Assembly: GCA_003132585.1 (NCBI GenBank) | Contig: PKYG01000089.1 | Span: forward strand, 1 to 48,523 | DNA from: Actinomycetota bacterium | GTDB lineage: Bacteria > Actinomycetota > Thermoleophilia > UBA2241 | Length of the DNA: 48,523 nucleotides | Reading direction: 5' to 3' | Shown here: positions 1 to 48,523 of the stretch, piece after piece | Position numbering within the stretch: the stretch's first letter is position 1 | Layout of the letters: each line of letters starts with the position of its first letter | The notes under the pieces: model-generated | The model's database searches: none | Told to the model about the DNA's origin: nothing | What the model saw: the letters and a program-made list of their open reading frames with translations, nothing else | Program-made: the position numbers and the translations under genes

Positions 1-1181
1 ACGGCAAGCCCGACGAGCATCAGCAGCACGGGAAAGTCGACGTAGCGCTGGTACCAGGAGAGATTCGCGACCGAGGTCGCGAGGAGAGCCACAAGTGAAA
101 CGACCAGCGTGCGGTCGACCGGCTGCGCCGTGCGCGTCACCAGGAGCGCGGCGACCAGCGCCGCGCCGATAGGCACGAGCACCCACCAGATCAGGCTCGT
201 GCCTACCGGCCCGGGGTAGTACGAGCCCACCAGCGAGAGCCAGCCGAGATCGTACGGGTCCGGGCCGATCGCGCCGCGCAGCGAGTGCGCGGCAAGCGCT
301 CCCAAGGCCAGCGCGAGCACCGCTCCGACCACGAGACCGCCTCGCCGGCCGAGACGGCCGGGCAGCGCCTTGATCTCGTCGAGGGGCATCATCAGCAATC
401 CGAAGACGCCCACGACGGCGAGGCTCATCAGCAGGTTCCGGGCCGGCGCTCCCCCCGACGACGGGAAGGGACGATTGCCCCGCGGCAGCAGTCCGCCCCA
501 GTCGATGACGAGCGCCGCCAGCGGCACGAGGCCGGCGGCGAGCACCAGGCCGTGCGCGAGGCTGCGGCGCACCGGCAGGCACGCCGCAGCGAGCGCGACG
601 ACCGCCGGCACGAACAGCCAGGCCGCGGTCTGCCGCATCGTCGTCGCGATCGCGGCGAACGCCGCGAAAGCGACGAGTCGACGCATCTTCGGCTCGCGCG
701 CGTAGGCGAGCAGCCGCTCCAGCGCGAGCGCCACGAAGAACCATGTCGGGTTGTCGGTCAGCACGCGGAACGACTGGCCGAAGAAGAACGGCGAGAGCGC
801 GAGCAGAAGCGAGAGTCCGAGCGCGTCGCGCGGGCGCGTGCCGAGGCGGTCGCGAAGGATCACGTAGGCGACCGCGCACGTGCCCCACGAGAGCGCCGCC
901 ACGACGAGCCGCGTAGCGACCAGCGAACCGCCGAAGGGCAGCGACAGCGTCGCCAGCAGCCAGTACACGAACGGGCCCGACCACGCCTGGTAACCCCACA
1001 AGATCGCACGCGGCCAGATGTGGGCGACGTCGCGGACGACCTGGTAGTGGGTGCGTTCGTCGCCGTACTGGTAGGTGGGAAACCCGTGCCGCAGCCAACT
1101 CCAGGCGACGATGACGGCGACGAAAGGCAGCGCCAGCAAAACCAGGTGCACGATTCGCGATTCGGAGAGCGCTCTGCGCAT
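1..1181 (-). CDS. GT-C type membrane glycosyltransferase, C-terminus cut by window edge
   Basis: The minus strand is open from an ATG at 1181 to the window edge, giving about 393 codons and no stop. The product is a polytopic membrane protein: an N-terminal helix is followed by a polar loop containing TYQYGDERTHY and WSGPFVYW, then about eight or nine hydrophobic segments with short basic loops. The acidic DE pair in the first outer loop followed by aromatic/glycine-rich stretches resembles GT-C glycosyltransferases that use lipid-linked sugars, with some likeness to the Alg10 type. Family knowledge suggests sugar transfer on the outer face of the membrane, but the acceptor is unknown. A weak AGGCAGG precedes the start. 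The exact family is uncertain because the C-terminus is missing. Confidence 0.6.
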   Translation of the reverse strand, partial: MRRALSESRIVHLVLLALPFVAVIVAWSWLRHGFPTYQYGDERTHYQVVRDVAHIWPRAILWGYQAWSGPFVYWLLATLSLPFGGSLVATRLVVAALSWGTCAVAYVILRDRLGTRPRDALGLSLLLALSPFFFGQSFRVLTDNPTWFFVALALERLLAYAREPKMRRLVAFAAFAAIATTMRQTAAWLFVPAVVALAAACLPVRRSLAHGLVLAAGLVPLAALVIDWGGLLPRGNRPFPSSGGAPARNLLMSLAVVGVFGLLMMPLDEIKALPGRLGRRGGLVVGAVLALALGALAAHSLRGAIGPDPYDLGWLSLVGSYYPGPVGTSLIWWVLVPIGAALVAALLVTRTAQPVDRTLVVSLVALLATSVANLSWYQRYVDFPVLLMLVGLA

Positions 1182-1241
1182 CGACCTGCCTGTCGCTGGT
1201 TGCGGCAAATGATACATCAGTGGGCGCAAAGGGCTCTGGGC

Positions 1242-2891
1242 TTAGCCGATCAGCCGCTCGATCAAGATCTGCAGCACCTCGAGCTCATCCTTGTCGAACC
1301 AGAACACCTGGCAGATCTCGCACGCGTCGACGGCGACCGCGTATTCGTAGTTGTAGTGGCGCCGGTTCATCGTCCGTCCGCATGTCGGGCACGTGACGAG
1401 GTTGGCCTGAAACGCCGCACGCTGCTGCTTGGCCATGCGACGCAGTTGGTTGCCTTGCCCGAAGACCTGGTCGGCGATCCGTTCCTGCTCGAGAGTGAAG
1501 CCCATCTCGCGCCGCGCGATGATGCGCCCGACCTCCGTCTTGCCGACGAGGCGGCCACCACACGTACGGCAGGCAAGGATGGTCGCGCCTTCGTAGGACA
1601 TCGGCTGGAGAGCCGCGGCGCAGACCGGACATCGCTGCACGCCGACGCCCTCGTGAGTGACGGCCAATCCGGTCGGGTGAGCGGCGACCGGCGGCGCGGT
1701 CGCCGCCGCTCCGCCCGACGCTGCTCCGCCCAACGCCGCGTCGCTCAACGCTGCGCCGCCCAGCGCCGCCACCATCGCCGCCTCGGCCTGCGGCCGCGGA
1801 CCTGGGGCGGCGGCCATATGTTCGCGGCCGGCAAAGCTCTTGTCGGCCTTGGCCGCCTGCGACTCGAACTCGTCGCGGCCCATATTCGCCACGCTCAGCA
1901 GTGCGGCGATGCGTTCGGCCGTCGGCGGATGTGTCGCGAACAGCCGGTCGAGCAACGATGTGCTGTCCGGCTGGCTCGCGCGGATACACAACGGCGCCAG
2001 CCCCGGCGGGATGAAGCCGCCGCCGCCGGGATGACGGCTGATCGTGCGCAGGGCTTCCGCCAGACTCACCGGGTCGCGCGTATAGCGGACGGCGGCGAGA
2101 TCGGCCTCCTGCTCGCGCGTGCGCGAGATCGCCGCATTGACGACGGTGGACGCCAGTTGCAGCACGGCGAGCACGCCGCGCATGAGCAGCAGCAGCAGCA
2201 CGGCTCCGATGGCGGCTCCGATGGCGCCCGCCGCGAGTCCCGAGGGTTCTGCCTCAGCGTCATCGCCGAGAAACGTATCAATGCTGTCGCCCCAGCTAGA
2301 GTAGATGCCGAAAAGCAGGCAGGCCACCGTCACGGTCACGTAGCTGCCGGAGAGGATGTGCGCGACTTCGTGGGCGACGACGCCCTCGAGCTGCTGCCGG
2401 GAGAGCCGCGAGAGCGTGCCTTCGGTGACACCGATACAGCATTCACCCTTGAGGTTGCTGAAGGCGAACGCGTTCATGCCGACGGTAGGCACCACGAGGC
2501 ATTCGATCCGCGGCGCTCCGCCGGCGATGCGCATCTCCTCGACGATGTTTGCGAGTCGCTGGTGGTAAGCGTCGTGCGGGTCCAGCGGCTGGGCGTTCAT
2601 CGCCGCGACGAGCCGGTCGCGCGCGCTTCGGCGCGCGCCGTACCAGTAGAGCGCGGCGACGAACGTGGCAGCCGCGAAGAGCTCGAGCGCACCGCGCCAC
2701 GTGGTCACGAACCGCAGCGTGCCGGGGACCGGGCTGAAGATCAACGCGCCCAGCGAGGCGATCCAGGCGAGGACGTAGATACCGACGAAGACGAGCGCGA
2801 GGAGAGCCGCAAAGAGCGCCCACATGCGCCAGCTCTCCTCGCGCTCGACTTGGAACGTACCGCGCCGCGGCCTCTCACCAGCAGTCGACAT
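1242..2891 (-). CDS. M48 family membrane metalloprotease fused to two C-terminal TFIIB-type zinc ribbons
   Basis: 549 residues from ATG 2891, with CGGAG seven bases upstream; a TTG codon just before it is the only upstream alternative. Membrane segments lie near residues 23-55 and 70-85. The zinc protease signature HEVAH is at 174-178 and the third-ligand motif SRTREQEAD supplies Glu260. Two more hydrophobic segments (about 184-200 and 220-248) and the HPPT motif near 321 complete an HtpX/Ste24-like M48 core. An Ala-rich linker (about 360-405) leads to two CxxC pairs around 421/424 and 441/444, and another two at 501/504 and 524/527 with a WFD..EL tail typical of zf-TFIIB domains. It probably degrades membrane or misfolded proteins, and the ribbons may bind substrate or a partner. 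The fusion is unusual; the catalytic core is clear. Confidence 0.88.
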   Translation of the reverse strand: MSTAGERPRRGTFQVEREESWRMWALFAALLALVFVGIYVLAWIASLGALIFSPVPGTLRFVTTWRGALELFAAATFVAALYWYGARRSARDRLVAAMNAQPLDPHDAYHQRLANIVEEMRIAGGAPRIECLVVPTVGMNAFAFSNLKGECCIGVTEGTLSRLSRQQLEGVVAHEVAHILSGSYVTVTVACLLFGIYSSWGDSIDTFLGDDAEAEPSGLAAGAIGAAIGAVLLLLLMRGVLAVLQLASTVVNAAISRTREQEADLAAVRYTRDPVSLAEALRTISRHPGGGGFIPPGLAPLCIRASQPDSTSLLDRLFATHPPTAERIAALLSVANMGRDEFESQAAKADKSFAGREHMAAAPGPRPQAEAAMVAALGGAALSDAALGGAASGGAAATAPPVAAHPTGLAVTHEGVGVQRCPVCAAALQPMSYEGATILACRTCGGRLVGKTEVGRIIARREMGFTLEQERIADQVFGQGNQLRRMAKQQRAAFQANLVTCPTCGRTMNRRHYNYEYAVAVDACEICQVFWFDKDELEVLQILIERLIG

Positions 2892-3150
2892 CAACGGCTC
2901 CGAGTAGTTTCAACTGTTCTCCCCGTGGCTATAATGGTTACCGATCGGTCCGACACACGCCGATCACGGTACCCCCCAGGTACCACCCCATGGCTCCTTT
3001 CACAAGCCCCGCGCCCCCCGCGGGGCTGCCCATTTTCAGTGCTAGTTGTCGGCAGCAGGCTCGCGAGCCGTGAGCCGATTATAGATGACCTTGCCGCCTT
3101 CGCGCCCCTCTGCGAGACTGTCACCGACCGGAAACGCGCAGGGAGTCGTC
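2892..3150. other. Intergenic region with a -10-like TATAAT and a 9-bp GC hairpin
   Basis: Divergent spacer between the M48 protease and the CinA-like gene. On the plus strand TATAAT is at 2930-2935, and a perfect 9-bp stem (3005-3013 with 3019-3027, loop of five C) is followed by CATTTTC. This could be a leader with an attenuator-like hairpin for the downstream gene. No good -35 is visible and no convincing small gene is present. Confidence 0.35.
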
Positions 3151-3984
3151 GTGACTGATCGCCCGCCCGCCGTCGAGATCGTCGCCGCCGGCAACGAAGT
3201 GTTGCTCGGCGACGTACTCGACACCAACACGAACTGGCTCTGCCGGCAGATCACGGCGCTCGGCGGTCAGGTACGTCGCACGGTGCTGGTGCGCGACGAC
3301 GTGAGCGCGATCGCCGACGAGGTCCGCGCCGCCGTCGCGCGCCGACCGGCGCTCCTTTTGACGGTCGGCGGCCTCGGCCCCACCAACGACGACACGACGC
3401 TGGCGGGCGTCGCCGCAGGCGTCGGCCGCCCGCTGGAACTTCATCCCGAAGCCGAGCGCATGGTCGCCGACAAGTACGCGGAGTTCGCGTCACGGGGTTT
3501 CGTCCCGTTCGCCGAGATGAATGAAGCGCGCCGCAAGATGGCCGTGCTGCCCCGCGGCGCGCGACCCCTGATCAACCCGATCGGCGGCGCGCCCGCTGTG
3601 CTCCTCGAGATCGACGCCACGGCGATCGTCTCGCTGCCCGGCGTGCCCGAGGAGCTCTACGCGATCGTCGAGGAGTCGATGAACGACATTCTCGGGCGCA
3701 TCTTCGCGAGCGCATACTATGAGCAGCGGGTGCTCGTCGTCGGCCTGCAGGACGAATCGGCGATCGCCGACATCCTCGCCAAAGCAGAAACTACCCACCC
3801 GCGCGTCTACATCAAGTCACGCGCCGTAGTGATGGGTCCCGATCGCGTGCTCCACGTCACGCTCTCGGCGCGCGGCGCCGACAAGGTCGCGCTCGACGCG
3901 CTGTTGACGGCGCCCGAGCGCGACATCACTCAAGACGTCGGCGCAGCCGGCTACGCAGTGCGCCGCGAGAGCCGCTCCGAATGA
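3151..3984 (+). CDS. CinA N-terminal (MoCF/COG1058) domain protein
   Basis: 277 residues from GTG 3151, which has AGGGAG six bases upstream; an ATG at 3085 would add 22 residues without a good ribosome binding site. The sequence starts with VEIVAAGNEVLLGDVLDTNT, the conserved first strand of the molybdopterin-binding fold, followed by GGLGPTNDD, IGGAPAVLLE and LPGVPEEL. These are the hallmarks of the CinA/COG1058 domain, which in characterised relatives is an ADP-ribose or nucleotide pyrophosphatase. The C-terminal nicotinamide-nucleotide amidase domain of full-length CinA (about 410 residues) is absent. The small membrane protein gene downstream starts 21 bases after the stop, suggesting co-transcription. 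A role in pyridine nucleotide repair is an inference. Confidence 0.88.
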   Translation: MTDRPPAVEIVAAGNEVLLGDVLDTNTNWLCRQITALGGQVRRTVLVRDDVSAIADEVRAAVARRPALLLTVGGLGPTNDDTTLAGVAAGVGRPLELHPEAERMVADKYAEFASRGFVPFAEMNEARRKMAVLPRGARPLINPIGGAPAVLLEIDATAIVSLPGVPEELYAIVEESMNDILGRIFASAYYEQRVLVVGLQDESAIADILAKAETTHPRVYIKSRAVVMGPDRVLHVTLSARGADKVALDALLTAPERDITQDVGAAGYAVRRESRSE

Positions 3985-4004
3985 CCCCGAAAGGAGACCT
4001 CACG

Positions 4005-4205
4005 GTGCCCGAAGAGACCCTTGAAGAGGCGTGGGAAGCGATGCTCGAAGCCGACCGGCAACGCGATCGAAGCTCCCGTCGGCACGCACGTGGCCGGGAG
4101 GCTTTGCCAGCGATGGGACGTTTCGGACTCTTGTTGCGACTGTCGGCCCCGATCGTCCTTCTGGCGTGGCTCGTGCGCCGCACGGTGCGCCGAAAGCGAG
4201 GCTAA
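4005..4205 (+). CDS. small single-pass membrane protein, unknown function
   Basis: 66 residues from GTG 4005, chosen because AAGGAG at 3991-3996 is correctly spaced; an ATG at 3981 has no such site. The product has an acidic N-terminal helix (EETLEEAWEAMLEAD), a basic stretch, one hydrophobic segment near the C-terminus (LLLRLSAPIVLLAWLV) and a basic tail, so the tail probably faces the cytoplasm. It lies directly behind the CinA-like gene. I do not recognise a family. Confidence 0.6.
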   Translation: MPEETLEEAWEAMLEADRQRDRSSRRHARGREALPAMGRFGLLLRLSAPIVLLAWLVRRTVRRKRG

Positions 4206-4243
4206 CGCCGTCGGCCGGCTTGGCCGCAGGCGCCTCGGCCGGC

Positions 4244-5584
4244 TCAGCTCAGATGATCGTCGATGAAGTGCGTCGAGACCGTCCCGGCGATGAACAGTGG
4301 GTGCTCGAGCACGACGCGGTGAAAGGGGATCGTCGTCTTGATGCCCTCGACGATGAACTCCTCGAGTGCCCAGCGCGACCGCGCCAGGCACTCCTCGCGG
4401 TCGCGCCCCCAGACGATGAGCTTGCCGAGCAGGCTGTCGTAGAACGGCGGCACGGTGTAACCCTGGTACACGTGGCTGTCGAGCCGCACCCAGGGGCCGC
4501 CCGGCGGCATCCACCGTGTGACCAGGCCGGGCGACGGCAGAAAGCCGTTGTCGGGGTCCTCGGCGTTGATGCGGAACTCGATCGCGTGTCCGACGACGGC
4601 GATCCCCTCCTGGGCGAAGGGTAGCGGGTCTCCGGCGGCGATACGGATGCCGGTCTTGACGACGTCGACGCCGGTGACCATCTCGGTGACGCAGTGCTCG
4701 ACCTGCACGCGCGTGTTCATCTCCATGAACGAGAAGCGACCCTCCGGATCGAGCAGGAACTCGACCGTGCCGGCGCCCTCGTATCTGGCAGCTTTGGCAG
4801 CTTCAACGGCGGCGTGACCCATGGCGGCACGCGTCTCGGCGGAGACCGCCGGCGAGGGCGCCTCCTCGATCAGCTTCTGGTGGCGCCGCTGGATCGAGCA
4901 GTCGCGCTCGCCGAGGTGCACGACTTCGCCGTGCGCGTCGGCGAGCACCTGGATCTCGACGTGCCGCGGCGCCGCGATGTACTTCTCGACGTACACGGCG
5001 CCGCTGCCGAAGGCGGCCTGCGCCTCGTTCTGAGCCTGACGCACGGCGACGTCGAGCTCGGACTCCTCGTTGACGATGCGAATGCCCTTGCCGCCGCCCC
5101 CGGCTGCGGCCTTGATCATCACAGGCAGGCCGATCTCGCGCGCGATCGCGGTCGCTGCGGCGACATCGGCGACGACGCCGTCCGACCCCGGCGTGACGGG
5201 CACGCCGGCGGCGGCCATCGTCGCCCGAGCCGCCGCCTTGTCGCCCATCAGCTCGATCGACTCCGGCTGCGGCCCGATGAACTTGATGCCTTCGTCGCGG
5301 CAGAGTCGCGAGAAGGAGGCGTTCTCGGCGAGGAAGCCGTAGCCCGGGTGGATTGCCTCGGCGCCGCGCTGCTGGGCCGCCGTGATCAGCGCCGGCATGT
5401 GCAGGTAACTGGCCGTCGCCGGCGGCGGCCCGATGCAGACCGCCTCGTCGGCGTAGGCGACGTGCAGCGAGTCGGCGTCGGCCTCGGAGTAGACCGCGAC
5501 CGTGCCGACGCCCAACTCCTTGCACGCACGAATCACGCGGATCGCGATCTCGCCGCGGTTGGCGATGAGGATCTTCTCGAACAT
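4244..5584 (-). CDS. accC: acetyl-/acyl-CoA carboxylase biotin carboxylase subunit
   Basis: 446 residues, the normal length for AccC. It begins [20 protein letters not shown] and carries the ATP-grasp features: the glycine-rich loop [12 protein letters not shown], the [14 protein letters not shown] strand, [16 protein letters not shown], and the catalytic [15 protein letters not shown]. It carboxylates biotin on a carrier protein using ATP and bicarbonate. No accB, accA or accD lies beside it, so the carrier must be encoded elsewhere. On the minus strand an extended -10 (TGCTATAAT) ends eight bases before the ATG and there is no Shine-Dalgarno sequence, so the mRNA may be leaderless. Confidence 0.96.
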
Positions 5585-5592
5585 AGGCGGCG

Positions 5593-5601
5593 ATTATAGC
5601 A
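5593..5601 (-). promoter_or_regulatory. extended -10 promoter for accC
   Basis: On the minus strand TGC immediately precedes TATAAT, and the ATG of accC follows eight bases after the hexamer. Spacing puts the transcription start at or next to the start codon. No matching -35 is visible, as is common for extended -10 promoters. Coordinates are good to a base or two. Confidence 0.6.
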
Positions 5602-5929
5602 ACCGTCGCTCGGCGCCGCGCAGCCCCGGGCGTTCTCTCGCCAAGCAACACCTATGCGCCCTTGACCCTTATCGCGGCGCTCCCGTCTGCCGATACCGGC
5701 CGCGAGAGTACTGAGGACACCTCACGGGCGAGTGCCCGATCTCCATATCCTCTCTCTCTGCCGGGCCGGTCTCCTTCCAAGACCCCGCGGAAACCCGCAT
5801 CCGCACGAAGGGCCCCAGCCGGCCCGGCCTTTTCTCTCTCCCCACGATCGCCGCTCGCCCGGCGGACGACAGGCCACGCCGCGCCACGCGTATGCTTTAT
5901 GATTGGTCCATCCGCCAGGGGAGGTCCGC
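5602..5929. other. divergent intergenic region with long-range inverted repeat
   Basis: No gene is visible. A 10-bp perfect inverted repeat pairs 5760-5769 with 5819-5828 around a 49-base loop, and the right arm is followed by CTTTTCTCTCTC. On the plus strand TATGAT at 5898-5903 is a possible -10 for the ATPase gene. The stem could be a terminator or a leader structure; neither is proven. Confidence 0.4.
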
Positions 5930-7972
5930 GTGACGAGTAGCAAGAAGCGTTTGGCCGTCGTCGACGACGATCCGGCTCTCCGCGAAGAGCTCAGCAAGCT
6001 CTTCGCCGACACCTTCGAAGTCGACGCGTACCCGGGCGAGCCCGGCACGCTCAAGCAGCTGCGCGAACGACCTCCGGACGTACTCCTCACCGAGGTCGCG
6101 ATGGAGCGCATCGACGGCTTCGACATTCTTCGACTGATGAGCACCACGCCCGAGCTGCGCGCCGCGCCGGTCGTGGTGCTCTCTTCGCTCAGCGACTTCC
6201 CCACGTTCGAGAAGGCGCACCGCCTCGGCGCCATGGAGTTCGTCACCAAGCCGTTCCGACCGGAGGAGCTGCGCGCCAAGATCGACGTCGTGCTCGCCGC
6301 CCGCCGTCAGCGCGGCGTCGGCCGGCTCAAGCTGGGCGCGCTGCTCGTCGCCAGCGGTCTGGTCACGCAGGAGCAGCTTGACAAGGCGCTGGCGCGCCAG
6401 AAAGAGATGGGCGCCCGTCTCGGCGAGGTGCTCGTCCGCGACGGGCTGGTCGCCGAGACCGATCTCGTCAAGGCGCTCGCCGGCCAGATGCACATCCCGA
6501 TCGTCGACCTCGGCCAGGTGGCGCCGACACCGGCCGCGATGAGCCTGTTGCCGCGCGATTTCATCGTGCGCCACCGTGTGCTGCCGCTGGCGATCGACGA
6601 CAAGGGCGCGATCAGGCTCGCAATGACCAACCCGCTCGACGTCGTCTCGCTCGACGAGGTCGGCCTGCGGGCGAAAAAGCGTGTCGTGCCGGTCATCTGC
6701 TCGGAATCCGCGTTCGACGAAGCCGTGGCCGTATACTTCAGCTCGCGCGGCAAGCTCAAGGAGGTCCGGGACGAAGAGGTCCGCACCAGCGACGATGTCG
6801 CCGCCGCGCTCGACGTGTCGACGATCGAGATCGTCGACAGCCTCATCACCGACGCCGTGAGCATGAAGGCCTCGGACATCCACCTCGAGCCGCGCGAGAA
6901 CGTGCTGCACGTGCGCTGCCGCATCGACGGCGTGCTGCACGACATGCGCGAGTACTCGGTCGATCTGCAGCCCGGCATCGTCAGCCGGCTCAAGATCATG
7001 GGCAACCTGAATATCGCTGAGCGCCGCCTGCCACAAGACGGGCGCACCTCATTCGAGACGTCGACCGGCGAGACGGTCGATCTGCGTCTCGCCTCCATCC
7101 CCAGCCTGTTCGGCGAGAACATCGCGATCCGCATCCTCGAGGTCTCGCCCTTGCCGCCGACGCTCGCATCCCTCGGTCTTGCCGGCGACACGCTGGAACG
7201 CTACGAAGAGGCGCTGCTCATCCCCGAGGGCGGCATCGTGATTTGCGGGCCGACCGGCTGCGGCAAGTCGACGACCTTGTACACGACGCTGGAGCTGATC
7301 AAGTCGCCCGAGCGCAAGGTCTACACCGTCGAGGACCCGATCGAGCGCCGGGTGCAAGGCATCGTCCAGAGCGAGGTCAAGCCGGGCATCGGTCTCACGT
7401 TCGCGCGCGCCCTGCGCGCCCTCGTGCGCGCCGACCCCGACGTGATCATGGTCGGCGAGATCCGCGACGTTGAGACCGCCAAGATGGCCGCCGACGCGGC
7501 CATCACCGGCCATCTCGTGTTCACGACCCTGCACACCAACGACGCGCCATCGGCGGTCAACCGCCTGGTGGAGATGGGTGTGCCACGCTACCTCGTGGCG
7601 GCGGCCTACCGCTGCATCGTCGCGCAGCGCCTCGTGCGCCGCCTCTGCCGCCACTGCCGCACAACGGAGACGATCACCGACAACCGCTGGATCGACCTCG
7701 GTCTGGGCGCACCGCCGAGCAAGAAGATCAAGGTCTACCAGCCGGCCGGCTGCGCGAAGTGCTTCGGCACCGGCTACAGCGGCCGCGCCGGGCTCTACGA
7801 GGTGCTCACCGTCGACGACGAGATCCGCGAGATCGTCGCCACCGGCGGTTCCGTCGCCGAGATCAAGCGACTCGCCAAGGCACGCAGCATGAAGACGATG
7901 CGCGACGACGGCATCGCCAAGGTACTCGACGGCACGACGAGTTACCTCGAACTGGTTCGCGTCACAATCTAG
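5930..7972 (+). CDS. type II secretion/type IV pilus assembly ATPase (GspE/PilB family) with N-terminal pseudo-receiver domain
   Basis: 680 residues from GTG 5930, preceded by AGGGGAGG. Residues about 6-125 form a response-regulator receiver fold: VVDDDP at the acidic pocket (Asp12-14), Ser85 in place of the Thr/Ser switch and Lys107 in TKPF. The position that normally holds the phosphoacceptor Asp is Glu55 (LLTEVAM). Next comes an MshEN/T2SSE N-terminal region (about 130-270), then the ATPase: Walker A GPTGCGKS at 440-447, VEDPIE Asp box, RADPDVIMVGEIRD Walker B, TGHLVFTTLHTND His box, and the paired CxxC zinc module ending GRAGLYEVL. It powers pilus or pseudopilus assembly at the inner membrane. 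The usual pilT/pilC/pilin genes are not in the window. The receiver fusion is unusual. Confidence 0.92.
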   Translation: MTSSKKRLAVVDDDPALREELSKLFADTFEVDAYPGEPGTLKQLRERPPDVLLTEVAMERIDGFDILRLMSTTPELRAAPVVVLSSLSDFPTFEKAHRLGAMEFVTKPFRPEELRAKIDVVLAARRQRGVGRLKLGALLVASGLVTQEQLDKALARQKEMGARLGEVLVRDGLVAETDLVKALAGQMHIPIVDLGQVAPTPAAMSLLPRDFIVRHRVLPLAIDDKGAIRLAMTNPLDVVSLDEVGLRAKKRVVPVICSESAFDEAVAVYFSSRGKLKEVRDEEVRTSDDVAAALDVSTIEIVDSLITDAVSMKASDIHLEPRENVLHVRCRIDGVLHDMREYSVDLQPGIVSRLKIMGNLNIAERRLPQDGRTSFETSTGETVDLRLASIPSLFGENIAIRILEVSPLPPTLASLGLAGDTLERYEEALLIPEGGIVICGPTGCGKSTTLYTTLELIKSPERKVYTVEDPIERRVQGIVQSEVKPGIGLTFARALRALVRADPDVIMVGEIRDVETAKMAADAAITGHLVFTTLHTNDAPSAVNRLVEMGVPRYLVAAAYRCIVAQRLVRRLCRHCRTTETITDNRWIDLGLGAPPSKKIKVYQPAGCAKCFGTGYSGRAGLYEVLTVDDEIREIVATGGSVAEIKRLAKARSMKTMRDDGIAKVLDGTTSYLELVRVTI

Positions 7973-7983
7973 GACGGCGCACC

Positions 7984-8595
7984 CTGAGCGGGATCGACAT
8001 CCTCTCGTTCCTGTACATCATGCTGGTGTTCGTCGTCCTGTCGCCGGTCGTGCAGCTCGAGCAGCTCGATCTGCGCCGCTACGTCGCGCGGCGACGCTTG
8101 GGCAAGCGCCGTCGCACATACGTGGTCACACTCATCCACCGCATGGAGACGCTGGCGCTGGTCGGCGTGCCTGTTATCCGGTTCATGTCGCTGACGCGCG
8201 CCGACGAAGTCGCGCGCGCACTCGCCGCGGCACCGCCAGGCACGCCGATCGATCTCATCCTGCACGTGCCCGATGGGGTCGTCGTCGACGGCGAGCAGAT
8301 CGCCGCGGCGATGGCGGCCTGCAGCACGGCCGTGACCGTCGTCGTGCCGCACTACGCCCTCGGCGACACGGCGCCGGTGCTCGCCGCGGCGCAGCGCGTC
8401 GTCGGCGGTCCGCGAACGCTAACAGATCACAGAGAGACTGAAGCCGATGAGGCGGACGCTGAGCTGCTGCGCCAGGCGTCCGCCCTGCTCGATCTCTACC
8501 CGCAACCGCCGCGGCGCCGTCCGGCGCTCGTCTTCGTGCCGCTGCCGAGCGCCCAGCGCCGCGATCCCGCGGACCGAGCCAGGGCGCGCCGGTAG
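7984..8595 (+). CDS. SDH_sah (Clp-fold serine proteinase) family protein, degenerate catalytic site
   Basis: The frame runs on from the ATPase stop at 7972. AGGA sits nine bases before a CTG at 7984; the first ATG is 8020, so the start is uncertain. An N-terminal hydrophobic segment (FLYIMLVFVVLSPVV) is followed by VVTLIHRMETLALVGVPVIRF and PIDLILHVPDGVVVDGEQIA, which match the membrane-linked SDH family (PF01972). Recalled family members read HTPGG and HYAMSGGT at two key places; here these are HVPDG and HYALGDTA, so the nucleophile Ser is missing. The C-terminal third is also short. It is probably not an active protease. Tight coupling to the ATPase suggests they work together. Confidence 0.68.
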   Translation: MSGIDILSFLYIMLVFVVLSPVVQLEQLDLRRYVARRRLGKRRRTYVVTLIHRMETLALVGVPVIRFMSLTRADEVARALAAAPPGTPIDLILHVPDGVVVDGEQIAAAMAACSTAVTVVVPHYALGDTAPVLAAAQRVVGGPRTLTDHRETEADEADAELLRQASALLDLYPQPPRRRPALVFVPLPSAQRRDPADRARARR

Positions 8596-8783
8596 ACACG
8601 TGTTCCATTCTCGGCGCCCGGCCGCTCACCGATAATGTCTAGCGGAGACCGCGAGAGCGGAGAGAGAGGAACTCTCGAAGCGGCTGTTCTTGAGCGAACC
8701 ACCGCCAGCGGGGGCGGCGAGCTCAAAGCCGGCAGTTTCTGGGCCCTTCTGCCAAGAAAAAGGGCCCATCGCTCTGCTCAGAT
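8596..8783. other. spacer downstream of the paaK remnant
   Basis: Between two convergent genes. Apart from the hairpin at 8740-8768 I see no gene or clear promoter. Confidence 0.5.
8740..8768 (-). terminator. hairpin downstream of the paaK remnant
   Basis: Perfect 9-bp stem, TGGGCCCTT (8740-8748) with AAGGGCCCA (8760-8768), and an 11-base loop. It lies 15 bases after the minus-strand stop of the paaK remnant. No T-run follows on either strand, so termination strength is doubtful. Confidence 0.5.
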
Positions 8784-9047
8784 CTACTTCGGGCGGTTGT
8801 CGACCACCCGCTTCGCCTTGCCCTCGGTGCGTTCCAGCGTGCACGGCTCGACAAGCTTCACCTTGGGTCGCACGAGCAGCGCCGAGCGGAGGTCGTCGAG
8901 TGACTTGAGATCGCCCGGAGCGAACCCGGCGTCGTCCAGGCGAGAACGATAGAACGGGATGCTCTGGTACGCGCGCGCGAGCGTCACTCGCAAGCGCTCG
9001 AGCTGCAGCGCGCGCAACTCATCGCGGTCCATCGTCTCGTGCCGCAC
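8784..9047 (-). pseudogene. phenylacetate-CoA ligase remnant: N- and C-terminal ends joined by an internal deletion
   Basis: The 87-codon frame opens with [17 protein letters not shown]...[17 protein letters not shown], the N-terminus of PaaK-type phenylacetate-CoA ligases. After about 55 residues it jumps to KVKLVEPCTLERTEGKAKR, which matches the PaaK C-terminal end (VELVEPGTLPRSEGKAKRV in relatives). About 340-350 residues, with the AMP-binding and catalytic motifs, are missing, so no ligase activity is possible. Upstream of GTG 9047 the codons read ATC GCG ATC TGG GAC behind a GAGGAGG site, so the original start codon may also have been lost. An in-frame deletion or an assembly collapse would both explain it. 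Confidence 0.75.
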
Positions 9048-9115
9048 GTCCCAGATCGCGATCGAGCCTCCTCGTCGTTGGCGATATGATGTCCGGGCGC
9101 GTTGCGGCGCCCAAA

Positions 9116-9140
9116 CCAGGGGGTACTCCCCAGGGTATGG
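9116..9140 (+). promoter_or_regulatory. candidate CsoR-type operator upstream of copA
   Basis: The stretch has G and C runs in the arrangement GGGGGTAC - TCCCC - AGGGTAT. On the other strand it reads ATACCCTGGGGAGTACCCCC, an imperfect palindrome resembling known CsoR operators (TAC/C-run/G-run/GTA). It lies 75 bases before the chosen copA start. No csoR gene is in the window, so assignment rests on the pattern and on the target gene. Confidence 0.45.
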
Positions 9141-9214
9141 TCACACGCTCGCAAGGGAATACTCTGGCGACGGGCGCCGCCCTGAAGCGTGAGCTTGCGA
9201 TCGAAGCTGGAGTG

Positions 9215-11653
9215 ATGTCCGAGAAGACGACCATCGAGATACCGATCACCGGCATGACTTGCGCCACCTGCGCCGTGCGTAACGAGAAGGCGCTGCGCAA
9301 GGTATCGGGCGTCGACGCCGTCGCCGTCAACTTCGCCACCGAGCACGCGAGCGTGACCTATGATCCCGAGGCGGCGACGCTCGATGACGTCATCGCCGCC
9401 GTCGACCAGGCCGGGTATGGGGTAGTCACGCAGACAGAGACGCTGGCTGTCCTCGACATGACCTGTGCGAGCTGCGTGGCACGCGTCGAGAAGTCGCTGA
9501 AGAGCGTGCCCGGTGTGATCACGGCCAACGTGAACCTGGCGACCGAACGGGCGACGGTGGCGTACCTGCCCGGGCAGGTCACGCACGAGATGCTGGTCGG
9601 CGCCGTGGTCGGGGCGGGCTACGGCGTAGCCGACCAGCCCGCCGACTCCGCGGCGCCCGCGGCGGCCGACGCCGAGACTGCCGGCCGACGGGCGGCCTAC
9701 CGCCGTCTTCAGCTCAAGGTCGTCGCCGGTGCCGCGCTCTCCGTGATCGTGTTCGCCGGCAGCATGCACGGCTGGTTCCCCTTCCTGCCGGCGTTCATGA
9801 AGAGTGGCTGGTTCGTCTGGGCGCTCGCCACGCCGGTGCAGTTCTGGGTCGGCTGGCAGTTCTACAAGGGCGCTTTCGCCGCTGCTCGGCACCGCACGAC
9901 GAACATGAACACGCTGATCGCCATGGGCGCGTCAGCCGCCTACTTCTACTCGGCGGCCGGCGTGCTCTTCCCCGGGTTCTTCGCCCACCGCGGTCTCGGT
10001 ACGCCGATGTACTTCGACTCAGCCGCGTTGATCATCACGCTGATCCTCTTCGGGCGCATGCTCGAAGCGCGCGCCAAGGGGCAGACCGGCGAGGCGATCA
10101 AGCGGCTCATCGGCCTGCAGCCGCGCACGGCGCGCGTGGTGCGCGACGGCGTCGAAGTCGATCTTCCCGTCGCGCAGGTCGCGCGCGGCGACCTCGTGCT
10201 CGTGCGGCCCGGCGAGCGGATCCCCGTCGACGGCGTCGTCGTCGACGGCGGCTCGGCCGTCGACGAGTCGATGCTCACGGGCGAGCCCATCCCGGTCGTC
10301 AAGGAGGCCGGTGACGAGGTCATCGGCGCCACGATCAACACCACCGGCGCTTTCACCTTCAAGGCGACGAAGGTCGGCGCCGAAACAGCGCTCGCGCAGA
10401 TCGTCCGGCTGGTCGAACAGGCTCAGGGCTCCAAGCCGCCGATCGCGCGCATGGCCGACGTGATCGCCGGCTACTTCGTGCCGATAGTGATCGGCATCGC
10501 CACGCTCACGTTCGTCGTATGGCTCGCGTTCGGCCCCTCGCCGGCGCTCAACTACGCGCTGCTCAACTTCGTCGCCGTGCTCGTCATCGCCTGTCCCTGC
10601 GCACTGGGTCTCGCCACACCGACGGCGATCATGGTGGGCACCGGCAAGGGTGCCGAGAACGGCGTGTTGATCCGCGACGGTGCGTCACTGGAGACAGCGC
10701 ACAAGCTCACGACGATCGTGCTCGACAAGACCGGCACAATCACCGAGGGCCGGCCGACGGTCACCGACGTGCTGCCGGCCGACGGGTTCGCCGCGGATGA
10801 GGTGCTGCGCCTGGCGGCCGGCGCCGAGCGCGGATCGGAGCATCCGCTCGGCGCCGCCATCGTCCAGGCGGCGCAAGCGCGCGGCCTCGACGTGCCGGCG
10901 GCCACGTCGTTCGCGGCACACGCCGGCCACGGCGTCCGCGCGCTCGTCGACGGCCGCGAGGTCGTCGTCGGCAAAGCGCAGTCGCGAGACGTGACGGCTG
11001 CCGACGACCATGCGCACGATCTGAGCTCGCAGGGTAAGACGCCCGTCGCCGTTTTCGTCGACGGGCGTCCCGCCGGCATGATCGGCATCGCCGACACGGT
11101 CAAGCCGGGTTCGGCGGCGGCCATCCGCCGCCTCCACGATCTCGGTCTCGAAGTGATCATGCTGACCGGCGACCACCGCCAGACCGCCGCCGCCGTCGGT
11201 CGCGAGGTCGGCCTCGACCGCGTCGTCGCCGAGGTCCTGCCCGAGCAGAAGGCCGAGCAGATCAAGTTGCTCCAGGATGAGGGCAAGCGCGTGGCGATGG
11301 TCGGCGACGGCATCAACGATGCGCCGGCGCTCGCCCAGGCGGATGTCGGCATCGCCATCGGCACCGGCACGGACGTGGCGATGGAGGCGGCCGACATCAC
11401 GCTGATCGCCGGCGACCTGCAGCCCGTCGTCACGGCGATCGCGCTGTCGAGGCGCACCATCGCCGTCGTCAAGCAGAACCTCTTCTGGGCGTTCGCCTAC
11501 AACGTCGCCTTGATCCCACTCGCCGCCGGCGTGTTCTACCCGGCCTTCGGTGTGCTCCTCAACCCGATCTTCGCCGCCGCGGCGATGGGTCTGTCGAGCG
11601 TTTCCGTGGTCACCAACAGTCTTCGCCTGCGCCGCTTCCGCTCGCCCGCCTGA
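9215..11653 (+). CDS. copA: copper-translocating P-type ATPase (P1B-1)
   Basis: 812 residues from ATG 9215. In-frame starts upstream (ATG 9086 and 9137) would overlap the operator-like palindrome, and the sequence before residue 1 does not look like CopA. Two heavy-metal-associated domains carry GMTCATC (Cys16/Cys19) and DMTCASC (Cys84/Cys87). Eight membrane helices follow with the actuator TGEP loop, the ion-site CPC (460-462) in helix 6, the phosphorylated DKTGT (Asp504), SEHPLG in the nucleotide domain, the [10 protein letters not shown] hinge, and YN and [12 protein letters not shown] in the last helices. All are diagnostic of Cu(I) exporters. It pumps Cu(I) out of the cytoplasm. A 12-bp hairpin follows 85 bases after the stop. 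Confidence 0.96.
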
Positions 11654-11738
11654 CCGGCACCAATGAAGAACGCCCTCGCGGGGCGTCGGCGGACCTACTT
11701 CTGACGAGCGGCTCGGATCGAAGAGCTCATAAACGGGA

Positions 11739-11766
11739 GGGGGCGCTTCCATCGGGAAGCGCCCCC
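11739..11766. terminator. 12-bp perfect hairpin between copA and a 20-codon minus-strand frame
   Basis: GGGGGCGCTTCC (11739-11750) pairs perfectly with 11755-11766 across the loop ATCG. It lies 85 bases after copA on the plus strand and 51 bases after the tiny minus-strand frame, so it could end transcription of either or both. T-runs are short on both sides (TTCG, GTTTA). A weaker 6-bp hairpin is at 11670-11686. Confidence 0.65.
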
Positions 11767-11817
11767 TTCGTCGAAGACTCTGTCACTCGATTTTCGCTAC
11801 ACATCTCTTGCCGATGT

Positions 11818-11880
11818 CTACCTGTGGCGCGGCGCCCTTGGCGTCTTCACCCAGTAGTAGATGAACGGGACACGTCCCAT
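11818..11880 (-). CDS. candidate 20-residue small protein with near-perfect Shine-Dalgarno
   Basis: Minus-strand ATG at 11880 to TAG at 11818, predicted peptide MGRVPFIYYWVKTPRAPRHR (20 residues): an aromatic core (FIYYW) between Arg/Pro-rich ends, net positive. It is preceded by GAGGAGGTGA, complementary to the 16S rRNA end over about nine bases, with five bases between that and the ATG; this is the strongest ribosome binding site I saw in the window. CATAAT at 11918-11923 is a possible -10. The 12-bp hairpin downstream could terminate a short transcript. It could be a membrane-active or regulatory peptide or a leader peptide. I do not recognise a family. Confidence 0.5.
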   Translation of the reverse strand: MGRVPFIYYWVKTPRAPRHR

Positions 11881-12171
11881 TGATCTCACCTCCTCTCTCA
11901 ACTCGTTTGCTACTGGTATTATGACCATCTCCATAGTGTTTATACAGTGGCCAGGCACATTTGAGCGTTTCGGCAGGGTCGGGCAGTGCCGACCCTGCCG
12001 AAACGGCACTCCGACCTGCCATTCTGCCGAAACGCGGGCGCGACACGGCGGCCGCTGTCCGAAACGGACAAGAAGACGACCGAATATTCCCGCGTCGGCT
12101 ATTGCTGGCACACGCGCCACCGTGCCAGCATCCTTTTGGCAGGAGATCATCCCGACTCTGCTGGGGCCCCT
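11881..12171. repeat. palindrome cluster with 17-bp perfect inverted repeat
   Basis: A 17-bp perfect stem pairs 11966-11982 with 11989-12005 (arms begin CGTTTCGGCAGGG, loop GCAGTG). A degenerate copy follows at about 12010-12034 (CCGACCTGCC ... CTGCCGAAACG). At 12056-12070 TGTCCG and CGGACA flank AAA. These look like a REP-like or regulatory palindrome family. Plus-strand translation upstream of the QueG-like gene has no supporting features. Confidence 0.6.
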
Positions 12172-12849
12172 ATGGATGTCAAGTCTGATCTCGACCGCAA
12201 CGCAATCGGCCACTTGCTCGCAGCCAGCGGTGCCGATGCTTGGGGAGTCGCCGCCAACGACCCGGCACTGCCACTGGCGCCGCCGTTGCCGCGAGCGATC
12301 TCGATCCTCATGCGTCTTCGACCGGAGGCGCTCGTCGGCGTCAGCAACGGGCCGACGAGCGCGTATCTTGCCGAGTACGAGCGCCTGAACGCCGCGTTGA
12401 GCGAAGCGTCGGCGGCGCTTGCCGGGGCGCTGAAGGCACACGGTCACGAGACGCTGGCCGTGCCCCCCACGGGGAGCTCCGAGGGTGCCTTCGCGCACAA
12501 GACCGCGGCGACCCGCGCGGGTCTCGGCTGGATCGGCAAGACGGCGCTCTTCGTCTCCGCCGAGTTCGGACCCGCGGTGCGCCTGGCAACCATCTTCACC
12601 GACCTCGACCTCTCCCCCGGCGACGCGGTCACCACGAGTCGCTGCGCGACCTGCGCCGTCTGCGTTGACGCCTGCCCGGCCGGTGCCGGCCGAGACGTCG
12701 ACTGGACGGCCGGCATGGCGCGCAGCGAACTCTTCGATCACGAGGCATGCCGGCGTCAGCTCGACAGTTTCGGCATGCCGGCGCAGATCTGCGGGATCTG
12801 CATCGCCGTCTGCCCCCTCACCCAGAACGAGAAGCCCGTTCGTTCGTAG
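12172..12849 (+). CDS. QueG-like 4Fe-4S binding protein
   Basis: 225 residues from ATG 12172; the frame is open further upstream but that part is palindromic spacer. Middle motifs HKTAATRAGLGWIGKTALF and the ferredoxin-type CATCAVCVDACPAG and ICGICIAVCP are like those of epoxyqueuosine reductase (QueG) and relatives, giving two [4Fe-4S] clusters. It is much shorter than QueG (about 300-380 residues) and lacks the C-terminal HEAT-like region, so it is more likely a stand-alone redox protein of this superfamily. QueG itself uses cobalamin, and the next operon encodes a Co/Ni-type transporter, but a link is only suggestive. The gene converges on cbiO with 35 bases between stops. Confidence 0.72.
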   Translation: MDVKSDLDRNAIGHLLAASGADAWGVAANDPALPLAPPLPRAISILMRLRPEALVGVSNGPTSAYLAEYERLNAALSEASAALAGALKAHGHETLAVPPTGSSEGAFAHKTAATRAGLGWIGKTALFVSAEFGPAVRLATIFTDLDLSPGDAVTTSRCATCAVCVDACPAGAGRDVDWTAGMARSELFDHEACRRQLDSFGMPAQICGICIAVCPLTQNEKPVRS

Positions 12850-12884
12850 GGCGGCGGCCGGACCCCTGCGGCAGGGCCGTCGCT

Positions 12885-13760
12885 TCAGCGCTGCTCGTCG
12901 ACGGCGTCGAGCAGCGCCGCCAGTGCCCGGGCCGCCTCGTCCACACTCGCCGGCATCGGCAGGTCCCTGCCCATGCGCTTCCTCAGCCCATCGAAGAGCT
13001 GCGCCAAGATGGGCGGCTCGATATTCGAGCTGCGCAGAGTCTCGGACTCGACGAAGATCTCCAGCGGCGTGCCGTGCAGAACTATGTGGCCACCGTGGGC
13101 GAGCACGTAGACCTCGTCGGCCATCTCCGGCACGATGTTGACGTCGTGTGTCGAGATGATCAGCGTCATGCCGCGCTCCACGACCTGCCGGTTGAGCAGC
13201 GCCAGCACCCTGCGCCGCGACCGGGCGTCCAGACCCTCGAACGGCTCGTCGAGGATCAACAGCTCCGGTTCGAGGACGAGCGCGCCGGCGATCGCAACCT
13301 TGCGCTTCTCGCCGCCGCTGAGATAGTGCGGCACCTTGTCGCGCAGGTCGGCGATGCCGAGCAGCTCGAGCGCCGTGTCGGTGCGCCGCGCGACTTCGGC
13401 GGCCGGCAAGCCGTACTGGCGCGGCGAGAAGGAGACGTCGTCCCACACCGTCGGCGCGAGCTGCTGGTCGTCGACATTCTGGAGGACGACCCCGATAGCG
13501 CGCCTGATCTTGGCATACTCCCTGGCTGGATCGACGCCCAACACCGCGACCGAGCCCTCGGCCGGCTTGAGCAGGCCAAGCAGGTGGAAGAGCAGAGTCG
13601 TCTTGCCGCTGCCGTTGGGGCCGAGCAGGACGACGCGCGTGCCCCGGCGCACGACGAAGTCGAGGCCGCAGAGCTCCACGCGCGATCCGTCGCTGTAGAC
13701 ATGCTTCACACAGCTGATGCGCGCCGCTTCGCCGCCGTTGCCTGTCAGTTCGCCACTCAC
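12885..13760 (-). CDS. cbiO: ECF/CbiMQO-type metal transporter, ATP-binding subunit
   Basis: 291 residues from GTG 13760. The GTG overlaps the TGA of cbiQ by two bases (GTGA), which favours translational coupling. It has Walker A LLGPNGSGKTTLLFHLLGLL, a Q-loop VLQNVDDQQLAPTVWDDV, signature LSGGEKRKVAIAGAL, Walker B LLILDEPFEGLD, and switch His in ISTHDVN. A C-terminal extension of about 60 residues follows the ABC core. It powers the CbiM-CbiQ permease for a divalent transition metal. Confidence 0.93.
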   Translation of the reverse strand: MSGELTGNGGEAARISCVKHVYSDGSRVELCGLDFVVRRGTRVVLLGPNGSGKTTLLFHLLGLLKPAEGSVAVLGVDPAREYAKIRRAIGVVLQNVDDQQLAPTVWDDVSFSPRQYGLPAAEVARRTDTALELLGIADLRDKVPHYLSGGEKRKVAIAGALVLEPELLILDEPFEGLDARSRRRVLALLNRQVVERGMTLIISTHDVNIVPEMADEVYVLAHGGHIVLHGTPLEIFVESETLRSSNIEPPILAQLFDGLRKRMGRDLPMPASVDEAARALAALLDAVDEQR

Positions 13761-14602
13761 GGCTGCTCGATCTCGTCGTCGCGACGCTGGCCGGCAGCCG
13801 ATGCCGCCGCCCGCACAGGCACGGCGACCGCGGTGATGAGCACCGCGACCGCGATCGCGAGCGGCAGCCAGCTGAACGGGTTGAGGAGGCGGAATTCGTA
13901 GCGGAAGACGAAGGCGAGCGCGGCCAGGGCGGCGGCCAGACCAAGGAGCGGCAGCTCCTTGAGCCCGACGCCGCCGGCGCGCTCGCCGGACAGGCTGCCG
14001 GAGTAGCCACGGATGCGCATCACGGCATAGGTGCGCTCGCTCGTATCGAACGCGTGCAGCACGCTCAGCGCCAGCGCGGCGCTCAAGTTGCGGGCGCGGC
14101 CCCAGAGGCCGCGACCCACCAGACCGCCGCGCAGGCGCACGGCGACCATCACGTCGCTGAGACAGTGCAGCAGGATGAAGATCGAGCGGTAGGTCATGAA
14201 GAGCACTTCGACGATGACGCCCGGCAGCAGCCGGCGGATCACCGCGAAGAGCTTCGGATACGGTGTCGTCGAGATCAGCAGAAGGACGATCGCCGCGGCC
14301 GTGACGGCTTTGGCGATCGTCGTCAGCGGAACGACGAGATCGCCGCGGTACTGAGCGAACGCGAACAAGGCGGCGAAGACCCCCGGGTACGCCGACCCCA
14401 TGACCAGCTTGCCGACAGGGATGCCGGAGCGCCGCGTGGCCGCCACCGCGATCACGTAGATGGTCAGCACGATGAGCACGTTCTCGACAGCGATCACGCC
14501 GGCCAGGCACAGCGCGGCGGCGATCGCCTTGGCCGTCGCCGATGCGCGGTGAAGGTAGCTGCGCCCGCTCGTGGCCCACAGGTCGACGGTCGCTACGTCC
14601 AC
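13757..14602 (-). CDS. cbiQ: CbiQ-type transmembrane (T) component
   Basis: 281 residues, starting GTG 14602 with GGGGAG upstream and overlapping the cbiM stop by ten bases. Several hydrophobic helices are interrupted by a cytoplasmic region with VAVRLRGGL and AVMRIRGYSG; the repeated R-RG type motifs couple T components to the ATPases. It links the substrate-binding CbiM to CbiO. Gene order and family fit a complete CbiMQO module; no CbiN is seen. Confidence 0.92.
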   Translation of the reverse strand: MDVATVDLWATSGRSYLHRASATAKAIAAALCLAGVIAVENVLIVLTIYVIAVAATRRSGIPVGKLVMGSAYPGVFAALFAFAQYRGDLVVPLTTIAKAVTAAAIVLLLISTTPYPKLFAVIRRLLPGVIVEVLFMTYRSIFILLHCLSDVMVAVRLRGGLVGRGLWGRARNLSAALALSVLHAFDTSERTYAVMRIRGYSGSLSGERAGGVGLKELPLLGLAAALAALAFVFRYEFRLLNPFSWLPLAIAVAVLITAVAVPVRAAASAAGQRRDDEIEQP

Positions 14603-15363
14603 GACACACCGCTCTCCCCGGGGCGCAGCAGCTCAGCGCGTACCCGGGCGACAAAGCTGACAATGAAGCCCGTCAGGGTGGCTTCGATCGCCCAGCCGAT
14701 CGCGCCCAGCGCGTAGACGGCGATCGCGAAGCGGGTGAGGGAGACACCGCCATCGCCTGCCGGCGCGCCCTGCTCCGGAGTGACGATGCGGTTGGCGACG
14801 AGGCCGTGTCCGAACGGATTGGCGAGCGTCAGAGTCTTGGGATCGAGCGAGCCGAGGTCGCGGGCGTGGGTCGGAGCGATACGCGAGAGCCCGACGATGC
14901 CGATCATCAGCGTCGTGCTCAGAGCAAGCGCCAGGACGGTTGCCAGGCCCGCCGCCAGCCCGGGACGGTCGCCAACGAGCCGCGAGAAGCCGCGAAACAG
15001 CAGGAAACCGGCGACGACCTCGGTGCCGATCACGACCGTGTTGAGGCCGATGACGGTGACGCCCCCGTGACCGAAGAGCGCCAGGATCAGATTGACGGCG
15101 AACGCGGCGAGCACACCGGCTGCCGGTCCGAGGATGATGCCGGCGAGCACCGTCAGATTGAGGTGGTAGGCAATCGGCACGATCTCGGTCGACATCGCCG
15201 CGAGCACGAGCGCCGCGACGACGCCGACGCGCGGCACGAGCTGGACGCGCTCGCCTTTTCGCACAGCGATCAGGGCGAGCCCGACATACACCGCCGCGAC
15301 CACCCATCCAAGCGCGACGAGCCACAGCGGCAGCACCCCGTCCGGGATGTGCAGGTGGCTCAC
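14593..15363 (-). CDS. cbiM: CbiM-type substrate-binding membrane subunit
   Basis: 256 residues from GTG 15363, one base after the fur stop. The start HLHIPDGVLP keeps the N-terminal His residues and HIPDG motif that bind Co(II) or Ni(II) in CbiM/NikM, here after a three-residue extension (MSHLHIPDG) instead of the usual MHIPDG. Further motifs are HLNLTVLAGIILGP and FGHGGVTVIGLNT. Family members import cobalt or nickel. The upstream Fur/Zur-type regulator and box leave zinc open as the substrate. Confidence 0.9.
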   Translation of the reverse strand: MSHLHIPDGVLPLWLVALGWVVAAVYVGLALIAVRKGERVQLVPRVGVVAALVLAAMSTEIVPIAYHLNLTVLAGIILGPAAGVLAAFAVNLILALFGHGGVTVIGLNTVVIGTEVVAGFLLFRGFSRLVGDRPGLAAGLATVLALALSTTLMIGIVGLSRIAPTHARDLGSLDPKTLTLANPFGHGLVANRIVTPEQGAPAGDGGVSLTRFAIAVYALGAIGWAIEATLTGFIVSFVARVRAELLRPGESGVSWT

Positions 15364-15364
15364 C

Positions 15365-15811
15365 CTAGCTCGCCCCCCCTCGCGCGGCACAGGCGGCGCA
15401 CAGGCCGTAGTAGTTGCTTTCACTCGCGCGGAGCACGAAGCCGTGGCGAGCACTCAGGTCGCTCTCGAGCGCCTCGCAGTGGCACACGTCGCTGCCGACG
15501 ACCGCGCCGCACTGTTCGCAAATGAGATGGTGGTGGTGGCCGGTCAGCTCGCAGGTGGCATAGAGTGTCTCGCCGTGCCGACGGCCGGCCTCGCGCACGC
15601 TGCCGTCCCCGAGCAACAGCGCCAACGTGCGGTAGACGGTGGTGAGCCCCACAGGACGGCTGACCCGCAGGCGATTGTAGACCTCGCGGGCCGTGAACGA
15701 ACGCCGCTCGCGGGCGATCGCCGCGGCGATCGCCCGGCGGGCGGCGGTGTCGTGACGGCGAACGGCGCTGTGCGCCGCGCTGTGAACGGTGGGCTTGCGA
15801 ACGACGGTCAT
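15365..15811 (-). CDS. Fur/Zur family metalloregulator
   Basis: 148 residues from ATG 15811 with GGAG upstream. The winged helix includes FTAREVYNRLRVSRPVGLTTVYRTLALL, and the metal region reads GHHHHLICEQCGAVV, ending GLCAAC, giving the two CxxC pairs of the structural zinc site. The run of His in GHHHHL is conserved across Fur/Zur. It heads the cbiMQO operon and probably controls it and itself through the palindrome 26 bases upstream. Whether it senses Zn, Fe, Ni or another metal cannot be decided from the sequence; the box and operon favour zinc or nickel over iron. Confidence 0.88.
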   Translation of the reverse strand: MTVVRKPTVHSAAHSAVRRHDTAARRAIAAAIARERRSFTAREVYNRLRVSRPVGLTTVYRTLALLLGDGSVREAGRRHGETLYATCELTGHHHHLICEQCGAVVGSDVCHCEALESDLSARHGFVLRASESNYYGLCAACAARGGAS

Positions 15812-15829
15812 GGGCGCTCCGGATGGCGA

Positions 15830-15852
15830 TTGAAAATGAAAATCATTTTCAA
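15830..15852. promoter_or_regulatory. Fur/Zur-type operator upstream of the metalloregulator gene
   Basis: TGAAAATCATTTTCA at 15837-15851 is a perfect 7-1-7 palindrome, the architecture of Fur-family operators. It sits in a larger one with arms TTGAAAATGA and TCATTTTCAA around AAA (15830-15852). The sequence is close to actinobacterial Zur boxes (TGAAAATGATTTTCA as I recall it for Streptomyces). It lies 18-40 bases upstream of the regulator start, well placed for repression of the operon, and is very AT-rich compared with its surroundings. Confidence 0.85.
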
Positions 15853-16006
15853 CTTACATCGCCGCCCGTCTCGCCGTCAACGTCCGTGGCATGTCACGAT
15901 CGCGGCGAGCAACCCGACGCGGCTGCGCGGGGTAGTATTGCCGCCAGGGGCCCGACCGGCGCGCCCACCAGCGTCGCCACCCCGCTCCCGTCGATTGGAG
16001 GATGAG

Positions 16007-16369
16007 ATGGCCTGGCGCAAGCCGCCCGAGGAATTGATCGAGCTGTTCAACGATGTCATGCCCGCTGGCCCGCTCGACTTCAAACCGATGTTCGGTTCAC
16101 CGTGCTACTGGGTCAACGGGAACCTGTTTGCCGGGCTCCACCAGGAGAGCTTCATGGTGCGCCTCAGCGAGCCCGACCGCGCCGAGCTGCTCGAGGTACC
16201 GGGCGCGCACCTCTTTGAGCCCATGGAGGGACGACCGATGCGTGAGTACGTCGTCTTTCCCGAGCAGATGCTCGGCGACCGCGACGCCTTGCGCCGGTGG
16301 CTCGGCAAGGGGTTGGCATACGCGGCTTCTCTGCCGGCGAAGCAGAAGAAGCCGCGCAAAAAGACCTAG
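16007..16369 (+). CDS. TfoX/Sxy N-terminal domain protein
   Basis: 120 residues from ATG 16007, with GGAGG at 15997-16001. The pattern ELFNDVMPAGPLDFKPMFG..CYWVNGNLFAGL, then FMVRLS, AHLFEPMEGRPMREYVVFPEQML matches the TfoX N-terminal domain. TfoX/Sxy regulates competence in proteobacteria, but in other phyla this domain occurs alone and its role is unknown. The C-terminal TfoX domain is missing and the tail is Lys/Arg-rich. It converges on the SPFH gene with 15 bases between stops. Confidence 0.85.
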   Translation: MAWRKPPEELIELFNDVMPAGPLDFKPMFGSPCYWVNGNLFAGLHQESFMVRLSEPDRAELLEVPGAHLFEPMEGRPMREYVVFPEQMLGDRDALRRWLGKGLAYAASLPAKQKKPRKKT

Positions 16370-16384
16370 TCTAGGCGGCCGAAC

Positions 16385-17308
16385 CTACTTCTGGCCGGGG
16401 ATCGGCTTCGGCGCCGCCGACTTGGGTATCGGCACCGGCGCCACGCCGGCGAGCTCGCCGATCACGTTGATGAGCTGCGTGTCGCCGGGCACGACAACCT
16501 TGGCGTTCATGCGTAACGAGGTCTCGACCGCCTCGAGCTTGCGCAGAACCTGGGCGTTGCCGATGAAGTACTTCTCCGCCGCCTCGTTGACCAGCTTGAT
16601 CGCCTGCGCCTCGCCCTCGGCCTCGAGGATCTTCGCCTGCCTGATGCCCTGAGCCTTCTTGATCTCGGCACGGCGCTGGCCGTCGGCCTGCGTCTCCGTC
16701 GCCGTGGCGAAGTCGACGGCGGCGATCTTCTCGTTCTCGGCCTTGACGACCTTGTTCATCGTCTCCTGCACGTCTTGCGGCGGATCGATCTCCTTGAGCT
16801 CGGTGCGGAGGATCTCGATGCCCCAGTTCGAGGTCTCCTTTTCGAGCGTGCGGCGCAGCTCGTCGTTGATCTTGCCACGCTCGCTGTTGGCCGACTTGAG
16901 TGTCATCGTACCGATGATGTTACGCAGCGTCGTGCGCGCGAGGTTGACGATCTGCATCTCGTAGTTGGTGACGTTGTACTGCGAGGCCTTGACGTTCCTC
17001 TCGTCGGACTTGACCTTGAGGTAGACCTGCGCGTCGACCTTGGCGTTGAGGCTGTCGCTGGTGATGATCACCTGCGGCTGTGCTTCGACGAGGATCTCGC
17101 GGATGTCGACCTGGAACATGCGCTCGATGACCGGCATGATCCAGTGGAAGCCGGGCTCCGCGTAGCGGTTGTACTTGCCCAGCCGCTCGGTGAGGCCGCG
17201 GTGAGTCGGCCGCACGATGCGGATGCCGAGCAGCCCGATGACGATGATGACGACGACGACGATCCCGATCGTGGGAGCCGTCGTGCTGGCGAAAAGTGCA
17301 CCTACCAT
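16385..17308 (-). CDS. SPFH/Band 7 (stomatin-like) membrane protein
   Basis: 307 residues from ATG 17308 with AAGGAGGG upstream. One N-terminal membrane helix (about residues 13-30) is followed by the SPFH domain, RGLTERLGKYNRYAEPGFHWIMPVIERMFQVD, DSLNAKVDAQVYLKV and TLRNIIGTMTL. A long Ala/Glu/Lys-rich coiled coil (about 185-255, QADGQRRAEIKKAQGIRQA) and a Pro-rich tail complete it. Such proteins oligomerise into cages or scaffolds at the membrane and often partner with NfeD proteases; no nfeD gene is adjacent. A good sigma-70 promoter precedes it, so it is expressed separately from the TauE/DUF1634 pair. Confidence 0.93.
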   Translation of the reverse strand: MVGALFASTTAPTIGIVVVVIIVIGLLGIRIVRPTHRGLTERLGKYNRYAEPGFHWIMPVIERMFQVDIREILVEAQPQVIITSDSLNAKVDAQVYLKVKSDERNVKASQYNVTNYEMQIVNLARTTLRNIIGTMTLKSANSERGKINDELRRTLEKETSNWGIEILRTELKEIDPPQDVQETMNKVVKAENEKIAAVDFATATETQADGQRRAEIKKAQGIRQAKILEAEGEAQAIKLVNEAAEKYFIGNAQVLRKLEAVETSLRMNAKVVVPGDTQLINVIGELAGVAPVPIPKSAAPKPIPGQK

Positions 17309-17379
17309 GCTGGCCCTCCTTGGTGACAGCCCTGCGACGCCGATGCCGCGGGCGGTGTCACGACCATCTTCATACAGGC

Positions 17380-17408
17380 ATCCTAGGCTCGGCCCGGACG
17401 AGTGTCAA
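17380..17408 (-). promoter_or_regulatory. sigma-70 type promoter of the SPFH gene
   Basis: On the minus strand TTGACA (17408-17403) is followed, after exactly 17 bases, by TAGGAT (17385-17380). The -35 is a perfect match to consensus. Expected transcription start is near 17373, giving a leader of about 65 bases. It is the best consensus promoter in the window. Confidence 0.8.
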
Positions 17409-17412
17409 AGAT

Positions 17413-17772
17413 TCACAGTTGGCCGAGCCAGAGGCTGGCGATCATGATCGCCAGCACGAGCATCGTGATGCCGACGTAGCGCCAGTCGCGTTCTTTGGCG
17501 AATACCATGATCGAGCCGGTGACGCGCAGAAACGGTGTGAGGATGAGCGCGAAGAGCCCGAGCGAAAGCAGGCCGTCGGCTTGCAGCTGGGCGCCGCGGC
17601 GCAGCGCGGCGCCGACGCTGAGTACGACCTTGGGCAGGCTCTGGTCCTGCGCGAGCCCCGCGGCGACACCGGCGATCATCAGCGTCGCGCTGATCGCCAG
17701 TCCCACCGCGAGCACACGATGGACCATCAGGTTGATCGTCTCGGCCGCCGACCGGCGCGATCGATCGCTCAT
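17413..17772 (-). CDS. DUF1634 family membrane protein
   Basis: 119 residues from ATG 17772, overlapping the TGA of the TauE-like gene (ATGA). Three hydrophobic segments, with MVHRVLAVGLAISATLMIAG, LLSLGLFALILTPFLRV and a final helix, fit DUF1634, a family repeatedly found beside TauE/SafE-like permeases. It probably forms an accessory subunit of that exporter. Substrate unknown. Confidence 0.85.
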   Translation of the reverse strand: MSDRSRRSAAETINLMVHRVLAVGLAISATLMIAGVAAGLAQDQSLPKVVLSVGAALRRGAQLQADGLLSLGLFALILTPFLRVTGSIMVFAKERDWRYVGITMLVLAIMIASLWLGQL

Positions 17773-18572
17773 CGCACCGCCTTCCAGATCATCTGCGCGG
17801 CGAACACGAGCATCACCAGCTGAAACGCCCAGCGCAGCGTGGCGCTGTGCATACGACCGGCGAGCCGTGGCCCGAGCTGGGCGCCGACGAGCACGCCGAG
17901 TGCTGTCGGGATCGCCACGTGCGGGTCGATCAGTCCGCGGCCGAAGTACAACGCGGCGCTGGTCGCCGCGGTGACGCCGATCATGAAGTTGCTGGTCGCG
18001 AACGCCGCCTTCAGCGGCATCTCCATCACGAGGTTCATCAGCGGCACCTGCACGAGGCCGCCGCCGACGCCGAGCATGCCGGCAAGGTTGCCGGCGACGA
18101 AACTCGCGCTCATGCCCCAGGGCAGGCGGCGCACGCCGTAGGCGACTGCGGCGTTGCTCCTCGGGTCGATGTAGCTCGTGTCGAGCACGCCGGTCGGCAC
18201 GAATCCGGCGTCGTCGACGCGACGGCTGCTCATCGCGAAAGCGGCGTACACGAGGATCGCGGCGAAGACCACCTGGAGCGAGCGCCCGCTGACGTGGACG
18301 GCGATGAGACCACCGACGAGCGCACCCATCGTCGTCGTGATCTCGAGCGTCATCCCCAGGCGGGTGTGCGTGAGGCCGCGCCCGACGTAGACGAGCTGCG
18401 CCGCCGACGACGTAGCGATCACGCTCACCAGGCTGGCGCCGATCGCGGTCTTCATCGGCACGTCGAGGAACAACGTGAGGATCGGGATGAGCACGAGCCC
18501 GCCGCCGATGCCGAGCATGCTGCCGATGACGCCGACGACGACCGCCACCGCAAGGATCACAAGAGCTTCCAC
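17769..18572 (-). CDS. TauE/SafE family permease (sulfite/sulfonate exporter type)
   Basis: 267 residues from GTG 18572, with AAGGAG a few bases before; longer starts would run into the tRNA-Leu gene. The two repeated GIGGG motifs (SMLGIGGGLVLIPIL and GMLGVGGGLVQVPLM) and eight hydrophobic segments identify the TauE/SafE (DUF81) family. The two halves are an internal repeat. Members export sulfoacetate, sulfite and other anions; the substrate here is not evident. It is translationally coupled to the DUF1634 gene. Confidence 0.92.
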   Translation of the reverse strand: MEALVILAVAVVVGVIGSMLGIGGGLVLIPILTLFLDVPMKTAIGASLVSVIATSSAAQLVYVGRGLTHTRLGMTLEITTTMGALVGGLIAVHVSGRSLQVVFAAILVYAAFAMSSRRVDDAGFVPTGVLDTSYIDPRSNAAVAYGVRRLPWGMSASFVAGNLAGMLGVGGGLVQVPLMNLVMEMPLKAAFATSNFMIGVTAATSAALYFGRGLIDPHVAIPTALGVLVGAQLGPRLAGRMHSATLRWAFQLVMLVFAAQMIWKAVR

Positions 18573-18604
18573 GAGCTCCTTCTGTCGAATGCAACAAGAC
18601 GAGC

Positions 18605-18691
18605 TGGTGCCGGAGGTGGGGATCGAACCCACACGAGCGCGTGCTCAAGGGATTTTAAGTCCCCGGCGTCTACCAGTTCCGCCACTCCGGC
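18605..18691 (-). tRNA. tRNA-Leu (UAA)
   Basis: The acceptor stem GCCGGAG pairs with CTCCGGC and the 3' CCA is encoded. The anticodon loop CTTAAAA gives anticodon UAA, reading UUA and UUG. The long variable arm (class II) and the TGGGTTCGATCCCCA T-arm fit tRNA-Leu. TATACT at 18704-18709 on the minus strand is a likely -10, 12 bases before the mature 5' end. Confidence 0.96.
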
Positions 18692-19162
18692 ACCGCAGCG
18701 CCCAGTATACGACGGCGGCATGAGGCGGCGCCGGGCACGACACGAGAGACGAGGCGCGGGTCCGGCGAGACGGAGCAGCGAGCGGATCGGTGGGGGCGAA
18801 CGGAAAGAGAACGATGCGGGGCGCCGCCGAAGCAGCGCCCCGCATCGTTCTTCGAAAGGTCCGTCCGCCCGCGCGGCCCCCCGCTTTGTCGGCGGACCGA
18901 CCTTCTTCTTCTCACTTGTTCCTGCCCGACGCACTTCTGCCAGGGACGAACCGCCGGTTCGTGGTCGCCCACAAGCCTGCGTGGCGATCGGCCCGCCTCC
19001 CTGTACGTCATCCACTGTGAGATAACGTAAGAGAACAAGCCGTGTGCATAGTTTTCTCAAGCGTCCGGCTTTGCGCCTACCGGGAAACTTTCGGCAAACT
19101 TGAACACGCGTATTCGCGAAACCCCGCGTATTCCTGGCAGCAGCATTGGGCCGAAACGGATA
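18692..19162. other. gene-poor stretch with a strong hairpin
   Basis: About 470 bases without a convincing gene. On both strands the open frames are Arg/Pro-rich and lack ribosome binding sites. A tRNA-proximal promoter (near 18704), the hairpin at 18808-18851 and short near-repeats CGCGTATTC (19116 and 19134 region) are visible. I looked for SRP RNA, tmRNA, RNase P RNA and common riboswitch cores and did not find them; an unknown small RNA is possible. Confidence 0.4.
18808..18851. terminator. strong hairpin, probable bidirectional terminator or small-RNA 3' end
   Basis: AGAACGATGCGGGGCGC (18808-18824) pairs with 18835-18851 over 17 perfect base pairs, with a 10-base loop. On the plus strand it is followed by TCG, on the minus strand by TCTCTTTCC. 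No annotated gene ends just before it on either strand, so the RNA it would terminate is unknown. Confidence 0.6.
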
Positions 19163-20125
19163 CTAGAAGGTCAGCAGGGCACGTGCCGTGGCCGCCCCCT
19201 CGGCCAGCGTCAAGGCGGCGCCATCGAGGATGTCAGCCTCGCTGGCGTACAGGCCTTGCAGCGCGAAATGCCGGCAGATCGCGCGCGCGATCAGCGCCCC
19301 GGCGACGATCACGTCCTCGCGCCCGCGCTGGATGCCCGGGAGCGCCGCGCGCTCGCGAGACGTCATGCCCCGAAATGCAGCGATCGCACGCTCGATGTCG
19401 GCCAGAGAGAGGAAGTGACCGTGCACGACGCGCGGATCGTAGGCGCGCAGCGCGAGTTTGTGGGCGACCAGCGTGGTGATCGTGCCGGCGACACCGATGC
19501 CGGCGGCAACGGCGACTGTGCCGGTTGCCGTCTCGGCAGCGAGGAGCCTCGTGACGGCGTCTTCGGCGGCCGACCACTCGCCTTGGCGCGGCGGGTCGGT
19601 CGCGAAGAAGCGCTCGGTCAACCGCACCACACCGATGTCGATGCTCACCGACCACGACGGCTTCACACCTTCGCCGACAGAGAGCTCGGTGCTGCCGCCA
19701 CCGATGTCGACGACGAGCAGCGGTCGGCGTACCGTGGGCGCGCCAGAAACGGCGCCGCGGTACGACAACGCCGCCTCCTGCGCGCCGCTCACGACTTGCC
19801 ACGGCAGATCGAACTCGGCGGCGATGCGGTCGAGGAAGGCGACGCCGTCGCGAGCGTCGCGGAGCACGCTCGTGGCGATCAGCAGACGGCGCTCAGGTGC
19901 AAAGGCGACGATCTCGCGGGCGTAGCCCGCGATGCACTCGCGCGTCCGTTGCGCGGCGGCGGCATCGAGGCGGCGGCGCTCGTCGACACCGCGCCCGAGG
20001 CGCGTCACCGTCGCCCTCCTCGCGATCGTGCGCACCACCCCGCCCTCGACCTCGGCGAGCAGCAAGCGCGCCGAGTTCGTGCCCTGGTCGACGATCGCCA
20101 CGCGCATCGCTGCGCCACTGTCCAT
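19163..20125 (-). CDS. ppx: exopolyphosphatase / Ppx-GppA family phosphatase
   Basis: 320 residues if started at ATG 20125, two bases after the DUF501 stop; ATG 20107 is an alternative. The actin-like phosphate loops are DQGTNSARLL near the start and DIGGGSTELSVG. GSEE-like and AGTITTLVA motifs follow. There is no C-terminal HD domain, matching the short actinobacterial Ppx. It hydrolyses terminal phosphate from polyphosphate or (p)ppGpp. The order eno - ftsB - DUF501 - ppx is typical of Actinobacteria. Confidence 0.92.
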   Translation of the reverse strand: MDSGAAMRVAIVDQGTNSARLLLAEVEGGVVRTIARRATVTRLGRGVDERRRLDAAAAQRTRECIAGYAREIVAFAPERRLLIATSVLRDARDGVAFLDRIAAEFDLPWQVVSGAQEAALSYRGAVSGAPTVRRPLLVVDIGGGSTELSVGEGVKPSWSVSIDIGVVRLTERFFATDPPRQGEWSAAEDAVTRLLAAETATGTVAVAAGIGVAGTITTLVAHKLALRAYDPRVVHGHFLSLADIERAIAAFRGMTSRERAALPGIQRGREDVIVAGALIARAICRHFALQGLYASEADILDGAALTLAEGAATARALLTF

Positions 20126-20127
20126 GG

Positions 20128-20688
20128 TCACGCTCGCGGCCGCTCGGTGCAGAACGCCGCGCAGCGCCGGTCGGCGCACCAGAGCTCGCCGGCGTCGCCG
20201 AGAACGCGACGCCCGAGCGTGTACCCCGGGCGGGCCAGGGCATGCGCGGCGTGCGCGTGGAGGCACTTGACGGCGCGATGATCGGCGACGCCGCCGATGC
20301 CCGTGCGCAGGGCGACGCCGGCGTCGAGCATCGGCAGGCCGTAGCGCCGCGCAAGCGTGGCGCGGCGGCGGCGCTCGTACGCGACCGCCGCACGCAGATC
20401 AGCGGCGATCAGCGGATCGTCGAGCAGCGCCGCCAGGCGGCGCACGCCCCCGGCGCTCTCGAGCGCGCCGACCGCCGCGACGAGCGTCGGGCACGTGGCG
20501 TAGAACAGTGTGGGAAAGGGTCGGCCGCGGTCGTCGTACGGCAGATCCTCGACGACCGCCGGATAGCCCCACGGGCAGCGCGCCGCGATGCGGCTGAGCG
20601 CATGCGGTCGGCGGCCGATCTGACCGGCTACGCAGGCCAGCTCGCTGCCGCCGACCGGCCTCGGTGTGTGCTCCACGACATCCACCAC
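20128..20688 (-). CDS. DUF501 domain protein
   Basis: 186 residues from GTG 20688. Motifs AARCPWGYPAVVEDLPYD, PFPTLFYATCPTLVAAVG and GGVADHRAVKCLHAHAAH are those of DUF501, a family always near ftsB and ppx in Actinobacteria. Four or more conserved Cys and His could bind a metal. Function unknown; its conserved neighbours suggest a housekeeping role. Confidence 0.9.
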   Translation of the reverse strand: MVDVVEHTPRPVGGSELACVAGQIGRRPHALSRIAARCPWGYPAVVEDLPYDDRGRPFPTLFYATCPTLVAAVGALESAGGVRRLAALLDDPLIAADLRAAVAYERRRRATLARRYGLPMLDAGVALRTGIGGVADHRAVKCLHAHAAHALARPGYTLGRRVLGDAGELWCADRRCAAFCTERPRA

Positions 20689-20757
20689 GCGAACGATAGC
20701 AGAGAGTCGTGGACGACCGTGAGGTGCGCCGACGCCGCCCGGGCGTCGACGAGGTGG

Positions 20758-21183
20758 CTAGCGCAGGAGCGTCGACCAGAGGTCGCGAATGCGGTCGGCG
20801 ATCGACATCGATCCGCTGACCGGCCCTAGCTGTGCCGACGAGGCGCCGGCCTGCTCCTGCGGCAGTCCCTTGACGACGAACGCCTGCATGCCGCTGGGCA
20901 CGAGCTGGAAGTCCGCGCGCGCCTTTTCGGCGACGTACTCCGCAGATCGCAGGTGGTCGATCTCAGCCTTGAGGGCGGCGTTCTGTTGTTTGGTCTGGGC
21001 CAGCTGCGCGACAGCGCTGCTGTGGCGGTTCTGCTGGGCGAAGAAAGCGCGCAGGGGCGCCACGTAGAACGCCGCCGCCACGAGAAGCAACATGAGCAGG
21101 CCGAGTCGGCCCCAGTGCAAGTCTACGGGAGCCCGCGCCGGGGCTTTGGCCCCGGCCTTGCGCCGTCCGCTCTTCGCTGCCAC
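20758..21183 (-). CDS. septum formation initiator, FtsB/DivIC family
   Basis: 141 residues. A basic N-terminal cytoplasmic stretch is followed by one membrane helix (LLMLLLVAAAFYVAPLRAFFA) and a coiled coil (QNRHSSAVAQLAQ...NAALKAEIDHL), then the EYVAEKARADFQLVPSGMQAFVV signature of DivIC/FtsB. It acts with FtsL and FtsQ in the divisome. It sits 69 bases upstream of DUF501. A short C-terminal tail, rich in Ser/Gly, is less conserved. Confidence 0.9.
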   Translation of the reverse strand: MAAKSGRRKAGAKAPARAPVDLHWGRLGLLMLLLVAAAFYVAPLRAFFAQQNRHSSAVAQLAQTKQQNAALKAEIDHLRSAEYVAEKARADFQLVPSGMQAFVVKGLPQEQAGASSAQLGPVSGSMSIADRIRDLWSTLLR

Positions 21184-21337
21184 GCTCGCTCTCCCGACTC
21201 ACGCCGGCGATCGATGCCGCGGTTCAACGTCGCGGCAGCGCCGGTCACTCAGATGATTTCGCGGCGAGCGTGGACTTTCCCTGCCGCGCGCGCCGGCAGA
21301 GTACGACGCCCGCCGGCGCCAGATCCAGGCGACAAAC

Positions 21338-22144
21338 CTACTTCGGCAGCTTCTTCAGGTTCTGCGCGGCCAGAACGCCGTCCGCGCTCGTGGCGTCGAG
21401 CGCGATCGCCTTCTGGTACGCGGCCCTTGCTTTGGCGATGTAGCTTTGCGCGAGCGTCTTGTTCTGGGTCGTCATCTGCGACGCGTGCCAGTAGTAGTTG
21501 CCGGCGTTGTACCAACCCGGCTGGAACGTGGGGTTCGCCTTGAGGATCTTCTCGATGCGGGCGATGGCTCCCTGGAAATTGCCGGCGTAGAACATCGCTG
21601 TGGCCCAGTCCGTGCCCAGGTTTGGATCACCGGGTTGCTTCTTCCACGCCGCCGCGTACACCGTGGCGGCCGCCTGGCCGTACTGCACAGCGTTGGTCAT
21701 GTTGTTGCTTGTGACCGCTATCTGCGCCTGGTCAAAGAGGCCGTTGGCGCGCTGGACGAGCTCGGCATAGGTACCGCTCGTGTCGGCAACGGGCGCCGGA
21801 GTCTGGGAAGCGCTCGAACCTTTGTGGGACGTGGCGAGCGTGATCGAGACGATCAGGACGATCGGCACGACGACCGCGGCGACGATCGACCAGATGACCC
21901 ACGGCCTGGTGCCCGCGCCGCCGGTCTGCTTGCGCGGCCCGAGCTGGCCGGGCTTGCGGCCCGGCCCTTCGGCCGCGCTCACGCCGGTCTGCTTCAGACT
22001 CTTGCGCTGCTGCGCGGCCGGGCCGGCGGGCTTGCCCGCCGTCTGGTCGCCGCGCAGCGTCTTTTTCAGCACGCCGAGATCGGTGCCGCATTCGGGACAG
22101 AACTTGGCGTCGCCGGCGTCCGTGCCGCATTCAGGACAGTACAT
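21338..22144 (-). CDS. zinc-ribbon membrane protein with TPR-like periplasmic domain
   Basis: 268 residues from ATG 22144. Two CPECG knuckles at residues 3-6 and 16-19 form an N-terminal zinc ribbon. A polar linker, one membrane helix (about 82-107, WVIWSIVAAVVVPIVLIVSITL) and an outer domain with TPR-like repeats follow (AVQYGQAAATVYAAAWKKQPG, WYNAGNYYWHASQ, ARAAYQKAIALDATSADG). It is a membrane-anchored protein of unknown partner. It interrupts the usual eno-ftsB adjacency, lying 48 bases after eno and 154 before ftsB. Confidence 0.75.
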   Translation of the reverse strand: MYCPECGTDAGDAKFCPECGTDLGVLKKTLRGDQTAGKPAGPAAQQRKSLKQTGVSAAEGPGRKPGQLGPRKQTGGAGTRPWVIWSIVAAVVVPIVLIVSITLATSHKGSSASQTPAPVADTSGTYAELVQRANGLFDQAQIAVTSNNMTNAVQYGQAAATVYAAAWKKQPGDPNLGTDWATAMFYAGNFQGAIARIEKILKANPTFQPGWYNAGNYYWHASQMTTQNKTLAQSYIAKARAAYQKAIALDATSADGVLAAQNLKKLPK

Positions 22145-22192
22145 GATTCTCGCGATCCTCCCGTTGGGGGTCGTGGTTTGAAATCGGGCTGG

Positions 22193-24653
<2,461 letters not shown>

Positions 24654-24698
24654 CGCGACCGCAGCGCCACTACGCCCGACCGCAGGTCACGGCGGACC

Positions 24699-25751
24699 CT
24701 ACTTGGCCGAAGGCGTCGCGCTGCTCGTCGGCGAGCTCGAAGGAGCGCTCGTCGGCGTGCTTGCCGGCGTCGGCGACGCGGTGAGCTGATCGGGGTTGTA
24801 GCCGGCGGCGTAGATGATCTTGGCGTCCTTCTTTGCCTGATCGAGCCAGTTCTTGAGGGCCGTGGACTGCGCCGCGGCTTGCAGCGTCTGCTGGATTTGC
24901 TGCTTGACCTGCGCGAACGGGGCCACGCCGGCGGGGTTGATCGCCGTCACCTCGATGACGTGCCAGCCGTCCTTGGTGTGCACCGGCGGCGAGATGACGC
25001 CGATCTTGGTGCTGAACGTGAACTTGTCGAATGCGGGAAGCATGCGTCCCTGCTGAGTCCCCGGATAGGCGCCGCCGTTGGTCTTGCTGCCTGAATCGAT
25101 CGAGTACTTGGCGGCGACTGTCTTCCAGTTGGCGTCGGTGTTGTCGGCGACGAGCAGGGCACGGACCTTGAGCGCCTCGGCTTTGGTCTTGACGAGCACA
25201 TGGCGCACGTCGCGCGTGACGGGACGGAGGAACATCTTCTGGTTCTCGGGAGCGTTGTAATAGTCCTGGACCTGCTTGTCGGTGACCGTGACGTTCTTGA
25301 GGACCTCGGTCTGGATCTTCTGGCCGAGGATCTGGATCTTGAACTGCTGGTTGAGCTGATCGCGCGTCATGCCTTGCTTCGTGAGGAGGGCGTCGAGCTT
25401 CTTCGGCCCGCCCGCCTGAGTCTCCTGTTGTTTCATCCTGTCGGCGATCTCGGCGTCCGTCGCCGTGATCTTCATGTCGGCCGCCTTCTTGATGACGATC
25501 TGCGACGTGACCAGGTAGTTGACGATCTCCGCCGTGAGCTTCTTGTAGGCGGCGTCGCCGACGGCCGGAAAAGCCGTCTTCTGCGCCGTGTACTGCAGCT
25601 TGATCGACGTCACCCACTGGTCGAATTGAGCCTGTGTGATGGGCTGGCCATAGACGACGGCGACCGCTCCCTTGGGGAGCTTGTTGCCGCATCCGATAAC
25701 GAGAAGAGGCACAAGGGCCACCAGAGCCAGTGCCAGGACGTGTCTTTTCAT
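24699..25751 (-). CDS. SurA/PrsA-type peptidyl-prolyl isomerase lipoprotein
   Basis: 350 residues from ATG 25751 with AGAGGGAG upstream; a longer start at 25838 would include mfd sequence. The signal peptide ends in the lipobox LLVIGC (Cys21). An N-terminal SurA-like chaperone region (about 22-145) is followed by a PPIC/parvulin rotamase with DVRHVLVKTKAEA and WHVIEVTAI. The C-terminal tail is Ser/Pro/Thr-rich. It folds exported proteins at the outer membrane face. An extended -10 (TGCTATAAT) overlaps the end of mfd about 50 bases upstream. Confidence 0.9.
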   Translation of the reverse strand: MKRHVLALALVALVPLLVIGCGNKLPKGAVAVVYGQPITQAQFDQWVTSIKLQYTAQKTAFPAVGDAAYKKLTAEIVNYLVTSQIVIKKAADMKITATDAEIADRMKQQETQAGGPKKLDALLTKQGMTRDQLNQQFKIQILGQKIQTEVLKNVTVTDKQVQDYYNAPENQKMFLRPVTRDVRHVLVKTKAEALKVRALLVADNTDANWKTVAAKYSIDSGSKTNGGAYPGTQQGRMLPAFDKFTFSTKIGVISPPVHTKDGWHVIEVTAINPAGVAPFAQVKQQIQQTLQAAAQSTALKNWLDQAKKDAKIIYAAGYNPDQLTASPTPASTPTSAPSSSPTSSATPSAK

Positions 25752-25792
25752 GAACTCCCTCTTCTTGGAAAGGTCGGATAACGACACAGCGG

Positions 25793-28700
25793 TTACGTAC
25801 GAGACGTGATTATAGCATTGAGGACGCTTTCGACCCACATTAAGACATGTGTGCCTGGACGAAGCTCTTCGCCAGCGGCGGGATGGGCGGAGAGCGTCTC
25901 CCGCTGCTTCAGGTAGACGAAGCGGTCGTGGGCGGCGCGCACGCGCGCCGCCCAGGCGTCGTCGAGGCGCAGGCCCTCCACTTGCAGGCGGCCGCCGCGA
26001 TAGACGACGGCGGCCGCCCCCAAGCCGCCCCCAAGGATGCGGATCGCCTGCAGCCTCAGGAGGCTCTCGACCGGCTCCGGCGGCGCGCCGAAGCGGTCGG
26101 TCAGGTCGGCTCTGACTTCGTCCAGCGCTTCGAGGTCGAGCGCCCGCGCGATCCGCCGGTGCGCGTCGATCTTTGTCGCCTCGTAGGCGATGTACTCCGG
26201 CGGCACGTAGGCGGTCACCGGCAGATCGACGCGCACCGGCGGCAGCACCGCGGGCGGTTCGCCGCGCAGCTCCGAGACGGCTTCGTCGAGGAGCTGCGCG
26301 TACATCTCGAAGCCGATCGCGGCGACGTGCCCGGATTGCTCGTCGCCGAGCAGGTTGCCGGCGCCGCGGATCTCGAGGTCGCGCATCGCGATCTTGAACC
26401 CGGCGCCGAGCTCGGTGTGATCGGAGAGCGTGCGCAAGCGCGCGGCGGCCTCGCCGGTCAACATGTCGTCGCTCGGGTACAGCAAGTAGGCGTACGCGTA
26501 CTCGTCGCTGCGCCCGATACGACCGCGGATCTGATAGAGCTGCGCGAGACCGAGCATGTCGGCGCGGTCGACAATCAGCGTGTTGGCGCTGGGGATGTCG
26601 ATGCCGCTCTCGATGATCGATGTCGTGACGAGCACATCGGCCTCGGCGGCGAGGAAGCTCATCATCACCTTCTCGAGCGCGCGCTCGTGCATCTGTCCGT
26701 GCGCGACCAGCAGCCGCGCCTGCGGCGCCAGGTCGCGCACGTGCTCGGCCGCCTGCTCGATCGTCTCCACGCGGTTGTGCAGGTAGAACGTCTGGCCGCC
26801 GCGCCCCAGTTCCTTCTCGATCGCGACGCGGGCGATCTCGTCACGATACTCGCCGATGTACGTGCGGATCTCGTGCCGCCCGCGCGGCGGCGTCTCGATC
26901 ACGGAGATGTCGCGGATCCCCGTCAGCGACATCTGCAGCGTGCGCGGGATCGGCGTCGCCGAGAGACTGACCACGTCGACCTGCATCTTCAGATTGCGGA
27001 GCAGCTCCTTCTGGCGGACGCCGAAGCGCTGCTCCTCGTCGAGGATCACCAACCCGAGGTCTTTGGGGATGACGTCGGTGGAGAGCAACCGGTGCGTGCC
27101 GATCAGCACGTCCACCCTGCCTTCACGGAACTCCTTGAGGATGCGCCGCGCCTCGGCGGCCGTGCGAAAGCGCGAGACCATCTCGACCGCCACGGGGAAG
27201 TCGGCGAAGCGCTCGGCGAAGGTCATGAAGTGTTGCTCGGCGAGGATCGTCGTCGGCACGAGCATCAGCGTCTGCTTCCCGGCCTCGGCGGCCTTGAACG
27301 CGGCGCGCAGGGCGACCTCGGTCTTGCCGTAGCCCACGTCGCCGCACACGAGCCGGTCCATCGGATGGGCGGCCTCCATGTCGTTCTTGACGTCGTCGAT
27401 CGCCTCCGCCTGGTCGGCGGTCTCTTCGTATGGAAAGTCCGCCTCCAGGCGCAACATGAGCTCGCCATCGGCCGGGAAGCCGAAACCGGGCACGGCCTGG
27501 CGCGCGGCGTAGAGCGTGAGCAGCTCGCCCGCCATCTCGATCACGGCACGGCGGGCGCGCGTCTTGACCGCCTGCCAGGCCGAGCCGCCGAGCCGGTTCA
27601 GCGGCGGCGCCCCGGCGCCGGCGCCGATGTAGCGGCTGACCTTGCCGATCTGGTCGTGCGGCACGAACAGCTTGTCCTCGCCGGCGAACTGCAGGTAGAG
27701 GTAGTCCCGCGTGATGCCGGCCACCGTGCGCGTCTCGATGCCGGCGAAACGCGCGATACCCTGGTCCTCGTGCACGACGAAGTCGCCGGGGCGCAGGTCG
27801 AAGAAGGAGGTGAGGCGAGCGCCGCCGACGAAGCGCCGCTCCCGCGGAGCGGCACGCAAGAGCGCGCGCTCGCCGATCACGGCGAGCTTCAGCTCGCTCG
27901 AGACGAAGCCCTCTTGCAGCGGCGCCGAGACGAAGTACAAGCCAGGCGCCGCGGGTTCGCGACGGCCGATTCGTTCACGCTCGGCGCCGTCCTCCGTGAC
28001 TGCTCCGCCGCGGTCAGCGACGACGCCGAGGTCGAGCACCTCGGCGCTGAGCGTCTTCAGTCGGAAGGCCGCGCGCGTCGCCTCGCCGGCATGGCGGAAC
28101 ACGACGAAAACGCGGTATTCGTCGGCGACGAGACGGGCGAGCTCGCGCTCGGCGCCGGCGATGTCGCGCGCCGCCGTCTGCGGGCGCGAGGCGCCGAACC
28201 GCCAGCGTTGGTCGCGCTGCACGAGATCGACCTGAAGACCGCTCGCAAGCAGCTTGCGCGCCTCGGCGAGCGGCACGTAGAAGCGCTCGCGGACGGCGCC
28301 GCCGCCGGCTGTCATCTCGACTTCGGCGGCGAAGTCCGCGAGCGCCCGGAACGTCTCGTCGGGAGCGAACACGGCGACCTGCTGCTCGCCGGCGACGAGC
28401 AGGTCGCCCACGGCGACGAAGCGAGCGGCGAGCGCCGACAGCGCGCGCACCGCGGCGTGTCGGTGGAGCTCGTCCGGCGCCTCGTCGCGGCCTGCTCGCT
28501 CCCATTCGGCGAGAGCACCGTGCAAGGCCCGCTGGTAATCGTCGCGCGCCGTATCAGCCTCACTGGACGCGTAGACGACGCATGCATCGACGCCCCCCAC
28601 AGTGCGCTGCGAGAACACCGAAAACCGGCGCAACGACTCTATCTCGTCGCCCCAGAACTCGATGCGCACGGGGTCGCCCGTCGTCGGGAACACGTCGACG

Positions 28701-29212
28701 ATGCCGCCGCGCACAGCGAACTCGCCGCGACCGCGCACCTGCTCGATGCGCTCGTAGCCGAGGTGCGCGAGCTGCTCGATGACGCTCTCGAAGGGCAGCT
28801 CCCTGCCGGCCGCCAGTGACAGCGGACGCGGCTGCGCCGCGAGCGGCAGGAAGCGCTCGAGCAACGCCACTGCTTCGGCGACGACCACCCCGCCATCGGC
28901 GAGCGTCTGCAACGCCCGCTGGCGCTCGCCGATCACGTGCGCTGCCGGCGCCACGTCCGCGCCGTAGAGCACGCCGCGCGCCGGCAGCACGGCGACCTCA
29001 CGCTCGAGGTACAAGGCGAGCTCGCCCGCGAGCCTGACGGCGCGCTCGCCCTCGGGTGCGACCACCACCCACCCGGAGCCCGGCGCCTCGGCGATCAGTG
29101 CGGCGAGCACGAAGGGCGCGAAGAACGACGGCGCATGGAAGGCGGCGCCGCGACGCAGCCGCGGCGCCGCCTCACGGAACCGCTCACTCTCCCGCAGGTA
29201 CTCGAGGAACAC
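25793..29212 (-). CDS. mfd: transcription-repair coupling factor
   Basis: 1139 residues if started at GTG 29212, which has GAGAGGC upstream; this is the expected Mfd length. The UvrB-homology half (RGEFAVRGGIVDVFPTTGDPVRIEFWGDEIESLRRF) is followed by the CarD-like RNA polymerase interaction domain (FVVHEDQGIARFAGIE), the translocase motor with Walker A DVGYGKTE, LDEEQRFGV, SLSATPIPRTLQ and the RID/TRG region, then the C-terminal TRCF domain. It displaces RNA polymerase stalled at lesions and recruits UvrA. A long minus-strand frame reads back to 29896 but runs through the terminator, so the extra N-terminus is not used. Confidence 0.96.
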   Translation of the reverse strand: MFLEYLRESERFREAAPRLRRGAAFHAPSFFAPFVLAALIAEAPGSGWVVVAPEGERAVRLAGELALYLEREVAVLPARGVLYGADVAPAAHVIGERQRALQTLADGGVVVAEAVALLERFLPLAAQPRPLSLAAGRELPFESVIEQLAHLGYERIEQVRGRGEFAVRGGIVDVFPTTGDPVRIEFWGDEIESLRRFSVFSQRTVGGVDACVVYASSEADTARDDYQRALHGALAEWERAGRDEAPDELHRHAAVRALSALAARFVAVGDLLVAGEQQVAVFAPDETFRALADFAAEVEMTAGGGAVRERFYVPLAEARKLLASGLQVDLVQRDQRWRFGASRPQTAARDIAGAERELARLVADEYRVFVVFRHAGEATRAAFRLKTLSAEVLDLGVVADRGGAVTEDGAERERIGRREPAAPGLYFVSAPLQEGFVSSELKLAVIGERALLRAAPRERRFVGGARLTSFFDLRPGDFVVHEDQGIARFAGIETRTVAGITRDYLYLQFAGEDKLFVPHDQIGKVSRYIGAGAGAPPLNRLGGSAWQAVKTRARRAVIEMAGELLTLYAARQAVPGFGFPADGELMLRLEADFPYEETADQAEAIDDVKNDMEAAHPMDRLVCGDVGYGKTEVALRAAFKAAEAGKQTLMLVPTTILAEQHFMTFAERFADFPVAVEMVSRFRTAAEARRILKEFREGRVDVLIGTHRLLSTDVIPKDLGLVILDEEQRFGVRQKELLRNLKMQVDVVSLSATPIPRTLQMSLTGIRDISVIETPPRGRHEIRTYIGEYRDEIARVAIEKELGRGGQTFYLHNRVETIEQAAEHVRDLAPQARLLVAHGQMHERALEKVMMSFLAAEADVLVTTSIIESGIDIPSANTLIVDRADMLGLAQLYQIRGRIGRSDEYAYAYLLYPSDDMLTGEAAARLRTLSDHTELGAGFKIAMRDLEIRGAGNLLGDEQSGHVAAIGFEMYAQLLDEAVSELRGEPPAVLPPVRVDLPVTAYVPPEYIAYEATKIDAHRRIARALDLEALDEVRADLTDRFGAPPEPVESLLRLQAIRILGGGLGAAAVVYRGGRLQVEGLRLDDAWAARVRAAHDRFVYLKQRETLSAHPAAGEELRPGTHVLMWVESVLNAIITSRT
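25809..25817 (-). promoter_or_regulatory. extended -10 promoter of the PPIC-mazG-eno group
   Basis: TGC followed by TATAAT on the minus strand, inside the last codons of mfd. The expected start near 25802 gives a leader of about 50 bases containing AGAGGGAG. It would let PPIC, mazG and eno be expressed apart from mfd. Confidence 0.65.
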
Positions 29213-29240
29213 CGCCTGCCTCTCTGCTCGCGGACACGCC

Positions 29241-29268
29241 AAAAACCCCGCCACCGGAGGCGACGGGG
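29241..29268 (-). terminator. intrinsic terminator between the M6 protease and mfd
   Basis: On the minus strand CCCCGTCGCC (29268-29259) pairs with GGTGGCGGGG (29255-29246) over ten base pairs with two wobbles and a three-base loop, followed by TTTTT (29245-29241). It lies 82 bases after the M6 stop and 29 bases before the mfd start, so it ends the protease operon. TACAAT at 29282-29287 just before the stem is discussed in the findings. Confidence 0.85.
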
Positions 29269-29349
29269 TGCCACTCGATCCATTGTAGCGCAGTCGGGTC
29301 GGACCGCTGCGGCGGAGGCCGCTTCGTGGCCGCCTACGCAGCCGCCGGG

Positions 29350-31389
29350 CTACTGGACGAAGAGATACCGCCAGGCGTAGTGCGACTGCGGATTGCCGGC
29401 GCGGTCCCGGGCGAGGACGAAGAAGCGATACGTGCCGCGCGCCAGCGTGCAGGTGAAGCGCACGCCATGTGTCGTGTTCGTCGTCACATACGCCGCCGTC
29501 AACGTCTTCACCAGTCGTCCGCCGCGCGTCCTGATCCTGATCGTCACATCGGCGGTCGGGCTGAGCGCGTCGGCGGCCTCGTACTTGAGCGTCACCGAGC
29601 GGTACCGGCGCACCGTCATGCGCGATGGCGACGTTACGTAGGGCCCGAGCGTGTCGATCTTGACGGTGCAGCTCGCGTCGGCGCTGGGATTGCCGCTGTT
29701 GTCGACGGCCAGATAGACGATCGTGTGGACACCGTCGTTGGCGTGATTCGTCGGCGCGGTGATCACGAGCTTGGCTTTCGTCGCGCCCAGAGTCCCCGAG
29801 ACGAACCCGACACCGTCGAGTGAATACTCGATGTGGGCGACGCCCGATTGGCTGTCGGTCGCCGCCAGCGTGACCGTGACTGGCACCCGCCGCCATCCGG
29901 CGGGCGCATCGTCGGCGACCGTCGGCGGCGTCGTGTCAACGCCGCCGCCCCCAGCGCCGGCGACGACGTCGATCGACGCTCCCGGCGCGGTGATGCCGCT
30001 GAGCGTCACGCCCGACGCGGAGCCGTCGTAACGGTCGCTGTTCGGATTCGTGGTCGCGCCGAAGAGCCCGCCGGCGTGATAGTAGTCGCCGGCGTTCGCC
30101 CAGCCGCCAAGGAGCTCGATGTCGTTGGTGCCGTCGGCCTCCATGAGCTTCACGAGCTTGTGGCTGGTGTACGAGTTGTCGAAGCGGTAGTCCGTGCCGC
30201 CCGCATTGAGCCGGGCGTCGATGTGCCAGACGAGCAGCCCGGCCCCCGGATAGTCGGCGTCGTTGCCGACCGGGGCGCGGTTCTGGACCATGAAGAACTC
30301 GGCGAAGGGGTCGCCGGGAGCCACGCCCTGCATCACGACCGCCGCGTCTTGCGATGTTCCCGATGAGGCCAGCGTGAGCGTGTTCGTCCCGAAGTCGACG
30401 GTCGTCGGCGTGAGCCAGCCGAGGAGGAACTTGCTGAAGCAGTTGTGGTCGCCCCAGGTGTTGTCCATCATGTCGAGCCCGCCGACACCGCCGCCGGGAC
30501 CCACTGACGGGTCGTAGTCGTAGAGGTCGGGCAGCCCCAGCGCGTGGCCCGTCTCGTGCATCACGACCAGCGGATCGAACGTACCCGCGTTCGGCCGGGC
30601 CTCCCACTGCCACGAGTACGTGCCCAGACTCTTGCCGTCGAGCTTGTACGACGAGTCGGTGAACGAAGTCTGGTAGCCCCACCAGAAGTTGGCCCAGCCT
30701 GTGTCGGGGCCGGTCCAGATCACGACGAGGTAGTCGATCGTGCCGTCGTGGTCGTTGTCGTACGGCGAGAAGTCGAAACCCTGGGCGTCGTAGGAGTTGA
30801 GCGCTTGCTTGATCAGCGCCTCTCGGTTGGCGACGCCGGACGAGGAGTCGGGGCCGCCGCCACCCGGATTGACGACGCTGCGATTCTGGCCGGTGTCGTA
30901 CCAGCCGAGAACGTCGCCCTGGATCTGGAGCTGGTCGTACGACGAGCGCCGGTAGTAGTTGCGCAAGCTGTCGTACGGCGCGCTGGCGGGGTTGCCGTCG
31001 CCGAAGAGGTCGGCGCGAATCGTGGCGATGCTGTTGCTCGGCGGGTAGTCGTTGAACGAGATGCACAGCGCCAGCACGTTGACCGTGCCCGTCGTCGGCA
31101 TGCCGCGCCAGGCCGGCGGTGGCGCGAGGTTCAACGGAAAGCCGAGCGCCTGGTCACGCAGTACGTTCTGCAGATGCCGCTCCAGCTGTGGCGCCACGCG
31201 CTGGTTGCCGAGCGCCTCGGCCGAGCGGATGCGCTCGGTCAAAGAGCCGTCCTTGCGATACTGGTCGAGCTGGTGCTGGGTCGGCGGCTCGAGGCCGGCG
31301 GCAGCCGCCGGCCACGCCGCCGCAAGCGCCAGCACGCTCAGCCCGGCGATGAGCGACACCCGCCTGCGAATCTGCCGTGCGCGTCTCAA
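29350..31389 (-). CDS. secreted M6 family metalloprotease (immune inhibitor A-like)
   Basis: 679 residues with an N-terminal signal peptide (basic start, LSVLALAAAWPAAAA). Zinc site HETGH is at 278-282 in MHETGHALGLPDLYDYD, typical of M6 peptidases. An EF-hand-like DNDHDGTIDY (211-220) suggests bound calcium. Tyr/Trp-rich WWGYQ and the GLDMMD turn follow. C-terminal parts include an Ig-like stretch (about 490-580) and a final module shared with the papain-like protease next door. It probably degrades extracellular protein. It is 39 bases downstream of the C1A gene and the two probably form one operon ended by the terminator at 29241. Confidence 0.9.
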   Translation of the reverse strand: MRRARQIRRRVSLIAGLSVLALAAAWPAAAAGLEPPTQHQLDQYRKDGSLTERIRSAEALGNQRVAPQLERHLQNVLRDQALGFPLNLAPPPAWRGMPTTGTVNVLALCISFNDYPPSNSIATIRADLFGDGNPASAPYDSLRNYYRRSSYDQLQIQGDVLGWYDTGQNRSVVNPGGGGPDSSSGVANREALIKQALNSYDAQGFDFSPYDNDHDGTIDYLVVIWTGPDTGWANFWWGYQTSFTDSSYKLDGKSLGTYSWQWEARPNAGTFDPLVVMHETGHALGLPDLYDYDPSVGPGGGVGGLDMMDNTWGDHNCFSKFLLGWLTPTTVDFGTNTLTLASSGTSQDAAVVMQGVAPGDPFAEFFMVQNRAPVGNDADYPGAGLLVWHIDARLNAGGTDYRFDNSYTSHKLVKLMEADGTNDIELLGGWANAGDYYHAGGLFGATTNPNSDRYDGSASGVTLSGITAPGASIDVVAGAGGGGVDTTPPTVADDAPAGWRRVPVTVTLAATDSQSGVAHIEYSLDGVGFVSGTLGATKAKLVITAPTNHANDGVHTIVYLAVDNSGNPSADASCTVKIDTLGPYVTSPSRMTVRRYRSVTLKYEAADALSPTADVTIRIRTRGGRLVKTLTAAYVTTNTTHGVRFTCTLARGTYRFFVLARDRAGNPQSHYAWRYLFVQ

Positions 31390-31428
31390 CGTCCGTCCCT
31401 TCGTCGGCTGGTGGAGCGGTCCACAGGA

Positions 31429-33039
31429 CTAAAGAACCTTGAGCACGGCCCTGCTCAGCACGGACTGCCGATTGCCGGCGACGTCGTAGGCGCGGGCATA
31501 CACGTAGTACGTGCCCGCGCCCATCGTACACCCGAACCTCCAGACGCGCGGTTCGGCGAACGCCACAGCCGGCATGCGCGCGTCCTTCAGCACGCGACCG
31601 CCGGCCGTTCTGACCGAGAGGTAGATCACCGCGCTCGCCGACGAGAACGCCGGATCGGTGAACGAGAACGGCACATGCGCCATGCCGCCGCGGCGCGCTT
31701 GCGCGGCGCCGACGACCGCCTTCGGCGCCCCGGTGTCGCCGGCGCCGCTCGAGTTCACAAACGCCTTGAGGCACACATTCGACGTCTCGTATCCGGGCTT
31801 CGTCGCCAGATCGGTCCACGTCGTGCCGCCGTAACTTATGTATGACTGTCGCGCGGCGGCGCGCGGCGCGATCAGCGCCGACGGGTGTTCGACCGGGATC
31901 GGGTGCCCGCATCCCGGGGTCGTGAGCTTGACGGCGACCACGAACTCCTGGCCGGCGGTGACCGGGACGGGCGTCGCCAACCGCACCGTGTGGTACCCGC
32001 CGACGGCGATCGTGCCGCTCCCTGCCGCCGGTGCCGCGGCGATGTCGCGCACGGCGCCGGCCACGCGGACTTGATAGGAGCTGCCCGGCACCGGCGTGTA
32101 GAAGCTCACCGAGGCGACGCTGCCGGTGCCGCCGCACGTGAACCGGTTGGCGAACCAGGCATGGCGGCTCCCGCCGTACCCTATGCTCGCGGTCCAGCCG
32201 AGCGCGTCGTACTGGTAGATCGCATCGTAGTTTGTCCGCGCCTGTGCACCGTCGAACACCGCGAGTTCGCGACCGATGCCGGCGTCGTAGTACGAGACCC
32301 AGAAGTAGCCGCCGTTGTTCCAGTCGGCGCCCCAACTGTTCTTGATGAGGAAGGCGCCGTTGCCCGGCGGCCGCCGCAGGAACTTCCAGGCCGGGTAGTT
32401 GTCGTTCCATCCGGCGACGCACACGTGGTGGTCGAGGAACGTGTCGCGTGTGTAGAAAGCGCCGCCGGTGGCGAAGTTGATCGAGTCCCTCTGATAGGCC
32501 ATCGCCGCGTCGACGGCGCCGAACTTCGTGACCGCCCATTTGATCGCGGTGTTGTCCAGCGGCCCCTTGCGCGCCGGCAGGAAGAGCACCTCCTGGATGT
32601 GGCGCACCGGCAGCAGGACCTCCGGCGACGATCCCGGCCGCGGGTAAGGATCGTCGCGCTCAAACACCGGCCCGTCCCAGCGCGCGAAGTATGCCGTCGA
32701 GAGACGGCTGTTCGCTCGCCCCTCGAACGTGAGCTTGGAACCCATGTGGTTGGCGAGGTTGTTCTCCGACAGGTTGTACGACACCGTCGGCAGCAGGCAC
32801 GACTCCAGCGACCCCATCGCCGCCATGATCCAGCACGTGCTGTGCTCGTCCTGCGAGCGTACCGGGGTGACCTTGCCGTGGGCGCGCAGGTCGTAGGCGC
32901 TCGGGAACGACCCGGGCGGAAGATCCCACGGCGCGGCGACGGCAGGCGCGGCGCAGACCAGCGCCGCGCAGAGCGCCGCGCCGAGAACGAAGCCGCGACC
33001 AGCGCCTCGCCATGCACGTGCCCTTCGATCCGAGTTCAC
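31429..33039 (-). CDS. secreted papain-like (C1A) cysteine protease with lectin-like domain
   Basis: 536 residues from GTG 33039. The signal peptide (CAALVCAAPAVAA) is followed by a papain fold: Gln63 and Cys69 in RSQDEHSTCWIMAA, His204 in DHHVCVAGWND, and Asn234 in LIKNSWG, so the triad is intact, although the usual GxCGSCW context is altered to STCW. The region from about 250 to 400 (SIGYGG...FTPVPGSSYQV) fits the lectin-like domain found behind C1A domains. The C-terminal 60-90 residues match those of the M6 protease. It is probably active outside the cell. Confidence 0.87.
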   Translation of the reverse strand: MNSDRRARAWRGAGRGFVLGAALCAALVCAAPAVAAPWDLPPGSFPSAYDLRAHGKVTPVRSQDEHSTCWIMAAMGSLESCLLPTVSYNLSENNLANHMGSKLTFEGRANSRLSTAYFARWDGPVFERDDPYPRPGSSPEVLLPVRHIQEVLFLPARKGPLDNTAIKWAVTKFGAVDAAMAYQRDSINFATGGAFYTRDTFLDHHVCVAGWNDNYPAWKFLRRPPGNGAFLIKNSWGADWNNGGYFWVSYYDAGIGRELAVFDGAQARTNYDAIYQYDALGWTASIGYGGSRHAWFANRFTCGGTGSVASVSFYTPVPGSSYQVRVAGAVRDIAAAPAAGSGTIAVGGYHTVRLATPVPVTAGQEFVVAVKLTTPGCGHPIPVEHPSALIAPRAAARQSYISYGGTTWTDLATKPGYETSNVCLKAFVNSSGAGDTGAPKAVVGAAQARRGGMAHVPFSFTDPAFSSASAVIYLSVRTAGGRVLKDARMPAVAFAEPRVWRFGCTMGAGTYYVYARAYDVAGNRQSVLSRAVLKVL

Positions 33040-33358
33040 GTCGCCATTCTCCCGGTGCTCGCGCCGCGTCGGTGCCCGTAGTGCTTCGCGGGACCGCCAC
33101 GGCGGCTCCTGACTCTATCGGCAGAGCGAGTGTAGAGGTCAACCAGCACGGGCGTCCACCGGGACTGTCGTCTGTCGTCGCAGCATGTCATGATGACCCT
33201 GTCGAAAAGGGGTGACATGGGGCACGTCTCCACCCGCATCTGCCGCTGGCCGGCGGCGCCGGCGCTCGCCGCGAAGATCACCAAGCGCAGCCTGAATCGT
33301 GCGGTCAACAACCTTGCCGACCTCATCGCGAGTATCAGGATCGACGCGAGATGAGAGT
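33040..33358. other. divergent spacer between C1A protease and GT87
   Basis: On the minus strand TTGACC (33137-33142) and GATAGA (33114-33119) are 17 bases apart and form a possible promoter for the protease operon; the -10 is poor. On the plus strand a short frame (33193-33354) occupies the rest. No other gene visible. Confidence 0.4.
33193..33354 (+). CDS. possible small ORF upstream of GT87, doubtful
   Basis: ATG 33193 (or 33217 after AGGGGTGA, a spacing that is too short) to TGA 33354, 53 or 45 residues. The tail could form an amphipathic helix (NRAVNNLADLIASIR), and the stop is next to the GTG of the following gene. I see no family and the ribosome binding sites are not convincing. Confidence 0.25.
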   Translation: MTLSKRGDMGHVSTRICRWPAAPALAAKITKRSLNRAVNNLADLIASIRIDAR

Positions 33359-34594
33359 GTGCGCCTGAAGCTCGTCACGCTCGCCCTTCTCGTCGCTCTC
33401 ACGAGTGTCTTCGGCACGGCCATCATCTGGGCGCACGCCGACAACCGGTTCGAGGACTTCAACGTCTACTACATCGCTGCCGAAGCCTATGCGCGCGGGC
33501 AGGACCCTTATGCGCTCTCGGATGCCTACCCCAGCCCGCAGTGGGACGCGCTCGCCCGCGACCTCGGCATAACCAGGTACGCCAAGCCCTACCGCTACCC
33601 ACCGCAGACGGCAGTCCTGCTGTTCGCTCTCCGCCCGGTGGGTCCCAAGACGGCGGCGATCGTCTGGGCGAGCGTCAACGCGCTCGCCCTGATCGCCGGC
33701 GCCTGGCTCATCGGTTTCGTGCTCGGCGGCGGCTGGTGGGTACCCGTGTCGCTCGCCGCCCTGCTGCTCTACGCGCCGGCGCTCGACACGCTACTTCTCG
33801 GACAAGTCAATGGTCTGATCTTCGCTTCGCTCGCACTCGCGCTGTGGGCCTTGCGCCAGCGTCGCGACGCCCTCGCGGGATTGAGTCTCGCCGCCGGATC
33901 CGTGCTCAAGCTCGTGCCGTTCCTGCTGGTCCTCTATCTTGCCCTGCGCCGTCGCTGGCGGCCGGCGGCGTTCGCGGCGTGCGCGATCGTCATCCTCACG
34001 TTGGCGTGTCTGCCGCTGATCGGTGTCCGCGGGGTGGCGGACTACGCGCACCACGCGCTCGACCTCACGCGCCCGAACGCGATCTTCACTGATCAGACGA
34101 ACCAGTCGCTCTCAGGGGTGCTCGGCCGGGCGCTCCGGGGAGAGCGCGACCTCGGCGCCGTCCGCACGGTGGCCCGTGTCGCCGGCGCGGTTTTGCTGCT
34201 CGCCACCGCCTGGTTCGTCCGGCGCAGAGGTACGGGCGAGCGCTGGCTGCCGCTGGAGTTCGGCCTCGTCGTGACGATCATGCAGCTGATCTTTCCATTC
34301 ACGTGGTTCCACCAGTTCGTGCTGCTGCTGATCCCACTGCTCGTCGTGACCGAGGAACTCGTACGGAGAGGACGTAGAGGACCGCTCGTCGCGCTCGCGG
34401 CCCTCTACGTCCTCACGGACCTTCACTTCCTGTTCTTTTCCGGGTTGGGATCTCTGAGCACGCACGGCTTCGGGTACGGCTGGCTCGATGCGTTCCCGTT
34501 CCTCTTCGGACTCACCATCTGGGTGATGGCGGCGCGTATGCTCGCCTCCGGCAAGCGCCGCGCCGCGGCGCCGACGATCCCCGCCGCTCCCTGA
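33359..34594 (+). CDS. GT87-type (DUF2029) membrane mannosyltransferase
   Basis: 411 residues from GTG 33359; a longer in-frame ATG at 33299 lacks a site. About ten hydrophobic helices are present. The outer loop DFNVYYIAAEAYARGQDPYAL matches the DUF2029 catalytic-loop pattern, which includes an Asp near the first loop, and YPPQTAVLLFAL and GQVNGLIFASLALA are typical later motifs. Members transfer mannose or related sugars from polyprenyl-phosphate donors outside the membrane. It lies on the plus strand between two minus-strand operons and converges on pth. Confidence 0.85.
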   Translation: MRLKLVTLALLVALTSVFGTAIIWAHADNRFEDFNVYYIAAEAYARGQDPYALSDAYPSPQWDALARDLGITRYAKPYRYPPQTAVLLFALRPVGPKTAAIVWASVNALALIAGAWLIGFVLGGGWWVPVSLAALLLYAPALDTLLLGQVNGLIFASLALALWALRQRRDALAGLSLAAGSVLKLVPFLLVLYLALRRRWRPAAFAACAIVILTLACLPLIGVRGVADYAHHALDLTRPNAIFTDQTNQSLSGVLGRALRGERDLGAVRTVARVAGAVLLLATAWFVRRRGTGERWLPLEFGLVVTIMQLIFPFTWFHQFVLLLIPLLVVTEELVRRGRRGPLVALAALYVLTDLHFLFFSGLGSLSTHGFGYGWLDAFPFLFGLTIWVMAARMLASGKRRAAAPTIPAAP

Positions 34595-34622
34595 TCACGG
34601 AGAGGCGGTACGAGGCGTGCCG

Positions 34623-35222
34623 TCAGTCGCGCTCCGGGTTGAACGCGTGCATCGCCGCGTGCGGGCCCTCGGCGACCAGCATCTCGACGGCATCGGCGGC
34701 GCGCTCGATCACGTCACGCACCGCCGATTCGGGCTCCTCGAACCTCGCCAACACGTAGTCGGCGACCTCGTCGGGATCGCGGCTTGCCGGACGGCCCACG
34801 CCGATGCGCACACGGTGATAGTCGGTGCCGACGAGTTCGGCGAGGCTCTTGAGGCCGTTGTGGCCGGCCGTGCCGCCGCCAGTGCGGACGCGCAGCTGAC
34901 CGAACGGCAGGTCGATCTCGTCGTGGACGACGACGAGCCGTTCGACGCCGAGCCGGTAGGCGCGCAGCGCCGCCGCCACGCTCCTGCCCGAACGGTTCAT
35001 GAAGACGATCGGCTTGAGCAGGCACACGCCGTGCCCGCCGAACGTGCCCACGGCATAGCGGCCGTCGTACCCTCGCTTCGCCTTGCCGAAGCGGTGCCGC
35101 GCCGCCAGTATGTCGGCCGTGAGAAAGCCGGCGTTGTGGCGCGTGCGTTCATACTCCGGGCCAGGATTGCCCAAGCCCGCGACCAGATACTCGACCTGCT
35201 CGGCCGATGTGCGAAAGAGCAT
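34623..35222 (-). CDS. pth: peptidyl-tRNA hydrolase
   Basis: 199 residues. Motifs VAGLGNPGPEYERTRHNAGF with catalytic His, KPIVFMNRSGRS, VVVHDEIDLPFGQLRVRTGGGTAGHNGLKS and FRIGVGRP-like RVRIGVGRP are diagnostic. It releases peptides from stalled peptidyl-tRNA. It follows rplY by 38 bases. Confidence 0.97.
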   Translation of the reverse strand: MLFRTSAEQVEYLVAGLGNPGPEYERTRHNAGFLTADILAARHRFGKAKRGYDGRYAVGTFGGHGVCLLKPIVFMNRSGRSVAAALRAYRLGVERLVVVHDEIDLPFGQLRVRTGGGTAGHNGLKSLAELVGTDYHRVRIGVGRPASRDPDEVADYVLARFEEPESAVRDVIERAADAVEMLVAEGPHAAMHAFNPERD

Positions 35223-35260
35223 CGTGCCTCACTCCTGGAGAGGCGTCACTGCGAGGCCGG

Positions 35261-35923
35261 TCAGCGCTCGGCGGGCTCCTCGCCCTCCTCGGTCTTGCCG
35301 ACCAGCTCGGGCTCGCCCTCAGCCACCGCTTCGGCAGCGGCCTCCTCGACCTCTTCGACCACGACCTTGGGCGCGAGCACGGTGCACACCGTCTCCTCGG
35401 GATCGCCGATGATCGTGATGCCCTCGGGGGCGACGATGTCGCCGAGTCGCGCATGATCGCCGACATCGAGCGACTCGACATTGAGAGTGAGGTGCTCGGG
35501 GATGTCGGTCGGCAGGCCGCGGACCGTCAGCTCGTGCTCGGTCACATCGAGGATGCCGCCCATCGTGACGCCGTGCGGCGTGCCCTCGATCTGCAGTCCT
35601 ACCGTAGTCTCGATCGGCTCGGTGAGACGGATCTCCTGCAGGTCGAAATGGGTGACGACGTGCTTGACCTTGTCGAGCGCGACGTCTTTGACGATCGCGA
35701 CATGGGTCTTCTTCTGACCCTCGAAGCTGACGTCGAGCACGGCGTGCGACCCTGCGTCGGTGCTCATCGCGGCGCGCAGCACGGTCGCCTCGACCGCGAT
35801 CGCCGCCGCCGGATTGCCCGAGCCGTAGAGCACGCCGGGGATCAGTCCCCTCTTTCGCAGCCGCTTGGCGTTGCGCGTTCCTGTGTCGTCTCTCTGATGG
35901 ACGACGAGCTTGACTCGCTCCAT
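35261..35923 (-). CDS. rplY: ribosomal protein bL25, Ctc form with C-terminal acidic tail
   Basis: 220 residues from ATG 35923 with AGGAGAG upstream. The N-terminal domain (NAKRLRKRGLIPGVLYGSGNPA) is the 5S rRNA binding bL25 fold and the second half is the TL5/Ctc beta domain (LHVTLNVESLDVGDHARLGD-like). The last 30 residues are very Glu-rich. It binds 5S rRNA in the large subunit. It lies 11 bases after prs. Confidence 0.95.
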   Translation of the reverse strand: MERVKLVVHQRDDTGTRNAKRLRKRGLIPGVLYGSGNPAAAIAVEATVLRAAMSTDAGSHAVLDVSFEGQKKTHVAIVKDVALDKVKHVVTHFDLQEIRLTEPIETTVGLQIEGTPHGVTMGGILDVTEHELTVRGLPTDIPEHLTLNVESLDVGDHARLGDIVAPEGITIIGDPEETVCTVLAPKVVVEEVEEAAAEAVAEGEPELVGKTEEGEEPAER

Positions 35924-35934
35924 GATCTCTCCTG

Positions 35935-36924
35935 CTAGAACAGCTGGTTTTCGCCGGCGAACAGCTCGCTCACCGACTCGTCTTCGAACACGTTCTTGAT
36001 CGTGTCGGCGAGGATGTCGGCGACGGAGAGCACCTTGATCTTGGTGTCCTCGGGGCCGAGTTCGATCGGCAGAGTGTCGGTGACCACGACTTCTTTCACC
36101 GACGAGGTGCGGATGCGCTCACGCGCGGGGTCGGAGAACACGCCGTGCGTGGCGGTGACGTAGACCTCCTTGGCGCCGTTGTCGTAGAGCGTCGTGACGG
36201 CGCTCGCGATACTGCCGGCGGTGTCGATCATGTCGTCGACGACGATCGCGACCTTGCCGTCCACGTCGCCGATGAAGTGCATCGTCTCGGCGCGGTTGTG
36301 CTCGGGGCGCATCTTGGTGAGCACGGCGAGATCGCCGTCGACGCGGTTGGCGAAACGCTTGGCGAGCTTGACACCGCCGGCGTCGGCGGAGACGGCGACG
36401 AGCGGCGTGCCACCCCAGTCCTTGAAGCGGAAGTAGTCGGCGAGCATCGGCACCGCCGTCATGTGATCGACGGGGATGCTGAAGAAGCCCTGGATCTGAC
36501 CCTGATGAAGGTCCATCGAGAGCACGCGGTCGGCACCCGCTGCCTCGAGCAGAGTAGCGATGAGGCGGGCCGTGATCGGCTCGCGCGCGGCGCTCTTCTT
36601 GTCCTGCCGCGAATACGGGTAGTACGGCATGACCACAGTGACGCGCCGCGCCGAGGCCAGCTTGGCCGCCTGTACCATGATCAACAGCTCCATCAGATGG
36701 GCGTTGAGGCGGCCCGACGGCGACTGCACGAGGAACACGTCGGCGCCGCGGATGCTCTCCTCGTAGCGGGCGTAGATCTCGCCGTTGGCGAACGTCTTGA
36801 TGAGCATTCCCCCGAGCCCGATGCCGAGCTTGCCGGCGATGCGCTCGCCGAGAGCGGGGTTGCTGCGCCCGGAGAAGATCATGAGGCGTTTTTGCGTGGT
36901 GGCCCTGCAGCACGAATCAGACAA
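35935..36924 (-). CDS. prs: ribose-phosphate pyrophosphokinase
   Basis: 329 residues starting at TTG 36924, which has GGAGGAG five to six bases upstream. Motifs are MIFSGRSNPALGERIA, IRGADVFLVQS, MPYYPYSRQDKKSAAREPI, the Mg/ATP region LSMDLHQGQIQGFF and the PRPP-binding loop VVDDMIDTAGS. It makes PRPP from ribose 5-phosphate and ATP. glmU-prs-rplY-pth is a common bacterial order. A TG-n-TAGAAT element lies about 35 bases upstream. Confidence 0.98.
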   Translation of the reverse strand: MSDSCCRATTQKRLMIFSGRSNPALGERIAGKLGIGLGGMLIKTFANGEIYARYEESIRGADVFLVQSPSGRLNAHLMELLIMVQAAKLASARRVTVVMPYYPYSRQDKKSAAREPITARLIATLLEAAGADRVLSMDLHQGQIQGFFSIPVDHMTAVPMLADYFRFKDWGGTPLVAVSADAGGVKLAKRFANRVDGDLAVLTKMRPEHNRAETMHFIGDVDGKVAIVVDDMIDTAGSIASAVTTLYDNGAKEVYVTATHGVFSDPARERIRTSSVKEVVVTDTLPIELGPEDTKIKVLSVADILADTIKNVFEDESVSELFAGENQLF

Positions 36925-36958
36925 CGCGCTCCTCCGTGGGTTGGTTCGTCACTGGGCG

Positions 36959-36967
36959 ATTCTACCA
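36959..36967 (-). promoter_or_regulatory. extended -10 promoter of prs
   Basis: TGG then TAGAAT on the minus strand, between the glmU stop and prs. Expected start near 36952, leaving a 28-base leader that includes GGAGGAG. Confidence 0.55.
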
Positions 36968-36980
36968 GAGGTGGGACGGC

Positions 36981-38402
36981 CTAGCAGCCGTCCTTGGCCT
37001 CTTTGCGGCGACGCTGCTCGCGGCGCTTCGCATAACCATCGACGTTCTCCTGGCGGCTGCGCGCGACGCCGAGGCCGCCGGCGGGCACGTCCTTGGTGAT
37101 CACGGAGCCCGCCGCGGTGAATGCGCCGTCGCCGATGTTGACCGGCGCGACGAACGTCGTATCGCTGCCCGTGCGCACGTCGCTGCCGATGTACGTCGGA
37201 TGTTTGTCGAAGCCGTCGAAGTTGGCGGTGATGTTGCCGGCGCCGATGTTGGTGTCGTTGCCGACGAACGCGTCGCCGATGTAGCTCAGATGCGGGACCT
37301 TGCTGCCCTCCCCGACACGGCTGTTCTTGATCTCGACGAACGCGCCTGCCTTGGCGCCCTCGCCGAGGACGGTGTTCGGTCGGATGAAGGCGAACGGGCC
37401 GACCGAGCAACCGGAGTTGACGACGCACGCGGAGAGGTGCGAGGAGACCACGCGAGCGCGGTCGCCGACGAACACGTCCTCGAGGTAGGTGGAGGGGCCG
37501 ATCTCGCTGGCGGCGCCGACGATCGTGCGGCCGAGAAGGAACGTCTGCGGCCGCAGCACCGTGTCGCGGCCGACCTCCACGCCCCAATCCACGTACGTCG
37601 AGTCCGGATCCTCGACGGTGACGCCGGCGAGCATGAGCCGCGTGAGCAGCCGGTGTCGCATCGCCGCATTGGCGATCGCCAGCTCGACGCGTGAGTTGAC
37701 ACCCATGCACATCTCTGGATCGTCAGCCTTGAAGGCAGTTACGGTGAGTCCGACCTCGAGCAGCAGACTGACCACGCCGGTGAGGTAGAACTCACCGGAG
37801 GCGCTGCTCGGCGTGAGCCGCGGCAGCGTCTCTCGCAGCGCCTCGGCGTCGAACATGTACAGGCCGACGTTGATCTCACAGATCGCGCGCTCGGCGTCGC
37901 TCGCGTCCTCGGCCTCGACGATGCGCAGCACGTCGCCTTCGGCGTCGCGCACGACGCGACCGTAGGCGCCGGGAGCGTCCATGCACACGGTCGTGATCGT
38001 CGCCACGGCGTGCGACGCCGCGTGGTGTTCCATCAAGCGACGCACGAAGGCGCCGTCGACGAGCGGCGCGTCACCGATCAGCACCATCACGTTGCCGCCG
38101 AAGCCAGCGAGCGGCTCCATGCCGCGGCGCACGGCGTCGCCGGTGCCGAGCCGCTCCATCTGCACGACGCGTTCACAACCTTGCGGCAGCAGCGCCATGA
38201 CCTCGTCATGACCCTCAGCAGTGACCACCACGATGCGCTCCGGTGCGAGCGTCAGCGCCGCATCGACCACGTACGACACCATCGGCCGCCCGCAGACGGC
38301 GTGCAGCACCTTGGGGAGATCGGATCTCATGCGCGTACCCAGTCCGGCCGCCAGGATCACGACGGCGAGCGGGGCGCTCGCTTGCGACTTCTTCTTCGTC
38401 AT
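36981..38402 (-). CDS. glmU: bifunctional GlcNAc-1-P uridyltransferase / GlcN-1-P acetyltransferase
   Basis: 473 residues. The nucleotidyltransferase half starts [21 protein letters not shown] and has the GDAPLVDG loop. From about residue 250 a left-handed beta helix carries hexapeptide repeats and acetyl-CoA site features ([55 protein letters not shown]). It makes UDP-GlcNAc for peptidoglycan. The tRNA-Gln gene lies 22 bases upstream. Confidence 0.97.
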
Positions 38403-38424
38403 TTCTCTCTCTTCACGCGGTTCC

Positions 38425-38498
38425 TGGCTGGGGCGGGAGGATTCGAACCTCCGGTCCCGGGACCAAAACCCGGTGCCTTACCACTTGGCCACGCCCCA
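38425..38498 (-). tRNA. tRNA-Gln (UUG)
   Basis: Acceptor TGGGGCG pairs with CGCCCCA and the CCA is encoded. The anticodon stem CCGGG/CCCGG holds the loop TTTTGGT, anticodon UUG. The T-arm GGAGGTTCGAATCCTCC is standard. It lies between ispE and glmU. TATACT preceded by TGA at 38515-38523 on the minus strand is an extended -10 overlapping the ispE stop. Confidence 0.96.
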
Positions 38499-38514
38499 TC
38501 GCAGAGCGCACGGC

Positions 38515-38523
38515 AGTATATCA
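38515..38523 (-). promoter_or_regulatory. extended -10 promoter of tRNA-Gln, overlapping the ispE stop
   Basis: TGA-TATACT on the minus strand, where TGA is also the ispE stop codon. The expected start lies about ten bases before the tRNA 5' end. Confidence 0.55.
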
Positions 38524-39516
38524 CTTCGGCCCAGGTGGCCGACGCTGCGGGCGGTCCTTGCGCGGGCGGGCGCCGCGCGGCTCGCCGCCCCCGTCTGACG
38601 GCGGGCGGCGAGCGTCGCCGCGCGTTTGCGCCCGCGGTTGCAGGTCGGTGACGTAGGTGGCGCGGGCCAGCGCCAGCTGCTCCCGCGCCGCGAGCGCCGT
38701 CGCCTCATCGTCGAAGAGCCCGAACACGGCGGCGCCGCTGCCGCTCATCGCTGCGCCGAAGGCACCGGCGGCGAACATCGAGCGCTTGAGCTCCGCGACC
38801 TCCGGGTGCCGAGCGACGACCGACGCTTCCAGGTCATTCTCCACCAGCCTGGTGAGATCGCGCGGCAGCACGGCCACCGACAGGCTCTGTTGCAGACGCT
38901 CGGCGCGACGCACGAAATCACTGAGCGTCGGCTGCTCGTCGGCGTCGCGCCAGCGGTAGACCTCGGCGGTGGATAATGCCAGGTCGGGCAGCGCCAGGAC
39001 GATGTGCAGCGGTTCGGGCAGCGCCATATCTTTGAGCACCTGCCCGCGGCCCATCACAAGCTGGGGTCCGAGCCAGAGGAAGAACGGCACATCGGAGCCG
39101 ATCGCCGCAGCCACCTCGTAACGCAGACGATCGGAGAGGTCGAGCGCGAACAGCCGCTCGACCGCCACCAGGGTGGCGGCGGCATCGGAGCTGCCGCCGC
39201 CCAATCCGGCGCCGTGCGGAACACGTTTGTGGATCGTGACGCGTACCTCGAACGGACGCTCGAGACGTCGCTCCAGCTCGCGCACGATCCGGCCGGCGAG
39301 GTTGTTTTCGCCGGGACAGATCGGGCACTGAACCGTCAGTCCGTCGCCCGGCGCACGCTCGACCGCGACAAGGTCTGAGAGCGTCACCGGAAGGATCACC
39401 GAGCAGATCTCATGGAACCCATCGGGGCGCTGCGGCCCCACGAGCAGAGCGAGGTTGATCTTGGCCGGCGCCGCGACTTCGACGCGGCGGCCGTCGGCAG
39501 CCGCGTCTAGATCCAC
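38521..39516 (-). CDS. ispE: 4-diphosphocytidyl-2-C-methyl-D-erythritol kinase with basic C-terminal extension
   Basis: 331 residues from GTG 39516, with GGGAG upstream inside rsmA (10-base overlap). GHMP-kinase motifs APAKINLALLVG, PHGAGLGGGSSDAAATL and AMSGSGAAVFGLF are clear. It phosphorylates CDP-ME in the MEP isoprenoid pathway. The last 35 or so residues are almost all Arg, Lys, Pro and Gly, so the protein is longer than the usual 280-300. The tail could bind nucleic acid or be a late frame extension. Confidence 0.95.
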   Translation of the reverse strand: MDLDAAADGRRVEVAAPAKINLALLVGPQRPDGFHEICSVILPVTLSDLVAVERAPGDGLTVQCPICPGENNLAGRIVRELERRLERPFEVRVTIHKRVPHGAGLGGGSSDAAATLVAVERLFALDLSDRLRYEVAAAIGSDVPFFLWLGPQLVMGRGQVLKDMALPEPLHIVLALPDLALSTAEVYRWRDADEQPTLSDFVRRAERLQQSLSVAVLPRDLTRLVENDLEASVVARHPEVAELKRSMFAAGAFGAAMSGSGAAVFGLFDDEATALAAREQLALARATYVTDLQPRAQTRGDARRPPSDGGGEPRGARPRKDRPQRRPPGPK

Positions 39517-40337
39517 GCCAGCTCCCGCGCAAGGTCGACGAACGTCCGGGGAGAGAGCTCCTCGGGGCGCGTCGTCGGCCGCAGGCCGAGCGCGACGAGC
39601 GCGTGACGCACGTCGTCGCGCGCCAGTGCCCGGCCGGCATGCGCCGCACCCGTTAACGAGTTGACGAGCAGCTTGCGGCGCTGCGCGAAAGCACAGCGCA
39701 CCAGCTTGTCGATCGTCGCGTACTCCGCCGGCGCCGGCACGCCAGCGCCCGCATCCCGTCGCACGAAGGTCACGAAGAGCGAGTCCACGCGTGGCTGTGG
39801 CGAGAACACCGTTCGCGGCACGGCACGCACGGCGTCACGTTCACAGGCAAGCTGAACCAGCACCGACACGGCCGAATACGGCTTCGTCGACGGCACGGCG
39901 AAGAGACGCTCGCCGAGCTCTCTTTGCACCATCACCGCCCAGCGCCGCACGGTAGGCAGCGCCGCGATCGACTTCATGATCAGCGGGATCGCGATGCTGT
40001 AGGCGAGGTTCGCGACCAGGGCGGTCGGTGGCGGCGCAAGCTCACCGAGCGGCATCTTGAGCGCGTCGCCAAAGCGTACACGCAGATTGGCATGCGCCTT
40101 CGTGAGGGAGTCCAAAGCGGGCGCGAAGCGGGTGTCGATCTCGATTGCGTGCACGGCCGCCGCTTGCGCGACGAGACGCTCGGTCAGCGACCCTTCGGCG
40201 GGACCGACCTCGAGCACCACGTCGTCCGGCTGCACGGCCGCCATGGCGACGATCGCGAGCAGCGTGTTCGTGTCGACGAGATGGTTCTGGCCGAAGCGCC
40301 TCAGCGCCGCCGGCCGCGGCGGCCGCGACGATGACAT
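39507..40337 (-). CDS. rsmA: 16S rRNA (adenine1518/1519-N6)-dimethyltransferase
   Basis: 276 residues from ATG 40337, which overlaps the tatD stop (TGATG). It has RFGQNHLVDTNTL, the SAM loop LEVGPAEGSLTERL, HAIEIDTRFAP, GDALKMPL and the catalytic NLAYSIAIPL (NLPY variant). The usual NLPYxxxxP is NLAYSIAIP here, an Ala for Pro change. It dimethylates two adenines near the 16S 3' end. It is in the metG-tatD-rsmA-ispE run. Confidence 0.96.
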   Translation of the reverse strand: MSSSRPPRPAALRRFGQNHLVDTNTLLAIVAMAAVQPDDVVLEVGPAEGSLTERLVAQAAAVHAIEIDTRFAPALDSLTKAHANLRVRFGDALKMPLGELAPPPTALVANLAYSIAIPLIMKSIAALPTVRRWAVMVQRELGERLFAVPSTKPYSAVSVLVQLACERDAVRAVPRTVFSPQPRVDSLFVTFVRRDAGAGVPAPAEYATIDKLVRCAFAQRRKLLVNSLTGAAHAGRALARDDVRHALVALGLRPTTRPEELSPRTFVDLARELAWI

Positions 40338-41152
40338 CAGAGGAGGTCGAGCGAGAAGGCGCGGCGGGCGTTGGCCGTCGTCACTTCGGCCGCGCGCGCC
40401 GCCTCCCAGCCGCGGACTTCCGCAAGCTTCTCGACGGTGTGCACGATCCAGGCCGGCTGGTTGTCCTTGCTCCGGTGGGGCACGGGCGTGAGGAACGGCG
40501 CATCCGTCTCGACGAGCAGCAACTCGTCGCGCACGCGCGCGGCGGCGGCACGCAGGTCGCCGGCGTTCTTGTAGGTCAGGTTGCCGGCGAACGACATGTA
40601 GTAACCGCGGCCGTTGCACTCCTCGACCTGCTCGATCAGTGAGAAGCAGTGAAGGATCACCCTCACGCCCTCGGCGAACTCGCCGAGGATCTCCATCGCC
40701 TCGTCGCCGGCATCGCGCACGTGCACGATGAGCGGCAGATCGAGGCGCCGCGCGAGCCCGATCTGAGCGATGAAGACCGACCGCTGCGTGGCGCGCGGCG
40801 AACGGTCGCGATAGTAGTCGAGACCGCACTCGCCGATGGCGACGACTCTGTCACCGTGAGCGAGTCGCTGGAGCTTGCCGAGCATCGTATCGTCGAGCAG
40901 CCGCGCCTCGTGTGGGTGCACGCCGACGGTCGCATATACGTCGCGATTGCGCTGCGCGTAGTCGACTGCGCGACGTGACGATGCCGCGTCCATGCCAACC
41001 GCGATGACGGCGTTGACCCCGGCGGCGCGTGCGGCGACGAGCGCTGCGTCGGCATCGTCGAGCATCTCCAGATGACAGTGCGTGTCGATCGGGTCGAAGA
41101 CCGGCGCGACCCGGTCGCCGGGCACAGCTCTGCTGGTGCGTACGCCCGCCAC
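40337..41152 (-). CDS. tatD: TatD family metal-dependent hydrolase (DNase)
   Basis: 271 residues from GTG 41152, with GAGGAG upstream inside the metG end; GTG 41125 would be nine codons shorter. Motifs DTHCHLEML, GVHPHEARLL, IGECGLDYYRD, LPLIVHVRDA, HCFS and ETDAPFLTP are the TatD metal ligands. It is a two-metal nuclease or deacetylase of the amidohydrolase superfamily. Four bases separate it from the metG stop. Confidence 0.95.
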   Translation of the reverse strand: MAGVRTSRAVPGDRVAPVFDPIDTHCHLEMLDDADAALVAARAAGVNAVIAVGMDAASSRRAVDYAQRNRDVYATVGVHPHEARLLDDTMLGKLQRLAHGDRVVAIGECGLDYYRDRSPRATQRSVFIAQIGLARRLDLPLIVHVRDAGDEAMEILGEFAEGVRVILHCFSLIEQVEECNGRGYYMSFAGNLTYKNAGDLRAAAARVRDELLLVETDAPFLTPVPHRSKDNQPAWIVHTVEKLAEVRGWEAARAAEVTTANARRAFSLDLL

Positions 41153-41156
41153 GCGC

Positions 41157-42704
41157 CTACTCCTCGGCCTCGATGCGCGGGAAGAGCGGCGGTGCAGCCA
41201 CAACCGCGGCCGGGATGAGCCCGTCGAAGATCGCCGCGTCGAGCAACATGGCGGCGACATCGCGCTCCTGGCCCAGGCGCCGCAGGATCTCCTCCGCCGT
41301 GCCGGGAATGACGGAATGGATCGCCAGCGCGACGAGGCGCAGGCCGGCCGCCAAACCGTGCAGAACGGCATCGAGGCGGCCGGCCTGCGCCTCGTCCTTG
41401 GCGAGCTTCCACGGCGCCTCTTCCTCGACCAGCCGGTTGAGGCGGCGCACGTATTCCCACACGCTCTCGATCGCGGCCGTGATCTCGACCTCCCCGTAGT
41501 GGGCGCTGGCAGCACGCAGCATCGCTTCGCCCTTGGCCGCCACGTCCCGCAGCGTTTCGCCGGCGGGCGCCGCCGGGATCGTCCCGTCGCGGTACTTGCC
41601 GATCATTGAGACCGTGCGGCTCACAAGGTTGCCGAGCTCGTTGGCGAGCTCGCTGTTGTAGCGGGCCCGGACGCCGTCCATCGACGTGTTGCCGTCGAGC
41701 CCGAAGTTGACCTCGCGGAACAGGTAGAAGCGCAGGGCATCGAGGCCGTACTTCTCCATGATGACGAACGGGTCGAGGACGTTGCCGCGCGTCTTGCTCA
41801 TCTTCTCTCCACCGCTCAGCAGGTAGCCGTGGATGAACTCGCCCGCAGGCAGATCGTAGCCGGCGCTCATCAGCAGCGCCGGCCAGATAACGGCGTGGAA
41901 CTTGAGGATGTCCTTCGACAGGAGGTGGTCGGCCACAGACCAGTAGCGATCGACGAGGTCCTCACCCGGCCGCGCGTAGGTTAGCGCCGACACGTAGTTG
42001 ATCAGCGCATCGACCCAAACGTAGATGACCTGCGTGTCGTCCCAGGGGACGGGCACGCCCCAGGTGATGCTCGAACGACTGATGGAGATGTCGTCCAGGC
42101 CCTGTTCGATGAACGACAGCGCCTCGTTGAAGCGTGTCCGTGGCCTCACCCACTCCGGGTTGGCGCGGAAGAACTCGCTCAGGCGGTCCTGGTACTTGCT
42201 GAGCAGGAAGTAGTAGTTCTCTTCTTCCAGCCAGACCGGCTCGATGCCGTGGTCGGGGCACTTGCCGTCGACCAGGTCGCGTTCGTACCAGAATCCCTCG
42301 CAGGCAGTGCAGTAGAGGCCGCCGTAGGTGCGTTTCTCGACGTCGCCGGCGGCCTGCAGCTTCTCCACAAACCTCTGCACGTAGGCCTCGTGCTCGGGAT
42401 CGGTGGTGCGGATGAAGAAGTCGTTTGTGGCGTTGAGCTGGCGCGTCAGCTCTTTGAAGCGCGGCGCCAGCTCGTCGACGTGCTGCCGCGGCGTGAGGCC
42501 GCGCTCCGCGGCAGCCTGCGCCACCTTGTTGCCGTGCTCGTCGACGCCGGTGAGGAAGAAGACGTCGTCCCCCTTCTGGCGGTGGTAGCGCGCGAGGATG
42601 TCGGCGGCGATGGTCGTGTAAGCGTGTCCCAGGTGGGGTTCGCCGTTCACGTAGTAGATCGGGGTCGTGACGTAGTATCGCATCGCTTTCGTAGTATCTT
42701 TCAT
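41157..42704 (-). CDS. metG: methionyl-tRNA synthetase
   Basis: 515 residues from ATG 42704; ATG 42683 is an alternative start at MRYYVTTPIYY. Class I HIGH is HLGH in PHLGHAYTT and KMSKS is KMSKTRGN. The insert YCTACEGFWYERDLVDGKCPDHG holds a CxxC..CxxH zinc knuckle. The C-terminal anticodon-binding domain is present, but no tRNA-binding (Trbp111) extension. It charges tRNA-Met for initiation and elongation. Confidence 0.97.
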   Translation of the reverse strand: MKDTTKAMRYYVTTPIYYVNGEPHLGHAYTTIAADILARYHRQKGDDVFFLTGVDEHGNKVAQAAAERGLTPRQHVDELAPRFKELTRQLNATNDFFIRTTDPEHEAYVQRFVEKLQAAGDVEKRTYGGLYCTACEGFWYERDLVDGKCPDHGIEPVWLEEENYYFLLSKYQDRLSEFFRANPEWVRPRTRFNEALSFIEQGLDDISISRSSITWGVPVPWDDTQVIYVWVDALINYVSALTYARPGEDLVDRYWSVADHLLSKDILKFHAVIWPALLMSAGYDLPAGEFIHGYLLSGGEKMSKTRGNVLDPFVIMEKYGLDALRFYLFREVNFGLDGNTSMDGVRARYNSELANELGNLVSRTVSMIGKYRDGTIPAAPAGETLRDVAAKGEAMLRAASAHYGEVEITAAIESVWEYVRRLNRLVEEEAPWKLAKDEAQAGRLDAVLHGLAAGLRLVALAIHSVIPGTAEEILRRLGQERDVAAMLLDAAIFDGLIPAAVVAAPPLFPRIEAEE

Positions 42705-42718
42705 CCAGCCTCGCGGCG

Positions 42719-43291
42719 CTAGCTCATATGGCCCTTGCGCCGCTTCGCCGAGAAGCCGTAGGTGCCCACCTTCTCGCCCATCGACCAGTAGTCGCCGTCG
42801 ACGTAGGCGAGCGGGTCGAGCGCACCGTGCTTGAGACGGCCGCGGGCGTCGATCACCTCCTCATCGCAGTGCACGGCGACGATTTCGCCGATGAAGAGAT
42901 CGTGCGCCCCAAGCGACAGTTCGTGGCGCACGACGCACTCGAGGTTGATCGGGCACTCGGCGATCAGCGGCGCCTGCACCTTCGCTGCCGGTAGTGGAGT
43001 GAGTCCGGCCGCGACCCACTTGTCTTCGTCGCGGCCACTAATCGAGCCGCACAGATCGACCTGCTCGACCTGTGACGCCCGCGGCAGGTTGACGACGAAC
43101 TCTCGCGAGCATTCCAGCAACTCGTGCGAGTAGCGCGAACCGCGGATCGCGACGCTCACCATCGGCGGCGCCGAGCAGACCGTACCGGCCCACGCGATCG
43201 TCACGATGTTGCCCTTCTTGCCGTCGGCGACGGTGACGAGCACCGCCGGCACAGGCAACAGGATGGTCGATGGGCGACGCTCGATCTTCAT
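42719..43291 (-). CDS. flavin reductase family protein (FMN-binding)
   Basis: 190 residues from ATG 43291 with GAGGAGG six bases upstream. VPAVLVTVADGKKGNIVTIAW, PPMVSVAIRGSRYSHELL, EFVVNLPRASQVEQVDLCG, APLIAECPINLECVV and HDLFIGEIVAVH fit the flavin reductase/DIM6-NTAB family of split-barrel FMN proteins. It may supply reduced flavin or be an NAD(P)H-dependent reductase; the substrate is unknown. It ends 14 bases before metG. Confidence 0.88.
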   Translation of the reverse strand: MKIERRPSTILLPVPAVLVTVADGKKGNIVTIAWAGTVCSAPPMVSVAIRGSRYSHELLECSREFVVNLPRASQVEQVDLCGSISGRDEDKWVAAGLTPLPAAKVQAPLIAECPINLECVVRHELSLGAHDLFIGEIVAVHCDEEVIDARGRLKHGALDPLAYVDGDYWSMGEKVGTYGFSAKRRKGHMS

Positions 43292-43351
43292 CACTGCCTC
43301 CTCGCTTGGATCGATCGCGGCGGCGCGGCGCGCGATCTCCGGACCGTGGGT

Positions 43352-43357
43352 TACAAT
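43352..43357 (+). promoter_or_regulatory. -10 element of speB
   Basis: TACAAT, six bases before the ATG, placing the predicted start at the A of the start codon. No -35 is visible. Confidence 0.5.
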
Positions 43358-43363
43358 ACCCGC

Positions 43364-44299
43364 ATGAACGACTCCATGCCGTTTGCCGGCATCGCCAGTT
43401 TCTTCAAGGCACCGTACGTCGCCGAGCCCACCAAGGCCGATGGCGACGTCGCCGTCCTCGGCATCCCCTACGACGAAGGAACGACGTCGCGCCCGGGCGC
43501 CCGCTACGGCCCGCGCGCGATGCGCGACATCTCCACGTTCTGGGCCTATCGCGATGGCGAGGAGCCGTTCTACGACGGCGAGGCGCAGACGGAGCTGCTC
43601 GGTGGCGTGCGCTTCGTCGACGCCGGCGACGTGGATCTCGCGCCTACGGCGCCGGCCGAGCGCAACCACCCCCTCATCGCCGCCCGCGTCAAGCAGCTGC
43701 TCGACGCGGGCCTCTTCCCCATTGTGCTCGGCGGCGACCACTCGATCACCTACGCGGTCCTGCGCGGCTTCGCCGCGGCCCGCGCCGGCCGGCCGCTCCA
43801 CCTCGTCCAGTTTGACACGCACATGGACTACTGGAACGACGAGGGTGGCATGACGACGACGCACGCCAGCCCGATCATCCGCTCGCACGAGGACGGCTTC
43901 GCGACCAAGGTCACCCAGTATGGCATCCGCGGCCTGCACACCACCGCCGACAATATCGCGCTCGCGCGCGAACGCGGGGTGCGCACGTTCTGGTGCGAGC
44001 ACGCCAAGAAGACCCCCGTGGACGAGCTCGTCGCCCACCTCGCGCCCGGCGAAGACGTGTACATCAGTTTCGATATCGACGCGCTCGACCCGAGCGTCGC
44101 GCCCGGCACCGGCACGCCCGAGCCGGGCGGATTCACCTACTACGAAGCGAAGGCGATCTTGCGCGCCGTCGCGCAGCGCGCGAACGTCGTCGGCATGGAC
44201 ATGGTCGAAGTCGATCCGCTCTACGACCCCGTACAGATCACGGCTCTGCATGCCGTGCGGTTGATCTTCGACACGGTCGGCGCGGCGCTCAGCCGCTAG
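43364..44299 (+). CDS. speB: agmatinase / ureohydrolase (arginase family)
   Basis: 311 residues from ATG 43364. Metal ligands are His in GGDHSITY, DTHMDYW (DxHxD variant), and SFDIDALDP, followed by GTGTPEPGG and VGMDMVEVDP. Such enzymes hydrolyse agmatine, arginine or guanidino acids to urea. Agmatinase is most likely from motif context, but other ureohydrolases are possible. TACAAT lies seven bases before the ATG and no Shine-Dalgarno is visible, so the message may be leaderless. Its 3' end overlaps the convergent homocysteine methyltransferase by 11 bases. Confidence 0.85.
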   Translation: MNDSMPFAGIASFFKAPYVAEPTKADGDVAVLGIPYDEGTTSRPGARYGPRAMRDISTFWAYRDGEEPFYDGEAQTELLGGVRFVDAGDVDLAPTAPAERNHPLIAARVKQLLDAGLFPIVLGGDHSITYAVLRGFAAARAGRPLHLVQFDTHMDYWNDEGGMTTTHASPIIRSHEDGFATKVTQYGIRGLHTTADNIALARERGVRTFWCEHAKKTPVDELVAHLAPGEDVYISFDIDALDPSVAPGTGTPEPGGFTYYEAKAILRAVAQRANVVGMDMVEVDPLYDPVQITALHAVRLIFDTVGAALSR

Positions 44300-45176
44300 C
44301 GCGCAGCGCGGCGACGAGCGCCGCGATGTAGGCCGGGGTCGTGCCACAGCAGCCGCCGACCACGTTGGCGCCCTGTCTGACGAGCTCCGGCACGGTCGCC
44401 GCGAAGTGGTCGACCGTCTCTTCGTACACCGTTTCGCCGTCCACCAGCCGTGGCTGGCCGGCGTTGGGCTGCGCGACGATCGGCATCTCGCCGGCAGCGC
44501 GCAGCTCGCCGACCAGCCCGATCATCTCCTCGGCCTCGATGCTACAATTACAGCCGACGACCTCGGCGCCTGCGGCGAGCAGCGTCTCGACCGCCTGCTT
44601 CGGCGTGACGCCCATCATCGTGCGATAGCCTTTCGGCGTGTGCTTGTAGGTGAGCGAGGCGATCACCGGCAGACCCGTGACCGTGCGCACCCCCTCCACC
44701 GCCAGTCGAGCCTCGGCAAGGTCGAACATGGTCTCGATGCTGATCAGGTCGACGCCACCTTCGACCAGCGCCGTGACCTGCTCGGCGAACACGTCGCGCA
44801 ACTCGTCCGGTTCCAGCTCACCCATCGGCTTGAGGAACTTGCCGGTCGACGAAACGTCACCGGCGACCAACCTGCCCGGCGCCTTGAGGTTCCGGACCTC
44901 GACAAGCAGCTTGGCGGCCGCCAGATTGATCTCGGCGGTCCTGTCGTGCAGCCCGTGCGCGGCGAGCTTCACGCGAGTCGCGCCGAACGTGTTGGTCTGA
45001 ACGATGTCGGAGCCCGCAGCGTAGTACTCGGCGTGGATCGTGGCCACCACGTCGGGATGGCTTACGCTCCATTCGTCCGGGCACTGTCCCACGCCACAGC
45101 CGCGGCGCATGAGTTCGCTGCCCATCGCACCGTCGAGCACCAGCGGTCTCTGTTCGAGTGACTGGAGGAAGTCCAT
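44289..45176 (-). CDS. homocysteine S-methyltransferase domain protein
   Basis: 295 residues. LDGAMGSELMRRG, DIVQTNTFGATRVKL, AGDVSSTG, SIETMFDLAEARLA and zinc ligands GCNCS and GGCCGTTP identify the Hcy-binding barrel of MetH or BHMT-like enzymes. Cobalamin, methyltetrahydrofolate and reactivation domains of MetH are absent, so a methyl donor such as a corrinoid protein or S-methylmethionine must come from elsewhere. An extended -10 (TGC-TACACT) puts transcription start at the ATG, so the gene may be leaderless. Confidence 0.88.
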   Translation of the reverse strand: MDFLQSLEQRPLVLDGAMGSELMRRGCGVGQCPDEWSVSHPDVVATIHAEYYAAGSDIVQTNTFGATRVKLAAHGLHDRTAEINLAAAKLLVEVRNLKAPGRLVAGDVSSTGKFLKPMGELEPDELRDVFAEQVTALVEGGVDLISIETMFDLAEARLAVEGVRTVTGLPVIASLTYKHTPKGYRTMMGVTPKQAVETLLAAGAEVVGCNCSIEAEEMIGLVGELRAAGEMPIVAQPNAGQPRLVDGETVYEETVDHFAATVPELVRQGANVVGGCCGTTPAYIAALVAALRASG

Positions 45177-45182
45177 GTCACG

Positions 45183-45191
45183 AGTGTAGCA
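45183..45191 (-). promoter_or_regulatory. extended -10 of homocysteine methyltransferase gene
   Basis: TGC then TACACT on the minus strand; seven bases downstream is the A of the start codon. Confidence 0.55.
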
Positions 45192-45249
45192 GGCAAACGG
45201 ACACCGGCGAAGGGTGCGCGGTCGGCTCGAGGCGCGGCCGGGCAGGACC

Positions 45250-46083
45250 TCACCGGCGCTCCCAGCCGGCCGCCTCCCGTACGATGCGCTCCGCCTCGCG
45301 ATGACTCACGCCGAGACAGATGCCGAGCGCGGCGGCCGTGTCACGCTTCGACAGGCCCTTCGCCAGAAGCGCACGCGCCGCCGCGCTCACGTCCTCGTCC
45401 GTCGCGACTCCCGGCTGCGCCGGTCCAAAATCGATGACGAGCGTGATCTCGCCCTTCACCTCGCCCGGGAAACGCTGGGTGAGTTCGGTGAGCCTGCCGC
45501 GAACGATCTCCTCGTGCAATTTGGTGAGCTCGCGGCAGACGGCGCCGGAGGCTTCCGGAACGCGGGCCGCGAGCTCAGCCAGACTCCTCGCCAGTCGCTT
45601 GCCGGTCTCGAAGGCGACGATCACACCACCCCCGCGCCGCCACTCGCGCAGCGCACTCGCCAGCGCGGCGCTCTTGCGCGGAAGGTAGCCCACGAATCGA
45701 AAGCCGCCCTCACCGGCGAGCCCCGACGCGACAAGAGCCGCCACCGGCGCCGAGGCGCCGGGCAGCACGGCGAGCGGCAGACCTTCGGCCACCGCTCGCA
45801 CGACCAGTCGCATGCCCGGGTCGGAAACGCCCGGAGTGCCTGCGTCGGTGACCAGCGCAACGTCCGTACCAGCGCGCAGCACACCGATCATGTACTCTGT
45901 CTTCTGCGCCTCGTTGTGCGCGAACAAGCTGGTCAGCGGAGTGTGGATGTCGTAGCGGGCGAGCAGCTTGCGCGTGCGTCGCGTATCCTCAGCAGCGATC
46001 ACTTCGACAGAGCGGAGCGTCTCGAGTACGCGCAACGTGACGTCACCGAGGTTGCCCAGCGGCGTGGCGCAGACGTACAGCAC
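45250..46083 (-). CDS. rsmI: 16S rRNA (cytidine1402-2'-O)-methyltransferase
   Basis: 277 residues from GTG 46083 (TTG 46089 possible). VCATPLGNLGDVTLRVLETL, AAEDTRRTRKLL, HNEAQK, LVTDAGTPGVSDPG and LPGASAPVAAL are TP-methylase/RsmI motifs. The C-terminal RsmI helical domain (ALLAKGLSKRDTAAALGICLGVSHREAERIV) includes a helix-turn-helix-like segment. It methylates C1402 in the decoding centre. Confidence 0.95.
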   Translation of the reverse strand: MLYVCATPLGNLGDVTLRVLETLRSVEVIAAEDTRRTRKLLARYDIHTPLTSLFAHNEAQKTEYMIGVLRAGTDVALVTDAGTPGVSDPGMRLVVRAVAEGLPLAVLPGASAPVAALVASGLAGEGGFRFVGYLPRKSAALASALREWRRGGGVIVAFETGKRLARSLAELAARVPEASGAVCRELTKLHEEIVRGRLTELTQRFPGEVKGEITLVIDFGPAQPGVATDEDVSAAARALLAKGLSKRDTAAALGICLGVSHREAERIVREAAGWERR

Positions 46084-46085
46084 AC

Positions 46086-47099
46086 TCAAGCCCTGCGGTG
46101 AGCGGCGCCGGCGTACGGCACCGTCGGATCGAGCGCCCGATCGCTGCGCTCCACGACCGCCTTCAGCACCTGGCGCATCAGGTAGGCGCCGCCGTGCACG
46201 CCGTCGTAGAAGCCCGATGCCGAACCGCCGAACGAGCGGATGTCGGAGAGATCGACGACGACGAAGTCGTACCGACTCTGCAGCTCGGCCAGATATGCCC
46301 GTACCTCCCGGTGGCGCGTGTCCCAGCCGAGGGGTCGGATCGCTGCCAGCACGTATGGGTGGTACGGCGGCAACACGATGACCGGCTTCCAGCGCCAGCT
46401 GTTCATGCGCGTGATCGTCGTCTCGACGACTTGCGTGGCCCGCGGGCTGAGCGCACCCCAATCGTGATAGCTGTCCACGTAGATCCTGAGACGCGTCGCC
46501 GTGAGCTTCTCTCGCGAGATCCCCGCGCGCAGCATCACCTCGTAGCGGCTCACCCGCAGGTAGCCGTCCGCTGCCCACACTGTGCCGTCGGAGCAGGTGA
46601 GATCGGCAGGCAGCGAGTAGGGCACGGGGTCGACCGGGGTGATGCCGGCCAGCAAGTCCGCCGGCAGCTCGGCGAGCAGCTCCGGCATCGAGAGCAGCTC
46701 TCCCTGGAAGAAGCCGTTGTCGCGGAAGGTCTCCATGCTCAGAATCCACACCGGGAACTGCCGCAGCCTCGGTGCGCGGTCGTGGAGGTAGCTCGCGATC
46801 GCCAGCACGTCGCTCGGCCGGCACGACATGACCGAGGCATTGAAGCCGGGGATCCCGGTCAGCGACTCCAGAAAGGCCGGCTGGGCCTTTTCGGCGCGCG
46901 AGCCGCCGTAGACGACGAGCTCCGGCGCTGTCGGGGCGTTCCGGACGAGCGCGAGCTTGAGGTGGCGCGTGTAGCCGGTGATCTCTGCGCTGGCCGTCGC
47001 GGCGCCCCAGGCGCCGCCCGCGACCAGCCCTCCGACCAGCCAGGCAAGCGCCAAGCAGAGCCAGCGCGCGCCCTTCGCCGGTCCGTGATCGCGTTTCAT
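46086..47099 (-). CDS. exported SGNH-like hydrolase, paralogue 1 (3' copy of tandem pair)
   Basis: 337 residues from ATG 47099. An N-terminal basic stretch and helix (LCLALAWLVGGLVAGGAWG) anchor or export it. VVYGGSRAEKAQPAF supplies a GGSR block-I-like nucleophile region, PVWILSMETFRDN and VIVLPPYHPYV follow, and YDGVHGG near the end has the DxxH of SGNH block V. Strong similarity to the upstream gene (same motif order; about half the residues identical by eye). Substrate unknown; SGNH enzymes of this topology often acylate or de-acylate cell-envelope polymers. Function is inferred. Confidence 0.68.
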   Translation of the reverse strand: MKRDHGPAKGARWLCLALAWLVGGLVAGGAWGAATASAEITGYTRHLKLALVRNAPTAPELVVYGGSRAEKAQPAFLESLTGIPGFNASVMSCRPSDVLAIASYLHDRAPRLRQFPVWILSMETFRDNGFFQGELLSMPELLAELPADLLAGITPVDPVPYSLPADLTCSDGTVWAADGYLRVSRYEVMLRAGISREKLTATRLRIYVDSYHDWGALSPRATQVVETTITRMNSWRWKPVIVLPPYHPYVLAAIRPLGWDTRHREVRAYLAELQSRYDFVVVDLSDIRSFGGSASGFYDGVHGGAYLMRQVLKAVVERSDRALDPTVPYAGAAHRRA

Positions 47100-47106
47100 G
47101 CCGTTC

Positions 47107-48102
47107 TCAGCGCCGCACGCCGTAGGGCACCTCAGGGTCGAGCGCCCGGTCGGAGTGCGACACGATCGCCCGCTCCACGGCGCGCATGATCGCGGTGTTG
47201 CCGTGGACCCCGTCGTACAAGCCCGACGACCAGCCGCCAAAGGAGCTGATGTACGACAGGTCGACGACCGCCAGCTTGTGGCGCGTCTGCAAGTCGGCGA
47301 GGTAGGCAAGAGTCTGCCGGTGCAGCGTGTCCCAGCCATGCTGCTTGAGGGCAACGAGCAGCTCGGGGCTGTAAGGTGGTAACACGATGACAGGCTTCCA
47401 GCGCCAGCCGTTCATCTGGGCGATCGCCCTCTCGACCATCTGCTCCGGGGCCTGGTTGAGCGTGGAGAAATCCGCGTAGTTGTGCAGGTACTGCTTCAGG
47501 CGGGTGGCCAGAAGCTTCTCTCGCGAGACGCCGTTCCATACGGCAACGTCGTAGCGGCTCACGCGCAGCGAGCCGTCCGTCCGCCAGGCGTTGCCGTCCG
47601 GAAACACGAGGTCCGGTGGTGGCGTGAAGGCCACTGGAGCAAGGGGCGTGATGTCGGCCAGGATGTCAGCCGGCAGGTACGCGAGCAGGCCCGGCATCGT
47701 GCACATCTCCACGTGCGCGATCTGCTGGACGCGGAAGACCTCGATGCTGAGAAACCAGACGGGGAACTGCCGCGTGCCCGGTGCCAGGTCGTGCAAGTAC
47801 TTCGAGTACGCGAGCACGTCCGCCGGCCGGCACGACATGACGGAGGCATTGAAGCCCGGGATGCCGGTGAGGGACTCAAAGTAACCGGGCTCGCCCTTCT
47901 CGGCCCGCGAGCCGCCGTAGATGACGAGCTCCGGCACGCTCGACTCGGCGTGCAGCAACTGCAGCTTGAGGTGGCGTGTGTAGGGTGTGGCGCTGGCGGC
48001 GGCGGCGCCGAAGGCGCCGCTCACCGCCAGCGCCACGATCGCACCTGCCAGCGCCACCACGCACAGGGCGCGGCCGCCCTCGTGTCTCGGCTCGTCTTTC
48101 AC
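47107..48102 (-). CDS. exported SGNH-like hydrolase, paralogue 2 (5' copy of tandem pair)
   Basis: 331 residues from GTG 48102, with GGATGGG upstream. It repeats the layout of its neighbour: N-terminal helix (VVALAGAIVALAVSGAFG), VIYGGSRAEKGEPGYFESL, GIPGFNASVMSCRPADVLA, PVWFLSIEVFR, VIVLPPYSPELL and YDGVHGN. It ends seven bases before the second copy. The two may have different acceptors or be a dosage pair. Upstream it is divergent from the NfnA-like gene. Confidence 0.68.
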   Translation of the reverse strand: MKDEPRHEGGRALCVVALAGAIVALAVSGAFGAAAASATPYTRHLKLQLLHAESSVPELVIYGGSRAEKGEPGYFESLTGIPGFNASVMSCRPADVLAYSKYLHDLAPGTRQFPVWFLSIEVFRVQQIAHVEMCTMPGLLAYLPADILADITPLAPVAFTPPPDLVFPDGNAWRTDGSLRVSRYDVAVWNGVSREKLLATRLKQYLHNYADFSTLNQAPEQMVERAIAQMNGWRWKPVIVLPPYSPELLVALKQHGWDTLHRQTLAYLADLQTRHKLAVVDLSYISSFGGWSSGLYDGVHGNTAIMRAVERAIVSHSDRALDPEVPYGVRR

Positions 48103-48187
48103 CCCATCCACTTTAGCGAAGAAGGCCGGACAACGCACCTCAATCTCGCGACGGCCCACACGCCAACACAAGCCTGCGGTTCGCGGT

Positions 48188-48198
48188 TCTGCTACCAT
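48188..48198 (+). promoter_or_regulatory. candidate -10 of the NfnA-like gene
   Basis: TGC then TACCAT on the plus strand, about 72 bases before the ATG. It resembles the other extended -10 elements but is the weakest. Confidence 0.35.
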
Positions 48199-48269
48199 TT
48201 GGGTGAAGTGCGTGCTCCTAACCGTCAGCCGCACGGGGCCGCCGGCGTACCGATGAGAAGGGTCTGTCC

Positions 48270-48523
48270 ATGTTCGAAGTCATCAAGAACGAAGAGATCG
48301 CGCCGCAGCTCCACCGCATGGTCGTCGATGCGCCACGCATCGCCAAGGCACGCAAGCCCGGTCAGTTCGTGATCGTACGCGTTGGCGAGGGCGCCGAACG
48401 TATTCCCCTGACGATCGCCGACGACGACCCCGACGCCGGCACGATCACGCTCATCATCCAGGCCGTCGGTCACAGCACGCGCGACATCGTCGCGGTGCCG
48501 GTCGGCGAGTCTATTCGCGACAT
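48270..48523 (+). CDS. NfnA/PyrK-type FAD/NAD-binding reductase subunit, truncated by window end
   Basis: Starts ATG 48270 with GAGAAGGG eight bases upstream and stays open to the edge (84 codons). MFEVIKNEEIAPQLHRMVVDAPRIAKARKPGQFVIV and IPLTIADDDPDAGTITLIIQAVGHST match the FAD-binding N-terminus of the ferredoxin-NADP reductase subunit alpha (NfnA, also called SudA) and PyrK. In NfnAB it bifurcates electrons between NADPH, NAD and ferredoxin; the partner NfnB (GltD-like) would be expected just downstream. Its presence suggests anaerobic redox metabolism. Confidence 0.83.
   Translation, partial: MFEVIKNEEIAPQLHRMVVDAPRIAKARKPGQFVIVRVGEGAERIPLTIADDDPDAGTITLIIQAVGHSTRDIVAVPVGESIRD

Follow-up and report, generated by a model that had tools for sequence, protein, structure and literature searches.

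The window analysed here, a stretch of 48,523 nucleotides, contains a gene for a PilB-type motor ATPase in which a receiver domain and a c-di-GMP module of the MshEN type are fused ahead of the motor domain. In our opinion, the fact that a second pilus-type motor carries both a receiver and a predicted c-di-GMP sensor is of more interest than the glutamate that has taken the place of the phosphoacceptor aspartate in the window copy, a replacement that matters little outside one genome. We would give an even chance to the reading that the protein is a second PilB-type motor with a dual input, phosphorylation and c-di-GMP, and that the copy in the window has lost its phosphorylation input or had it hard-wired. 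With a receiver and a c-di-GMP sensor of its own, such a motor would bring both signals directly to the machine and, if this reading is true, the window protein and its relatives would form a natural before-and-after pair for the receiver's role on a pilus motor.

Domains of the fused motor

The features of the gene, together with those of its neighbours, are collected in Table 1. The receiver profile of Pfam (PF00072) matches residues 9-118 at 75.8 bits, its cut-off being 30.2. In an AlphaFold2 model based on an alignment of 45 sequences (A1), residues 6-128 form five alternating strands and helices, with Glu55 at the end of strand 3, and the ten-residue mean pLDDT ranges from 82 to 95 across residues 1-120. 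The model as a whole reaches a mean pLDDT of 89.6 and a pTM of 0.63; because of the latter value, the arrangement of the domains relative to each other is not settled. A receiver fold at the N-terminus of a PilB/GspE-type ATPase had been described in the initial annotation, and this description is borne out by the profile search, which could have denied the receiver identity, by the predicted (beta-alpha)5 fold and by the structural matches of the motor domain described below. The residues on which it relied are also as it gave them: Asp12-14, Glu55 (GAG) within LLTEVAM (52-58), Ser85, and Lys107 within TKPF (106-109).

Table 1. Location of the motor gene, its domains and its neighbours in the window
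Feature	Position	Strand	Basis
Biotin carboxylase gene, divergent from motor gene	4244..5584	-	Pfam
REC-MshEN-T2SSE ATPase gene, 680 aa, GTG start	5930..7972	+	Translation, domain profiles, orthologues
Receiver domain, residues 7-122	5948..6295	+	PF00072, 75.8 bits; (beta-alpha)5 in model
Codon 55, GAG, Glu replacing the phosphoacceptor Asp	6092..6094	+	Sequence; orthologue codons
Two predicted 24-residue c-di-GMP-binding motifs with 5-residue spacer, residues 134-186	6329..6487	+	NF053729, 63.6 bits; alignment; motif of PMC5013675
MshEN domain PF05157, residues 188-274	6491..6751	+	70.2 bits
T2SSE motor ATPase domain, residues 298-676	6821..7957	+	PF00437, 389.5 bits; motifs; Foldseek
SDH_protease-like gene, directly downstream of motor	7993..8595	+	PF01972, 127.8 bits

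Absent from the initial annotation was the c-di-GMP module, which comprises the motifs and the MshEN domain and extends overall over residues 134-274. The NCBIfam profile for the MshE-related c-di-GMP motif (NF053729) exceeds its cut-off of 38 bits over residues 134-186. The published MshEN consensus consists of two RLGxx(L/V/I)(L/V/I)xxG(L/V/I)(L/V/I)xxxxLxxxLxxQ motifs separated by a 5-residue spacer (PMC5013675), and it fits motif 1 (residues 134-157) and motif 2 (residues 163-186) with a single deviation, KLG for RLG. This deviation is common in the family, since motif 1 begins with Lys in 11 of the 14 aligned sequences and with Arg in three. Judged by these motifs, the window motor is predicted to bind c-di-GMP. 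The receiver had earlier been proposed as a possibly ligand-gated regulator; ligand gating probably does occur in this protein, through the MshEN domain and not through the receiver.

The T2SSE domain has the motor ATPase motifs, with the Walker A sequence GPTGCGKST at residues 440-448, Walker B, the Asp and His boxes and the four cysteines of the zinc pairs all present across the 14 aligned sequences. Its best Foldseek matches in the PDB are PilF of Thermus and PilB of Geobacter, type IVa extension ATPases that likewise carry all T2SSE motifs and are 45-46% identical to it. The window motor differs from these in the receiver fused in front, and it also scores below the cut-off of the PilB equivalog (TIGR02538, 521.6 bits against 675.65); the same applies to the GspE equivalog (TIGR02533, 493.7 bits against 630.25). 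The PilB encoded in the pil cluster of the same genome scores 670.7 bits with TIGR02538. According to the reading that we prefer, the protein would be a second extension motor of type IV pilus machinery with two inputs ahead of its ATPase, the first being the receiver, ancestrally switched by phosphorylation of Asp55, and the second the c-di-GMP-binding MshEN domain behind it.

Glutamate 55 and the fate of the receiver

The window genome belongs to a family (f1) of uncultured Thermoleophilia bacteria, represented by 15 genomes, its own included, and the receiver-ATPase fusion is kept throughout this family (15/15 genomes). Thirteen of the other genomes hold a full or nearly full orthologue, and in G010 the gene is split at contig ends. 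Position 55 is Asp in all 13 aligned relatives and also in G010, thus in 14/14 other f1 genomes; among the 13 codons read, 11 are GAC and 2 are GAT. Among the 20 other PF00072 matches in the window genome (one a partial domain), 19 have Asp, one has Ala and none has Glu. In a tree of the ATPase domain the receiver-fused motors form a single clade of 14 (support 94/94), in which the window is sister to the Asp-bearing motor L009 of G002 (86/81); a tree of the short receiver domain gives a different, weakly supported order within the fused clade. Asp in the 14 other f1 genomes rules out that Glu is ancestral or conserved. Glu55 had been put forward in the initial annotation as a feature of design that orthologues would share, and that claim has to be given up, the window gene being the exception among its close relatives. 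These sequences are most plainly explained by one Asp-to-Glu change on the branch leading to the window. By fold and residue, the window receiver is an Asp-less receiver, or pseudo-receiver; its orthologous family is not.

One base separates GAG from the GAC or GAT of all 13 orthologous codons read, and the assembly is fragmentary (142 contigs), so that Glu55 might be a sequencing or consensus error of this metagenome-assembled genome. We consider this very improbable, as the frame is intact and as Glu55 is flanked by two further changes found only in the window, L54T and L58M, meaning that the stretch differs by more than one base. These changes stand out in a receiver that is otherwise well kept. 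We counted a receiver position as conserved when 11 or more of the 13 relatives share a residue there, which gave 32 positions; the window departs at four (A51V, L54T, D55E, L58M) and is unchanged at the other 28, and the pocket residues Asp12, Asp13, Ser85 and Lys107 are retained. A51V is common to the motors L009 and L021, and the three departures at residues 54-58 are window-only. In a post hoc test, 0.09% of random draws were as tight as the four departures, which span 8 residues (51-58), and 0.3% were as tight as the three window-only ones, which span 5.

With the pocket kept and the deviations gathered at residues 51-58, Glu55 may be a true phosphomimetic that locks the receiver in its active state, leaving the motor permanently licensed and c-di-GMP as the sole gate. 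Published surveys lend this some support. Pseudo-receivers account for ~6% in a representative set from bacteria, and it is Glu that most often stands in for the Asp (PMC12632262); according to a further source, Glu is found in 26% of Asp-less receivers (PMC4395418), and it is described as able to partly activate many regulators (PMC12632262). The same sources report that an Asp-to-Glu change alone is often non-activating, as in CheY, PhoB and Spo0A (PMC4395418, PMC12632262), and that the activity of ChxR is not abolished when its Glu is replaced (PMC4395418), which argues against the phosphomimetic, as does the finding of Glu in no relative examined. Given its published frequency and these non-activating cases, the window Glu represents the commonest kind of exception, with an effect that needs measuring. 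For the window protein the phosphomimetic idea thus keeps a place, given the four preserved pocket residues and the prevalence of Glu over other replacements where receivers lack the Asp; we would rate it somewhat below an even chance. ChxR, the plant PRRs and the fungal Rim15p, as described in these sources (PMC4395418, PMC12632262), likewise have Glu at the phosphoacceptor place of a receiver fold. In the plant PRRs and in Rim15p of Ascomycota, Glu is characteristic of the group; the Glu of the window is confined to a single genome, and the receiver that bears it has a pilus-type motor as its output.

The pocket has also been broken elsewhere in the family, with Asp55 retained: in G003 (D12V, D13S, K107R), in G007 (D12I, D13S) and in G004 (D12S, D13P, S85A). 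G003 and G007 are sisters in the ATPase tree (100/99), and there were therefore at least three separate pocket losses in the 15 genomes, the window counted. The intact pocket is thus ancestral and the state of the majority, and some lineages are without it. The receiver is moreover less well conserved than the other folded domains: its mean pairwise identity is 0.50, and the corresponding values are 0.67 (c-di-GMP motifs), 0.69 (remainder of MshEN) and 0.77 (T2SSE). Pocket losses at differing places and a loosely conserved receiver are what one would expect if the receiver were losing its switch, Glu55 being neutral drift and the domain being retained solely as a folded module for docking or assembly. 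However, the window receiver is otherwise well conserved and keeps its four other pocket residues, unlike the receiver of G004, in which 21 of 40 conserved positions are altered, and for the window protein we regard such loss as less likely than not. The receiver may need no phosphate for its function, since the acidic pair is gone in three other family genomes. The Asp-intact close relatives and the few with broken pockets offer natural variants for asking whether the phosphate matters.

In the dual-input reading, to which we return, the phosphoacceptor would have become Glu in the window lineage by one change, accompanied by two neighbouring changes, with the rest of the receiver conserved. 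The window copy could then no longer accept aspartyl phosphate, and for this reason its receiver would probably be held near one state, most simply an active-like state in which Glu55 pairs with Lys107 and Ser85. In turn, c-di-GMP would be left as the main switch. Against this reading, clustered changes can also mean relaxed constraint rather than tuning. The score below the PilB equivalog cut-off, the surroundings of the gene with neither a pilus nor a kinase gene next to it, the loss of the acidic pair in three relatives and the KLG start of motif 1 weigh against it as well.

Two further observations concern helix 4 of the receiver (window 6194-6229, residues 89-100). It carries a conserved pattern, DFxTFExAxRxG, a possible docking face, which is largely kept in the pocket-broken G003 and G007. 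In the receiver of L020 (G009), 12 of 35 conserved positions are altered, about half of them in helix 4, and the whole phosphorylation pocket is intact.

Distribution of the architecture and its closest known systems

We searched for the fusion with the first 194 residues as query, scoring up to 8 candidates per genome and counting as family-like a match of at least 135 bits that spans receiver and MshEN. In the class sample, among the matches listed, such matches were found in 15/15 f1 genomes and in 0/384 others; weaker matches, of 68.6 bits at most, occurred in 29 non-family genomes, some of them reaching query residue 165-178 (again among the matches listed). In the phylum sample, whose matches contain no other f1 member, 0/395 other genomes matched at the stricter cut-off of E 1e-19, among the matches listed. 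The receiver-MshEN-ATPase fusion was not recognised in other sampled Actinomycetota.

Other relatives were represented by 50 genomes, to which 50 of the 73 loci L045-L117 led. One of these genomes, from Rokubacteria, has on the minus strand a 592-aa receiver-MshEN-T2SSE-like frame (L175) with the same domain order as the window motor. Its Asp is kept. No Walker A can be read in its ATPase part, and it therefore appears to be a non-ATPase relative, possibly a non-ATPase regulator. At L046, L050, L091 and L095 (Elusimicrobia and others), the motor has no receiver of its own, and an independent receiver gene directly adjoins its gene. These loci and L047 were picked because their matches began in the receiver, so no frequency can be derived from them.

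An association of MshEN with receivers was described by Wang et al. 2016 (PMC5013675), whose account includes fusion proteins with receiver and MshEN in one protein, as in the window, and Bd2402 of Bdellovibrio, a response regulator that contains MshEN. The likeness is one of association, and some of these proteins may also be REC-MshEN-T2SSE motors. Taken together with the family-only matches, this association suggests that the window architecture is a clade-specific form of the published receiver-MshEN association. MshE of Vibrio cholerae, like other extension ATPases that bind c-di-GMP, has MshEN with two 24-residue motifs and a 5-residue spacer, followed by T2SSE (PMC5013675), as does the window motor; compared with MshE, the latter has an extra N-terminal receiver, a place outside the pilus cluster and a motif 1 that begins with KLG. 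A review of PilB control (PMC11656802) has a section on why some bacteria have several PilB homologues and, in the portion of its text drawn on here, describes two-component control through separate proteins, with no word beginning 'receiver'. Among open-access full texts we found no described REC-PilB or REC-MshEN-T2SSE motor, a result that speaks for those texts and not for all that is in print.

Platform, kinase and neighbouring genes

The window genome has an ordinary pil cluster on contig C140, with a pilB that includes MshEN, pilT, pilC, a sigma factor and a pilin. The window protein lies outside this cluster, with no pilus genes adjoining its gene, and we infer that it is a second pilus-type motor. 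Matches to the PilC platform profile (PF00482) were found in this genome on C140 only, as two repeats in one 404-aa protein. Across the 15 f1 genomes, 12 have a match and none has a second full PilC of that type; G007 has an additional weak pair of matches, and G006, G011 and G013 have no match, which in such fragmentary genomes is weak proof. The ATPase tree separates the receiver-fused motor from the clade of pil-cluster PilB proteins. Two genomes, G011 (L118) and G008 (L119), contain a third motor copy without a receiver; it shares 62-64% identity and branches as sister to the fused clade. Receiver-less co-orthologues are also present in the sister family f4.

Since a single PilC was found and the fused motor forms a separate clade, this motor and PilB most likely work on one and the same platform, and in the reading of a dual-input second motor the fused protein would probably drive that platform in competition or alternation with the ordinary pil-cluster PilB. 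In its fullest form, that of a two-input alternative motor on one platform which a Glu has hard-wired in one lineage, so that there it answers to c-di-GMP alone, the reading is a tentative one. It is improbable, in our view, that the motor serves a type II-like secretion system or a competence pseudopilus instead of a type IV pilus. Its scores below both equivalog cut-offs and surrounding genes with no evident pilus link would fit such a role; on the other hand, the sole PilC/GspF platform found in the genome sits in the pilB-pilT-pilin cluster, the PilT-like ATPase beside it points to a retractile pilus, and the closest solved structures are those of PilF and PilB.

In three genomes of f4 (G017, G052, G042), a GAF-containing histidine kinase, a stand-alone receiver, a zinc peptidase on the opposite strand and the receiver-less motor follow in this order, and two of the three kinases have a PilS-like membrane domain. 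Kinase and stand-alone receiver thus lie beside the motor in three of the four f4 genomes with a readable upstream region; G037 is without them, and G027 is unreadable upstream. No kinase gene lies beside the fused motor gene in the window. Strong matches to the kinase (E <1e-130) were found in 13/15 f1 genomes, and in the window genome (contig C21, L179 5190-9035) a stand-alone receiver (L163) and a GGDEF gene come after it on the same strand. A GGDEF domain occurs within ~4 kb of the kinase on the same strand in 12/15 f1 genomes (in G013, near a kinase fragment), and the window genome has 32 GGDEF matches. These gene orders suggest that a two-component system and c-di-GMP are both linked to the lineage of the motor.

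We also considered whether the fused receiver is the captured stand-alone receiver of f4. This was ruled out: the f4 receiver has its nearest relative in the window genome in L163, a gene of its own (59-64% identity), and in the receiver-domain tree the fused receivers stand apart as a clade (100/100).

The sigma factor gene of the pil cluster (L143 518-1258, on C140) lies between pilC and the pilin gene and is related to SigB/SigF/SigG. A WhiG label for it was dropped, as its best NCBIfam matches are to SigB/SigF/SigG, below their cut-offs. In Rubrobacter, c-di-GMP is reported to control the pilus through WhiG/RsiG (PMC8325347).

Sequence similar to the N-terminal part of the biotin carboxylase adjoins the motor gene in several relatives, as judged by eye. 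The SDH_protease-like gene downstream covers only the first half of its profile (14-144 of 286), and the same short form lies downstream of the motor in L134 and L044.

Follow-up and report, generated by a model that had tools for sequence, protein, structure and literature searches.

The stretch of DNA behind the 3′ end of copA raises the question of whether a frame of only 20 codons, too short for standard gene callers, is a gene, and, if so, whether it is the peptide or the RNA that does the work. In the window, as we call the whole stretch of 48,523 nucleotides analysed here, this small ORF (MGRVPFIYYWVKTPRAPRHR) occupies positions 11,818–11,880 of the minus strand, opening with an ATG at 11,880–11,878 and closing with a TAG that ends at 11,818. 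The earlier note on this DNA had left the strand unnamed; the features that it listed (ATG, 20 codons, TAG, ribosome binding site, a CATAAT element and a 12-bp hairpin) are all present. On one side lies copA (9,086–11,653, plus strand; a heavy-metal P1B-type ATPase with HMA, E1-E2 ATPase and hydrolase domains in Pfam), which is convergent with the small ORF. The divergent neighbor on the other side (12,172–12,849, plus strand) encodes a double 4Fe-4S protein whose match to Fer4_16 (E = 2e-6) falls just below the curated cut-off and which adjoins copA throughout the family; we call it QueG-like (epoxyqueuosine reductase-like). Judging from the comparative sequence evidence presented below, the small ORF is a genuine but unannotated gene and encodes a basic protein of about 20 residues.

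The claim that this frame has the strongest ribosome binding site in the window was borne out. Its Shine-Dalgarno (SD) sequence GAGGAGGTGA (11,886–11,895, minus strand), separated from the ATG by the five bases GATCA, forms a duplex with the 16S tail of −22.0 kcal/mol, which ranks first among the 3447 ATG, GTG and TTG codons on both strands of the window and leads the next best start (−16.0) by 6 kcal/mol. Across the 3.0-Mb assembly the pattern AGGAGGTG-N4-8-RTG occurs 25 times, against 12 for a reversed control, and among these 25 sites the best energy belongs to the window locus and to a near-copy of it on contig C96. A match of the form GGAGGTG-N3-9-ATG carries no significance by itself in a stretch of 48 kb, where 0.6 are expected; it is the conservation of the small ORF that leads us to take it as real. 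Another of the AGGAGGTG sites (L155, G000:C18:50801-50816) precedes a tiny ORF as well, MTIKKVAKGKAVMFCKCSSSC, of 21 residues with a Cys-rich end, which is perhaps a peptide precursor.

The relatives of the window's assembly include Thermoleophilia bacterium UBA2241 (G003, DDYF01000060.1) and the genome with contig JAKPOQ010000041.1 (G007), and in these two the first homologues were found by DNA similarity. The copA gene of every genome of the family was then taken and the opposite strand behind its 3′ end was read, so that most homologues were reached via copA and not via the small ORF itself. Twelve of the 13 copA-QueG-like loci of the family (uncultured Actinomycetota of the class Thermoleophilia, UBA2241-like) carry the small ORF, 11 of them clearly and one tentatively, at the same position, with 18–25 codons, an Arg/Lys-rich C-terminus and, in all clear cases, a strong SD sequence. 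Behind copA, the peptide reads MGRVPFIYYWVKTPRAPRRK on C96, MGPVPYLYYWVKREERRRRR in G003, MRRVPLSLYWVKRRDRRRQR in G007, MQGYAYLYYRLARGERRDRSRR in G009, MGWVPFTHAGRLARARRR in G004, MGPVPFSKTKVRRDERRRRT in G005, MGPVPFSKTRVKSDEREPRRRK in G012, MGPVHFNKTRVKQEDRYGKRRK in G008 and, with a GTG start, MGPVPFYKTKVKHKELRRRS in G011; the barely similar MRNFVATSYVSRRRRDERREDRTAR of G001 is the tentative case. The version of G010 (MGPVPFNRTRVKQEDRDGKRRR, also with a GTG start) stands beside the QueG-like gene on a short contig. C96, a 5.1-kb contig (L102) of the same assembly as the window and 90% identical to window positions 9,657–14,745, probably represents a second strain in the bin; a true duplication is less likely. 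The small ORF is absent from G014, which has both copA and the QueG-like gene, and is therefore dispensable there; the incomplete assemblies of three further family genomes contained no close copy of this particular copA or of the QueG-like gene.

Most versions of the peptide begin with MGxVPF. Beyond codons 1–12 it diverges fast, and the C-terminus is strongly basic in every version, its richness in Arg and Lys being kept while the residues differ. The aromatic FIYYW core that had been pointed out in the window peptide does exist there, but it does not define the family: YYW or YW is found in two genera only, and another genus has SKTKV or NKTRV instead. Loss of the frame or of its ribosome binding site in relatives, which the earlier note had named as grounds for giving up the idea, was not what we found, as both are conserved. 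A much longer minus-strand ORF of 730 aa that shares the stop of the small ORF (11,818–14,010) was rejected as an antisense shadow, because this frame stays open for just 93 aa in C96 and for 55 in G003.

Could such a pattern arise without any peptide, a chance frame being preserved because the underlying DNA serves another role, for example as a promoter or binding site? The frame is short, and in 48 kb an SD-ATG match by itself is no rarity, yet start, stop, SD sequence and charge are conserved at the 11 clear loci in four genera, and the substitutions are biased toward synonymous changes. Among the 63 codon pairs that changed within codons 2–12 across five genomes from a single genus, 37 are synonymous, and the differences at the three codon positions number 10, 25 and 44. 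This share of 0.587 compares with 0.187 in simulations that place an equal number of changes at random (p about 0.0005), and for G000, G003 and G007 it is 0.294 against 0.155 expected (p = 0.04), both p-values being guides only, since the test takes neither the tree nor mutational bias into account. The synonymous bias that the earlier note had proposed to look for is thus present, and because selection acts on the residues, the peptide itself matters. A neutral scan of 90,280 bp of family loci on both strands, for frames of 17–26 aa with an SD energy of −11 or below and at least three Arg/Lys in the last six residues, returned 11 frames, ten of them at the copA-QueG-like spot and the eleventh unrelated; within the window the small ORF was the sole frame returned. 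Identity between the window and C96 is 97.5% over SD and ORF, 80% over the promoter and 82% between stop and hairpin, a comparison that is supportive only, since nearby coding genes have identical runs equally long. We regard a chance frame as highly improbable, and translation of the small ORF as well supported by these sequence comparisons. The suggestion of an undescribed small protein is supported by this lean to synonymous substitutions and by a frame whose start codon, ribosome binding site and location are all conserved.

A possible −10 element, CATAAT (11,918–11,923, minus strand), stands 37 bases upstream of the ATG, and a T/A-rich hexamer is found at a similar position in several homologues, with no convincing −35. 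An operator palindrome over this promoter looked plausible by eye but did not rise above shuffled sequences. A perfect, GC-rich 12-bp hairpin without a U-run (11,739–11,766) lies 51 bases after the stop and is a probable terminator common to the two convergent transcripts; a best-stem search placed a hairpin 35–47 nt past the stop in 11 of the 12 loci, and its arm sequences differ between genera. In about ten of the 12 loci a further ATG, often within CGATGAAC (window about 11,790–11,805), follows 12–16 nt 3′ of the stop. It may mark a second mini-ORF or an RNA motif; the frames that begin there run into the hairpin, and their ends vary by genome.

The main rival to a protein-coding gene is a transcript that acts as RNA, for example against the copA mRNA. 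Such a dual-function or antisense RNA would base pair with the convergent copA mRNA through a 3′ overlap, or with a target elsewhere, and the peptide would be its second product. The small ORF is indeed convergent with copA at every locus, 96–178 nt from the copA stop, and the 177-nt transcript of the window folds more stably than shuffled sequences (z = −3.5), although this is largely due to the terminal hairpin. Against the antisense reading, structure conservation is limited to that hairpin, to which RNAalifold adds just a 4-bp helix; a hairpin that covers the AUG and is strong in the window was discarded as a conserved element since it is not kept in other genera; and the terminal hairpin lies between the small ORF and copA. 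Rfam gave nothing at gathering scores for two loci (L096 and L100) and only weak, chance-level matches for the window region. Taken together, we consider an RNA function of this kind unlikely, if still worth serious thought.

Alternatively, the act of translation might itself control something downstream, and the earlier note had indeed offered a regulatory leader peptide as one of its two readings. A very strong SD sequence, a short ORF and a hairpin behind it are in keeping with such a translation-sensing element, but codons for a regulated amino acid do not occur in a run, and the sole downstream gene, copA, is antisense at all loci, with the hairpin in between. As nothing follows on the strand of the small ORF, an ordinary leader peptide is ruled out, and we hold the wider leader reading to be very improbable.

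The constant neighborhood might instead point to a small copper-related protein that works with CopA, for example by binding its mRNA or the pump. The small ORF always adjoins copA, while the outer flanks of the block formed by copA, small ORF and QueG-like gene vary between genomes. However, vertical inheritance of the block accounts for this linkage equally well, and in two other families of the class the region behind copA had no such ORF. Moreover, the peptides have no Cys and no conserved His or internal Met, and so lack conserved metal ligands. A role in copper handling is accordingly quite doubtful in our view, if a little less so than the leader.

We are thus moderately inclined to see in the small ORF a gene that stands alone, is specific to its lineage and encodes a translated cationic microprotein of 18–25 residues acting in trans. 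Its own promoter would lie upstream, about 40 nt from the ATG, and once transcribed the peptide would be made in quantity. It might then act through the Arg/Lys-rich C-terminal half on a partner that, going by charge, would most likely be RNA, the ribosome or another anionic molecule, while the conserved Gly-x-Val-Pro-Phe start may be a specific contact. We consider it unlikely, though not remote, that a new class of ultra-short (18–25 aa) cationic proteins is represented here, binding RNA or ribosomes like a minimal ribosome-associated factor and counting among the most strongly initiated genes that these bacteria have. The size of the small ORF is near the lower limit for a gene under protein-level selection, and synteny, SD strength and end charge together can find tiny genes that sequence similarity alone misses.

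Outside the family, a pattern search of 399 class genomes gave two chance-like matches and nothing else, and a profile search of 119 genomes gave only background-level matches (best E = 3e-3, true members at about 1e-8 or below). QueG-like paralogues elsewhere in the family's own genomes have no small ORF beside them, and none was found on viral contigs. Pfam and NCBIfam contained no significant match (best NCBIfam score 9.4 bits, cut-off 29), nor did the PDB when queried with one homologue, and the peptides were not described in the literature searched.

Comparison with known small proteins yields partial likenesses. The small ribosomal proteins of the bS22/AURKAIP1-COX24 type in Actinobacteria have about 33 residues and, by eye, appear to share with the small ORF an MG-x-V start and an Arg/Lys-rich sequence. 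COX24_C (PF08213) turned up in none of the 15 family genomes, and the small ORF peptides do not match the model. The hydrophobic, membrane-spanning peptide typical of type I toxins is not seen either, there being no hydrophobic stretch on inspection (e.g., MGPVPFSKTKVRRDERRRRT). The nearest functional analogy is offered by the DUF1127 proteins (CcaF1, YjiS), which are very small and arginine-rich, CcaF1 being known to bind RNA (PMC10253847, PMC11707872, PMC12501420); these have about 50 residues and a Pfam-defined motif, whereas the small ORF peptides have 18–25 residues and did not match the DUF1127 Pfam model. In transcript architecture, a short unit that carries a tiny ORF and ends in a hairpin, the nearest analogy is VcdRP, a dual-function sRNA with a 29-aa protein, VcdP (PMC8672173), but the only conserved structure of the small-ORF transcript is its hairpin. 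Since the GMSC smORF catalogue predicts ORFs from 30 nt (PMC11364881), the frames could be listed there unnamed; sORFdb is another such catalogue (PMC11796252).

Further sequence elements were noticed around the two flanking genes. The intergenic region that separates the small ORF from the QueG-like gene contains a long inverted repeat, GTTTCGGCAGGGTCGGGCAGTGCCGACCCTGCCGAAAC (11,967–12,004), and, upstream of the QueG-like gene, a palindrome of the type TGTCCGTTTCGGACA (about 12,056–12,073), possibly an operator, with similar TTGTCCGTTCTGG or CCGTTCTGGACAG in the corresponding region of several relatives. Just inside the listed start of copA (about 9,113–9,140), CCAGGGGGTACTCCCCAGGGTATGG resembles by eye a CsoR-type operator, and the true start of copA may be further downstream than listed.
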